Assembly: GCA_950295325.1 (NCBI GenBank)
Contig: OX485808.1
Coordinates: 16,514,527 to 16,578,526 of the forward strand
Origin: Polytrichum commune
Lineage: Eukaryota; Streptophyta; Polytrichopsida; Polytrichales; Polytrichaceae
Direction of reading: 5' to 3'
Length of the DNA stretch: 64,000 nt
Below are positions 1 through 64,000 of this stretch, piece after piece. The notes beneath the pieces were generated by a model. That model was not told the origin of the DNA and searched no databases. It was given only the letters and a program-made list of their open reading frames with translations. Position numbers and translations under genes: made by a program. How positions within the stretch are numbered: position 1 is the first letter of the stretch; every line of letters begins with the position of its first letter.

Positions 1-243
1 GAAAGAAAATGTCCACAAGAAGGTCCAGATAAATGAGAATCACTATGTGCAACTTCCATACTCGAACTTGCACATGCAAAATCGCATACATAGACAACCT
101 CAGTAAGAAAAGCAACCAATGACAAGGCTATGGAGGATCATGTAATTGCTAGAGTATCAAAGTTAGAAAGTGGAGAGGCTAAAGATATGTCCTAAAATTA
201 CTAAATGGAAATCCTGATATTGAATCAAGTTTAGAAATACAAA

Positions 244-1594
244 CACGGGGAGGTGACTATCGGAATTTTAGAAACCACGTGAGATAAAAAATAGGGTCAA
301 TTTAATTCGTTGAAGGTAAAATTTATACATTCATTAGATCTACCATAGCTTTGGAAATATGTCCCCTACATGTTTATATGTAAAATAAGGCGGTGAATAA
401 TTTATCCATTTTAGTAATCAGTAGAAAAAAAATAGGATTATAGATATTGGATCCCCCCAAATGTGTGTAGTAGAATCAATAGAATAATTATGGGTTAGAC
501 TACTTGGATGAAGAATTGTGTAATTCTGTCCAAATTTGAATGAAACGCGTTAGTTTGGAGGGAAAGTTATGGATTTTTTTGGGGGAAGGAATGTTGTGAC
601 TTCTCAACGGCGCTTGGGTTTGCTTAGGGTTTGGACAAGCATAGTGGTGTGAAGGTGGTGAAGCGTTTGGGTAGGAGGTCTTGCATTGGTGAAGCGTGGC
701 ACAAAGACGGTAGGTAAGACACATTTTTTGGAGCTTTCTTCTTTGCTCCATAGCATTCACAACATTCACACAGGGTGTTTCACAAGCGCCAAAGATTCAG
801 CTTGCTCCGCTCTCGTGAGGTATGTCCGCCTCATGCCAACAATTAGTTTTAGTTCTTTGTCATCATTGGTGTTAAACCTCTCCAAAATTTTTGTCTTATC
901 ATGACATAAGAGAGGATATTGATATGTACCTTGACATGTATTGGAGGGTGCATAGTTATATCCTAACCCTTCATATTGTAAATATTTGGTACAAGGTTGA
1001 ATGTGTTTGTGAACACAATTAAAGTAAATATTTTCAATTTGTGTATTTAGTTTTTTTCAATTGACTGCAATCTTTTGTTTTAGAGTAGATAATTATGCAA
1101 AATTTTCATGTCTTATGACAATTGATTATATTTATTATTTTGTTCTATCCGTGTTTACAACTTGTCTATGTTAGCTTGTACATTTTATCATCTCCATGTT
1201 CATTGGTAATCTTTTAAGTAAACTCCAAGTGTTATTGATTGTGTTTTGAATGGTACTTTGAATGCTTTAGCATTGGTATAACTAATTGAAACCGATTAAA
1301 TGACAAGATGGATGGTATGGAATGTTTGTTGCTCACATAGTCGATTCTGCAATGCTATAGTATTCTGTTCATTATTTGGTACATGTACAATTTATAAAAA
1401 AAACATGATGCTACAAATTGGTCTCTCCAAAAAAATTACAAATAAACATAGGGTGCTTAAAAATATGTCAAAGCAACTTTATATCTACAAATAGGGAGGG
1501 AAAAAATACCGAGAGGTGCATAAATAACCCCCCCCATTAAATACCCCATTATCGCACGTGGTTACAAAATGTAAGAGGGTGTGATCCCCCCGTG
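244..1594. mobile_element. Non-autonomous hAT-like transposon, 1351 bp, 8-bp TSD
   Basis: Both ends read CACGGGG / CCCCGTG and are flanked by the perfect 8-bp direct repeat AATACAAA (236-243 and 1595-1602). An 8-bp target duplication is the hallmark of the hAT superfamily. Subterminal inverted homology continues inward (AAACCACGTGAGATAA near 277 against the complement of TTATCGCACGTGG near 1549). No transposase reading frame is present, so the element is non-autonomous. It is related to 60712-61472, which lacks a stretch of about 600 bp found here (roughly 620-1240), and its left end resembles that of 34828-36531. It interrupts old retroelement sequence. Confidence 0.85.
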
Positions 1595-1697
1595 AATACA
1601 AATCCCTAAAGAAAATGATGGTCGAAGAGAAAAAATATCACCTCTTAAACCACAATAACTTCATTTTGATTCAACTTTAGGTGGTTCATAAATAGTT

Positions 1698-2845
1698 GTG
1701 TTACAGAGTCTTTTGACACCTTCACCTCCTTCACTATTTTTCACACCTTTACCACCTCTAGCAACACCTTTGCTACCTTTACTATCACCACCGCTTCCTA
1801 ATACAATGGCTAATCCAACTCCTAGAATAACCAACATAGTACATATCCCATACTTCCTTGGAAGATTGGAATCCGATCCCGATACACATGTAGCAAAATT
1901 TGAATTTACATGCGCAACCAATGATGTTCCCATTGCTAAGTTTCAAGAAGTTTTTGCTGCTTCTTTACAAGATGCATTTGCAAGGTACCAAAGACAACCA
2001 CCATTTGCTAATTGGAATGCATTAAGAATTGTCTTCCTAATTTATTTCAGACCATTAGGCTTTGCCATTAGTCTAAAGAAAAATTGCATACCATAAGAAT
2101 GGGTATCAATGAGAGGGTTGATAACCATTATGGTAGGATGCAAGATATTTTGCAACGTATGGAAAATCATCAGATGTTAGATAGTTTCCTTATGAGTATA
2201 TTTATTGGTGGTTAATATCCAATGGAATTAAGTACTTATGTTAAAGAAGGAGCCACCACTACATATGCACAAGCTTACGCACGAGCAAGAACATGGGAAG
2301 AATGTAGACTGGAAAATGAATTGGTCATAAAAACCAATAATACATGTTCCAATAATCCTATTCCATCACATTTAGGCATTTTCCCCATTATTGATAAAAA
2401 TCAAAATTATATCATGGATGCTCCGATAGTGAGAGATTCTAAAGTACCTTTGTATGCCTAGCCTATAGTTAATAGGACAATTTAACAAGATCCTATAATT
2501 GCTAAACATGACAATGCTATATGGAACCTAACTAAACAATTGTCCGAACTATCAGTCAAAATAGCCAACAATAAACCTAAAAGACAACAACCCATAGAAG
2601 AACGACATAATGTATGGTGTCATATTTGTAAAGGTCAAAGTCACCTTGTCAATGAATGTCCAACCCCGAAAGGATTCAAAACTAGACGTATATTTTGTGG
2701 AGGGAACCATGTGGTACAAGAGTGTTGGAATCTTAAACAATCATATTTTTTTGAAAACAAGTCGATACAAATCAATCTCATCATTGGCAACAAGAACGGA
2801 ATGGACTTGGTCCTAGTGCTAATTATAATCCAAAAGGAAATTTGA
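1698..2845 (+). pseudogene. Ty3/gypsy-type gag remnant with zinc knuckle
   Basis: Gag-like coding sequence is spread over several pieces. The first (about 1806-2070) reads like a retrotransposon gag domain: FLGRLESDPDTHVAKFEF, then a WNALRIVFLIYF-type helix. A second piece follows from 2222, and a third (from 2540) carries the CCHC zinc knuckle CHICKGQSHLVNEC at 2618-2659 (CX2CX4HX4C). A second, damaged knuckle (FCGGNHVVQEC) follows. Such knuckles bind the genomic RNA of the element. Stops and frameshifts near 2096-2222 and 2461-2540 break the frame, and no protease, reverse transcriptase, integrase or LTR is visible nearby. This is a dead fragment. The family assignment rests on motif recognition only. 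Confidence 0.7.
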
Positions 2846-3380
2846 ATCGTCGACATGTTTCATTAAAATTTCAAGGATGTCCCAATTGGAATCAATAGAA
2901 TGATTCTTCTAATTTGGGACTTCTAATTAGGCGTTTGCATAAAGTTAATGTTCGATTAAGGCCGCATACATTAGTATCCGTCTCCCATGTCAAAAAGGTC
3001 TTACAAAAGGAAGGTAAAAGAGAACAAAGGATCCTCGTCATGACAAAAGTGAAATACCTATTCCCAACCGCACTGCATATATTTGTTTGCACTACACCAT
3101 TTATGGTATTAGCATCACGATTATTTACAAATCGTCTATATTAGATGCCTAGAGGTCTAGTGGTGTCGAGTTTGCAAATTGCCAACATCGCATTATTTGT
3201 CAACATGAAGTAACTTTTGAAGTGCAAAATATTTACGATATGATATTTAGTGTAGCACATTGGAGTGCTTGAGATGTAGCCTTAATAGCATATACCTTAT
3301 ACATAACCACATACGACACCCATCATCCCAACACAACCACCTGGATATATTACTCATCGCTGCTAGAGTCAACCATATAA
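2846..3380. other. Unassigned stretch between gag and LINE remnants
   Basis: I see no recognisable coding sequence or element boundary here. It is probably decayed retroelement sequence, because it is continuous with the gag remnant on one side and the LINE remnant on the other. Confidence 0.4.
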
Positions 3381-4515
3381 CTTGGTCCACACACAAAATC
3401 ATCATTTCAAAAAGATAGAGCACACACATGCATAATAGGTAGTGAAATCGCAAATGATGGAACCCTCCTAGACAAACCCGCCAACACCCCCAGGATACAT
3501 ACGGCCCATACCACGCCATACTGGCTCAATGGGGTCCCAACAGGTGCCCACACGGGTCCTATACGCAACCTACAAACACACATTAACAGGGAACACATGA
3601 ACCAAGAACTAAGATTGGCCCAATCCAAATTCACATACATAGACAAATGGACATCCAATGACCAAATCAACCACAAACTCTCCAACCAATTTTGGAAAAA
3701 CCTTGGGACCACAAACACTCAAATCACACAAACTCTAAAATTCCTATATGCCCAATATATGGGTAACCACCGTAAAAATATCTTTTGGCCTAACTTATAC
3801 CCAAACCCGATCTGTACACTATGCCCCGATAATACCATAGACACATGGCCACACTTACTCTCTACATGTTCAAACCCACACATAAAGAGACTGAGTATAA
3901 CACGCCACAATAAGGCAGTCCACCAAATTGCATATATGCTACAATCAAATAAACACACAAGATACTACACACTCATAAATGCATGCAACCAAAACTCTAG
4001 ACCACAAGACAACACAGTCCCACAATGGCTACTCCAATGCACATGGCCCACTTTACCATGCACATGCCTAGCCAAACTTAGACCATACATACTATGCGTT
4101 CTAGGCGCTCCCACAAACAGCCAACCCCCCCAAACGCCAACCTCATCAAATGTCATATAATTCATTGAATTCACCTATTGCCACGACATATTCCCAAATA
4201 CTGCACACAATGAAGAAAACCACTAAATATAGCTCACTCCTACAAACACTTAGAACATCCGGTTGTCAAGTCAACCCTCTCATCACTATCATAAGAGGTG
4301 TTAGTGGGGCTATTCACGAACAACCAATTAAAGACTTAGAAAAACTCAAAATACCCAAAAACGAGATCAAAACACGTATGAAACATCTACATCAAATTGC
4401 CATTAAATACCTCACATACCTAATACTAAACAAAAGGAAGCTAGACAACAAACAACCCCCCGTAGACCCCCCCCCCCCACTAGATGTTAGGAACCACACT
4501 TTTCTTGTAAACTAA
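3381..4515 (+). pseudogene. LINE (non-LTR) reverse transcriptase C-terminus, 5'-truncated
   Basis: One frame is open from 3381 to 4160. It includes the zinc-binding motif CTLCPDNTIDTWPHLLSTC (CX2C...HX4C) followed by ITRHNKAVHQIA, the arrangement seen after the reverse transcriptase domain of many LINEs. A second frame (4150-4515) continues the same protein with a basic, helical end (IAIKYLTYLILNKRKLDNKQ) and a proline-rich tail, so a frameshift near 4150 separates the two parts. The catalytic reverse transcriptase core and the endonuclease are missing, which fits 5' truncation during target-primed insertion. A C tract (4467-4478) lies in the tail-coding part. No 3' poly(A) or target duplication was found. 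Confidence 0.7.
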
Positions 4516-4659
4516 AGGAGCCCATCTTCCAAGAGGAAGGAAGTACCCTTACGGTGATGTTTGGTCAAACATGAACACGGTAAAGAGGAACGGGCTCCCA
4601 TACACGTCAATGTATAAACCAAACCCTGACGTAACTTTTATTTATTTTATTTGCTTGAG

Positions 4660-5010
4660 ATTATAGTTTTACGTCGTAGTATGCAAGACAAACATATTAT
4701 TGAGCATGCTAAATGGCAAGTGCCATGTGTTTACATTTTAGTATGCAAGAGGAAGATGTTGTTGAGCATACTACACCAAGTGTTATGTGTTTACACTCAT
4801 AGTTGACTTGTTGACCATTGTATAAACTAGCATAGACTTTGAAAAATAATAATGAGCATACTAAAGCCAACTGTATTGGTAAGCTCACTAAGGCCAAGTG
4901 TCATGAGGTTACACTAAGTTGTTGGCTCACAAATTGTTGGCCATTAGTGTAGCCTATCATATGTATGTTCATAGGGTAAGTGACACTATTACGCATGTGA
5001 CACTAAATAT
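4660..5010. repeat. Fragment of mariner-like long TIR element
   Basis: Internal units repeat the pattern 'GTATGCAAGAGGAAGATGTT...GAGCATACTA...CAAGTGTCATGTG', and the right end is GTGACACTAAATATCATAAG. The same arrangement occurs at 34640-34827 plus 36532-36665 and, in reverse, at 40387-40921. The terminal GTGACACTAAATA motif is shared with the TA-flanked miniature elements at 24252, 28884 and 63652. The left boundary is not clear. Confidence 0.55.
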
Positions 5011-6074
5011 CATAAGCACCATAGTGCAAAGTAAACACTTAAAGAAGGTTGCTCCCTTCCATGTGTGCATATAGTTGCTTCCCATTTCTCAAGCATCTTA
5101 AGTTTTGTGATGAGAAACGTACATGGGAGTTGTTTTCCCTACGCGCTTCAAGCAACCATCTACATGCACTTGGTTCACGTTCACCTACAAAGTAGCTCTT
5201 CCAATTATCCATGTGACTCACATGGTAGAATGACCCGATGACCAATTTGGGAGATTAGTTTTTTCTTGGATTCTTGTGCCCCCATCTCCACACACTTGAG
5301 AGTTCGTTTTGCACCGGTGACTACGGACAAATATCCACATGTCACTTCAAGTTTACTTGCAAGTGGCATTTCCTACCCCATGATGAATCACATGGGTAAA
5401 TGAGCTCATGACCAATTGTAAAACTACCTCACCCTTTGCAAAGAATAGACACTATGTCAGTAACCGACAACTATAGATAATAGCAAATAAGTATTTGGCC
5501 GTAGCAAGTGTTAATGTCAAGGAGCACAATTTCTATTTATAATGCAATGAATTAAGCTGCAACCAAATTACCATAGCTCTCTAGTAGCTTGGGCACCTCT
5601 CTGCCTAATAATTAATTAAAGTGCAAAAGTAAGTTAGGCAGCCCAAAAAATATTATTCTAAAATTGGGTAGATTAAAAATATAATTAAAAATTAGTTAGA
5701 CATTCATCCAAGTCATTTCCTATACTGCATGGATGGTTTTCCTAATTTCATCTATGGCGGCTACAATTTACCTAAACACCTCCCTTAAGCAACATTCCTT
5801 ACCCTAAAGTGCATCTTTCACTTGTTTGTCAAGGTTTTGCTTGGCAACATATTTTGCTTTGTGTGAGATTGATATTGTGTGAAGACATTGTTGAAGTTAT
5901 TTTACGCTAGTTTGTTGGATTCTAGTGAATGCTACTTGCATTATCGTGATTTTATGCACTCTTTGAATGTTATTTCTTTTTTTGGGGGGAACACTCAACG
6001 AAATTAATTTCCCAAAAATTTCGGCACCTTTAAAATGAAATATGTTCCGCCCAAGCCGCTAGAGAGCTGCAGTA
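5011..6074. other. No recognised feature
   Basis: AT-rich sequence without a convincing reading frame, RNA gene or element boundary. Short open frames here have no recognisable motif. Confidence 0.4.
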
Positions 6075-6082
6075 AGCTTAAG

Positions 6083-6294
6083 CAATGAATGGGGAGAACC
6101 AACCGTTAGTTACAAATGAACCGGTTGAGTTTAAAAAAGCAACCGGTTGACGTCGAATACTTCCGGATAATTACCCGTCGGTTTAGAGGAATCTATGGAA
6201 TATACCTCAATTGAATAAAAGCAAAACTAGAAGCTCACAACATGTAACCACTAGGGTTTTGACTAGTTATGTCCCATAATCTCCCTGGTCACTG
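6083..6294 (+). mobile_element. hAT-like MITE (CARTGATYGGGGAGA family), solo copy
   Basis: Starts CAATGAATGGGGAGAACC and ends CTCCCTGGTCACTG. Internal blocks ATGAACCGGTTGAG, TTTAGAGGAATCTAT and ACATGTAACC are shared with copies at 21859, 29895, 34302, 43550, 47140, 48119, 51502 and 63451. The flanking octamers AGCTTAAG and AGTGTAAG match at 6 of 8 positions, as expected for an old 8-bp hAT target duplication. Confidence 0.7.
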
Positions 6295-6349
6295 AGTGTA
6301 AGGTAGCCTCGATAGTCCAAAAACTGGACAGTACTTGGGTCTCCTGAAT

Positions 6350-7180
6350 CACTTGGAATCCATGCACATGGGCAAATTGGAGGCCTCATGCACTAAGACT
6401 TACATGAAGATGCCCAAATGCATTGGACTCCCAAATTGTGTGCGTGCTCTGAACTGAAGTGCAAGATACCGGTGCGAGTGAGCGTCCTGACGCAACATGA
6501 ATGGAGGCATCAAGTTCAATGGACATGTGGAGAGTTGCATGGAGCAAGTGATCAGGAGGCATGGGTTTCAAGCAGAAATTGAGTGGCTTTTGGGCAAAGG
6601 GGAGGGGAGGGGAGGGATTCAAGTGAGCCTTTGCTTGCAGCTGAAGAGTCAAACACTGCACAATGTTTGAGTCTCTTGCACATCTTGTTTCCATGCAAAT
6701 AGTAGACAAATTGGAGGCCTCGCTACTCGAAGATGATGTCCACATTTATTGGACTCCATGTGCTTTGCATGCTTGTGAATTGTGCTTACACCAAACTAAA
6801 GCTTAGGCACCGCAAGAATACCGACACGGAAAGGCGGTCTCAGTATGAATAGTGGCACTAAAGTCAATTGACATGTGGACGATTGCATGTAGCAAGTAAG
6901 GAAAAATGAACTCCCGAGTAGATGAGGGATGGTTTTTGACCAAAGGTCCTGACTAAAGGTTAGACTATGCAAAAATGACCCAACAATGTTGATAGGGTGA
7001 TTTTTAAATGGGTGCGATACTACTTGAAACAGAGAGGGAAAAACAACTCTGCACAACCTGTTGGTTGTCGCTTCATTTAACCACGTGAACTATGGAGAGG
7101 AAGTGCCAACTTGAAGTGACATGTGGATAGTTGCCTGTAGTGAGTAAGGACGAATGACTCCCAAGTAGATAAGTCACACG
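6350..7180. repeat. Degenerate repeated block, about three units
   Basis: A pattern recurs with divergence around 6370-6560, 6690-6920 and 7080-7170: 'CAAATTGGAGGCCTC', then 'TTGGACTCC', then 'GACATGTGGA.AGTTGCATG.AGCAAGTAAGGA' and 'ACTCCCGAGTAGAT'. It looks like old local duplication. No protein is supported. Confidence 0.45.
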
Positions 7181-8846
7181 CAACACTTACATGTTGGAGA
7201 ATGGAAGGTAGGCAACTAAATCGGTTAATCACAACAACACCCTATTGCTTGAAAAATGGAAGGCGGTCATGAGCACACATATAACAAAGCACCCTCTTTC
7301 ACTAGGACTTCTTCTTTATAATTGAGCCATTAGGCCATAAACTACTTAATTATTGTCATAGTGACCCACACACGTCATTTAGATTTCCAATGAAGAGTCC
7401 ACCCCCGGGAAAAAACCCCACATAAAATACGTAGGAAGAATTGGAAAAAAAAACAAAAAAAAACAAAGAAAGAAAGAAAGAAAGAAAACAAGGGCATAAT
7501 ATTATGGAGGGTAGTAGAACAATAATTGAAATAATATAGGTGGTAGATAATGCCAAGTGCTTAGGGCCATGTCATAGAATAAAGTTGGGTATGTGTTGTA
7601 AAGCAAGTATTGGATGATATTCTTGGTTATGGTGTAGGTATCCATGCCGGGGTGGGGTTTCACGTGGACTTCTCCTTGTATGTTGGGTCATTGAGAGTTA
7701 ATGTAGAGGTTAGGCAATCAAGCTTTGTTCTTGCTTCTTTTCAATTGAGAGTTTGAAATGGCCGACATAGACATTTTGTTGCAAGGTTTTGGTGGAGGTT
7801 TGAGAAGAAAATAGTAGTTGGCGTGAACCAATCTATACTGTACATAATGCCTTAGACCATTTGCATCAGGTTAGTGACATGTTTGTGTTTTGTTGATGTG
7901 TTTTTAGTTGAGTTTTCATTGCTCTTCTAAACTTGTTTGTTATTCTCCTGTGATACCTGGAGGGCTCAAGCAATTGCTGCTTAGTTGTTGGCAGAATCCC
8001 ACAAATTAGAGTAGGCTGTGATCCGAAGAAAAGGTTCTGCAAATCTCTTGTGCTTGATTCTGCAACTGCTCTAAGTGTCTTGCGTGGGAGATATCGCGAC
8101 TACCAAATTTAAGTCGATCAAGCTGATCGATTCGGAATTTCAGTGAAATCTTAGGAATAATTTCTGTTGAATGAGACAAAGAAACATCTGGAAGTATTTT
8201 TATCAGTAGGTTATAAGGTTCAAAGTACATAGCTACGAATCATCACATCGGAGACCGTTTACATAGTATTTCCCAATTTTCAATTATGCATGAATGTAAT
8301 TTACTTCTGGAAGAATTGTAATGAAGTTGCCATATTCATTGCCAAAAGCATGCAGGGATGTTACTCAGGACTAATGGTACACGGGTGTCATTAATTTTGT
8401 TTTTCTTGTTTCTCATCTTTAATGGATCAGATTTACATCTTCACGTCTGTGTTGCATTCGCGAACCTATGATGAAACATCAATAAAAATTAGATTGAAAA
8501 TCAAGCTTCTTCTTATTCAATTATGCTTATTAAAATTGTATGTTTGTTGATTTCTTAACTGAATACGTGGGTCCTCCCAATTGTGTTCACGATTGAGTGC
8601 CAAGTAGTTGATAAATTTGAAAGACAAAGTCCAAACTCTTCTAAACATGTGTATCCATGATGGTGTTTTTGTTCTTTGATCCTCACCTCACCACAACCAA
8701 ATTAAATATATTCGGTGTTGGATTGAGAAAATTAAGCAACCCAATAACTCCCACATACCTTAAGTAGTTTTCAAACATAGTGTAGAAAAGTCGTCAAAGA
8801 TCATAAAAATGAATGCATCTCAAGAGGATCTTCTTGTCACATACTT
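7181..8846. other. No recognised gene; includes an AAAG microsatellite
   Basis: A purine-rich tract with (GAAA)n lies at about 7465-7490. Nothing else is recognisable. Short open frames are uninformative. Confidence 0.45.
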
Positions 8847-8851
8847 GCACA

Positions 8852-8875
8852 TGTTGTTGTTGTTGTTGTTGTTGT

Positions 8876-8906
<31 letters not shown>

Positions 8907-8928
8907 TTGTGTGTGTGCGCACACGTAT
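8852..8928. repeat. Compound microsatellite (GTT)n-(GT)n-(AT)n-(GT)n
   Basis: About nine GTT units run into GTGTGT, then about eleven AT units, then GTGTGTGCGCACACGTATGCATATGCAT, the last part being alternating purine-pyrimidine and partly palindromic. The sequence is visible directly. Such compound arrays are highly mutable and can adopt Z-DNA or cruciform forms. Confidence 0.9.
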
Positions 8929-9950
8929 GCATATGCATGATGTGGAAATTTTATTATTGAATTTATAGTATTGATTGCAGAGGCCCGTAGGATCGCTTTT
9001 GGGCACAAGTTATTTTACGTAGTACGAACAATCGGCCATGGTTGGTCAATTTCTCTTGGTGTCTACCTCTTGCTAGCTTGTGTTCAACTAATGTTGCAAA
9101 CGAGGCATACACCATCACCTTACTTGCAACAACTTATGTTCAACTAATGTCGCAAACAAGGAGGCATACACCGTCTCCTCACTTACAAATACAATGACGA
9201 TGGATGGAGACGGTGGTAACCGATGAAGAGTCATGTGCAATTCAGAATGATGGGTCCGAATGTGGTCAAACATCATGTTGATCAAGTCCCGTCAATATAA
9301 GATATATGTAGGCCTTATGATAATTCCAAGAATCCAAAAGGCTTATATTGGGACCACTCTCTTGATCGAACACCTATATTTGCTTGCTATATGGAAAGGG
9401 TTGTAGTTAAGAACACATGTCACATTTTACATTGAGATTGGACCATGTGCTCGAAACATAGACGTTTAGGTTCAATACTTTATACATCTGGGATTTATCA
9501 TAATTGTTAAGTGGATGACACAATTCCTGATCCAGTCCATCGGCTAAAATTGAGTGCAAAGTTGGTAGTGACCACAAATACAGGGCCACAAATGCACATA
9601 TTATGTTATAAAGAATTAAATATGACTTCACACAGACACTGCTTCATTTATAAGAAGGATGATGCCAGAAGACGAGCTAGCCTGCTGCACTTTGGTGACA
9701 AGGAGATGATCAACTGAAAGAGCCGACCATCGATCAGATGATCGAATCATCATTTTCTTCTGTCCTCAAGGTCGTGCAGACAGAAAAATGGTCCTGGAAA
9801 TTCCGACATCCAAGCATGCAAAGAAATCCAGCTAAAGCAATGTGCATGTGCAGCTTTGGAAAGCTGACGTGGCCCCTTCCAGACTTGAATCCAGCACACT
9901 TACATACATGCACTGGAGGGGCTAGCTGGGAGTTGATCGATTGAGTCTCA
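8929..9950. other. No gene recognised; old repeat relics
   Basis: Part of 9330-9450 (CTTGATCGAACACCTATATTT, GTTAAGAACACATG) is distantly similar to 12220-12330, suggesting a shared old repeat. The 68-codon frames near 9511 and 9738 show no domain. Confidence 0.4.
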
Positions 9951-9951
9951 T

Positions 9952-10234
9952 TGATGATGCTTTCCCATTACCTGCGGCTCTGCATTTCAGCATCATAAGT
10001 TATATACCGTACATAGGGGAAGGCCCAAAAGTCCACACGCCCACCACTTGCTGATGGATGTGCTGGCCCTAATTTGGCATGCACTGATGGAGGGTCATCT
10101 ATCATCGATCAAGTCACACACTTAAATCATGACTTCCCATTCCCTGCTGCATTTAAGCATCATACTGTAACAACACTACTTGCTGATGGATGTGCTTGCC
10201 CTAATTTGGATTGAGTCACACACTTGAATGATGT
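9952..10234. repeat. Two-unit local direct duplication
   Basis: Shared blocks occur twice in order: TTCCCATT.CCTGC, CATTT.AGCATCATA, ACTTGCTGATGGATGTGCT.GCCCTAATTTGG, then GTCACACACTT. The first unit (about 9952-10127) has roughly 70 bp extra compared with the second (about 10128-10234). Confidence 0.7.
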
Positions 10235-11880
10235 TATGTCATTCTCTGCTAACTGTATCTATGCTACATCAGACTGGGTCGAAGGGAAAACCCACACCAT
10301 CAATCGTTATATTGATGGTGTCAATTGAAGCCCTGATTATATATTATATAGATACGGCATTCCTTACGCTTAATCAATGCTCATGTGAGCAGCTCGTGGT
10401 ATGAGAATGAGTACAATTACGAGACATGCCATGGATGTGGAGAGAGAGAGAGATCTTTGTGTGCAGCAGCTGATGACTACCATGGAAAGGTTCCATGATC
10501 ACAGGCAGGAAAATGGTGTCCAGAAATTGCAGCAACCATTTAGTATGCAGAAATATCGTGAGCATTGAAAACTGATGTAGTGACTTTGGACAGGTCCTCC
10601 CCAGCATGCATGCATGTGAAGGAGGGCGTCCAGATCGCTTGATAAAATCACACTTTTAAAAATGGGTTTCCGAGTCCACCCTCGCATTTAACCAATGCAT
10701 AACATTCTTAAGTAAGGCAGCCTGGTTAGGTTTCGACGCAAACGGAAAAAACTCTTAGGTAATCCAGATAACCTAAACATAAAAATGATTCCATTTGGGA
10801 TGGATGCACCTCTTCAATCGAATCTTGGTAGAAGGAAGAAGGCACCTGATTTGTCTTCCGCTGGCTAGCACACTCCATCATTCAAGTAGACTCATAGCTT
10901 ATAAGCAGCGCCCATCGCATGGATGGCCATAAACTATATTATCCTGAGCCTGTAGCAGTTTCATTTGTCCAGCGCGCCCTAGCAGCTAGCTAGCTCAAAA
11001 GTTTGAAAAAGTTGAATTCCTAGCTAAATGTGTCAAAGTTAAACCAGTTGTGATACTCTCGCTGGAATGACAAAATGGCATCTAATTTGGACACGATCCA
11101 GCATGGTTCATTCCACATAAACACCTTGGTTGTAACAAGAATGAGTCAGTGGGAGGTGGGTTGGTTTTGCTCTGCTTAGGCTAAATTTTTTTTCCTCTTC
11201 TCAAAACAATGAGTTACATGCGTGACTAAAAGTCTTTTGTGAAACCCAACAAAACAGGATATCAATAATTCGATGTGTCTACTAATGACCGGCCGGCTGC
11301 AACCTGATGGTCATAATGTGAATGACTCATCTCGATCGAATTAAGCTCATGCCATATCCTGTGGCTGTTTGTGAAGCACATATTCTCCAATCACAGGGAA
11401 GAAAGTCGTGAGTTGGGCAGAGGACCAATTTGTCTTATTGAGCAGATTCTAACAAAGCCAATTATCTCAAGCCATGCACACGCATCGATAAAGCCTAGAA
11501 CAAAAGCCTTTAATTATCACAAAAGTATTATCCCCAGCTCAATCTTCTTATTACTTTATTCTGAAACTCATTCTGGCTCAACATAGGTATATGCATCAAG
11601 TTCTCTACATCCAAATCATAGACTTATCATTTGAGAGGGGCCTCTTCCCCTGTTCTCATTTTGAGCACAAGATACAATATTGTAGCTTATACCATTTGGA
11701 TAACTCATGGCAGCAACAACTTGCAAGTCAAACAATCCTTGCATGCTCCCCTCTCGAAAACTTCAATAGAACATTGCATGGGGAGATGAACTAGATGACC
11801 CCTACTGGGGGAAAAAAAAACAGTTGCTGTATGTGAGCAGCGGCTATAACTGAGCGCAATATTTTACAAAGCTTTTACAA
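10235..11880. other. No gene recognised
   Basis: Mixed sequence with short GA and TAGC repeats (10439-10451, 10985-10996). No motif-bearing frame and no clear transposon ends were found. Confidence 0.4.
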
Positions 11881-11907
11881 CTCATATTATATATAGACCA
11901 TGTGGTA

Positions 11908-12030
11908 AAAGGTTCACCTACAATGCATCATCCTAAAACTATTGTTACCCTTGAAAGATAGCCTCCTGGATGATATAACCATTGTAGGTGAACCCTTTAT
12001 ATCATCCTAAAACTATTGTTATCCTTGATT
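11908..12030. repeat. Small inverted and direct repeat
   Basis: AAAGGTTCACCTACAATG (about 11908) is the inverse of CATTGTAGGTGAACCCTTT (about 11979). The phrase ATCATCCTAAAACTATTGTTA occurs at about 11928 and again at about 12001. This is probably a miniature element remnant. Confidence 0.6.
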
Positions 12031-12059
12031 CCTAAGCTATCTATCAAGGGACCAATCAC

Positions 12060-12430
12060 ACCGGCCACTTCTGACACCATCCATCGGCATCTCTAGATGT
12101 AGTAGTGTAAAAAGTGGTGGGCCAACATCTATTTCTCAGCATAATCCCTAGCGATTTCACAATTGGAACCGGATGGAAACATTGGTGTGATCGGGGCATA
12201 AGATATGGGCCTTATGTGTTCACTCTTCTTGATAGAAAGCCTCTATTTGAGTGGTATATGGTAAGAGTCATCGTTAAGAATGGACTCCAAAAAGACACGT
12301 GTTATGATGATCTTGGACTATTTGCTCGAATTATAAGCACCATTCTAGGGCTAATTGTGTTACCATTTTGGGTCAATTATTAACACATTTGGGAGAGGGC
12401 CCATGTGATAGACATACTTTGACCTCCTAC
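12060..12430 (+). repeat. Dispersed repeat family, copy 1
   Basis: The segment with CTTCTGACACCATCC, GTGTAAAAAGTGGTGGGCC and TTTCTCAGCATAATCCC recurs at 42085-42230 in the same orientation and at about 38400-38560 inverted. It is probably an old DNA transposon. An 89-codon frame inside it has no recognisable domain. Confidence 0.6.
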
Positions 12431-13609
12431 GACTCCTGAACCGCAATTGCTAACCAGAAGAGACAATTCCATCCACGAAGTGCTAAGTCGCACTCAGGGA
12501 AAGAGTGATTCCTTCTGCTATATAGCTTGGGTGGGAGGCTCGAGGGAGTTGATGTGTGCACTCCTTTTCACAACCTCATCTAGTGTGTTCTACAGTAGGC
12601 GGCGTATGAGTAGCTTCATTTTGGCCATCTGAAACATAATTGTGGCAGATATATACCAGATTCTTGAAAGGGTGGGCATCAATGTAATCAGTTTAAAAAA
12701 CCACACATAAAGAAATGTTGCACCACATTTATCAGTACCGCCAGATATTGTGCCTGTTATATAAGTGGAGTATATAAGTTAGTGATGATGTACTTAAAAA
12801 GTTTGTGCCCGTAGTCCAGGTGTGGAGGCTGGTTACAAGGGTTCAGCTTTAATTTTACAGTACTTACACAGGGCCAGCCGGCCCTCGGCCCTGTTGCTGC
12901 TGCGGCTGTTCTGGAGATCCTTTGTCCTCTTGCTATGGCAGACCCTAAACATGCCCAAGCACCACAACACCAAAAAATTAAAGACTAGAAATATATGTGG
13001 AAATATCTTATTTATATATATGTACAACGTGTGAACAGAAATTGAGAGACGAGGGTATGCTACTGTGGATTCAATGTGTAAGCCCTCCAGATCAGGATTT
13101 CGCATGAGCGCTATTGTAGGCTTTCTTCAGAAGCGCCAAAATACAAAAGTTGTGCATGAATGCAGTCGAATGTAGTATGGGAATGTCGAATGTGCAGAAA
13201 ACCTTGCGACACGGTACTACTGGGTTATGATGATGATGATGACAAGAATAAGAATGTATATGACAGTTATGGTAATACAAACTTGGTAAACAAAAAGAGG
13301 GGGCGGGGGATCCTGAGCTGTCGGTTTGCGGTTGATGCTGGCCAAAGATAACCTATCCCTTACGGTGGAATTAAATTGCGGGGGAAAGGGGCTGGGTGCG
13401 TGGTTTAAGCTTAGTAGAAGTTTCTTGGACAATGAGAAAAGGCATTCCCAGAGTCCGAGAAGGTTTCTGCCACAGCTTGCCATCATCCGTGCAGATGGGC
13501 CCATCTGCATGGTATTGTCACAGGGCAGGGCAGGTGCAAACAAGGACTCGGAATTCGGGCCTTGCTCACATGATACCACACCCTATCATGAGCATCACCT
13601 TCACACATT
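12431..13609. other. No gene recognised
   Basis: A GAT/ATC microsatellite lies at about 13229-13241. Overlapping short frames on both strands around 13217-13677 have no recognised domain and look like chance frames in GC-richer sequence. Confidence 0.4.
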
Positions 13610-13629
13610 CATTTCTCGTTTGCAACAAA

Positions 13630-14320
13630 CCCATCTCATCGCAACTTAAATCATCCACCTCATCATCTGTTAAATAACCCTTGCAGGAGGCTTATAGGGG
13701 TGGGCTTTCCCCATGTACTCAAAAAGATACCATCTGGTGGACAACAGTTGAATTCTCTTACTTATTACTCACGAGTCACCATGCGTCCTAATAGTTTGGT
13801 GCACACACAACACCTTGGGAAAACGGAAAGTCAATGCGAGTTCTTTGCCACTACAATAGATTTTAGATATTCAAATCTAAGATCCTGATAGATTTGGATA
13901 TCTGGAATCTACCTTGTAGTAGTGGCAAAGGAGGAATGGCAATGACCAGGTATCCTTTGTCTGCTCATCTGCCAAGTCTACATTATAAACACATTAACAG
14001 ATGACAAACACCGACTAACTATGGCCACAAAAATGTGAAATTTCAAGTTGTGCTCATGTCAATAACAAACTCATTGCAAGTCAAAATCCACCTCATCATC
14101 TGTTAATGTAACCTTGCAGGAGGTTTATAGGGTGGCTTTCCCCATGTATGAGCTCAAAGATGCCATTCGGTGGATAAAAGTTGAATCAGCACCTTGGACA
14201 TGTACACACTACCACTTTGGCGAAATGGGAAGACAATTGATATAATGCTAACTGCTCATGATCTGCCAAAATTGGCAAACGCATGAACGTTAACAAACAC
14301 CAACTAATTAAGGCCATAAA
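13630..14320. repeat. Local direct duplication (two copies)
   Basis: Copy 1 (about 13630-13990) and copy 2 (about 14080-14310) share, in order, CCACCTCATCATCTGTTAA, CCTTGCAGGAGG.TTATAGGG, TTTCCCCATGTA, and a downstream CTGCTCAT.ATCTGCCAA. Copy 1 carries an extra small foldback (13849-13931) absent from copy 2. Confidence 0.75.
13849..13931. mobile_element. Tiny foldback element with CACTAC ends
   Basis: CTTTGCCACTACAATAGATT and its near-complement AATCTACCTTGTAGTAGTGG, then CAAAG, enclose a second internal palindrome (TAGATATTCAAATCTA). The element is absent from the otherwise similar duplicate at 14225-14260, which is an empty site. The CACTAC termini resemble CACTA-type MITEs. Confidence 0.6.
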
Positions 14321-15144
14321 TGGAATGTGAATTTCAAGTTCCACTCGTGTTGGATGACTTCCCGCCTGCAAACAAAAACAAGTCATTGCATGCCTTGCAT
14401 CAGGCAAGGGTGTGTATACGCACATGGAAGGGCTTATTCCAGATGCCATATCAAAATGTAGTTGCAACATTTGCACTGGCTTGGTCTCATTCAGTGGAAT
14501 CCCCTATTTGGAAGGGAAAATCTGAGGGGTGTTGAGGAACCACAACATTTGAGTTGAAATGCTGATCACCTTGACCACCAGCGCACGACTCCTGGAGCAT
14601 AGATTCTACCACCAAAGTGGTAGACTTGCAAATGTTTAAAAAATATAATGGCATTGGCAGTGTGATTTATAGGGAAGTTGAATTAGATGGAAGAATTGCT
14701 TTCTCCTTGTGACATGTCATATAAAAGAAAATTGACACTTAAAGAGGGAGGTGATTTAAGTGGGAAGAATTGTTTACTCACTCACTCATCCTCTGCAACT
14801 GACAAAGTTGCACTCCAGATATGGACATTAAACAAGGGACGGTCAAATATGATTATATTTATGTAGACAGTTTATTCAAAAAAATGAGAGGGGGATGTGA
14901 TCACCACCATCCTGCATGTACATCAGCAACGGCTTGAGAGTATTAAATTACACAAGGAAACAACTGCAGTAAGTTGGTCCTCCATACTTTTCCTCCAAAT
15001 TCTCTCTCTCTCTCTCTCTGCCTCTATCAAGAGGCCTCAACAATGCTAAAGATACAAAAAAAAAAGCCCGCCGACTCTCAAACTGCTAATCCTTTACACT
15101 CTCCGTGAGTACAGTGCTCCTTCAATCTGTTCAAATGTACACAG
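14321..15144. other. No gene recognised; region 3' of the dioxygenase gene
   Basis: Contains a (TC)n tract at 15001-15020 and an A tract near 15055. It lies downstream of the minus-strand dioxygenase, and its 3' untranslated region may extend into this area. No polyadenylation site can be fixed from sequence alone. Confidence 0.4.
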
Positions 15145-15171
15145 CCTAACCTAACCTAACCTAACCTAACC
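15145..15171. repeat. (CTAAC)n pentanucleotide microsatellite
   Basis: Five to six CTAAC units in a row, just downstream of the dioxygenase gene. The period is 5, unlike the common 7-bp plant telomere unit, so this is not read as an interstitial telomere. Confidence 0.85.
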
Positions 15172-15514
15172 TATCAAAACTTGAACAAAAATCCCATCTC
15201 TTTTTTTCTTCACAATAATCAGATACCAGCCACTCTCCAGGTGATGAAACAAACTTGGGCTTGTATCAAACCCAAACTTGGTGCAAACTGAAAGATCCTG
15301 CTCTGCTCTACTCTGGTGAGGAGGTGTGTGAATACTCGATGCTGATCATATATCTGCACACCTGACGCAGATTTCTTCGGAGATTTCTTCGGATTGGAAA
15401 GATTGGAATTCTTCAAAGATATGAAGAAGAAGATGAAATCCTCCTCATTCACCCTTGCCTTGGAATTTGGAGAGTCTGATAGATGAGGTTGATGATCTTC
15501 ATTTATTTCTTTTT

Positions 15515-18500
15515 TCATCTGAAGAATCGTTCGTGCCGCTCCCCTCCGGTGGCAGGGTGGAATTTATATGCGTTGGTGAGATACTCGTGCCATGTGAAGG
15601 GTCGATACACCTGTGGCCTCTCCTCGGTGATGAGTTCTTGAGGAGCTTCCACCGTAGCACTCAAGGGTGGGTTTAAGAAACAAGCGAGGGACAGACGCTT
15701 CGAGAATCCATTCACAGCTGCCCTGTGCAAAACGCTCTTGTATCTTGTGTTGCTCAGAACCTGCAAAAGCAAAACAGCCACGATAGGAGTTAGTACACCT
15801 GAAATCCCTAAATTCCAGATGTTAAACCTCCAACAAGATGATTCTGGACTGGAGGATGATGATGATGATGATGAAGTCTCAATAGTTTCGAAAACAAAAC
15901 AATAGGACGATAGGATTATTTTATGTGAGAAAGTATGCAACTGGCCGGTAGACAAATCCAGCTTGCTAATTTGTTCGAGCTATCCTCAACATAACTCTCA
16001 ACATGACTTCTTTGTTTTGCATACATGATGAATGATTTTTTTCCACTTGTTATGATGGTGCATGCTTGGAGGTAGTAGTGTGGAGGTTTGAATGAAGAAG
16101 AACATTCTTACATGGGTTCATTGAGGGTCAAACTCATATTGGCCTGCCAAAAAGGTCCTAATCAAACCTCAAGAGATAGAGTTTGCCCGTCATTCAAATA
16201 CAAACACTACCACAGACCTCCAACACCATCACAAAAGAGGAAGAAATTATTGATATTGTATGCAAAAAACAACCAATGGAAAATCAGAGGGGACGAACTC
16301 CCGACGGAAAGTCCTATTGAGTCAAAGGAGCCTCTTATAATAGTAAGGCAGGTTACTCAAGAGGATTTAATTTTTGGTTTGTGCTTAGATCAGGAGCCCA
16401 GACATGCAAGCTAACCCGTGAAACTGAGGTGCGGCGAATTGGATGAGAAAAATTGCATGTTCAAAGCGATGAGGAACTTACGCATTCGGAGAATGCAAAG
16501 CTATTAACCTGAAAAAAGGTGTTACGGGTGAATTGGAATGAGAGAGAGAGGGAGAGAGGGAGGTTTGATGAAACTAGGGTTGATTGTTTTCTTGTTGTTG
16601 TTGTTGTACCTGGAAGAGATCACCGATGTTGACGACGAAGCAGTCCGGGCGGGGTTTGACGGTGATCCACTTGTCGTCAATGTGGACCTGCAGGCCAGCG
16701 ATTTGGTCCTGGTGCAAAATGGTGAGCAAGTGCGGGTCGGTGTGTGCTCGTAGCCCAATGGCCAGGTCCGGTTGCGGGCACGGTGGGTACAAGTTGAACC
16801 GCATTGACATCATCCTCTCTTGCTCCACGTAATGGTTGAACGTCGATGGCTCCAACCCCAAGCCTTCCGTGAGCAGCTCTAGTAGCTCCCGTGCCAGCTT
16901 CTCTATCTCCGCCATGTACTCCTCCACCGTGGAACTGCACAGGCACACATTACACGGCGCACTCCCACTCAGCAACTACTTAATGTGCGATGGCTTTCCC
17001 AAATGTGCCGAAATCGAATTTGCACCGTCCCACAACATAACCCCCAACCACCATCCCCGAGCTCCAAGATGCACCATGAATTCTAAGATGCCCAAATTTG
17101 CTCAAACTCGCACACAATAACAGAATCACCACCACCACTACCGCCACCACACCCGAACTCTGAAATGTAGCATGAATTCCAAAGATGCCAAAAACTGCTC
17201 AAACATGCACTCAACACAATCGCACCCGCCACCATCACCGCCACTACCAAACCTGAACTCAGAAATGCACCATGTATTCCAAGATGCCAAACAAGTGCTC
17301 AAACTCCCACACAACAACAACAACATCAATAACACACCCGAACTCAGAAACATGGCATCAATTCCAAGATGTCCAAAATTGCGCAAACTTCTAAACAACA
17401 ACATCACCACCACCACCACACCCGATCTCAGAAATGTACCCTATATTCCAAGATGCCAAACAATTGCTCAAACTTGCACCCAATACAATCGCACCAAACA
17501 ACATCACCACCATCACCACCGCACCCGCACTCAGAAATGCACTATGAATTCCATAATGCCAACAATTGCTCAAACTCCAAGATGTCCAAATTTGTGCAAA
17601 ACTTGCACCCAACAACATCACCACCACCACCAGACCCAAACTCAGAAATGTACCCTGAATCCCAAGATGCCAAACAATTGCTCAAACTTGCACCCAATAC
17701 AACCGCATCCAACAAAGTCACCACCACACTCGAACTCAGAAGCACAATGAATGCCGAGATGTGGAAAACGGCTCCAAACTGCTCAAAGGTTGCGGCACGG
17801 TTTCGGCACGGTTTCGGCTGCAAGAAGGGTTAACCACCCGAAGTGAGACAAGTGGATGTTTTGCTGTTTTTGGTTGCTTGGGGAGGGGGGAAAGGGCGGG
17901 GGGAAGGGAGAGGATGGGGTACCTGAATTTGGTAGGATCGCCTTCGGCAAAAAGCTTCCCGGAGAAGTCCCGGATGTTGGAAACAGGGTGGAGTTGCATG
18001 TGGAAGCTTTCAGCCCAGTGCATGACGGTTTGGTTAACCCAAGTATTGGCACCGTACCCAAAGGAGGTTCCAGGAGGGCGGTGGACTCGCTCCTTCACAT
18101 CCAGAGGGAGTTCGAACATCTTGTGTGCTTCTGCTTCGCACCGCTCGATCAACCGTCGGTCCACCCCATGGTTCACCACCTGGAAGAAGCCGAACTTCTC
18201 ACACGCCTCTGCGATGGACGCCACCAGCTTGCGGCGTGCTTCCACAGGCTCCGAGCTGGAGCTTAACACCGACATGTCGATGATGGGAATTTGGGTGCCG
18301 GGACTTCGAAGGAGATGCTGGTCATCATCATCATCATCATCATCATTTAAACCCACGTTCATGTCCAACACTGGCCGCTGATCCTCCGCTTCGATGAACA
18401 TGGGTGGCAGCTGCTGCGAGCCTTGCAGCAACGCAGACAGTAACCCCGCATTCCGCAGGGTTGTGTTGGCATTCGCAAGCACCGCGGCCAGGTCGGCCGT

Positions 18501-18551
18501 ATTGTGCAAATTAGGAGATGATGATGATGATGTCATTGGATGTGCCGCCAT
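15515..18551 (-). CDS. Gibberellin-oxidase-like 2-oxoglutarate/Fe(II) dioxygenase, 3 exons, 399 aa
   Basis: Exons are 18551-17923, 16934-16610 and 15760-15515. Introns of 988 and 849 bp have GT..AG ends and keep the frame (629 + 325 + 246 nt). The start is the first ATG of the exon, and a C-terminal stop closes it at 15515. Order: a low-complexity N-terminus with a Ser run and eight Asp (residues 70-77), a DIOX_N domain (about 86-190, IPIIDMSVL and FGFFQVVNHGVD), then the 2OG-Fe(II) domain. Iron ligands are H274, D276 (AHTDP) and H330; R340 and S342 (RLS) bind 2-oxoglutarate; NLYPPCPQPD is at 257-266. These enzymes oxidise small substrates in the cytosol. LTILHQDQIAGLQV, VNIGDLF and the C-terminal FTWHEYL resemble GA3-, GA20- and GA2-oxidases, so a gibberellin or related substrate is likely, but the exact class cannot be fixed. 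All catalytic residues are present and it appears intact. Confidence 0.88.
17060..17760. repeat. Intronic minisatellite, about 7 units of 83-112 bp
   Basis: Inside the first intron of the dioxygenase gene, an irregular tandem array repeats GAATTCCAAGATGCCAAA, TGCTCAAACTTGCACCCAA, then a CAC/CAA-rich stretch, then CGAACTCAGAAATG. Anchors fall near 17077, 17173, 17272, 17359, 17442, 17545, 17657 and 17750. Frames within it code only Asn/His/Thr/Pro-rich runs and are not taken as genes. Confidence 0.88.
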
Positions 18552-20240
18552 GATCTCTCTCTCTCTCTCACTCTGGGGTGACTCTGCCCAATTCCACTCC
18601 CAAACCCTTCGAGCTTTAGTTTCTGACCGCCTGCTGAAGGTACGTAGTCAAATAAACAAACAAGATGGATTTCAGACGTCACAGGAAGATGCAGGGTGTT
18701 GCAGGCTGCTGGAGTTCTTTGCAGAAATGTGGATGATGTTTGTTTGCAGGGCTACGGCTCTCCACTCGGAACCTTCAAGATTTTCCCTCACCGCTCAGGG
18801 TGATCAAAAGACAAGGTGAAATTCGGATAGTTGGAAAATAGATGGCTGGATGGGTGTGCAAGGTCGAGCTATCTGCTGGAGTTCTTTGCAGAAATTTTGA
18901 TGATGGTGTCTGTTTGCAGGGCTATGGCTATTCACTCCAAACCTCCCGAGATTAAACAAGGTGAACTTCCAACAAAGGAAGATGGATGAGTGTGCAATGA
19001 GGAGTGTGTTTTGCGAGCAGCAATTTTAATGAGCTTTGCAGGGCTATGACTACTAGTACTACTACTGCCAAGGAACAAGATGAGTTTTGATGATGTTGTG
19101 TGCACACATTGCTCTCTCGCTCTCTCTCTCAGTCAAGTCGAGTGCCCAAGAAGGTTTAGCAGACACAAAACCAACCTGTTCATCATCATCACTCAACTAC
19201 CAAGCTTTCCACCGAAAAGGCTATACTACTACTATTACCACCTGAGAGCCCAGCCTAGTTTCCACCAATGGCGGTGAACTCAACTGAGGTGGGCGCTTGA
19301 CGACGAAGGAGACCACAGAGAGACAGACAGCTGTAACTTATAAGCACTCAGCCTCCAGGTCAAACCGACCAGGACTCTTTCACAAAAGGCAGATCAGGAA
19401 AGCACTTCTTAGTTACAATTTCAACAATCTCCTGCAAAGACTTATATTCCTCCTCCTCTCCTCTCTTCTCTTCTCTTCGCTTCGCTCTTCTCTCAGTCTC
19501 TTTCTCTCTACAACAACCAATAACTCCCAGCGTAAGCTTGGAGACCAATTTCATGAGCACCCGACCAAACCAAATGGATCCGAGAGCACACGTAAGTAAC
19601 TGGATTACTGGTCCTGAGGATGCATGAAGCGGAATGGTGGGACTGACTTAGTAGCTGCTAAGTTTGAGAGGCTCGTGTGGTTGTTGCTGAGTACTACTAG
19701 TAGGTAGTGTGGAGTTTGAGTGGCTTTATATAGAGGCCCGATCATGATGCAAATCATCCTTCCTTCCTTCCGTCCTTCCAAGGAGGCAATTTTTCTAATT
19801 CTCTTCCCTTCCTTCCACGTTTGATCCCATGATGACCCTAGCAGCTACCTACCTGATCTCTCTCTCCTTCTCTCTCTCCCTCGCTCTCTCTCTCTCTCTG
19901 GCGCGCGCCTGCCTGCCTGCCAGTGCTGGCCGCGGGTGTGGTGAGGGTGATCTGAGGAGCTCTGGTGATCTGTCTGTCTGTCTGTCTGTCTGTCTGGGCG
20001 GTCTCTCCGAATGTGTCAGACTGATGAATTAGGAGGAGAGACTGGACCAACTTAGAGAGAGAGAGAGAGAGAGAGAGAAGTCAGCTGCTCTGATCAAGAT
20101 TCATCCTGCTGCTGCTGCTGCTCAAATTCATGCTCATGAGTGATTGAGAGGATGTGGAAGAGAAAGAGGAGGAAGAGGAAGACTCACTTTCATTAAGTTA
20201 GCAAGCAGCAACCAGCAGCAGCAGCAGCAGCCCAACTTCC
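18552..20240 (-). promoter_or_regulatory. Microsatellite-rich upstream/5'UTR region of the dioxygenase gene
   Basis: Just upstream of the start codon are CT/GA tracts (18554-18571, 19112-19130, 19855-19899, 20054-20078), CCTT units (19757-19780), TGTC units (19969-19995), GCT units (20107-20122) and CAG units (20215-20231). GA/CT-rich sequence is common in plant 5' leaders. A duplicated motif (GGAGTTCTTTGCAGAAAT, near 18712 and 18878) is also seen. No other gene is recognised here. Confidence 0.5.
19724..19733 (-). promoter_or_regulatory. Candidate TATA box
   Basis: The minus strand reads CTATATAAAG, a good match to the plant TATA consensus, about 1.17 kb upstream of the dioxygenase ATG and pointing the same way. 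If used, transcription would start near 19695-19700 and leave a long 5' leader or a leader intron. This is inference from sequence only. Confidence 0.45.
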
Positions 20241-20724
20241 AATTCTTCTGTTCTGTCCCTGTTAAGTTATGATCCCTACTTGCATACGAGCCCTACGCAA
20301 TCGTCCCACGTCGATGAAAGAACAATGCAAATCTACCACTGTGCTAGATTTGTGAATTTTCTAGTTACATACGACAAGGTTCCAATGACGTAGGTCAATT
20401 GCCTAGGACTCATATGCTTGTAGTAGACGGTCAAACTTTAATGTATTTTTTGGAGTCCTAAGAGACCCACATATCTAGTCTTCCTTATTTACACTTATGC
20501 ACACACATACATTAGGATTTTGTTGTTTCCCAACATCGTAAGAATCTGCCCTTCGAGGTTTATTGTTGATTTGTCTAAATTAAGTTTGATAGACTAATTC
20601 AGCAGTCTCTCGTCCCGGTTTGGGTGTTAAACTATCTTCAAGAAGTAATCTTCAGGCTCTAGGGATTAGTATTTTTACTCTCCCCAAGAGTGGGTGTTGT
20701 GAACATGTAACCTTTACATTACAA

Positions 20725-20738
20725 GGGGGGGGGGGGGG
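20725..20738. repeat. G14 homopolymer
   Basis: Fourteen consecutive G directly beside the MITE at 20741. It is one of several G or C tracts of 12-17 bases in the window. Confidence 0.85.
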
Positions 20739-20740
20739 TA

Positions 20741-20985
20741 GAGAGAGCATTATCGCATACGAGCATACCTCTCATGCATCCAAGAATTAACATTATAAAA
20801 AAAAAAATTAGAAGTGACCCCTTATAGGTTTGTGGCCGATTCCTCTCAAATGAATCATGGCTAGCTAACTTGGGATCTTTAACATTGATTCTAGTGTCGC
20901 ATCAACTAAAAATGGTAACAACATATGATTCTAAGGTTTTATGTTGGATAACGAGAGGTGCACTCTTATGCAATAATTCCCTCTC
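20741..20985. mobile_element. MITE with GAGAG...CATACCTCTCATCCATCC ends, copy 1
   Basis: The left end GAGAGAGCATTATCGCATAC plus GAGCATACCTCTCATGCATCC is the imperfect inverse of the right end GGATAACGAGAGGTGCACTC plus TTATGCAATAATTCCCTCTC. Related elements occur at 32855-33000 and, as one end, at about 46560-46630. No reading frame. Confidence 0.65.
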
Positions 20986-21858
20986 TTCCGAGGGAAGCGT
21001 GAAATCATCAATTTTTATGTAGAGGTTTGAAATTCGATATGTTTAGTAAAATCACCCTCTAAATCAAGGTCAAAGGCCATCAACTATCCTATTGTGTTCA
21101 AATTGAGATGAACCAATCACAAATTTATAGGGTGCAAGTTTTACTACCATCCCCCCTCCCTTATGTGCTTGCGAACCATATTCCAAAGAGGATCATTTAA
21201 AGACGAGCTCTTCTAGAGTTGGTAAACCAAGAACTTTGTTTAAGGATATCATGTGGCCTTATTGCAAGTACTTCCAACTCCATGACACATTCTAACCAGC
21301 GATTAACGACTACAGATCACACAGATTGTTACATATCAAGGTTCAAAGTGGAGATGAGGTGCAAAAACTAGAGGAAGGTCAAAGTAAAGAGTTCTTACAC
21401 CCTCACAGAGGCATCATTGTGTCCCAATTATTTGACTATTAAACAGTGAGCCTAAGATAGTCAAAATATTTTAACATACATAGTCCTATTTAAGTATAAG
21501 TATAATGTGTGTCTTTCTGGTGTATGTTTGTAGCTACAAGCCTTACCATGCACCCACCCAAGTGTAGGTGTCCCATTAAGAAGAGTGACCACATATAAGG
21601 CCCACGCATCTTTTCCATTGTATCACATATTTCCCGAATTACAAGCAGTAACTCGATTTACCTAGCACACTTCAAATGCGTTCACTCCTTGGCAGATGTG
21701 ACACCAGGAAGCAGCTGATTTTGTACATTCGGTAAATCTCAGAAAGCCAATTTCCAGCATCTATGTATTTGTCTGTAGCTCCATGCTTCAAAAATCTTTT
21801 CCATGGATGGGGGATAAGTTAAGGGAAAACGAGCTCCCCAACTTGGGGGCAAAGTAAT
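20986..21858. other. No gene recognised; repeat fragment near 21530-21610
   Basis: The phrase 'GTAGGTGTCCCATTAAGAAGAGTGACCAC...AAGGCCC' recurs in similar form at about 37365-37400, 39585-39630 and, in part, 49405-49435. This is a dispersed repeat of unknown class. Confidence 0.45.
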
Positions 21859-22337
21859 CAATGAAACGGGGGAGAACCCACTGCTAGTTACAGACAACCA
21901 GTGATTGAGGAGATTTTTGGGCATAATCGGTTGAGATCCTAGTGTTTGCAAGTCCAACCAGTTACAACTTACATGTTGACATCCTTTGGTTTTCCTTTAT
22001 TAAATTGGGGTATATTCTACAAATTCCTCTAAAATGATCGGTAATTTTCATGCAGTCTTGAACTTCAACCGGTTGTTTCTCAAACTCAACCGGTTCATCT
22101 GTAACTAACTGCCGGTTCTCCCCGACCATAGCAGAGAACCCATGGTTATTGAGTTTGAGAAATAACCGGTTGAAGTTCGAGGCTTCAGGAAATCACCCAT
22201 CATTTAAAAGGGAATCTATGAAATATTCCTCGAAAATTTTAGTGAAGAAAACCCCAAACATCACAACCTATAACCAGTTACACTTGCAAACACGAGGATC
22301 TTGACTTAATGATGTCCAAACATCTCGCCGGAGACTG
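21859..22337. mobile_element. hAT-like MITE invaded by an inverted copy of itself
   Basis: The host copy (plus orientation) occupies 21859-21898 and 22132-22337. A second copy in minus orientation fills 21899-22131 (233 bp), with ends CAGTGATTGAGGAGAT and GGTTCTCCCCGACCATAG. The octamers CAGACAAC (21891-21898) and CAGAGAAC (22132-22139) flank the insert and match at 7 of 8 positions, as expected for a hAT target duplication inside the host copy. Internal AACCGGTT motifs are shared by both. Confidence 0.8.
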
Positions 22338-23124
22338 AAAGTAATTAATTAATCACTCATGCTGAGTCTCTCATCCTTTCCATGTTTTTATAACGTACTC
22401 CTCTGCCCGATTATGACGAGAACAATACTGCTTAAGGTGTGTGGGTGTTCTTCAGTTCGTTTTTCACATTCTCCAACTTCTATGCACTAGATAGATATAC
22501 ACGTCAAAACTTGCATTGCATTAGTGAATCTATGATCATACCATTATCAAAAACCATAATGAGAACCAGACGTCCCCTAATAGTTATGGTTATCAAAAGT
22601 ACATGTTTGTGTGATTTCTTAACATGATACGTGGCCTGCAAGTGTCAGTTTTTATCAGCTTCTGTGAATTTTGCTGGGGGCTTCTGATTCCCTTTTGGCA
22701 CGGAATTAAGGTAAAGTAGCTTTCCATGCAGTGATTTGCCTTATGTGGCCTCCCTTGACAGATATTCCTCTTCCATTCTCATCATGAAATTGCCAGAGTA
22801 CATGAAAAGTGCCAATCTTGTACATTTGTGGAGCTCGGTGATTCATCTTCAATTGGTGTGGCGTAAATCTTCTTTGCAGGCAGTGAGTGAACTGCGCTTA
22901 CAATCATGGTTTAATTAGCGTGATTGAATTAGCTCAATCACAATCGTAGTTTTAGCAACATGTAGCACCAAGTGGTAACGCACATTAATAGCCTGACTAC
23001 GCACTGTACCAATTGATAAAGTGAGTGTCATGTATCTAGGATACATGGAGGGGCGGTGCTTTCTGTCCACTACCGAAAGATGACTCCAGCGCGGGGGGGA
23101 AAAGCTTGCACTTCCCATGCATGC
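22338..23124. other. No gene recognised
   Basis: AT-rich. A short imperfect inverted repeat around TTAATTAGCGTGATTGAATTAG (22911-22932) is seen. Short frames carry no domain. Confidence 0.4.
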
Positions 23125-24104
23125 GGGTAATGAAAAAGAAGAAGCGAACTATAGTTATAGATGAACCGGTTGAGTTTGAGAGAAAGAACCTTTCGAAGTT
23201 CAAGACTTTTTAGTAAGAAAATTACCGATCCTTTTACAGTCTAACCTCGTTACTACAACACCTTCGATATTGCGACACATTTTTGCGCAACCAATTTTTT
23301 TAGTCCAAAACTCCCTCTTTTTAAGATGACTACGACACTCGACAATGAGACATTGAGAATCTCCGTTTTGTCATATCAAAGAGGTAGTTAATGTGAAAAT
23401 TCCTTCTGTCTATGTTATGTATAACTAATATACATCCATTTTCACTTGGGAATTACTTGGGAACTTCACTTATCATTGGGAACTTAATGATGATTAAGGT
23501 TACAAGTGTAGAATGGGCATGGTTAGGGTTAGAATGGCATCCTATCTAATATGTTGCCTTGTACACATGGTGATATAGTATCACTAGTATCTTGATGCTA
23601 AACGTCATGCATCATTGTTGTCTAGTTTCTTATTAGAGAGCTCTTTATATTTTGGTGTCAGTGAAATTATTAGTTTTCAAAAGTTAGAAAAGAATTTAGA
23701 TAAGATGACAGTTGCTAACTTGGGTAGGCAACACCATAGATTTTTGGACTCTCATTTCAAGAGTTCTTAAGAATATTTGCATTTGTTTGGAGTTATAAGT
23801 TATTATTTCATACCATCTATATTGCTTAAACTCGTTGTCTATATATTTTAAGCTCAGATTACTTATGTTTTCGTATTCCCTCAATAGCACGACAATTTTA
23901 TGCCATTTGTCATATTAATGAGAAGACGACACCTCAATAATACGATTTTTGTGTTTCCCAGACGTGTCATATTAAAGAGGGAGAACAATAGAGAAGTTCA
24001 TGGAATATATCTCAAGTCAATAGATCACAACATGTGACCGGTTGGCATTCAAAACACCACTAGGATCTCGACCGATTGTACATGCCCTCCTTGGACACTA
24101 GATG
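23125..24104 (+). mobile_element. hAT-like MITE split by an unclassified insert of about 750 bp
   Basis: The left half (about 23150-23235: ATGAACCGGTTGAGTTTGAG ... AAAATTACCGATCC) and right half (about 23990-24104: AGTTCATGGAATATATCTC ... CATGTGACCGGTTGGC ... AGGATCTCGACCGATT) are the two parts of one family copy. The material between (about 23236-23985) is unrelated AT-rich DNA with several CATATTAA.GAG motifs. Its termini could not be fixed. Confidence 0.55.
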
Positions 24105-24251
24105 TGGGACATGTGGATAACTTAAATGACCAAAAAAAACCTCTATATTGATTGAGATTTAACTAATTAAACTACACTTTGATTGGAATTACTACCAGAT
24201 GTTGCAATGTTTTGAAACTCAGTGTTGAGTTACACTCAAAACTTTCCGCTA

Positions 24252-24471
24252 CACTATTTATGATATTTAGTGTCACTTCATATTTTGGGAGTATGCAACG
24301 TTATAACTTCTTACAATAGGTTTTATTGTGTATCCACAAAAGAGTAAATAAGTTGAATGAACATTATATAACATAAATGACTTTTACTTGGTAAAAATCT
24401 AACTTCTTAATAAAAAGTTGTAGTGTTGTGTAACTTCAAATAACAAGTGACAATAAATACCATGAATGGTG
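24252..24471. mobile_element. Mariner/Stowaway-like MITE, 220 bp, TA target
   Basis: Ends CACTATTTATGATATTTAG and CATGAATGGTG, with TIR homology of about 40 bp including GTGTCACTT / AAGTGACAATA, flanked on both sides by TA (24250-24251, 24472-24473). Internal TTTTACTTGGTAAAAA is shared with the copy at 63652. The same length class (217-220 bp) occurs at 28884, 48303 and 63652. Confidence 0.82.
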
Positions 24472-25180
24472 TAGCCTAATAGTATTCAACCATGTCATAA
24501 AGTTTTGGGGGGTAAGGGTTCACAACACATAAGGTAGAAGCACCCAAATTCAACAACATTTTTTCTCCAAGGCAAGCAACCAACTTCAACAAGAACACTA
24601 AATGTATTATTCTAAGGATTGCAAACACAACTCATTGGTTATTAAAGTTAAAATGTCAATGATCAACACTGTCCATTTTGAGGGGGCCTATGTCACTTGG
24701 ATGGGTCAAGTGAGGTTCATGAGGTTCATGGATCAACCTAACATAGTCAACATTAAGAATAGCGAGATTGGAGTGCTTTCAGAATTGTTTAAACATGAGC
24801 TTTATTCTCAAGAAGAGATTCAAAATATCATTGACAATCATTAATGTAAAATGAAAATTCCATTGTATTTTTTTAATGTCAATATTTTTTGTTGAATGAT
24901 ATAGTCATCAAGCCAATGTCCATCACATGCCATCACTAGTTAAGTAACATTTATTTATTTATTTATTCTTCTCCAACGTAGAAAGTAGGCAATGCCAAAT
25001 CCTTTACGCTTGTTTCCAACCCTCCTTTGTATGAGCATCACAAATGCTCATCTTCTACCTACAAAAGTCCCTTCCACCCCACAAGCTTTCTCAAGCCCAT
25101 AGAGCAAGTGTAGCAAGGGATTCACGCAACTGAAGTGGCCCAAGCTACTATTCATGTTCCAAACTTTGCAAGTATTTTAT
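24472..25180. other. No gene recognised
   Basis: An 80-codon frame at 24602-24844 begins just after the MITE. It has no recognisable domain and no supporting neighbour, so it is not called as a gene. Confidence 0.4.
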
Positions 25181-25186
25181 AGGATG

Positions 25187-25281
25187 GGGCGAACCAACCT
25201 GTACATTGGTTCCTTGGAGGCAAGGGTTTAGACATCCAACAAGGAACGAGTCGTGGAACGAGTGTATGGGTTGGTTCACCC
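25187..25281. mobile_element. Short TIR element, 95 bp (GGGYGAACCAACC ends)
   Basis: Left GGGCGAACCAACCTGTACA and right TGTATGGGTTGGTTCACCC are inverse of each other over 19 bp. A second copy lies at 33071-33153. The shared centre is AGGCAAGGGTTTAG.CATCC. No coding capacity. Confidence 0.75.
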
Positions 25282-25524
25282 AAATGGAATTTTATGTGTG
25301 AAACCGAGGGAAAATCAGCTCTGGGTATATTTTTCCAATCATAAAAAAATAAAGGAGAGTTTTAGTAGGTATTGATAGTCAACATTGCTACTTTTTTTTT
25401 TTAAACAAACATCCAAATTTGAATTAAGAATGTTACATTGCACATAATAATACCTAGTGTATGAAGTCTAACTAGCAAATTCACATGGCATGAACCATGG
25501 TTGTGAGCTAGATCATGTAAGTTA

Positions 25525-25803
25525 GGGCCACTTCACACTTTGGAGTGCCATGGTCTCCTGGTTTTGTGTTAGGCCTACCTCCAAAAAGTGGTTTTTAAAA
25601 ATAATCTAAGTGACCATCAAACGTGATCCATTTGATGCCATGTACGAACCCATGCAAACTTTACACCCATCTTGCATTCACATACTCCATTGGTCCCTCA
25701 AGCGTAGTGGGAAGCGAACTTGAACCGGCTCTACCTTTTCCACCAACGAGAGTGCTTGAAGTGTAATGGTCACGGGCTCTCAGTCTTGTGTGTGAAGTGG
25801 CCC
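25525..25803. mobile_element. Tourist-like (PIF/Harbinger) MITE, TTA target, copy 1
   Basis: Ends GGGCCACTTCACAC and GTGTGTGAAGTGGCCC, flanked by TTA on both sides (25522-25524, 25804-25806). The TTA/TAA target and GGG.. termini fit PIF/Harbinger. At 279 bp it is shorter than the 478-489-bp relatives at 41188 and 45959, with a deletion near the left end. Confidence 0.82.
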
Positions 25804-27670
25804 TTAAATACCCATTTTTTTTCTTTTATATTTCTTTTTCAGACAAAAGGCTAAAAAAGCCAATGCCAAATGCATTAAGAACGTTAAAATACATGGTTTA
25901 ACGTGGCATTCAAATTAGTGTGGCATTTTAATTAAGGTGATCTTTATAACTTGTCATGTAGCATCAAGTATCATATGACATCTTCTCTAGTTGTCACCCA
26001 ACGATTGCAAGACAATTAATTGAGATGATAAATAGTGTGGGCCACATTGAATTAGACGTTTAACGTAGCCAATTATATATGAACGCTAACATGGGGAAGT
26101 AGCCCGCATGCAAGAGGCTCATTGTTTATGCTTGCTCCCACATGAGCCGGCTGATATATCTATCTCTCAGATTGGTTATCATCGTTCCATTCAAATGCCT
26201 TGGTAGTCATAACCAATGTCACGCGGGTATCTTGGTCCAATCCCGGGTATCAATAAGGGTATGTGTGTGTATCTAATCCTTCCGTATCCATATGGATTGT
26301 CACTTGGTATTTGCACATATGTCATTCTAAAATTGCATGGTACCACTTTTATATGTACATTCTTATGCTAAGAATTTGTGTCATCTATTAAGTTACGTTG
26401 AGACCCCTTCTAGCATGAAGTTTCCTTCTAGAGCAAATGTGACCCCGGGATTAGCATAAGAGAGCCCGAAATTAGTTCGGTGAGATTAAGTTGGAATGAA
26501 TCAACCATAATCTTATAGGGTCATTTTAGGGTTGTGTTTTTCTTTTTTCTTTTTTTTTCAAAGAACTCCCCCTCTCCCCTCCCCCTCCTCCTCTACACGA
26601 ATGACACAAATTCTAATCCTGCACTCTTGGACATTTTACAAGTATTTTCAATACTAGGACCCATCATGTATCAGACATTAAGTTTTTGGTAATACCCTTA
26701 CCCACTAGTATATGAACATGATAACCAATATTGGGACACATGCCCAACATTGGTTGTCACGAAGCCATCACCCTAATGATTGGACTAATGGATCCATGTA
26801 AACAAATTCATCATGGATGCAAGAGTTACTATCAAAACAGAGTCCCTATATAAACGAAAGACCAATTCATTCCCACGAGACTAATTTGGAAACCACACTG
26901 CCATTTTTGAATTTGAAGCTTCCGAAACTATGTTCTAACGGTTGAGTCTATGTAGATGCCAAGTATCCTTCGGCCATCGCCTCTAGCAAAGTACGCCTAC
27001 TGAGAGAATGATCAAAACAACAATAAACAGAAACAAAATAGAGTAAACACTGGGGGTTGACTCCCGATGTGAATTTGAGCTCGTTGGGCCTATCGCGTTC
27101 GAGAGCGGGAGCGGTTGAATAGTATTAGTTTATTTAAACAGTTATGGAAACACGACAACATCAAAGGGGGCTGGTGACGTGTGGAACTAACTTATACCCA
27201 GCAGTAGTGTACGAACCCAATCAACGTGCCGGGAGGCACAATTTGTGAAAAAGTGTAGGCGAGCTGAAATTGGAATCCATGCTTTACAGTTACAATTTCA
27301 GTCTGGGAGGGAGTCACGTGTGTGGGAGGAGGAGAAATTAACAATGAGAGGAAGTAGAAGAGGAAGATGATGTACTTTGGGGTGTAAGTACAAGAAGCAA
27401 GCAGGAGGCAAAGGACTATGACAATATATATAACCCCACATGTGAACGGAACGCTAGCTGAAGACTGTGCTTGTGGATGCATGGGCCCCTCCCATGCGCC
27501 TTTGAACCTTAAGTACACTTAATTACCCACCCCACAAAGCCATTTCACTTCGGCCCGGCTTTAGTAACTAAGTGTCGAATCCCGTCTTAGGGACTAAGTC
27601 ACAAGCAAGCTATCGAGGATTCGCGATTTCATAGTTTCATCGGTACTATGACGTTCATTGTTTTGTAGGA
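25804..27670. other. No gene recognised
   Basis: Repetitive AT-rich DNA with a poly-pyrimidine tract (about 26540-26595). No domain-bearing frame. The 108-codon minus frame at 27192-27518 has a hydrophobic stretch but no recognised family. Confidence 0.4.
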
Positions 27671-28110
27671 AAACCTACATTGATTATCCCATTTAGTGCG
27701 TGTGGTACTAATTTTCGAAACATACGGACTACTTTGACAACACTTCGTAGGGAGGGTTGGAATTTCTACTAAGTGATACTAAATTCACGAACACGTGTTC
27801 ATTTACCATACATTTCAAGAAGATTGGTACATGTTCTAAGGTGCTTTAAAGCTTGAGATACGACTCTGAGAATCGTTCTTGATGGTGTAGCGGTAGTAAT
27901 GACTTTGAGTGTTATAAAAATGGTATGGTAGCATTGGTACTCATCAGAACCTGGCAAAAACAATAACAAAAAACACTTTGGGCTCTCAAAACCGTAGATC
28001 TTCTTGTGGCACTAATTTTAGATCATATGAAAATTTAGTACCAACTCCACTAATTTCCCGCACACACGCTATTAGCCAACCCTCACTAAATGGGGTAATC
28101 AATGTAGTTT
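27671..28110. mobile_element. TIR element, 440 bp (AAACCTACATTGATTA ends)
   Basis: AAACCTACATTGATTATCCC plus ATTTAGTG at the left is the inverse of CACTAAATGGGGTAATCAAT plus GTAGTTT at the right (27 bp, few mismatches). No coding sequence inside. No clear target duplication, so the superfamily is unknown. Confidence 0.7.
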
Positions 28111-28777
28111 GACCCATGCCGTCCTAGTCCATTGCACCCTTGGTCCCCCATTTTTGTGGACCGGTGGGTAAACAGTGAAGAATGGTTGGGTGACGGCCAC
28201 TATCACATGCATGTTGTCCGTCATTGTATAATAGACGTACCATGGATGAGTTGATGTGAGTAAATGTACCTAGTCTATATAATGCCTTGTATGAGGTACA
28301 AAGGTTGTGTGTTCCAATGGTATGATTTATAGTCCTATTCTCAACGGTTTAGAATCCGTGTGAGTTCTACCGGAATTGCGGGGTCTTATCATTGATTCTT
28401 TTATGCTAGATGTAACTAATGTCTTTAAATATTGGTTTGCAATCTACTATCGTAAAAGATTATAAAAACATTAGAGTGTAAGAGAACCAATGGCAAGACC
28501 ATGTGATACTTGAGCATGTTGCAACAATACTCCTATATAAGTTAATATTTAGTTCAGCATGCTCTCCAAATGATAACCTGCAAAACATTGGCATAACATT
28601 CTAAGTATGTTTGTTGATAAAGGTGACACCTAAAGAAACAATACACCTATATGGTGTCCAAATTTACATGGACATCATATTAAGAGAGAGATATGGTGGC
28701 AACCATGGGTTGGTATGAATGAGAGCGTGCATGAAAGACACTTACACCCTTCAGGCATACACATTTGGTTCACATCA
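28111..28777. other. No gene recognised
   Basis: No reading frame, RNA gene or element ends could be supported here. Confidence 0.35.
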
Positions 28778-29146
28778 CTACAAGGATCACATCGTCTTGC
28801 CACTACTTCTCTTGGACTATTTTTTTAAGAATAAATTACGCTAGCATTTTAAATCCATGTTCATAGATCTCAAAAACCAAACACACCGTTTATGGTATTT
28901 AGTGTTATTTAACAATTGGAATTAAGCACAATTATAACTTCCTACTACATATTTGTTTTTTACCAGGAAAGATTAAATACGTTGTCTGGACACTATACAA
29001 GATAGATGACTTTACTTGGTCAAAATTAACATTTTCCACAACATTTTTTTAATAGCATTGCATCACTTTGAACAGTAAGTGATGCTAAATTCCATAAATG
29101 GTGTAGTGGAAGAGAAGCGGTGGTAGGATCCCGCATTTCTAGTAGT
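28778..29146. mobile_element. CACTA-like MITE carrying a mariner-like MITE
   Basis: Left end CACTACAAGGATCAC; right end GGATCCCGCATTTCTAGTAGTG (read in two parts). CACTACAAG termini are typical of CACTA elements. The element holds the 220-bp mariner-like copy at 28884-29103. A 3-bp duplication is only approximate (CAT / CAC). Confidence 0.55.
28884..29103. mobile_element. Mariner/Stowaway-like MITE, 220 bp
   Basis: Ends CACCGTTTATGGTATTTAG and CCATAAATGGTG. The right flank is TA, and the left flank is CA, probably mutated. It shares internal sequence and length with the copies at 24252, 48303 and 63652. Confidence 0.78.
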
Positions 29147-29209
29147 GCACTTAAGCATAAGATGAGTTTACAAAGTTCAACTATGGGCCATGTACTATTC
29201 TCTTCTATG

Positions 29210-29610
29210 AGGGGTGGTTTCTCTTAGACAAAACTATGGGATTGATCCTTCTTTGAGAAAACCCTTCTAATAAGTGCTTGTTAATTCGTCATGCATTGGA
29301 GCCTATTTTGAAAGTTAGGTGAAACTTTTGGGACTTCTTCCTTTCATCTCAAAAACTAAGAGTAATTTAGGATCTAAAATAGGGTATGAGCATGGGACAT
29401 GCTGTCCTAAATCCCACATCGACCTATGCAAGGCTAACTTGGCCCGCCCGTTCTAGTAGAACAAGCTAGAAAGCAAGTTTTTAATAGCCCAAAACCACCC
29501 TTTCTATATAATAATTAAAGCATTAAGAAAACTTGGGTGACATGAGAAAAGTTTTCAATTCACATGAACTCAAGGTTTGGAACTAAGCCCATGGTTTCAT
29601 CTGCTTTATT
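29210..29610 (+). repeat. Dispersed repeat, inverse partner at 52070-52450
   Basis: Blocks GGGATTGATC, CATGGGACATG.TGTCCTAA, TGCAAGGCTA and AAGCCCATGGTTTCATCTGC are found inverted at 52070-52450 (GCAGATGAAACCATGG and others). Some blocks could come from an LTR end, but that is not shown. Confidence 0.6.
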
Positions 29611-29705
29611 TTACAAATAACTCTACTTTTTAGATTAAATTCACCTCATATTCTCACTATTTTCTTTACTTCATGATACGTTCACTTCTCTAACATGGCA
29701 AGTAA

Positions 29706-29857
29706 CACTACAAGAATAGTGGGTTCTAGAACACAATTCCCATTCGACACGAACGCTCATTCTCATAGATTGGACTCGACACTTGTAAAATGAGGTCATA
29801 TCTGGTCACTTGTGTTGAATGGGAAGTGTGCTCTAGGACCCACATTTCCTAGTAGTG
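29706..29857. mobile_element. CACTA-type MITE, 152 bp, TAA target duplication
   Basis: The ends CACTACAAGAATAGTGGGTT and, inverted, GGACCCACATTTCCTAGTAG plus TG form about 45-bp imperfect TIRs (also CCCATTCGACAC / GTGTTGAATGGG). TAA flanks both sides. CACTACAAGA ends with a 3-bp duplication are characteristic of the CACTA superfamily. Confidence 0.78.
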
Positions 29858-29894
29858 TAATAACTTAGCCTCATCATATCTTATAAGTTGGCAA

Positions 29895-30072
29895 CATTGT
29901 CCGGGGAATTTTTTTTGGCATAATCAATCAAAGTCCTAGTGCTTCCAAGTCCAACAAGTTAAATGTTGCGATCATTCGGTTTTTCTTTTATAAGTTGAGG
30001 TGTAATTTTCATGGGGTCTTGAACTTCAACCGTCTCAACTGTAAGTAAGCGGTTCGTTCTCCCCGTTCATTG
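29895..30072 (-). mobile_element. hAT-like MITE, 178 bp, internally deleted
   Basis: Starts CATTGTCCGGGGAATTTT and ends GTTCTCCCCGTTCATTG. Flanking octamers GTTGGCAA and CATGGCAA match at 6 of 8. It provides an unoccupied version (GTAAGTAAGCGGTTCG) of the site that holds a mariner-like MITE in the copies at 48119 and 63451. Confidence 0.72.
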
Positions 30073-30443
30073 CATGGCAATAGGTTGAGTTGGAGGAACA
30101 TAGATTTGTAGCTTAGTTAAGGTTACTAGAGTAGAGGTGTTAATAACCGATCATTGGAGAGATTTTGCACCAAATTTGGAGAAGTATAAGGCCGTCCAAA
30201 TTTTCCTCATGCAAGATGATAGAAATTAGGAGGGTTACAAACTTTTGGTAATTCTATTTCTTGAATTGAAATCACTTGTGAATTTATGAAGCCAACAATT
30301 GGTTCGAGTACATTACTAATGTTTAGAGTCTGCCATAACCGTTCATTTTGAGATGAATTCCTCCTCACTTTAGCACTCAAAACCAGGGACATGTGTCATG
30401 ACACTATCGAGTCCCTGGTGATACCATAACCGAAGTTGGAGAC

Positions 30444-30572
30444 CTAGGGTTAGTTTCCATGTAGGTTGCTTCGCCCGCCAAATTCTAGTGGAAACATAGA
30501 TTCCATCTGGTGGCATCTACAATTCCACTAGAATTTGGCAAGCGAAGCAGCCTACATGAAACCAACCCTTAG
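30444..30572. repeat. Foldback with 50-bp arms and 29-bp loop
   Basis: The left arm (30444-30493, starting CTAGGGTTAGTTTCCATGTA) and right arm (30523-30572, ending AACCAACCCTTAG) pair over about 50 bp with few mismatches. The arms contain TTCCACTAGAATTTGGC. It could be a MITE or a hairpin RNA source, and the sequence alone does not decide. Confidence 0.82.
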
Positions 30573-30712
30573 AAAATGTGAAACGTAGAACCTTCTTTTA
30601 ACCACCTACAATTTTTTTTTACTAAAATCAGTTCTAACTTGATCAAACACATGGCACCCTGTAGATTTCCGATGGGATCTTGATTAGGATTAGGTGGTTC
30701 TACTCTACTACA

Positions 30713-30983
30713 CCCCAGGCTAGATCACATCTTCATTCAGTTGGGCCCCGCCCCCCTCCCACGCCTCCTTCACTGCCCGGTCTTTCTGCCCGCACCTGCG
30801 CGGGAACTCTTCCCCGTTGGGAACCAATGTGATAATACCCGGGTTCCTATCGTCACATTGGTTCCCAACGAGGAGGAGTTCCCACGCAGGTGCGGGCAGG
30901 AAGACCGGGCAGTGAAGAAAGCGCGGGAGGGGGGAGGGGGGAGGGCGGAGCCCACCCGAATGAAGATGTGATCTAGGCCGGGG
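30713..30983. repeat. GC-rich 271-bp near-perfect palindrome
   Basis: Outer CTAGATCACATCTTCATTC pairs with GAATGAAGATGTGATCTAG, the middle CACTGCCCGGTCTT..TGCCC pairs with GGGCAGGAAGACCGGGCAGTG, and inner TTGGGAACCAATGTGA pairs with TCACATTGGTTCCCAA. The loop is only about 15 bases. GC content is far above the surroundings. Frames inside on both strands are mirror products of the palindrome, not genes. Confidence 0.88.
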
Positions 30984-31239
30984 CCTCTACTACCTAGCCT
31001 AGTATGGGGAAAGCTGTAACTAAGGCTAATAATTATGATAAGGGTCGACGGCCGATGAGATGATCATAAAGGAGGATGTGTATGTCCTTGTGCGACGAAG
31101 CTCCTCCTAGGCTTGCGCAAGAATATTAGAGGGTTTTAACTTATATGGCCGCCAACCTCCCTTTGTCAGCCTAAAGCCAACAATCTGGTACCCAACCTGG
31201 CCGATTTTCACAGGCTGAGGCGAGGAGAGCGCCATTCCA

Positions 31240-31264
31240 ATAGATTATATATATATATATATAA
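31240..31264. repeat. (TA)n microsatellite
   Basis: About ten TA units followed by AAATATA, between the palindrome and the next mariner-like element. Confidence 0.85.
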
Positions 31265-31382
31265 ATATACCCACTTCACCTATCCTTGAGATTGGCGACT
31301 ACTCTCCCATGTACCCGCTACACCCAACAGCCTTTCCCCCATCAAAGTCTGGGCATATGAAACGCCGCTTACAGTAGACTTA

Positions 31383-32339
31383 CCACTGATGAGCACTGTC
31401 TTTGGTGTCACCCATTCTATTGGTGTCTTGCTCAATACCCAATCGTAAACCCCCCGCGTCATGTCACCAACACTAAATATAAACCTCACATTCTCTGCCA
31501 TTCCTTGTGAAAAAAAAAGTTAAAAAAATAAAAAAATCGGGTGTTGTAGATTTACAATGTTACAGTTTGGGTTGCTTTACACCTAGAGGCCGGGCCAATT
31601 CGTTGTGTAACAGGCTTGAAATCTTCACTTGTGATTGGCCAAAAGGCTGAAATCGGTCCCAACCCCTTTACACCTAGAGGCCGGGCCGATTTGGTGGTAT
31701 GAAATTTTTTATCAGAAAATGCTTGGGTATGACACGGCCCGAGCTTGTTGAATTGGGTGCACCCAAAATGGAGGGCCAATTCTTGGCCTCGGGACCAATG
31801 TCACATTTCAATAAAATACAAATAATAAAATATGATTTTTTCAACGAACTATTTCCATTGGATTATGTGGAAATATGAACGACTCTATGCTAGATTATGC
31901 TAGGTCCGTTGGATTATGCTAGATTTATTGAATCAGCCTAGCTTCTTGGCCCTAAGGCCTTTACATGTGGAAAAATTGGCCCCCATTATGATATTATTAT
32001 AATGTGTAGTTGAGGCCGGCCTCCAACCCAAAAAGGGCTGAAATTTCATGCAATCGGTCTCAAGGGGAATTGGCCCAACCTCTAGGTGTAAAACGGCCCT
32101 TATTGTCACGTACTAAGTGGGTTCTCGTCCAAATTTTAATTATTCATGACAATATTTCATTACAGAAGTGCCAGGATGCATAACATACCAAATTGTGTTT
32201 CAATAACTGGCGTGGATTTCATCCAGCATTCAATCATCCATGACAATCATCCATGTGAACTTATTCATAAGAAGTGTCATTAGAGAAATTACCACAACGG
32301 CATAAAATACCATATGACACTAAATACAATATGTTATTG
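31383..32339. mobile_element. Mariner-like element of the 400-bp class, interrupted
   Basis: Homologous to 45254-45653: GTCTTGCTCAATACC, GTAGATTTACAATGTT, CATGACAATA, ATACCATATGACACTAAATA. The right end is followed by TA (32340-32341). The left end is degraded. A 531-bp TIR element (31569-32099) sits inside, after the shared AATGTT. Confidence 0.65.
31569..32099. mobile_element. Nested TIR element, 531 bp (TTTACACCTAGAGG ends)
   Basis: Left GGGTTGCTTTACACCTAGAG and right CTCTAGGTGTAAAACGGCCC are inverse of each other. The repeat continues inward (GGCCGGGCCAATTC / GAATTGGCCCAACC). A further direct copy of the terminal block occurs at about 31669-31692. Flanks TTT and TTA could be a 3-bp duplication, suggesting PIF/Harbinger, with low certainty. 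Confidence 0.72.
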
Positions 32340-32341
32340 TA

Positions 32342-32854
32342 GTTGTAATACGTTTGTAGTGGTTGTAGTCTAAAATGTGGGTGATCCCGGGGATGCATGG
32401 TCACCATGGTCTCGGTGTAGTCGTGTCATATGATGAATCCATCTCACACTATATGAATTAGCTACATTGAATAGTCCTATTAGTACGGGTGAATAATTAA
32501 TGTGGGCCGCACTAATTACCTTCCTACCAAGGCAAAATTGCCCTGGTATTGCTATGGGTTTGAAAGGTATTGACCCAATTAATAACTTGCACACACAAAG
32601 ATTCTCTCACCTTTACACACCCACCAAACATCAATGCTTGATTGGTTTTACAGTTTACATATCTACATGTAAGTTGTTTGAGACCATTATCCTTCAAGTT
32701 CATTATTGATAAGATGCATTCACCTATATGCCAAACTGGCATTATTATAACCACAAACATATTGGGTGTTTTTACTAGACCCCCTCTACCAAGGTCATAC
32801 ATAGTTGTAGGGGCCCTGCTCAAAGAGGTGGGTGTCGAGCCCTAGTTGAAGAAA
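32342..32854. other. No gene recognised
   Basis: Overlapping short frames on both strands lack domains. No element boundary seen. Confidence 0.35.
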
Positions 32855-33000
32855 GGGAATTACCATATGCGAGCATGCCTCTTGTTCATCCAACAGATTG
32901 GCCATGAAATAGTATGTACATGAAGCAGCAAAAACCCTACAGAGGGTCAAGTTTTGATGTTGGATGGATGAGAGATACGCTCATATAAGATAATTTTCTC
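32855..33000. mobile_element. MITE with GAGCATGCCTCT...ATCCAACA ends, copy 2
   Basis: TACCATATGCGAGCATGCCT ... TTCATCCAACA is the inverse of TGTTGGATGGATGAGAGATA plus CGCTCATATAAGATAA. It is related to 20741-20985. Confidence 0.65.
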
Positions 33001-33053
33001 TCTCTCTCCACTTGTACGTAGGTTGAAATTCCATTCCATTCTTTTAGGGGAGT

Positions 33054-33067
33054 GGGGGGGGGGGGGG
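33054..33067. repeat. G14 homopolymer
   Basis: Fourteen G, directly left of the short TIR element at 33071. Confidence 0.85.
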
Positions 33068-33070
33068 TTG

Positions 33071-33153
33071 GGGTGAACCAACCCGTACACTAATTCCTAG
33101 GAGGCAAGGGTTTAGGCATCCAACAAGGAATGAGTGTATGGGTTGGTTTGCCC
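33071..33153. mobile_element. Short TIR element (GGGYGAACCAACC ends), copy 2
   Basis: Left GGGTGAACCAACCCGTACA, right TGTATGGGTTGGTTTGCCC. It matches the copy at 25187, including AGGCAAGGGTTTAGGCATCC in the centre, with a short deletion. Confidence 0.75.
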
Positions 33154-33174
33154 AAATCGGCGGGGGGGGGGGGG

Positions 33175-33804
33175 GTGTTCAAGATTGAAGTCTTCCATGC
33201 CCTTCAAACACGATCTAGCCCTTCAAAATACACCTCTCTCAAAACATCCCTTCAAAACGCAACCCCAAATTGAAAATGAAGACGTCACTTGAAGTCCTCA
33301 ATATAATTTGCCCACCACAGGAACCAACAAGCGTAGGGCATTACCACTACAAGAATTGTAGTTAGATGGTTGATTTCTTAAATTTTTCACATTGTACAAG
33401 AAGCATGTACCATATAATTCATGCACAAGTTTAATACAAGTTTAATATTTCATTTCTATATTCTTAGATTGACGTCTTGGAAGCAAGTACCATATAATTC
33501 ATGCACAAGTATTATATGAGTTTGGTATTTCATTTCTATATTCTTAGATTGACGTCTTGGAAGCATGTACCATATAATTCCTGGACAAGTTTAATATGAG
33601 TTTTGTATTTCATTTCTATATTCTTAGACTGACATCTTGGAAGCATGTACCATATAATTCCTGGACAAGATTAATATGAGTTTTGTATTTCATTTCCATA
33701 TTCTTAGATTGACGTCTTGGACTTGAACCAACCCTTCAACTGGAGGGCTCAGATTTGAGAGCCCTTCAAAATGAAACTCATACGAGGGCTTCAATCTTGA
33801 ACAC
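33175..33804. mobile_element. 630-bp TIR element with an internal 80-bp minisatellite
   Basis: GTGTTCAAGATTGAAGTC at the left is the inverse of GGCTTCAATCTTGAACAC at the right (one mismatch in 18). Subterminal blocks CCCTTCAAA recur inverted or direct near both ends. It holds four tandem 80-bp units (33401-33720). G tracts (33162-33175 and 33815-33831) lie just outside both ends in the same orientation. No transposase frame. The superfamily is unknown. Confidence 0.7.
33401..33720. repeat. 80-bp tandem repeat, exactly 4 units
   Basis: Units start at 33401, 33481, 33561 and 33641 and read AAGCATGTACCATATAATTC ... TATTTCATTTCTATATTCTT AGATTGACGTCTTGG. All are exactly 80 bp and differ by a few substitutions only. 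The unit has no open frame of note. Confidence 0.95.
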
Positions 33805-33814
33805 TTGAGAGGCC

Positions 33815-33831
33815 GGGGGGGGGGGGGGGGG
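33815..33831. repeat. G17 homopolymer
   Basis: Seventeen G just right of the 630-bp TIR element. Confidence 0.85.
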
Positions 33832-34301
33832 TTTGCAGAATGAATGACTAATTGATCTTAAGTCAAGGCCATTTGTCTTGCCAATCAAGCCATTCCATGA
33901 CCCGATCAATTGCAACCGTTCCATGCATGTGATGCTGAGGATTTGTTTTCAAGCTCCGAGCAGCAAACTCCTCCGAAAGAGGGCCTCCAACTCTCCTGAC
34001 ACACACCACCCACTTCATGAACGAATGGTTATGTGCATATAATTAACTAATCAAACCCCTCTATTCTAATCATGCTCACGCATGGCATTCTTACAATAAG
34101 GACTTAACCTTCCACCGCCTGACATTCGAAGGTCAATCCACGCCTCCAACAGTCAACCCTCCATGTGAACGCCCCAACACTTAATTAAGCATCCCACGTC
34201 TCATAATGGTGTTTTTGTGCACCTTCAAATGAGCAAGCTAGCTGGCTTTGCCAACACACTACCCTAAGGGAAAACCCTATTTACACCAAAGACATTAGGG
34301 C
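33832..34301. other. No gene recognised
   Basis: No domain-bearing frame or element end could be supported. Confidence 0.35.
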
Positions 34302-34527
34302 CTACGATCGGGGAGAACCGGCAGTTAGTTACACATGAACCGGTTGAGTTTGAGGGATAACCGGTTGAAGTTCGAGACCGCAGGAAAATTACCGATCGTT
34401 TTAGAGGAATCTATAGAGTATACCCCAATTTAATGAAGGAAAACCGAAGGATGTCAACATGTAACCAGTTGGACTTGCAAACACTAGGATCTCAACCGAT
34501 TATGTCCATAAATCTCTCTGATCATTG
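34302..34527 (+). mobile_element. hAT-like MITE, 226 bp, solo copy
   Basis: Starts CTACGATCGGGGAGAACC and ends ATCTCTCTGATCATTG. Contains ATGAACCGGTTGAGTTTGAG, AAATTACCGATCG and CATGTAACCAGTTGG. No matching octamers flank it, so the duplication has decayed or the ends are altered. Confidence 0.75.
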
Positions 34528-34827
34528 CTTGGATTGTCGACATATTAACATTACTTAGTTGTTTGGGTTAGGCGATTGGACACTAGAATAGTTACATCGA
34601 TTATATGTTGTGGGTCCTTGAACAAAGTATGTTGACCATTATGGACCACACTAATGGCGAGTGTCATGTGTTCACATTTTGGTATGCAAGAGGGAGATGT
34701 TCTTGAGAATACTAATGTGAAGTGTCATTTGTGTACATTGTAATCAACTTGTAGACCGTTGTGTAACATAGGCATATACCTCATGATATTGTTGAACATA
34801 CTCAAGCCAAGATATTGGTGAGCTCAC

Positions 34828-36531
34828 CTCGGGGGGGGGGGGGGGGGCACTGGCGAAAAACGTAGGAACTACGTGCGATAAAATATAGGGTCTTGTATAA
34901 AAATTTGGCGTAAAATTTGTAAAATTATTAGATGTAGTATAGGGTGCTCTGGGATTGTGAAACATGATTATATGTAATATAGCATTTGACAAAACATGAT
35001 TAAATTACCTAAGTGGTACATATAAATTAGCATGGAGAAAAAGCGATAGTTTCAAAAATTAAATACTTTGCCACCAAAATATGGCATGTTCTATATAGGA
35101 AGGGTTCAAAAGATAAGGGTGAAGGTTGGTACCAAGTGGGGCAATTGTTGGCAACCCATTGACTTGATGAAACGTGCAGTCCAGAACGGAAATAGAGAAA
35201 TGCTCTTCCCAACTGCTATGGCTTACCTCCATTGGTTCAAAAAATAGCCGGGTCTCAACAAATATAAGTATGTTGAGAGTGATTGTGTGTGGGTTGATGT
35301 GGATGCTATTATCTCAACTGTGTCTCTAGTGTATGAATCAACTAGCAAAATCTACACCTTAGATGAGGTAGATGCAAACTCATTGAGTGAGTTCATATCA
35401 AATAAAAAATAAAACCTGCTAAATTTGTACTATCTCACACATGTGGAGATATAATTTGGAAAAGGGCTGAATGATCATTAAGGTAGGGGTGGCAATTTCC
35501 GTGCGGGTCCTAAAGTCGACCACTATGTCGGAAGCACCTTTCTAGGTGCTTTTACCTGGGTTTACAAAAGCACTTATCAAGGTGCTTTTACCGTTCACAG
35601 CGCTGCCAACATTTCATTGGCTGCCAGCGGTCGGTTTTAGAAATCCACCCGGTGGATATACCACGTACCCTTTGTGCGAGTGTTGGTCACTCTACAAGGT
35701 TTCCTTTAAAAATTTGTAGGAAATCATAAACATGCCGGAAAATTTTGATTTTTTCATAGTTGCTCTTGCACCAGCTTTGCGGAGCGCTCAAAATTTATAA
35801 AAAAATAATTTCAGCATCCCAACTAGGCACATCTGAAATTTGGACGGAAATAGCCACCCCTACCTTAGTATACCTTGAAATTTGTAGTAGTCATTTTAGT
35901 TCGAGTACCCTCATATCTCCCACATGTGTAAATGGTAGCCTAGCTAGTTTAGGTGGATTTTGCTTGCATGGCGTGGGATTTTCCTCCAATGTGTAGGATT
36001 GGAAGATCAAGGCATCAATTGTAGGGCTTCTGCAAACCTTGTAAATGTGACTTTGAGACACATGTGGCTGGCCTGTTCCCTAAGACCTCAAGGTTTCTAA
36101 CTGTGTTATCCAACACAATTTTTATTCGTTGGCTTGTGTTGCTTAATGACATGTAATTGCAATCTTTTGTTGTTATTGTTTAGTGTTTTGCTTTGCCCGG
36201 ACTTCAGTGTGACCCTGAACCCTAAACCCTAGTAAATGTTTGTTTCTCTTACTCTGTACACGTGTTTCTAACGAGAATTCTACTGTATCATACACTTTAA
36301 GGAATGGGGGCAATCAGGGGAAAAAAATTACATATAAGTAATATAGGGTACCATAAAATCAACCATCCAAGAATTTATAATTACCAATAGGGTGCAAATA
36401 ATCACAACAATTTACCATTATTTCAAAAATTAGCATCCCTTATAATCCTTTCTCATAGGTAAATAGCCCCCATTTTAATAGGTCATTATCGCAGGTGTAT
36501 GCAAAATATACAAGGGAGTGCCCCCCCCGAG
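34828..36531. mobile_element. hAT-like element, 1704 bp, G-tract termini, perfect 8-bp TSD
   Basis: The ends are CTCGGGGGG... and ...CCCCCCGAG. The octamer GAGCTCAC flanks both sides exactly (34820-34827 and 36532-36539). The left subterminal sequence (GAACTACGTGCGATAAAATA) matches the left end of the element at 244, and the right end (CATTATCGCAGGTG) matches that element's right end. It carries the TA-flanked element at 35481-35865. No transposase frame is visible. Confidence 0.85.
35481..35865. mobile_element. TA-flanked TIR element, 385 bp, copy 1
   Basis: Ends AGGTAGGGGTGGCAATTTCC and GGAAATAGCCACCCCTACCT, flanked by TA on both sides. It contains internal hairpins (AAGCACCTTTCTAGGTGCTT). 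About 96% identical by eye to 47308-47695. A TA target suggests the Tc1/mariner superfamily. No coding sequence. Confidence 0.82.
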
Positions 36532-36670
36532 GAGCTCACTTGAACGCCAAGTGTCATGAGATGACACTGATGGTGAAGTTGTTGATAATTAGTGTATCCT
36601 AACATATGCCTCAAAATAATAGGATAAGTGACGCGATTATGCACATCGTGACACTAAATACCATGAATAA

Positions 36671-37130
36671 TGTAGTTCTCTTCAACTATATGGTTTTGTG
36701 ATATATCGCAAAATCTATAGATATTGTAATGTATATCTATCTAGTGTGGGGAAGAACCCATGGTAGGACAATGCAATCCCGAAGTGATCATGCTCGCCCA
36801 TGACCTAAGGTATGACACTTTGTTTTTGATGGTTGGATCAACTTGACAATTGTCTCATCAACATAACGATTGTGGTAGGTTGTTAAGTGGATGAGACAAT
36901 TGTACTATACTATCCACCTACCACTAGATCTCTTCCACTATATGGTATTGTGATCTATTGCAACAATATATCCCTAAACAACACTCATAGATATAATATG
37001 GTACACCTATCTAGTGGGAGGGAACCTATGGTAGGACCATGCAATTCCCAATGCCTCATGTTCCGCCATGGCTTGAGATATGACACTTTTGATGGTTGGA
37101 CCGGCTTGGCAATTGTCTCATCCACCTAAC
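36671..37130. repeat. Tandem duplication containing a 250-bp TIR unit
   Basis: Two similar blocks (about 36690-36870 and 36940-37130) share CTATATGGT.TTGTGAT, CTATCTAGTG, CCATGGTAGGAC.ATGCAAT, TTTTGATGGTTGGA and CAATTGTCTCATC. The second is bounded by GTTAAGTGGATGAGACAATT (36881) and its inverse AATTGTCTCATCCACCTAAC (37130). Confidence 0.65.
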
Positions 37131-38399
37131 ATGTGCAGTATATTGATATTTCAAGTTTCCGTATCCGAGTTGATATGCAAATATAATAAGAGTTCAAAGT
37201 GACGTTTCTCTTACTCTTTAAGGGGGAGAAAGGAAAAAAAATATCTCAATTATGTTAGTTGTTGATTTTAGAATGGTGCCCATATGTTGGGCACATTGTC
37301 TATTCTCATTGTAGCATGTGTTTTTTGGGTATTATTCTTAACTTCAGACCTTATCATGTACCACTCTAACATAGGTGTTTAGTTTAAAAGAGTGACCACC
37401 TAAGACCTTGACATACCTTAATTCCAACCACAACTATCATCTACATGCTTTGTATGCAAAGGTTGTGCAATGAATCGTTCCCTAACATGTATGTGGGCCT
37501 TTATGTGGCCACTCTTCTTTACCATACACTTACAATATTTGAGTGGTCTATGCCAAGGCTTTACAATGAAGGATGGACACCAAAAAGGACAAGTGTCATG
37601 ATGAGATCAGATTATGTTTTCCAAACCAAGACACCAGTCTAAGCTCCATAGCTTACACTGTCATAAAGACCTATGCAACATGTTTTTTAAAAAAAAAAAA
37701 ACCATTGCGCTGCCCTCTTCTAACTTTTCCATCTCAACTCCGATTATGAACCTTGAAATGGTAGTTTGCATCATTTACGATTACTAACCGGATGAAGCAA
37801 TTCCCAATCTAAATCAACGGCCAGAACTATACGTGGAGGTAGAAGTGCCCACAATAGAGCCACATGCTTTACATGTTTGGGGGGGGGGGGGGCAAAGGCT
37901 ATGAAATGAATCGTTCCCTAAGGTAACTCACTCCACACTCAAATTCACATGCTGCCGCGACTGCCTCGTCAGGTGGTCCATTTCCTTGCATATCGAAACT
38001 TGCGAGAGCCTAGCTAGTTAAGTGCCGCAACATCTTATAAATTTATGCATGTAAGTTAAAAACGTAAGCAAGGAGCTCATAAGCTAGCTAGTTTGATGCC
38101 ATCATCGGTCAAGGCAAAATTTCAAGTCGGGTCATCTATATATATATGTATATATATACATGAGCATCGGGACACACGCACACCTATCATTTTAGCATCT
38201 AGATCCCGCGACCGCCCGAGCTGCCCCGACCTCAGGATCATGTCTCCTGCCCTAGCAGCATAATTTTGACGCCTATGTTAATTCATAGGATGCAATGACT
38301 TGGACCACCTTAAGGTTTGTGACCCGCATTGGATAGAATCGGGAATTGTCTCATGCAGTTGGCAATTGCAAATCATGTACATTATAATCACTTCAAGTC
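37131..38399. other. No gene recognised; G14 tract and a small duplication
   Basis: A G14 tract lies at 37879-37892. Short blocks GCAAAGG.T.TG.AATGAATCGTTCCC occur at about 37457 and 37893. A (TA)n stretch is at about 38139-38159. Confidence 0.45.
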
Positions 38400-38560
38400 T
38401 CATGCTCCGGTCACACCCAAAAAAAAATTCCCGTCCGGTTTCAGCCATGGAATTCATGGGGATTATGTTCATAAGAAGATGTTGGCTCATCACTTTTCAC
38501 ATTGTTACAACCGGAGATACTGACGGATGGTGTCAAAACTGACTAGTGTCATCAGTCCCT
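38400..38560 (-). repeat. Dispersed repeat family of 12060/42085, inverted copy
   Basis: GGGGATTATGTTCATAAG, CATCACTTTTCACA and GGAGATACTGACGGATGGTG are inverse to parts of 42085-42230. Confidence 0.6.
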
Positions 38561-38564
38561 CAAT

Positions 38565-39100
38565 CTAAGGTTGATAATCTTTATTCGGTTACTTTTCTCA
38601 ATCGGACACCTATGGTGGAATTACAAAAAACAAAAAACAAAACAAAAACGGTGAAAATAAGTTGATTCGGCCAAAACGAGTGTGCAGTCTTTCTCATAGA
38701 TGGAGTAGAACAAACGATGAGGAATGCAAGTTGTTTCGTAATTTTATTCCCCGAAGATAATTGATTACATTTTGCCAAAGAGGCAAGTAAGTCAAACCCC
38801 CTACTTGTATGGTAGAGTCTTCCGATTTGAGCATCAAAATACCCTACTTTGCATATGAATGTACACAAAACAATTAACTCAATGGCATTGAAAGCAATTC
38901 CAAGTGGTGTGAAACATGACCTATCCAACAAATCACTGCATCCGGCCTATCACTGCATCTCTTTTTTTAAGTCCACCACTTTTGCAATTAGCCATTTTGG
39001 GTCCACAAAAGAATCATTCTATTCCTAGTCTAGTGCACCAGTAGTGGTCATTCGCCCTTTTTTTTCTACCTTATATTTGAGAGGTCCTTGGTTAGGTGTG
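38565..39100 (+). repeat. Dispersed repeat, direct partner at 48570-49140
   Basis: Long collinear similarity: GTGAAAATAAG.TGATTCGGCCA, GATGAGGAATGCAAGTTG, CACAAAACAATTAACTCAAT, AAGTGGTGTGAAAC, CTAGTCTA.TGCAC.AGTAGTG. No frame is preserved. It is probably a fragment of a larger element. Confidence 0.7.
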
Positions 39101-40386
39101 GCTCCAAAAACGGGGACCAAAAAGAGATGTGTTTCAAAGAGATTCGACTACATGCTCAAACAATGATACAATTCTAGTCCAATAGTCAATATATTTAGCA
39201 AGACATATATGACCATTTAATGAGCACAAAGGTCCTCACTTCGGTAATGCATAGGATAATCATATGAGCTCCAAAATTTATGGAGAAAGTGACTACGGCA
39301 CCATTTTGGATTTGCTAACCATCTCATTCTAATTGCATGTTTCATATTCTAGGAAAAGTGGGCTAGTCGGGAAAAGTAACCATTGAGAATCATCTACCTC
39401 AATCATAGTTGAGATGCAAATAGGTTCACGTAGGTGATCACATAAGTTCTCCCAATTGTATTGACTATTGAACCCATAAAGTATATCGATCATTTATTTT
39501 GAGCACACAATCCGATACCATTGTAACGAGGGTTTTCTTGGCATCCGTTCATAACGACAACAAGTGTCGTATACCATTCAAATATAGATGTCCAATAAGG
39601 AAGAGTGACCATATAAGGCCCCACACTATACCTCAATTCAAAATAGATGCTCACAAACATGTGACAAAGGTTTCATTGCAGATCCTTACTCGCGTTAATT
39701 GTTACTCAAGTAAGATTGTCCACCAAGGCTCATTGTATGGACGGATCCGCCAATAGGATTGCATATATATGTTGGGCACAATTATGATAACACCAAATGG
39801 GACATAATAATGGAGGCCATTGTAGGTGATGAGCATGCTCAACACGAATTAATTCAAAATTTGAGCAAAGTGACATGTGTCACTTTTATTATTAGTTGGA
39901 TCATGTACAAAATACTTTGTGTCACATCAAAAAGTTAGGATTTCACACCAAAGTACCGACCATGCTTTTCACCTAGAGTATACAACACGATTATGGCACA
40001 TGTTACCTTGATTATATGGAGAGGCTACAACAATCTTGTGTTTAGTGAACTATAGTGGCCCATGCATTAAGGGCCATTCACACACGAGACTCATGCATCG
40101 TTCTCCATATCAAATCGAATCTAAAGGGATTGCGCTTATTTCTTCTTGAAGTATATAAAAATCACCGTGTCAAGTAAGAGACACGAATGATGATGTAATG
40201 TGACGATTGAGAACACTCTCCTAGCAAGAGATGACCCTTCGGGTCATCGGGGGCAATAAAGGACTAACATGGCACACTAATTTTAATGCCACAGTAAAAC
40301 AAATGTTTAGTTTACTGTCACCATCTTTCGAAGGATTCACCAGGCATCACAAACTGCACATGTTTCTTGGAAACTAGAGGTTGCAG
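39101..40386. other. No gene recognised; dispersed repeat fragments
   Basis: About 39060-39170 is inverse to 49330-49390 (GGTGTGGCTCC, AGAGATGTGTTTCAAAGAGAT), and 39570-39630 resembles 21530-21610 and 37365-37400. Class unknown. Confidence 0.45.
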
Positions 40387-40921
40387 CAAATCGTTTATGG
40401 TATTTAGGTCACATGCGTAATAGTGTCACTTAACCTACTTTGAGGCATTTTTCTAGGTTATACACTAATGATCAACAACTTCACCATTATTGTCACCTCA
40501 TAGCACCTGGCATTCAAGTGCTCTCACTAATATCTTGGCATGAATATGTTCAACAATGTTAATGAGGTGCATGCCTATGTTACACAATGGTCTACAAGCT
40601 GAGTGAAATTGACACTTGGCATCAGTATGCTCAAGAACATCTTCCTCTTGCATACCAAGATATAAACTACATGCCACACTTGCTACTAGTACGCTCAATA
40701 ATGTCTTCCCCTTGCATAATAAACGCAAAATCGCTTCAAGTATCCCCACGTGCTACGCTAATCGTCATAATGCAAACAAATTTCATTTTAAAAAGTTACT
40801 TAGGTGGACATCCATTACCATATTGACAATTAGCAGACGTGACACTTTAAGACCTGTAGGCATCTAGTTTAGGCCGGCCCTTTGCAAATAGCGTACGTGA
40901 CACTAAATACCAAAAACGGTG
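40387..40921. mobile_element. Long mariner-like TIR element, about 535 bp
   Basis: The left end GTTTATGGTATTTAG is the inverse of the right end CTAAATACCAAAAACGGTG, which is followed by TA. Inside are tandem-like blocks CAGTATGCTCAAGAACATCT and CTAGTACGCTCAATAATGTC, related (inverted) to 4660-5010 and 34640-34827. Short frames within it are not taken as genes. Confidence 0.65.
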
Positions 40922-41118
40922 TAAGTTAGTGCTGCAGTGATCCAGGAGAAATGAGGAAAACAATCAAAAGTCTGCATCAAAGTTCGCCTGTCCTGGCAGC
41001 TGGGGATGTGTCCCTCCCGAGACCAGGAATATTCAGCTAGCGGGCCAATTTTATTAAAAAAGTTCCGACTTTATGCAGGATTTGCATAAAAATGGCATGA
41101 GGAGACCAGGGAGATTCG

Positions 41119-41142
41119 CTAACTTCTTCTTCTTCTTCTTCT
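41119..41142. repeat. (TTC)n microsatellite
   Basis: About eight TTC units just left of the Tourist-like element at 41188. Confidence 0.85.
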
Positions 41143-41187
41143 TCTGGATCTCCCACCAACTGAAGGACTATCAAGTTATGGGACTTA

Positions 41188-41676
41188 GGGCCACTTCACA
41201 CACAAGAGCCAAGAGCCGTGACCATGTAATTGTGAGAGCCCAAAAGAAAGTGTCCGAAGGCCGTCCCAACACACCTCCAAAATCATGTAATGTGGTCACG
41301 GGTTCTCAAGTGTTGTGTGAAGCCATATGTGACCGGGCCCTCAACCAAATGCTATTTCAATGACTTTCTATTCATGCAGATCCTCATACATGATAAAATA
41401 AGAATAAATCAACGGTTGTGAGCATTCTGAGTGCCATGGTCTCCCGGTTTTGTGTTAGGCATGCGTTTTGAAAATAGTCCAAGTGACCTTGAAACATGAT
41501 CCATTCGATGCCATGTAGGAATGCATGTAGACTTTACATCCATCTTGCATTCACATACTCCGTTGGCTTCTCAAGTGTAGTGTGCAGCGAACTTGGACCG
41601 GCTCTACCTTTTCCACCAATGAGAGTGCGTGACGTGTAATGGTCACGGGCTCTCAGTCTTGTGTGTGAAGTGGCCC
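41188..41676. mobile_element. Tourist-like (PIF/Harbinger) MITE, 489 bp, copy 2
   Basis: Ends GGGCCACTTCACACACAAGA and TCTTGTGTGTGAAGTGGCCC. Flanks TTA and TTC (one change from a TTA duplication). Internal AGAGTGCCATGGTCTCCCG type sequence is shared with 25525 and, inverted, with 45959. Confidence 0.82.
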
Positions 41677-42084
41677 TTCGCAGTTACTCATATTTTTTTA
41701 ACTGGTATGACTGGCTGTAGAGCGGTTTTTTGAAGGCCCAACCATCCTGGGCTGCAAAACAACATCCGGCAGATCGTTTGGGGTGGAAATGGGTAAATGG
41801 ATCTAATACACTTTCATTCAAAATAGCTTGAACTTTAGATTCACCTCAAGTTCGTCAACCTGCCTGTTTGTAACCCAACTATTGAGCATGCATGGAGCAT
41901 TAGCTGGTAGGCAGCCGAGGTTTGCCTCACCGTGATTTTTAATACCAAAAAGAATTAGAACCTTGCCAATAGTACAAAACCAAATAGTTTGTTGTTTCCC
42001 CAGTGACCATAAACAACTTCACCATTCAACAAGTTGGATGGTCTCCTCAATTGGTTTGCTAGGTGAGTTAACAAGCGTTGATCA

Positions 42085-42230
42085 CATCGGCTAATTCTGA
42101 CATCGTCCGTCAACATCTCCGGCTGTATTAGTGTGAAAAGTGGTGGGCCAACATTTATTTCTCAACATAATCCCCAGCAATTTCACGGGCGGAACTGGAT
42201 GGAAAGTTTGGTCTGATCGGGGCATGAAGC
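42085..42230 (+). repeat. Dispersed repeat family of 12060, copy 2
   Basis: TTCTGACATCGTCCGTCAAC, GTGTGAAAAGTGGTGGGCC and TTTCTCAACATAATCCC correspond to 12070-12190. The next 50 bp also match (GGATGGAAA..TTGGT.TGATC). Confidence 0.65.
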
Positions 42231-42283
42231 ATGATCCACTCCAACTCATGTATACCTAAGGCTACTTAGATGTGTTGTGCTTT

Positions 42284-42545
42284 GTCCAAGATGACCCTAA
42301 ACTATTGGATGATAGTGGAGAGGTACCCATTTCCGAATGGAGTGGTTGGCAGTTCGATTCCCGTTGTGAAATCTTCTCCCTACTTAACGGAGAAAACTAA
42401 CTAGGTAGGTAGGAAGCCAAGAGCCCACCCACTCCAAGGTAGGCAATAAACCTCGCCCTGCACCAAGAGGATTCTTGAGCAGGGTAGGGCCAACATGCTC
42501 AAATTTACGTCGGATTGCCTGACGTTGGTTATTTATTTATTTATT
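42284..42545 (+). mobile_element. tRNA-derived SINE, copy 1
   Basis: Homologous over its length to 62181-62441. It has a box-B-like GCAGTTCGATTCCC and an A-box-like GATGATAGTGG about 40 bp before it, then a unique body (TAGGTAGGTAGGAAGCC, AGGATTCTTGAGCAGGGTAG) and a TTATTTATTTATT tail. A short target duplication TGTGCTTT is possible (42276-42283 and 42549-42556). It is a non-coding retroposon made by RNA polymerase III and moved by a LINE. Confidence 0.8.
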
Positions 42546-42559
42546 GTGATGTGCTTTAA

Positions 42560-43549
42560 ATTGTGGCCATACTAATCTTACCTAAGGTGAAAACATAATC
42601 AACCATATCATAGCCCATAGATCACGACTTTTTAGATGATTGGACCTTAAGATTAGCAAGGCAGTCTACTGAGATTTAGTTGGGATGAATGCCAAGAGGG
42701 AATCGTTGCATACAAGTGTGTCTCACACCCATCTATGTTGACTTCCTATAGGTTTATGGCTTACTCATATGGAATATGTTATAATAGATTGCTTCAAGAT
42801 TTTTGAAACTAATTATGATGTCAAATAAAAATACAAGAATACAACTTTGGGTTGCATTAATTTTTCAATTTCTTTTTCTTTTTCTTATTGTTGAACGCAT
42901 GAGAAGCACATCGTACTAGCGATAATTCCTTGTCACCATGATGAATTACCCATATACCTAGGGAGGTCATGTTTTTACCAAACCCCATTCAACTCAAGGT
43001 TTTTGGGTGAATGCTCACAACAAACTACGAGAGGAAGAGGGTGAAAATACTCGTCGCTATATATATAGAACCCAAAAATCGTAATTTAAACCAAATTAAC
43101 ACCTAAATTGAGATCATGAAACTGACCTTGAACTAGTATATGGAACTTGAACTAGGATGAACCAGCAACCACCTGATAGGGGGTAGGTTTTCACTATTAC
43201 CGCCTTGGTAGGTGTTACGAAACAAAAGAAAAATGTGTTCTTTCTCGTTCTTTTTGTTTTTTTCTTTTCCTTGGACCCGGGCCCCTAAGCTTAGCTCAAA
43301 GAGCAAGACATGTTAGCCGAGGCTGCGGGAGGAATATAAGCCGGGACACGGAAATAGAAAATTCCCGACTCGACTGTGGCGACTTCCTCATAATTTTGCC
43401 GGGGCGGTTATATATTGGGGACGTAACAAAGAGTCAAAGAGTGTTCAACAAGCATGAAATCCTGTGACAGGGGACGCGTCCCCGGCCCCTTGCTTCGGGG
43501 ACTTGATGATCTAGTGCTTGGCTTCCTAGTTGACTAATTGGGCCCGTAT
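42560..43549. other. No gene recognised
   Basis: A small GC-rich hairpin (GGGGACGCGTCCCC, about 43472) and an imperfect T-rich tract (about 43240-43270) are the only features noted. Confidence 0.4.
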
Positions 43550-43731
43550 CAATGAAACAGGGAGAATCTACCACTACTGTAGTTCAGGGCTTCAGGAAAA
43601 TCACCCATCATTTTAGAGGAATTTCCCTAAAATATTCCTCCAAATAACATAGAAAAAAGAGAGCCAAAGATGTTAACATGCAACCGGTTGGAGTTGGAAA
43701 CCCTAGGATCTCGACCGATGATTATGCCCAA
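43550..43731 (+). mobile_element. hAT-like MITE, truncated copy
   Basis: Starts CAATGAAACAGGGAGAATC and continues with TTTTAGAGGAATTTCCC, ATGCAACCGGTTGG, AGGATCTCGACCGATGATTA, then loses homology before the right TIR. The early AACCGGTT block is deleted. Confidence 0.65.
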
Positions 43732-43772
43732 CCTGAATTTTATAACTGCTTTGTGGTGGCATATTGGGCTCC

Positions 43773-43775
<3 letters not shown>

Positions 43776-43805
<30 letters not shown>
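43776..43805. repeat. (TA)n-(GA)n compound microsatellite
   Basis: Five to six TA units pass directly into about ten GA units. Confidence 0.85.
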
Positions 43806-43806
<1 letters not shown>

Positions 43807-44194
43807 TGGTTCCACCTCCTCTCTCTAACCTTTTGTGGGTGTATGTGGAGCCCGTGGCTTCGTTTCGACGTGAGGGAAACATGAAGCCGGGGTTATTGGA
43901 ATGTTGGACAAGTTGCTTGGGAATATTTGATGGTTGTGTCCCAATTAGCCGCCATATTACATGTGTTTGCAAGCTTTCCGTGTCCGTCCAATGCTAAATT
44001 TGGTATCCAAGATTGGTGCCCGCACAAAGAAAAAAAAATCCCTTCATATAAGTTAGTGCTTTACCACACCTAAAGCTTACGTAGGCTTCGTTCCATATGG
44101 CTCCTTTCACACTCGCAAATATTACTTGTTTGCATCTTATCCTAACTTAATAAGTGCGGACTCCATGATTTGGTGATTTCAGATCGCAACTTGA

Positions 44195-44360
44195 CAAGAG
44201 GAAAAAAACTAGCTAAGTAGATAGGAAGCCAAGAGTTCACCCACCGCAAGGTAGGCAATAAACCCCACCCTGCGCCAAGAGGATTCTTGAGCAGAGTAGG
44301 GCCAACGGGCTCAAATTCACGTCGGATTGACCGGTGTTGGTTATTTAGTTCTTTATTGAT
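44195..44360 (+). mobile_element. SINE, 5'-truncated copy
   Basis: From AGAGGAAAAAAACTAGCTAA to GTTGGTTATTTAGTTCTTTATT it follows the body of the SINEs at 42284 and 62181 (AGGATTCTTGAGCAGAGTAG, CACGTCGGATTG). The tRNA-like promoter part is missing. Confidence 0.75.
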
Positions 44361-44845
44361 GATTGCAAATCCCAACTCATTCAAGAGTTTCAATATGTTT
44401 CCAAAACTTCATGTTTTTTTCCTTTTTTACCATTCTCTTGTTGTCATACTCATCTTTGTGCGTTGTTAAGTATTTACATACCCGATACTATTTGTGTGTA
44501 CATTTTCATACAAACTCCTGATTTGTTCAAAAGCTAATAATAAGAATAATAAGAATAAGAATAGCGAAGCAATGACAAACTCCAGATTGTTATCAAGTAA
44601 AAAAGTTGGTGCACTCATTTGTTTTGTGTGTTTCGGATCAAGTGTATGGGTATGACCACTATATTGAACCCTTAAACAACACACACATGTGGGTGGGGAG
44701 GCATTGGAAAAAAATGAAAACGATATGCAAATGTTTTGGTGCCCTTTACTTTTGAATCTATGTGAGGACTAAAATTGTGAACAATGGTTCCAAGTGAACC
44801 GGAACTCCTAGTTGAGCTACACTTATGAGCACCCGGGGAAGGGGA

Positions 44846-45114
44846 GGGGGGGGGGGGGGGGTAACTTCCTTGTAATTCAAGGGGTCACGTGCAATAATGG
44901 TGTATTTTGAAGGAGGTTTATGACATAGTGCGTACATTCATGGGATATTATGCAGTTGCGATGAATATCCTTGAAATCATATTCTCGAAATGGATTTCAA
45001 ACACCCTAAATTTTCTAGTAAATTTAGAAGTTTTCCTTTGAAATTTCAACTGAGACCTTGTCTTTTATTGCACCATATTTTTTAGTGAAATACATTGACC
45101 TGCCCCCCCCCCCC
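44846..45114. mobile_element. Short G-tract/C-tract bounded hAT-like element (tentative)
   Basis: G16 at the left and C12 at the right bound 269 bp. Just inside the left tract, GTCACGTGCAATAATGG is close to the subterminal ACCACGTGCGATAATGG of the hAT-like elements at 244 and 60712. Flanking octamers are not convincing (TTATGAGC / TTATAAAT), so the family assignment is provisional. Confidence 0.5.
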
Positions 45115-45253
45115 TGCGTTATAAATTGAGAATAGCTTACACATATTGACACCTATGTAAAGGGGTCCGGTAAAATTCCCACCCCAAAATTTTATGGTTT
45201 CCTCATCCCAACTTCATCTCACTATGTACACTTATTGAGAGTTTCCAATGCTA

Positions 45254-45653
45254 CACTAAATATTGTATTTAGTGTCACCAAGTCCATTTGTCTTGCTCCA
45301 TACCGATTGTAAACCACCCATGTAGTATCACCGACACAAAATGTAAACCTAACATTATTCATCATTCCTTGTAAAAAAAATTGGGCACCGTAGATTTACA
45401 ATGTTGGAAAAACCGTCACTTGGTAAGTGATTTTTCATCCAAACTTCCATCATCCATGACAATACTTCATCATAGAAATGTTATGATGCAAAACATACCA
45501 AACTTTGTTCCAATACTTGGTATTTGCATCAACTAAAAAGTAACTTGGGATGACGACGGTACTTGTAAACTTGTTTACGAGAAGTGTCACTAGAAACATA
45601 GTTACCATAGTGACATGAAATGTATCATATGACACTAAATACAATATTAAGTG
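45254..45653. mobile_element. Mariner-like TIR element, 400 bp, TA target
   Basis: Ends CACTAAATATTGTATTTAGT and ACTAAATACAATATTAAGTG, with TA on both sides. Each end is itself a small palindrome. It is the full-length relative of the interrupted copy at 31383-32339. Confidence 0.8.
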
Positions 45654-45958
45654 TAGTTTTGGGTCATTTTTCTCAAAGCTATAAGAAGTTCCCAACATTT
45701 ACACTTTCCACATACACTTTCGCAAGGGATTCATAAGTGGCTACCATGAATCCTTGGCCGTTAAAAAGATCATGCACACCACGACGGAACTCCATATATT
45801 GCAACTCGGCCTCAGCTTCACTAGATTTGAGTTGCATGTAAGAGTGCAGAGTACAAACTCCCTGCAAAAGGATTTTTGTCCTTGCCTTTTTCCGTTGTAG
45901 GAAAAGGAAGCGTTCCCTTTTCCACAAAGATCAGCACCCTAGTGACATTTTCTACCAA

Positions 45959-46436
45959 GGGCCACTTCACACACGAGACTGAGAGCCCGTGACCATTACA
46001 CTTCAAGCACTCTCATTGGTGGAAACGGCGGAGCCGGTCCACGTTCGCTACTTCACACTAGGCTTGAGGGACCAACGGAGTATGCGAAATGCAAGATGGA
46101 TGTCAAGTCCACATGGATTCCTACATGGCATCGAATGGATCATGTTTCATGGTCACTAGGACTATTTCCAAAAACCACCTTTGGAGGCAGGCCTAACACA
46201 AAACCGGAGACCATGGCACTCTGAACACTCATAACCGTTGGTTTATTCTCTTTTATCATGTGTAAGGAAATTCATTGAAATAGCATTTGGCTGCGGGATC
46301 GTTCACATGTGATTTCACACTACACTTGAGGATCTGTGACCACACTACATGATTTTGAAGGTGCCTTGGGACGGCCTTTGGACATTTTTTTTGGGCTCTT
46401 ACAACCACAACTCTTGGCACGTGTGTGAAGTGGCCC
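45959..46436. mobile_element. Tourist-like (PIF/Harbinger) MITE, 478 bp, copy 3 (inverted)
   Basis: Ends GGGCCACTTCACACACGAGA and GTGTGTGAAGTGGCCC. Flanks CAA and TAA are one change apart. It is inverted relative to 41188 (ACTCTCATTGGTGGAAA here, its inverse there). Confidence 0.8.
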
Positions 46437-46554
46437 TAAGATAGTTGGTGCTAAGACCATCACTTTAATTATCATTATTTTTGGAACAAAGGAGGTGCGT
46501 CTCCACTTGGCCAATTAGGGTGATGATATTATCTGTCACCATAACATCAGTGGC

Positions 46555-46632
46555 GACAAAATCCTATAGGGTCAAGTTTGAACGATGAATGGATGAGAGG
46601 TACGCTCGTATATAATAATTCTCTCTCTCTGC
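46555..46632. repeat. Single end of the GAGAG/CATCC MITE family
   Basis: GGATGAGAGGTACGCTCGTA followed by TATAATAATTCTCTCTCTCT matches the right end of the MITEs at 20741 and 32855. No matching left end was found. Confidence 0.5.
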
Positions 46633-47139
46633 AAAACCATAAATGTCCATGATGGAGTTGGCGCTCATAGTAGGGCCATGTTAATTCTCTAGTCAAGGTG
46701 AAATTAGTGTGGATCCAAGTCCATGGGTCTTCCCCTAAGTCTTCATGAAGACTTCCGACCAACACATTGAATATTATAATATTAATACACCCTATTTCTA
46801 TACTAAATAGTCCTATTATTGCATTATAACATTAACATATTATTTTATAAAGTAACACAACATGAAATAATCATCCACATTCACTTTGTAGAAAAGCCAA
46901 TTGATGTAATCCACGCTTATTTTCTACTAGAAAATGAGCGTGGGTTGAAATTAATGTGCCCCACATTAATTCTCATTATGAGAATCAACTTGGGCTCTAG
47001 AAAATTATCGTGGTCCACAATAATAAGACTATGTAGTGTATTATCTGCAATCAATAGACAAACCCAATGAAGATGGCCAGTCGACTGCTAGCTACACTAA
47101 CTAGTCCTATTTCCACTCTAATTTCCAATCCACGTTAAC
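46633..47139. other. No gene recognised
   Basis: AT-rich. An 83-codon frame (46819-47070) has no domain. Confidence 0.35.
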
Positions 47140-47978
47140 ATGATTATGTTGCAAATGGACCGCTTGAATTTGAGGGATCACTGGTTGATACCCCAGCCAC
47201 ACCGGCCATGCGTGGGCGAGCCAGCCAGCCGATGGCCCTGGCCAGGGAGGCAATGAGCTAGGCTAGGCCGACTCGGCGTGGCAGGGCACCAACTAGCCCT
47301 CCAACTAAGGTAAGGGTGGCAATTTCCGTGCGGGTCCTAAAGTCGACCCCTATGGTCGGAAGCACATATCTAGGTGCTTTTACCTGGGTTTACAAAAGCA
47401 CCTATCAAGGTGCTTTTACCGTTCACAGCGCTGCCAACATTTCATTGGCTGCCAGCGGTCGGTTTTAGAAATCCACCCTGTGGATATACCACGTACCCTA
47501 TGTGCGAGTGTTGGTCACTCTACAAGGTTTCCTTTAAAAATTTGTAGGAAATCATAAACATGTTGGAAAATTTTGATTTTTTCATAGTTGCTCTTGCACC
47601 AGCTTTGCGGAGCGCTCAAAATTTATAAAAAAAAATAGTTTCAACATCCCAACTAGGCACATCTGAAATTTGGACGGAAATTGGCACCCCCACCTTACAG
47701 CTTGGATGGGGCTATGAGTGGGATTTAGGATCCCCGCTCGGTTGATAAATGTGGTGCAGTTTAGAAGAACACTATTATCGTTTTCAAATCATCCATGATG
47801 AGGCTCGAGACTTTAAAAAAAATTACTGATCATTTGGAAGGAACTTATAGAATGTACCTCAAATTACGAAAGAAATTCCGAACAATGTGAACATGGAACC
47901 GGTTGGACTTGGAAACACTAGGATGTCGTTGAAGACCGATTATTATTGTGCCCAAAAATCTCCTCTGAGAGACAGTGG
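47140..47978 (+). mobile_element. hAT-like MITE interrupted by about 600 bp
   Basis: The left piece (about 47147-47190, TTGAGGGATCACTGGTTGA) and right piece (about 47787-47978, GAGACTTTAAAAAAAATTAC, GGAACCGGTTGGACTTGG, GCCCAAAAATCTCCTCTGAG) belong to one family copy. The insert contains a GC-rich stretch (about 47195-47300) and the 388-bp TA-flanked element. The left TIR is lost. Confidence 0.55.
47308..47695. mobile_element. TA-flanked TIR element, 388 bp, copy 2
   Basis: Ends AGGTAAGGGTGGCAATTTCC and AAATTGGCACCCCCACCT, with TA on both sides. Nearly identical to 35481-35865, with roughly 16 differences counted by eye. Confidence 0.82.
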
Positions 47979-48118
47979 ACCAGTTTTTCACCTGCACAGA
48001 CAGACAACTCTGGCCCTGCAGGCTCACTGGACCGAGCTCCGAGTCTTTATTGAGGAGACAAGCCTGCCAGCTTCAGTCAGAGCCTCAAGTATTTCGATCT
48101 CAATCTCAGTCCTCGTGA

Positions 48119-48547
48119 CAGTGTCTGGAGAGATTTTTGGGCATAATCGGTCAAAATCCGAGTGTTTTCCAACTCCATCCGGTTACATGTTGTTTGCGAT
48201 CTTTCAGGTTTTCTTCATACATTCAAAGTATATTCCATAGATTCCTCTAACACGATCGGTGTTTTCCTGAAGTCTTGAACTCAACTCGTTCGTTTGTAAC
48301 TACACTAGTTTTGTCTAATTAGTGTGGGTTACCATTTGGAGTTACGTGTTGCTATAAATTTTTACTGGCATTCTTGTTTTTACCGACTAAATTATGTCAT
48401 ATTCTTCAGTGTGTAGGGTGACTACTTGAGTTATTTGGGTAAAAATAATACTCTCAATAAAATGTTATTATAGCGATGTGTGACTCCAAATGGTAACCCA
48501 CACTAATTAGACAAAACAATGTAGCGGTTGGTTCTCTCCGTTCTTTG
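48119..48547 (-). mobile_element. hAT-like MITE carrying a mariner-like MITE
   Basis: Starts CAGTGTCTGGAGAGATTTTT and ends GGTTCTCTCCGTTCTTTG. Contains GGGCATAATCGGTCAAAATC and CTAACACGATCGGTG. The 219-bp mariner-like element lies at 48303-48521, between TGTAAC and GCGGTTGG. Confidence 0.72.
48303..48521. mobile_element. Mariner/Stowaway-like MITE, 219 bp, TA target
   Basis: Ends CACTAGTTTTGTCTAATTAG and CTAATTAGACAAAACAATG, flanked by TA (48301-48302, 48522-48523). TIRs extend about 40 bp to CCATTTGGAGT / ACTCCAAATGG. It is divergent in its tips from the copy at 63652, though placed at the same host position. Confidence 0.82.
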
Positions 48548-48569
48548 AATCATGATACGGATATTACAA

Positions 48570-49140
48570 TACTTAAACTTATGCCATAACATTAGGAAGC
48601 AACTGGCCACCAGGTCGAGGTGTCATCGAAACAAGCATTGTATAAATTCCGTGTGTGGTTACATTTCCCATTAAGGTAGAAATACGGAAAATTGTGAAAA
48701 TAAGCTGATTCGGCCAGAAAGAGCAACTTAAAATTTGTGCAATATTTTTCAAAGATGGAGTAGATGGGAATGATGAGGAATGCAAGTTGGATCATAATCT
48801 TATTCCATGTGAAACGTTAGTTACATTTTCCCAAAGAGGCCAGCAAGTCAAGCCCCCTAATTGTATAATTGAGCCTCCCTTATTTGAGCATCAAAATATT
48901 ATACATTGCATACAAATGCACACAAAACAATTAACTCAATGGCACCCAAAAGTAATCGCAAGTGGTGTGAAACAACAACTATTCTCCCAATCATTGCATC
49001 CCACCTAACAATGCATCCTTTTTGGGCCACCACTTCTCCAATTAGTCATTTTTGGGTTGACACAAGAATCGTTCTACCCCTAGTCTACTGCACTAGTAGT
49101 GGTCATTTGTTGTTTTTTGTTTTTCTATCTTAGCACATTT
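48570..49140 (+). repeat. Dispersed repeat, direct partner of 38565-39100
   Basis: Collinear with 38565-39100 over more than 500 bp with many substitutions and small indels. Overlapping frames are not conserved between the copies, so no gene is supported. Confidence 0.7.
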
Positions 49141-50464
49141 CTTGTGGCGTATGGAACATGCCATCAGTATGAGATGGTTAGTGCATTCAAATTGAGGCCA
49201 TAGCCACTTTCCTCATGATTTCTAGAGCTCATATGAATATCTTATTCATCATCAAAGTGAAGATTCTTGTGCTTATTAAAAGTGCGGTTATGTGGGCTAT
49301 TAAACTTAGAATGGTCATCATATTTTGAGCATGTAGTTCGATCTCTTTGAAACATGTGTCTTTTAGGTATCAATTCTTGGAGCCACATCTAACCACATAC
49401 CACTTGAAATATAGGTGTCCAACTAAGAATAAGTAAATGATTAGGCACATCTACTTTAGATGGTGCTAAATCCGTCACTTTAAGCGCTTAACATATATAA
49501 ATATTATCACATTTACAAACTTTTGAATGATGCTTGGCGGCTATTGATAGGGGGTTATGATTTCGAACATGTTGAAGTTGAACCACAGTGTGTCTTATTT
49601 GAATTCCGTATGCAAAAGCTATAAGGGTTTAAAGTTTTATTTCTAATGATCCAAAACCAACATGAGAGCCGTACGTTTAAGTAGTGAACATCCTAAAAAA
49701 TCAACGTATATTTGTTATGCATGATTTTAGGATGTTTGTTCCTAGCAAATATGTTTCCTTGTACTAGATTCAAGGTTGAATGTGATAGTTGCAAATGGAG
49801 AAAAAAAAGTCATGAAATATTTGTGAAGAAAGAATACCTCTAAGATGTTGAATGATGTATGACTTTTGAAGAAGGTGATGCATGCTCCCACTAAATATCG
49901 GATGGAGTGTTTCTACAATTGTAGATGATCTAGTGTAACCCTTTGCAAATAGTGTATATGAGCAATCCAAGTAGCCTTCAAGGCTAAATTTGTTAGAATG
50001 TGATGCACGCCAATGAGGTGCTTTGTAAAGGATGACTTCTTTCACCTTCAGCGGAAAGTTATTTCTGGGCCTTTCGCCGCTCACGATAAGCTAGATGAGT
50101 CTTGAATGATTACTCCCCCTTCCCAACTAGCTCACTTCTCTCAGGATATGATTCACAAAATTAATATGTATATCAAATCCAAATCAAGGCGGCAACTGCT
50201 TTCTTCGTATTGTTTTGGAGCTTATACAAACATCTTACTCATTATCAAAGTGAAGATTCTCGTGCTCATGAGATGGTCATATAGGGTCCCCACAATTATG
50301 TGGACTATTGAGCCTAGAAAAGTTATCACATTTTGAACATGTAACCTGATCTTCTTTAAACACATGTCTTTTTGGTATCCATTCTTGGAGCCACATCATA
50401 CCAAATACCACTCAAATATGAGTATATGATTAAGATAAGCAACCAAATAGACACGTCTACCTTA
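49141..50464. other. No gene recognised; repeat fragments
   Basis: The phrase 'ACATGTGTCTTTTAGGTATC.ATTCTTGGAGCCACATC' occurs at about 49353 and 50361. 'CTTATTCATCATCAAAGTGA AGATTCTTGTGCT' at 49240 recurs at 50231. This is therefore a local or dispersed repeat of unknown type. Confidence 0.5.
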
Positions 50465-50810
50465 GGGCCACGGCACACACGAGATTGAAGGCCCGTCATC
50501 ATTGCATTATGAGATCTCACATTGGCTAGAAAGGCCGAGACCGTCCAAGTTCACTTCACGAAAATGAAGGCCTAAGGGCCCAAACCATTATCACCCTCAT
50601 GAAAAATTTACATGAACTCCTACATGGTATACTATGGATAATGTTTCATGATCTCCCAAAAAGTACGTCAGGCCTACCTCCAAGAAGTACATTTGACACA
50701 AATTCCAACACATGATAAAAGTTGAACACTTGTCAAGGCCTTTGGACGAGAGAGTCAAGGGCCGTCACAATTACATGGTCACGGCCCTTGGCTCGTGTGT
50801 GAAGTGACCC
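50465..50810. mobile_element. Tourist-like (PIF/Harbinger) MITE, 346 bp, copy 4
   Basis: Ends GGGCCACGGCACACACGAGA and GCTCGTGTGTGAAGTGACCC, flanked by TTA on both sides (50462-50464, 50811-50813). Confidence 0.82.
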
Positions 50811-51493
50811 TTAGTTTCCTTTTCTCCATGAACCCGATTGATGACAACTTGTTCTACCTTTGGTTCTATGAAACCACTTCAGTTTCTTTCCAAAAAGAAA
50901 AGAAAAAGAAAGTATGTGACATTGAAAGTACCATAAATGGCATAGGTGCCTTTTGGGGATCGACATTGCCGTTGCAGGTGGGTTTGTTTGGCTCACATTG
51001 CTGTGACTGCCATCCTCCATCACCTGATGGCACTCATTCGTATCTAACTTATGACATCCGGTATAATGCCATATGATGAAACACAACAACTAGATCTTAG
51101 CGCTTGTTCCGGAAATTCGAAGCCGCTCCCATTAAAAATACTATAAAGTGTATTCGAGACCCATGTCGATTCTTGGGCTTCATGAATCGCCCTCTATTTG
51201 CTCCGGGCAGCACGATTGGTGCTTACATGTGCACGGTATGAGTTATATTGCACATGAAAAAACCCTAACTTAGAACCGGACCATGTGCCGTGGGGGCTTG
51301 ATTGGTGGAGCTTGGTTTTTATGAATGTCGTCCACCAACTACACAAAGTCATTGAAGGGAGAGAATGTCTCCCCATGAGCCACAAACTAGAAGACAGCCA
51401 AAACAAATTCCGATGCTCACATTTCCAGAATTTATGAACCCTAACTTCTCCCATAACCATTAAAGATGAGGTCATGGCCTCCTGCCATGATGT
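50811..51493. other. No gene recognised
   Basis: Overlapping frames of about 90 codons on both strands (50795-51089 and 51194-51475) show no domain or motif. Confidence 0.35.
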
Positions 51494-51501
51494 GTATGTA
51501 T

Positions 51502-51940
51502 CAGTGCTCGGGAAGGAAGTTTTTGGAGCATAGTCCTATGATCGGGGAGAACCGGCAGTTGGGTACAGATGAACCGGTCGAGTTTGAGAAATAAATGGTT
51601 GAAGTTCAAGACTTCAGGAGAATTACCCATCATTTTAGAGGAGTCTATAGAAGAATATACCCCGATTTAATAAAGGAAAACCGGAGGATGTCAACATGTA
51701 ACCGGTTGGACTTGCAAACACTTGGATCTCAACCGATTATGCCCAAAAATCTCCCCAATCACTGGCATAGTTGGTCAAGATCCGAGTGATTCTAAATCCA
51801 GCCGGTTACATGTTGACATCTTCCGGTTTTGCTTTCATTCATGTTAGGTATATTCTTCTATAGATTCCTCTGAAATGATCGGTTATTCTCAAACTCAACC
51901 GGTTCATCTGTACCTAACTGCTGGTTCTTCCCAGACACAT
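51502..51940. mobile_element. hAT-like MITE invaded by an inverted copy of itself
   Basis: The host (minus orientation) is 51502-51535 plus 51765-51940, starting CAGTGCTCGGGAAGGAAG. The insert is 51536-51764 (229 bp, plus orientation), with ends CTATGATCGGGGAGA and TCTCCCCAATCACTG. Octamers GCATAGTC (51528-51535) and GCATAGTT (51765-51772) flank the insert. The host is itself flanked by GTATGTAT and GTATGTGT. Both pairs match at 7 of 8, giving two successive hAT-type insertions. Confidence 0.85.
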
Positions 51941-52069
51941 GTATGTGTATATGTGCCCTATAGTGGACACTTTTAGCTCCACAAACAATTTTGACAGTGG
52001 ATTGAATGAGTGTTTGGTTCACATGGCCAGCGATTGCGATGAATTACACACATTAGGGTTATTCGCAAA

Positions 52070-52450
52070 GCAAAGCAGATGAAACCATGGATTTTGTCTC
52101 AAACCAAGAGTTTTACAAGAATTAACACAAAGTCGCTCAAGTTTTCTTAATGTTGAGATTACAATACACAAGGAGTGGTGTCGGGCTATTGAAAATCAAC
52201 CTTCTAGCTTGTCCTACTTGGATGGCTGGGCCTAGCTAGACTTGCATAGGCCAATATGGGAGTTAGGACATGTCCCATGCACATACCGTGTTTTGGATCT
52301 TCAAATCCTCTCAAGGTTTGAGAGGTGAAAAGAGGAGGTCCCCAAAATTTCACCCAACTTTCAAAATAGGCTTTGAGTTATTAATAGATTTTCTTTTCTC
52401 AAAGAAAGATCAAACCCACATTTTTATCCCTCTTTGAGGGACTTCATAGA
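52070..52450 (-). repeat. Dispersed repeat, inverse partner of 29210-29610
   Basis: GCAGATGAAACCATGG, GGACATGTCCCATGC and TTTCAAAATAGGCTTTGAG are inverse to blocks in 29210-29610. Confidence 0.6.
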
Positions 52451-52578
52451 TAACTCTATTGTGTTTTCAAGTTTTGTAATCAGAGTAGGAAAGTAAAAGG
52501 TATATGATGTCAAATGAAATGGCATTGATTTGATTTTCAAGTCCGGAAAGCCAAAAGGCTCATGGGACTAAAAGTGCA

Positions 52579-52990
52579 TCATGATAGTGTCAAACTAACG
52601 AAGTCCCTAGAGAGGCGGACCATAGTAGACTCTGTGAGATAGAGGCTAATATTGGCTTGATGGTCCAATTGAACAATGGACTTAAGACTCCTTGATACTA
52701 CACTTTCAAAAAGCGATTGGAACTTCTCTCTAACGGAGTTACATAGGGGACATTCCAAACACAAAGTGTGCCTCAACTTCAACTACATTATATGAGCAAA
52801 AATGGCATAATCTATTATCTCTAGAGATAGGAGTAGTCGACCACCATCCAATTTCAATGACAGGGCAATGATTTGAATGTGATTTGCAACAATGATCTTG
52901 CGTTGTGGTGGTGTCAATGGTTGCTTCGAGTACAATTCACATTCATATATAAGAAAATCCCTAAAGTGCATGTAGTCTAGTCTCTTCCCC
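52579..52990 (-). pseudogene. LINE reverse transcriptase C-terminal zinc-finger remnant
   Basis: On the minus strand the sequence reads RLCHFCSYNVVEVEAHFVF (about 52755-52815), then, after a frameshift, ECPLCNSVREKFQSLFES. The order CX2C, an E-x-E-x-HF block, then CP..NSVREKF is the zinc-binding tail found after many LINE-type reverse transcriptases. The pieces lie in different frames with stops, so it is dead. A further minus frame at 53451-53708 may be an upstream part of the same element. It is a different LINE type from the one at 3381-4515. Confidence 0.6.
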
Positions 52991-55900
52991 GAGAGATGGA
53001 AAGAGTTTCACTCTTTAGCAAGAAGAGCCTCCTCGATATCATTAGATTTTGATTTTGAAGGTGTTCGGTTGTCCTGTGTTTCCCAGTGAAATAGATCCCA
53101 TGTTGCCTTTCACACAATAATTTGTCAGTTTATGCCATGTGTCAAATCCTTGTTCAACAATTTGTCGATAAATGGATAATGTTTTTCTCCTAACATAAAT
53201 ATATAGCTCATGTAGAAACATTTCATGCGTAAGATAGATGTCTAGAGTAGAAGTTGTTATGTTATAATTGCCCTTCCCTCCCTTTATGAGCTATTGGAGA
53301 AGTTGAGATGAAACCCCACACCAAGAAGGTGGAGGCATCTCCCTTGTTCCTTACCTCTTCTCCTTTCTAGATCCCTCCATGCCTTATAAGCCTACACCAT
53401 TACTAAAGAATACTTGAAATTCTCCCAAGATTCAAGCTCTTGGGCACTCCCTATGTTCCTATGTGCATCTTTCTAACTTTGTACGCACACAAGAGAAAGA
53501 AAAAACGTTGTTTCCAACAAAGACCATGAAGTCTATGATGAAAGCGCTTCACCCCATTTGTGGGCCGTGCTTCCATTCCACATGTTATAAACCTCCTTAG
53601 GTGCACATACAAGCTCCACGCAAGCTCAAATTCTATTCCAATGGCTAGTTTGAAATGAAATAAGTTCAACTCTTTTTCAAATGAACGAGGGGTGTATCGC
53701 TCATACACCTAGCATGACAAACAATGAGTATTAATTTCACATGACTATGAAGATGCATATTGAATCTCCAATTTACCTCAAGAGAAAGTTTTAAAACAAA
53801 AAACAACCAAAAAGGGAAAACCCACAAGGATCTCCCATTAAATTTATCTTATGCATTTTCTCAAGTTTACAAAGAATAATTTGTCCATGGTTGTATTTGT
53901 GCCTTATGTACAAGGTAGAAGTGTCCATAACACACACTTTCCACAATTAGCCCTCTACCATTCCTTGGAAATTTTCATGAATTTCTTTAATTAATTAGCA
54001 ATTTGAATATGAGATCAACCTTGGTCACATTACATCAATTGGACATCACAAGTTTTAAGCAAGAAATTTCCAAAGTGAAGAATCTATAAAAAAATTTCAT
54101 GATCGTGTTAGGGCCTCTATAATGTCTAGTGGCAAGCGCGTTCTGAAATGTTGACCGCAATTGAACCAATGAGTTGCAATTTCGCTATGTAGAACATCAT
54201 TGCAAGTGGCTACTTTACGGTTTCACTTGCGTTTTTTAGCGCGAACAAATAAGGGCCTCCATTAGGCGCATGTTTGGGTCACTTCTACCTTACTATGGCA
54301 TCAATATCCCATCATACCAAGGAAACACAACTAGAGGGTATTTATTTAGACTAGAAGGAAAATTACATTCCCAAGTCTTTCCGAATCTTACAAACAATAA
54401 TCTTACTTCACTAGTAGTCAGCTACATCAAAATGTCTTTGCATTTAGCCTCTACATGGCACATCAATTTTGAGATATACGCCCATCTTGGATGTTAAGAG
54501 ATATTCAAGTAAAATTCACCATTTGCTCGAAATTCAAGATACAAAGGAAAATTTACATGATGTGAAAATGATTCAATCTTTAAGCCTTTATTTTTTTTGC
54601 ACCTTGTTGAAACCATGTATACAAAAAGAAATATTTGAATCCAACTCCCTCTTGAATTGCAAAGCATTTGAACTGATATTTCATTTGGTTGTTTGCTATA
54701 ATTTGAAGAAGTTGTGAAGAAATGTGATTCATATATCATTGTGTGTCGTATAATTAGGAAGAAACTATGTGTGGTGGGTTGGCTATGTACAATCCTTGTG
54801 ATAGTGGAGACTTGAGTTCAAATCCTCCGTTGGCATGGACTTTGATTGCTTGTGAGATTTGGCCGGCAAGTTGGTAGGTTAGGTTGGTAGATGGGTGGGT
54901 GGATATTGATGGGTGGATTGTACATAAATAAAAACATTCATCATTTTCAATCCACATATATTATGAATAAAACCATCTAGATTTTAAAATTTGATTATGA
55001 ATCTTGGATGTTCAAACACACAATTAAGAAATAACCCCTAATGTAACGTTTATTTTATTTTATAGATTGTTTTCATCTTTGGTTTCTTTTGTTTCTTTGT
55101 TTTAAGCAAATCCCTCTATCTTTCATGTGTATTCGTTTTTAATGCATCAAAGGTTGTAAGATCAAGAAGTTGAGCCCTTAGAAAATGCACTTGTTAGCAT
55201 TGAGTTATAGCACATTTATAACATGGTATTTGTGAAAACATCACATGGCACGTAAAAATGCCACATATGCCGTTTTCTCAAATACAAGGAAGGCTAGCTT
55301 GACCTGGTCTTTGGAGGTAGCGTGTGCTAAATACATATGTTTTTACCAACTTCAGTTTTTTTCAAAGTTCAAGTGCACTTCACAAGATTAAAAACTAAGT
55401 CAGTCTTGAAAAAAAAGGTTCACATGTGAATGTGATGTTTTCACATATACTTTGTTCTATATTGTTCATGGGAAAAAGTGCAAATAACCAAGCACACCCA
55501 CTCAATCTTGGGGCCAAAAGCATTTGTTCCTACCAAGGGATATGTGAGGTTTTTGTTTGTAAGTCTCCCTCCTTATCTTCGTTCCTTCTATTTATATAAA
55601 ATAAAATACTAGCATGGATTCACCATGACAAGAACATGGGACTTCAAAAGTGCTACATGATATCTACTTAGGAAAACTTGTATGGCGTAGAGAATTTCTA
55701 AATTGTGAGGGTGATGTTGTGTGTGTGTTTTTCCCTATGAAAACCTCCAAATTGTTTTGCACCACCCAAACATTGCTTTTATCTAACACATGGATTCAAC
55801 CTCATGGCTCTCTTTCACATGAATGAAGGTTTCTACTTTATGCACCAATTTTTCAATTTTCATTTTTGAAATATATTCTTTGAATCTCCAACAGGTCCAT

Positions 55901-56630
55901 GCGTCAATTGTTTCTATGAAGCAAACCCCTTGTTAATTGAAGCACCAAAGTCAAAGTTTCTCCATTTTGTACACGCAAACTTGTGCGTTCAAGTGTTTCC
56001 TTGCGATTTTCTTCTTAGTTTGAAGTTTATCTGCATATAAATTTTGCATGCATTTGCTTTCATTGATTCCAAATGTTATTTCTTTGTGCATGTGATTGAT
56101 TTTGTGTTCAAATTGCAAGATCAAGTGCTTTTGTTCTTAATCAAATGTCCAAAATTAACTTTGTTTAATGTATGAAAAGTTATGAAAGTATCAAAAAACA
56201 ATTATATACCTATTTCAATTTCCCAACCACTTGGACTAGTTAAGTAGCCGAGTTGGTATATTTAGGTTAGGCCTCATTTCAATAGGTAGCATGCCCGTAC
56301 CACAAGCACATTTTCAAGGATCACCCCTCAAGATAGGACCCACTCAACTACTAGATCCATTGCCTTATTGAAAACATGTGGGGTTACACAAGCCTTGCCC
56401 TCTACCAAACTTAGGAAGCACGCTAATTTCATAAGATCTTACAATAAATGTACTACATCCCACCCCTTTGGTGGATGAATGTTGATGCATAATTGTTCAT
56501 TTTGGCCTCCCCAATTCACATCAAGTTGAGTTGCACAACGTATTGGAGGAACCTGCTGTGCTCGTATTTTTATATCTAAATATTGTAAGTCCATGCCCGT
56601 CAATTTTATTCCTCTAAGCTTCTTTTGCCA
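52991..56630. other. Gene-empty AT-rich stretch
   Basis: No RNA gene, no recognisable domain and no clear transposon ends. A GGT-rich tract (about 54850-54930) is present. Short frames at 54270-54739 on both strands are uninformative. Confidence 0.4.
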
Positions 56631-56639
56631 TACCCGTGA

Positions 56640-59600
56640 GCTCAAGAAGACACATCACCTCGTTGTAGTTGAATGTGGATTACTGAATCAAATTGTTGGT
56701 GGCATGGTTAATCTTGCACAAATACCTTAAAATTTAGCACAAATGTTTGCAAGAAACTCATTGACCTTTCTTCCCCATTGCTTATTGAAAACAATTTTGC
56801 AATGTTAGGGCAAGTGCACTGTGGTTTATTTGCAAATGAACATGAGATAAGTCATGTTCTCCTTGGAGACAATGGTTGTGATGCATCCAAATCCATGGTG
56901 TGGGATGGCAATCACTCCCATCACATAATACCCATCCATATGTAATATGCTCTTCCATTCATTTATGTGTTCGGGCAATGGTGCCACCATATTATGACGT
57001 ATTGCCTTGGAAAACTGTGTGATGGGATTAGCATTTAGATTTCGGGGAACACAAAAATGAGAATGCGGGATGGGAAGGTTGGGCATTCTACCCAAATGAC
57101 GACGTGGTGATAGTGCCTCTCATTACTACAGCTGAAAACCATCGTCTTTCAATGCAAAAACCTCTTCCCATGAAAGCTTTCCTCCAACCTTCACTAGCCA
57201 GACAATTAGAATATTTGGCCAATCAAGCATCCATTTCTTTTCGCTACCCTTCACACAACAAATGATGTCATCTACGCAAAACCAAAATTTTGCAGACATG
57301 TGGTTGTTGGAACAAAACTCCTTCTTGAAACCTCTGTAAATTGGCATTGGTGTGCCATGTTTACTCTTCCCCATTTTGGTCTTGCAAAGATGCCTTGTAT
57401 TGGCATGCAAGGCATGACATTCTTTCTTCAGTGAATAAAGCAATCTAGAAATGTGCAACTGGTATATTGAACACTCTGATTATAACACATCGGTGGTGTG
57501 AGACACCACACTTCCTTCATGTGTGAGGGACTCAATACATGTCCTAGTATTAAGAAAGGGGATGGGCAATTCACCTTGTTTAGATATTGAGAATCACACT
57601 CTGACCCTGGTAGAAAGTTCAATTTTCTCTTGGTTGATCCAACAACTCATACCCCTCCAACGCACAATTCCTTGTATTGAGATCCTCTGGGTACGACCTC
57701 ATAGCTTTTGCGAGGAGTTTGGGATCACCAATATGAGTTGCAGCCTTCAGCTTCAATGATGCTCGGTCAAGCCCTTTCCTTGAAGAGCTCCCTTTAAGCC
57801 ATGAACAATAATTAATAATTTGCATGAATGCATGGATAATGTCATCCACATTGCCTCATATAGGCATGTCATAATGTTACTCGACTACTACAACCACTTG
57901 TTATGCATTGTTGTAGCAAAGTTGCAAGTAGGCATCTTGGCATGTTGCTCCAAAGTAAGATCCTAAAATAGGTGATGGAAAGCAAATAGAATAAGAGTTT
58001 AGTAAAGTGAGATAAATACATACATTTTTGAATATCATGAATGGGTAGGTTATTCATGACACTTATCATGAGCATGTGGCCTTCTTATTGTCTATATTGG
58101 TAATGCCAAAACATCAACCACTCCGACAAGTTGTACATGCTCTGTGGTTGCTCCCAATGACAATCACCAAGCTCATATTACATGCTATTTGACATCCGCC
58201 CCCTCGATAATTTTGGCAGCTTTGTAGTCCTTGCAAAGTTGCTTTTGTTGATGCTAGAACGAAGGTTGGATGTGGTTTTGTGTTATTTTATCCATATTGA
58301 CAAACCAATGGAAAAGACATGTACGTTTGCACCCTTCTAGGGGAACGGTTTGATTACCATCATTGTTAAACCTTCCTCACAACATTCAATTTGCACATGC
58401 ATTGTCCGCCATGAAGCCCTGGAAATTAACAGTTAACATTGCTTATATTATTATCGAGCATGACTACATTAAAATACTCTCATAACAAGGTGTGGGTCTT
58501 AGCATCCTCCAATTGCAAATCACAACATGTTATAGTCAAAACCTTGCAGTGTTTGTTGTTGTACACATTTGAACCCAAAGTGGACTTTAAGCGTCATTAT
58601 ACTATCCATTGGACTCATCTCACTTTGAGTAAATTGTTTAGAACCAAGCACGTAGTTCTTGAAGTTATGTGAGGCTAGAGTGGAGAATTTATCCATGATC
58701 ACCTCTAGTGGAGCTCCATGAAGATATTTCTTCTCCCCAGGGGGAGGGAACTGGATATAGTGACCAACTATGGATTTTTAACTTGCAACTATGAGAATCG
58801 TTGAGTTCTTAGCAGTTGGGGTTTTGGACACCTCATTAGCCACACATTGAAAAAACTATTTCTAAGGACTTGCATTGCACTCCAATGGACACGTGGTGGT
58901 TTTGAACACCCAAATGGATGCATGCACATGACATTCCAAAATATTGTGAATGAATGTCTATAATTCTTGCTAGACACACTACAAAACAAATGGGTGGGGA
59001 TCAACAAACCTTGCAATGAGCCCTTGATCTTTCAAGTGGCTCTCTACCAACTACGAATGGTGTTGTTGTAAAACCAATCCATTCATTGCTATTGCGCTCT
59101 CCATTATTTTGCAAAAGATACTCACATGAGTCATCTATGCATTGCAGATGACCGCCACATGCTCGGGGAGTGCACTTAAAGTTAAGACTAGGAATCACGT
59201 GAGTGCGTACTTTTGACCCCCCTATGTATGTACTAAAAAATCATCTAAAATTTGTAAAACAAATATGAAGTTGTTAAACACAATCTAAAGTTCTTGTTGT
59301 ATAAATTTCAAAAAATAATCAATTATAAATATTTTTAAATTGATTTTTGAAGCAAAAAACAACACATTTTAGTTCAAACTTCTATCATTTTTTTAATAAT
59401 TTAAAAAAGAATCATCCTAAAATTTATACCAAGTGATAGATATATACGTAATGATTTGGCACTTAAAATTTCTTAATTTAAAAACTATTTTAAGGCCAAG
59501 TATTGTAGGGGGTATGCCATTAAAACGCACTCACGTGTATTCTTAATCTTAACTTTAAGTGCACTCCCTGGGGCCACATGAAGTCCTCCGGAAAGTCAAA

Positions 59601-60219
59601 CCAAAATTATTCTTAATGTGTGTTGTTTTTGTTTTACACCAAGCATGCCCATCATAAATCTTGTCCATACCAATTGTCGACTTGCCATAAGCATCATGAA
59701 CTGTAGGATCCAAAGGTGATAGAATAAAAAATACATTCCCGTCAAAGGTTGAAGGGAGATATTTGATGTCATACACAACAATATTATCAAACTTTATTTC
59801 TAAGAGACCGTATTTGTATCTTCTACAACATTTGTTGATTTTTAGTGCGTATAGTATATTCACATTATATGTTGTTGAAGTAGGGTGCATGGGAGATTTT
59901 TTGGAACGGAGCCAAATTCATCAACATTCAAATATAGGGCGCATAATGAGGGGTTTCATTGCAAGGCGGCTCCCGTGCAAAGGAAGGAACATAGGGATTT
60001 GGAAGGAAAAGGAGAATGCCCTACAAGGTCCATCACATCAACGACATCATCATCTGAATCACTAAAGAGCATGACATCTTCTAAATGTGGTTCAATTTTA
60101 GGGTGACGAAGACTTGAGGTTTGTAGTGCGGTAGTGATGGATTCATTTGTCAATAACATTGTTGATCCATCCATCTCGAACTTAGACAACCCTATGACTC
60201 TATAGGATCTTGCACCCAA
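56640..60219 (-). pseudogene. Mutator-like transposase remnant with SWIM zinc finger
   Basis: Minus-strand pieces in shifting frames read as one protein. Reading 5' to 3' on that strand: an acidic patch DSDDDVVDVMDLV (about 60060), then HAWCKTKTTHIKNNFGLTF (about 59620), a Cys/His segment GGHLQCIDDSCEYLLQNNG (about 59130), ACIHLGVQNHHVS (about 58900), MDKFSTLASHNFKNYVLGSK (about 58650), KGLDRASLKLKAATHIGDPK (about 57740), FCSNNHMSAKFWFCVDDI (about 57280), and finally CTCP (56810-56818) ... VSCKH (about 56745). The last matches the CxC...CxH SWIM finger common in Mutator-like and FAR1-type transposases. Many stops and frameshifts make it non-functional. The superfamily call is inference, and no DDE triad was located. 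A hAT-like element (59162-59572) interrupts it. Confidence 0.6.
59162..59572. mobile_element. hAT-like MITE, 411 bp, perfect 8-bp TSD, inside transposase remnant
   Basis: Ends CTCGGGGAGTGCACTTAAAG and CTTTAAGTGCACTCCCTGGG. TIRs continue through GTTAAGA and CACGTGAGTGCG / CGCACTCACGTG. GCCACATG flanks both sides exactly (59154-59161, 59573-59580). Removing it rejoins the Cys-rich segment of the transposase remnant. Its CTCGGGG tip is shared with 34828-36531. Confidence 0.87.
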
Positions 60220-60711
60220 TTACCAGTACAATCCTACATCCTCTTTGACTTTTGAACTAACATTGTTTCATGCAACACTCTAGTTCTAGGGGGGAGGTGT
60301 CAACCTTTAGGGCAACAATCTTCCAACCATCAACAATGTTTTGGATTGTCCCCAAACATTGTTGGTAGTGCATTCTTGAAAGTTCTCACTCTCAGCTTCG
60401 TAGTAGGAGCATTAGACACTTTGAAAACTCTAATTGAATTGTTGTATGTCATAAATGTGATGTGGCACCCATGTGGCATGAGCAAACAATTCTAGAGTGG
60501 CTAGTGTTTCTCAACACATTAAGAATACATAGTTCGACATTACAACCTTGAATCATATGTCATTGATTGTCATGTCTATGTAGCGTGCTAGAAAAAACAA
60601 GGACATTGAGGTCCAAAAGGTATTAAAACATGGGTGAGAGTGCAACTCTTTAGTAATTAAGGGTCTCAAAAAAGAAATCTACACTTATATGTAGAATTAG
60701 GTTGCCCCATG
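60220..60711. other. No gene recognised
   Basis: Possibly the 5' flank of the transposase remnant. No element ends seen. Confidence 0.35.
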
Positions 60712-61472
60712 CTTGGGGAGGTGACTATCGGAATTCTAGAAAACCATGTAAGATGAAAAATAGGGTTGATTAAATTCATTTAGGATAAAACTTATAATTT
60801 CGATAGATCTACCATAGCATTGGATATATACCCCCTACATAATTACATATAAAATAGGGTGGTGGATAATTCATCCATTTTAGTAATCAATAGAAAAAAA
60901 ACATGGTGATAAACATAGGATTCCCTTAAAAGTGTGTAGTAGGATTGGTAGAATAATTATGGGTTTGACTACCTGGATGAATAAGTGTATAGTTCCTGCC
61001 CAAATTTGAATCAAGTGCATTAGTATGGAGGGAAATGTTGTGGGATATTTTTTGGGGAAGGAACGTCTTGGCGTTCCTCAATGGCTCTTGGGTTTTGCAA
61101 TGACACTGAACATGTGGGACCCTTTAACGAGTATTCAAGTGCTATCGGTTGTGTTTTGAATGGTACTTTGAATGGTTTAGGATTGATATTACTAAATGAA
61201 ACCAACTGAATGACAATTTGAATGGTATGGAATGTTTGTTGCTCACATAGTCGGTTTCGCAATGCTATAGTATTCCATCCTATTTGGTACTTGTATAATT
61301 TATAAATGCATTATTGTGCCAAAAATTAGCCTCTCTAAATAATCAGAAATAAATATATGATGCTAAAAAATACGTCAAAGTAGCTTTTATCTACAAATAA
61401 GGAGGGAAAAATATTGAGAGGTGCACATTATCGCACGTGGTTACAAAACATAAGGGGTTGTGATTGCCCGAG
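60712..61472. mobile_element. hAT-like element, 761 bp, relative of 244-1594
   Basis: Starts CTTGGGGAGGTGACTATCGG and ends TTGTGATTGCCCGAG. The flanks GCCCCATG and GCCCATGC differ by a one-base shift, close to an 8-bp duplication. Collinear with 244-1594 at both ends (GAATAATTATGGGTT, GGTATGGAATGTTTGTTGCT, TTATCGCACGTGGTTACAAA) but lacking that copy's central 600 bp. Confidence 0.8.
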
Positions 61473-62167
61473 GCCCATGCTAATTTATAGACATTCCAAA
61501 CCACTCTTAATGTTTAATTACCATTGTAACAAAATAATTGATTTTTTAATCATACCTTGGTTTCTATTTAAAATTCATAAACTTATTTGTAATTTCTCGC
61601 GATCCAAAATCAATCCAAAGATCATATACATGGGTAAAGTGGCAATTCATTTGCAACAACAACCTTATTGCACATATGAATGTAGAATCCAACATAATAG
61701 CATCCATGTACATACAAAACATAAGGGATGTGTGTCACCCCCCAATGTGTAGTATACTATATCGGTGGAATAACATAGCAACCTTAAAGTTGTGTACAAT
61801 GATCGCTTGCCAAAAATGGATTGGCACATGGATAACCGGTGTTAGGTTCCAAGATTAAAAATGCTCGGCAAGGGAACTGGCTACTAGCTAGTAGGGACCT
61901 TAATTAAACTTGATTACATGCATGGACGGTACATAACATGCTTAGCTATGGCCCACAGAACGCCATGGCTAAGGTGAGTAACGTTATGTACCAAACGCCT
62001 TCACATGCCTTCATATCAAGTTGGTTTTCAATCGTTATTTGATTATAGTAGAGTTTGTGTTGGGATCTTTGTCACTAGGTGTTACCACCAAGCATGACCT
62101 ATGGGATTGAAAAATGTTACGAGTATTATGAAATTAAAGATGAGGAAGATGTTATTGTCATTCTGAA
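61473..62167. other. No gene recognised
   Basis: A phrase CAAAACATAAGGGATGTGTG, then TCACCCCCC (61716-61744), resembles the right end of the 244/60712 family and may be a solo end. Nothing else is recognisable. Confidence 0.4.
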
Positions 62168-62180
62168 ATTCATTTGAAAT

Positions 62181-62441
62181 GGTCTGAGATGGCCCCAAAC
62201 TACTGGGTGACAGTGGAGAGGTACCCTTTCCGTATGAAGTGGTTAGCGGTTCGATTTCCACTGTGAAATCTTCTCTCTACTGGACGGAAAAAAAAACTAG
62301 CTAGATAAGTAGGAACCCAAGAGTCTACCCACCGCAAGGTAAGCAATAAACCCCACCTGCATCAAGAGGATTCTTGAGCAGGGTAGGGCCAACAGACTCA
62401 AATTCATGTCAGATTGCCCGACGTTGGTTATTTATTTATTC
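62181..62441 (+). mobile_element. tRNA-derived SINE, 261 bp, 13-bp target duplication
   Basis: A perfect 13-bp repeat ATTCATTTGAAAT flanks it (62168-62180 and 62442-62454). The box-A-like TGGGTGACAGTGG (about 62204) and box-B GCGGTTCGATTTCC (about 62247) match an internal RNA polymerase III promoter. The body contains GAGGATTCTTGAGCAGGGTA, and the tail is TTATTTATTTATT. Related copies are at 42284-42545 and 44195-44360. It is non-coding and would need a LINE for movement. Confidence 0.88.
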
Positions 62442-62454
62442 ATTCATTTGAAAT

Positions 62455-63450
62455 ATTGATTTTCATCATAAAGAGGAGGGGAAAAAAAAACTACAATGAG
62501 CTCTTAGTACTTATGATAAGTGCTTGTGGGTAATATTCTTGTCCTGAAGTTCACGTAAGAGTGAATGTTGCACAATGGGCATGTGCACCTGCTCTTATAA
62601 GCTGTATGCTACTAGTATATGCAGCTACTCCAAATCCATTGGCACAATCTTTGGGAATAATATCCCTTAAGTAGAGGTTACTTAATTGGAAATTCCGAAG
62701 ATTGATTCAACACTTCTCAAGCAAATTGATGGTAAGTTATAAGCTCATTTCTATGTCACAATAGAACTATCCTTTAAAGTCTCTATAGAATGATTTGGTA
62801 GGGGAGTTTTGACACACGCTTGACGTTAAATCATGTTTAAGGAGTGCTCAAGTGGTGTCAAAACCCAATGTTGGACCGGTGTATATGTGAATGCATGGTA
62901 TTAATAATCAACATCAATGATGGTATCAAAGAACGTACTTGTAGCCATGAAAATTGTAATACGAGTCAAAAATTGACAGTTGGTGGGCATGTCAAGGTGA
63001 GAGAATCTTTGCCTACCCGAGTTATTATTTGGGTCGATACTATTCTACACCATATGATACTAGTACAATGGCACCTAAGTATGAAGGTCCTTTGCCTGGT
63101 ATATAGACTTGAATGGTAACAAAAAAAAAATTCCGTCCAATACCCATACCTTACTGGTTTCAAAAAGTGACATCCTCATTATAGATACCCGAATGGTTTT
63201 TAATAAAATATGATATTAGTCCAACACTGGCCGAAACCCCCCAAATTGTGTGAAATGAAGGGGGAGGCATGTGACCTTGGTAATAAGACATGTGTATAAA
63301 AATCAACACCTTGTCAACCTTTTGAGAGCTCCACGTTAGGTGCCTTCAAAAGTTCTCCATGACATTCATTCTTATACAAGTATCTTTTGCCAAAGTCAAA
63401 CGCCTTCCCTTCAATTCACCAACATTGGAGGCTTCACGCCACTAGGGTAT
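62455..63450. other. No gene recognised
   Basis: Short frames only. An A tract lies at 63121-63130. Confidence 0.35.
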
Positions 63451-63895
63451 CATTGTCTAGGGAGATTGTTGGGCATAATCGGTCGAGATCATAGTGTTTC
63501 CAAGTCCAACCAATTACATGTTGACATCTTCATATTTTCTTTATTAATTTGAGGTATATTCTCTAAATTCCTCTAAAACGATCAGTAATTCACATGAAGC
63601 CTTGAACTTTTACTGATTATCTCTCAAACTCAACCAGTTCATTTGTAACTACACTAAATATGATATATAGTGTGACTTACTATTTGGAATTGCGCAATTC
63701 TTTAACTGTCTATTGTGCGTCTCATGTTTTACCGACCATGGTCGCATTGGTTGTTTGGACACTGTAGAACATTAACATCTATACTTGGTAAAAAAATACA
63801 GTAGTCGTAGAAAGATATAGGAACATGTAACTTCGAACAACAAGTCACACTAAATATCATATATAGTATAGTGGTTGGTTCTCCCCGTTTCATTG
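63451..63895 (-). mobile_element. hAT-like MITE carrying a mariner-like MITE
   Basis: Starts CATTGTCTAGGGAGATTGTT and ends GGTTCTCCCCGTTTCATTG. Contains GGGCATAATCGGTCGAGATC and CTAAAACGATCAGTAATTC. The 217-bp mariner-like element (63652-63868) lies between TGTAAC and GTGGTTGG, the same position as in the copy at 48119. Confidence 0.75.
63652..63868. mobile_element. Mariner/Stowaway-like MITE, 217 bp, TA target
   Basis: Ends CACTAAATATGATATATAGT and AATATCATATATAGTA, flanked by TA (63650-63651, 63869-63870). Internal TTTGGACACTGTAGAACATT and ACTTGGTAAAAA are shared with the copies at 24252 and 28884. Confidence 0.8.
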
Positions 63896-64000
63896 CTTGA
63901 ACACTCCTTCAACATTATATAATGTCAAAAGTGGGACCAAAACCCCCTACCAATAAACCATGAGTGTTGTGAGACTTTCAAAATATAGTGCAAAAATGAG

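Follow-up and report, generated by a model that had tools for sequence, protein, structure and literature searches.

A self-nested, inverted copy of an abundant, putatively hAT-type miniature element family in Polytrichum commune

Within a stretch of 64,000 nucleotides of Polytrichum commune DNA (the window, part of contig C6 in an assembly of 408 Mb), a short repeat is present twice at positions 51502-51940, one copy inside the other and in opposite orientation. The arrangement raises the question of how it arose, in which order the two copies arrived, and whether the composite is anything other than an ordinary member of its family. A preliminary description had proposed a hAT-like miniature element inserted into its own kind, with readable 8-bp duplications around both insert and host. 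The present analysis confirmed that the self-nesting is real and that the order of insertion is readable; many copies of this abundant hAT-type MITE family are self-nested, and the locus is an ordinary case of a kind already known.

The inserted copy occupies 51536-51764, exactly as first described, with its element orientation on the minus strand. It is full length (229 bp) and aligns to the family consensus with 216 identities, 13 mismatches and no gaps. The host lies on the plus strand in two pieces. The left piece, 51502-51535, corresponds to consensus positions 1-30 and ends with the first octamer, as read from comparison of the excised host with the insert and the consensus. The right piece, 51773-51940, covers positions 31-229 but lacks 32 bp near 51885/51886, as read from the excised-host alignment and from terminal-repeat matches.

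The expected octamers (all unstranded) were located at both levels. The insert is flanked by GCATAGTC (51528-51535) and GCATAGTT (51765-51772), and the host by GTATGTAT (51494-51501) and GTATGTGT (51941-51948), each pair being identical at 7 of 8 positions and the outermost octamers being unlike the inner ones. Since the host pair lies within a TG/TA-rich tract of low complexity, its 7/8 match is weaker evidence than that of the insert pair. The claim of a host copy is carried by the alignment of its ends to the family more than by its octamers. The octamer at the insertion point is host sequence (consensus positions 23-30, GCATAATC) and not an element end. Sampled solo copies carry octamers of their own, different from these, and the duplications are not part of the consensus ends.

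When the insert and one octamer were removed, the host pieces rejoined at the octamer into a 202-bp copy that could be aligned over its full length to the reverse complement of the insert. Aligned to the consensus, this host has 167 identical positions, 30 mismatches and 37 gap columns, a single deletion accounting for 32 of the latter. Excision thus restores collinearity with the family, as expected of a MITE nested in its own family, except that strict collinearity is broken by the 32-bp deletion and small indels. As read from the alignment, two imperfect direct repeats of the consensus, CGGTAATTT and CGGTTATTT, lie to either side of the deletion, which probably originated between them. The order of the two insertions follows from the nesting itself, because one copy sits within the other, and the mismatch counts (30 for the host, 13 for the insert) agree with the host being the older, in a comparison that is tilted towards the insert by consensus rows picked for likeness to it.

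An initial genome search returned at least 47 matches (40 scored among 6,097 candidates). The 229-bp consensus, CAGTGATCGGGGAGA...TCTCCCCGATCATAG, was built from 42 rows selected by their similarity to the insert, with the nested locus counted twice. Its ends form terminal inverted repeats, mismatched just at positions 2-3 from the end, and identical 8-bp flanks are present in 28 of the 42 rows (the nested locus being there twice). With one mismatch at most, the left 21 bp of the family matched the genome 1,721 times and a reversed-pattern control not once, so the family match is not due to chance.

For sampling, the 100 listed places with an exact left-end match, all of them on contig C1, were taken together with 230 bp of flanking sequence to the left and right. 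Full-length copies accounted for 86 of these, and 79 of the 86 have an 8-bp duplication with at most two mismatches (a shift of the right end by up to 3 bp was tolerated). The remainder consists of 14 copies that are not full length and seven without a duplication within two mismatches; among the seven is L051, a direct case with the right-hand host fragment alone and a duplication at five mismatches. Of the 79 sampled duplications, 46 carry T at position 2 and 47 carry A at position 7, and so they follow the nTnnnnAn preference of hAT elements, a rule reported for the 8-bp duplications of Hermes (PMC2803484). The hAT-like class first proposed is borne out by these duplications and this preference. 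With a length of 229 bp, high copy number and defined ends, the family has the properties of a MITE, and it is, as judged from its sequence features, a non-autonomous one of hAT type.

Two sampled copies have a history of their own. At positions 418-680 of L085 (G000:C1:31917460-31918148), consensus positions of about 163-190 are repeated at least eight more times at 29-bp spacing, a likely minisatellite seeded inside a MITE copy. At positions 231-689 of L065 (G000:C1:12508758-12509446), near-whole copies follow each other head to tail at a spacing of about 216-220 bp, with shortened left ends at the joints, apparently a MITE turning into a tandem repeat.

The hAT dimerisation domain gave at least 150 genome matches at E <= 0.001. 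In seven long-frame hAT loci among these, searched for paired ends and an exact 8-bp duplication, no autonomous element with the ends of the family was found. One candidate, L164, has a 59-bp left-end fragment upstream of a transposase match; it was rejected as the autonomous partner and taken as a MITE remnant, since the interior of the fragment faces away from the gene. When 13 left ends that depart early from the element sequence (L059, L074 and L119 among them) were compared all against all, they did not share an interior outside the family.

The best explanation of the locus, to which we assign a probability of about 0.93, is that a hAT-type MITE inserted in the ordinary way, and inverted, into an older member of its family. 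Directly observed were the element ends, the 8-bp duplications, the collinearity after excision and the nTnnnnAn-like preference. The younger copy would have entered an octamer of the host copy by ordinary cut-and-paste transposition, with a hAT transposase encoded elsewhere in this genome mobilising it in trans. Self-nesting would come about mainly through copies clustering in the same insertion-permissive regions and offering acceptable target octamers, and no dedicated self-targeting mechanism would be needed.

How frequent self-nesting is was assessed in the 79 sampled copies with duplications, a copy being called nested when its flanks, once rejoined, gave a consensus match that spans the insertion point. 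Eight of the 79 (10.1%) are self-nested, five in inverted orientation (L054, L060, L068, L130 and L138) and three in direct orientation (L053, L080 and L114). Inverted self-nesting therefore recurs in the family, although L060 and L130 were counted on spans of only 35 bp (E 0.002) and 51 bp (E 1.4e-5), respectively. The tandem array L065 is within the 79 and was not scored as nested. A search with the junction pattern, giving only two exact matches, was too strict for counting nesting.

The window itself holds a second self-nested insert, at 21899-22131 on the plus strand and inverted relative to its host, which spans approximately 21870-22330 on the minus strand (insert included) and corresponds to consensus positions 8-221. 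This insertion lies at host consensus positions 192-199, is flanked by CAGACAAC/CAGAGAAC, and the rejoined flanks match the family with E 5e-32. Elsewhere in the window, two diverged family copies of opposite orientation lie about 155 bp apart at 47819-48285. A four-copy tandem array with an 80-bp unit and 92% matches was seen at 33400-33721, and the region 17048-17729, a degenerate array with units of 84-103 bp, adjoins a minus-strand open frame (17736-18551) whose product matches DIOX_N, the N-terminal 2-oxoglutarate dioxygenase domain, with E 3.8e-24.

Could the family instead seek out its own copies, with a preference for the inverted orientation? We consider this unlikely. The nested cases picked from matches to the composite query were all inverted, as are both window cases, and the nested fraction of 8/79 is about 20-fold above the density of the family in 20 random stretches (195 of 40,000 bases, 0.5%). 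An inverted-orientation bias was nevertheless rejected, as the composite query selects inverted pairs and the unselected sample gave five inverted and three direct cases. Local density also speaks against targeting: the family covers 1,499 of 31,950 bases (4.7%) beside the 71 non-nested sampled copies, about half the nested fraction, 2,116 of 64,000 bases (3.3%) in the whole window, and 272 of 19,113 bases in the outer flanks of seven earlier loci. The binomial probability of the nested fraction is 0.0046 at a density of 3.3% and 0.044 at 5%. Around the 79 insertion points coverage is about 6-13% over +/-220 bp, and at 150-200 bp away 5-8 of 79 points are covered by the family, compared with eight at the insertion point itself (nested hosts contribute to both figures). 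Because family density is high near copies and in the window, local clustering explains much of the nesting rate, and a mild preference for self, given 10.1% against a local 4.7%, is possible.

Where self-insertions fall within their hosts was examined by ranking the octamers within each host with a target matrix, for which the duplications of the 71 non-nested copies were used. The nested sites rank high as targets, with a mean fractional rank of 0.109 (ten cases including both window cases, with the host alignments of L060 and L130 on the wrong fragment), and none of 200,000 uniform draws was as low. Three of the eight resolved sites rank first or second, and the rest 27 to 48 of 179 to 229. 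Within its host, the octamer used by the insert at 51536-51764 is a middling target (36 of 187); in the second window case the rank is 46 of 214. The usual target preference thus helps to explain the sites of self-insertion, less so for the 51502-51940 locus. Nested sites with an assigned start in the sample (six of the eight) begin at element positions 32, 54, 62, 68, 115 and 146, and those of the two window cases at 23 and 192. A single hot spot near positions 14-40, suggested by the composite hits, was discarded in view of this scatter; it appeared because the composite query favoured junctions resembling its own.

Because the nesting is inverted, the composite has hairpin potential, and the long inverted repeat anticipated in the preliminary description is present as three arm pairs, 79-91% complementary, within 51544-51932 (unstranded), the hairpin itself being a predicted fold. 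The sequence 51494-51948 is predicted to fold at -264 kcal/mol (z -25.7, 0/100 shuffles as low), as expected for a foldback of two inverted copies. For the insert alone z was -1.43 and 16 of 200 shuffles reached an equally low value, and five solo copies with flanks of similar length gave -113 to -131 kcal/mol. Values for the inverted nested loci L138, L068 and L054 were -162 to -223 kcal/mol and for the second window case -183 kcal/mol; L130 and L060, of which shorter spans were folded, gave -83 and -98 kcal/mol, and the three direct nested loci -97 to -122 kcal/mol. If transcribed, the inverted repeat can, according to the predicted fold, form a long hairpin.

That the composite is a selected hairpin locus, i.e. 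a proto-microRNA or small-RNA source kept through hairpin processing, is nevertheless very improbable. Its predicted fold is far stronger than those of the solo copies, and juxtaposed inverted copies of transposable elements are described in PMC3086885 as a source of plant microRNA hairpins. On the other hand, the two arms match exactly over 19 nt at most, no Rfam family reached the gathering score within the 64-kb window, and five open reading frames tested between 47.9 and 51.5 kb gave no Pfam match. Moreover, as L138, L068, L054 and the second window case also fold strongly, nothing singles out 51502-51940 as a hairpin. It is likewise doubtful, if a little less so, that some 100 fold-back loci of this one family, a number extrapolated from one contig to about 1,700 left-end-intact copies, form a graded proto-hairpin series, legible in its insertion order, that jointly triggers silencing of the family.

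Least credible is an inverted duplication or rearrangement of a single copy into a fold-back dimer with no second-copy insertion, since, even though the two copies abut in inverted orientation and comparable abutting inverted pairs occur elsewhere (e.g. L031, L036 and L037), the insert has its full length, both of its ends and, where the host is interrupted, an 8-bp duplication, the host resumes on both sides and its two pieces rejoin at the octamer, the copies have diverged unequally from the consensus (13 versus 30 mismatches), and the outer octamers differ from the inner ones.

Ordinary insertion of one MITE into an older relative makes the locus a clean example of transposition order read from nested duplications; as a single locus, 51502-51940 leaves existing knowledge unchanged. 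The family, with both orientations of nesting, would serve well for asking whether small RNAs begin to be made after inverted nesting, the direct-nested and solo copies being matched controls.

A literature search in which all terms were jointly required returned nothing on hAT MITEs inserted in their own family with 8-bp duplications. The single features have close counterparts. The 8-bp duplications and the nTnnnnAn rule are shared with Hermes (PMC2803484), whereas the MITE described here, at 229 bp, is too short for a transposase. As in the rice microRNA loci derived from transposable elements (PMC3086885), two opposite copies of a short element give a long foldback; the rice loci come with small-RNA evidence, whereas the hairpin at 51502-51940 is a predicted fold. 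According to PMC3695323, which cites Jiang and Wessler 2001, MITEs are commonly nested within their own family in maize and rice, and there, too, a MITE lies in a member of its own family and the order is read from target-site duplications. The carrot families of that source are Stowaway-like with TA duplications, whereas the Polytrichum commune family is of putative hAT type with duplications of 8 bp.
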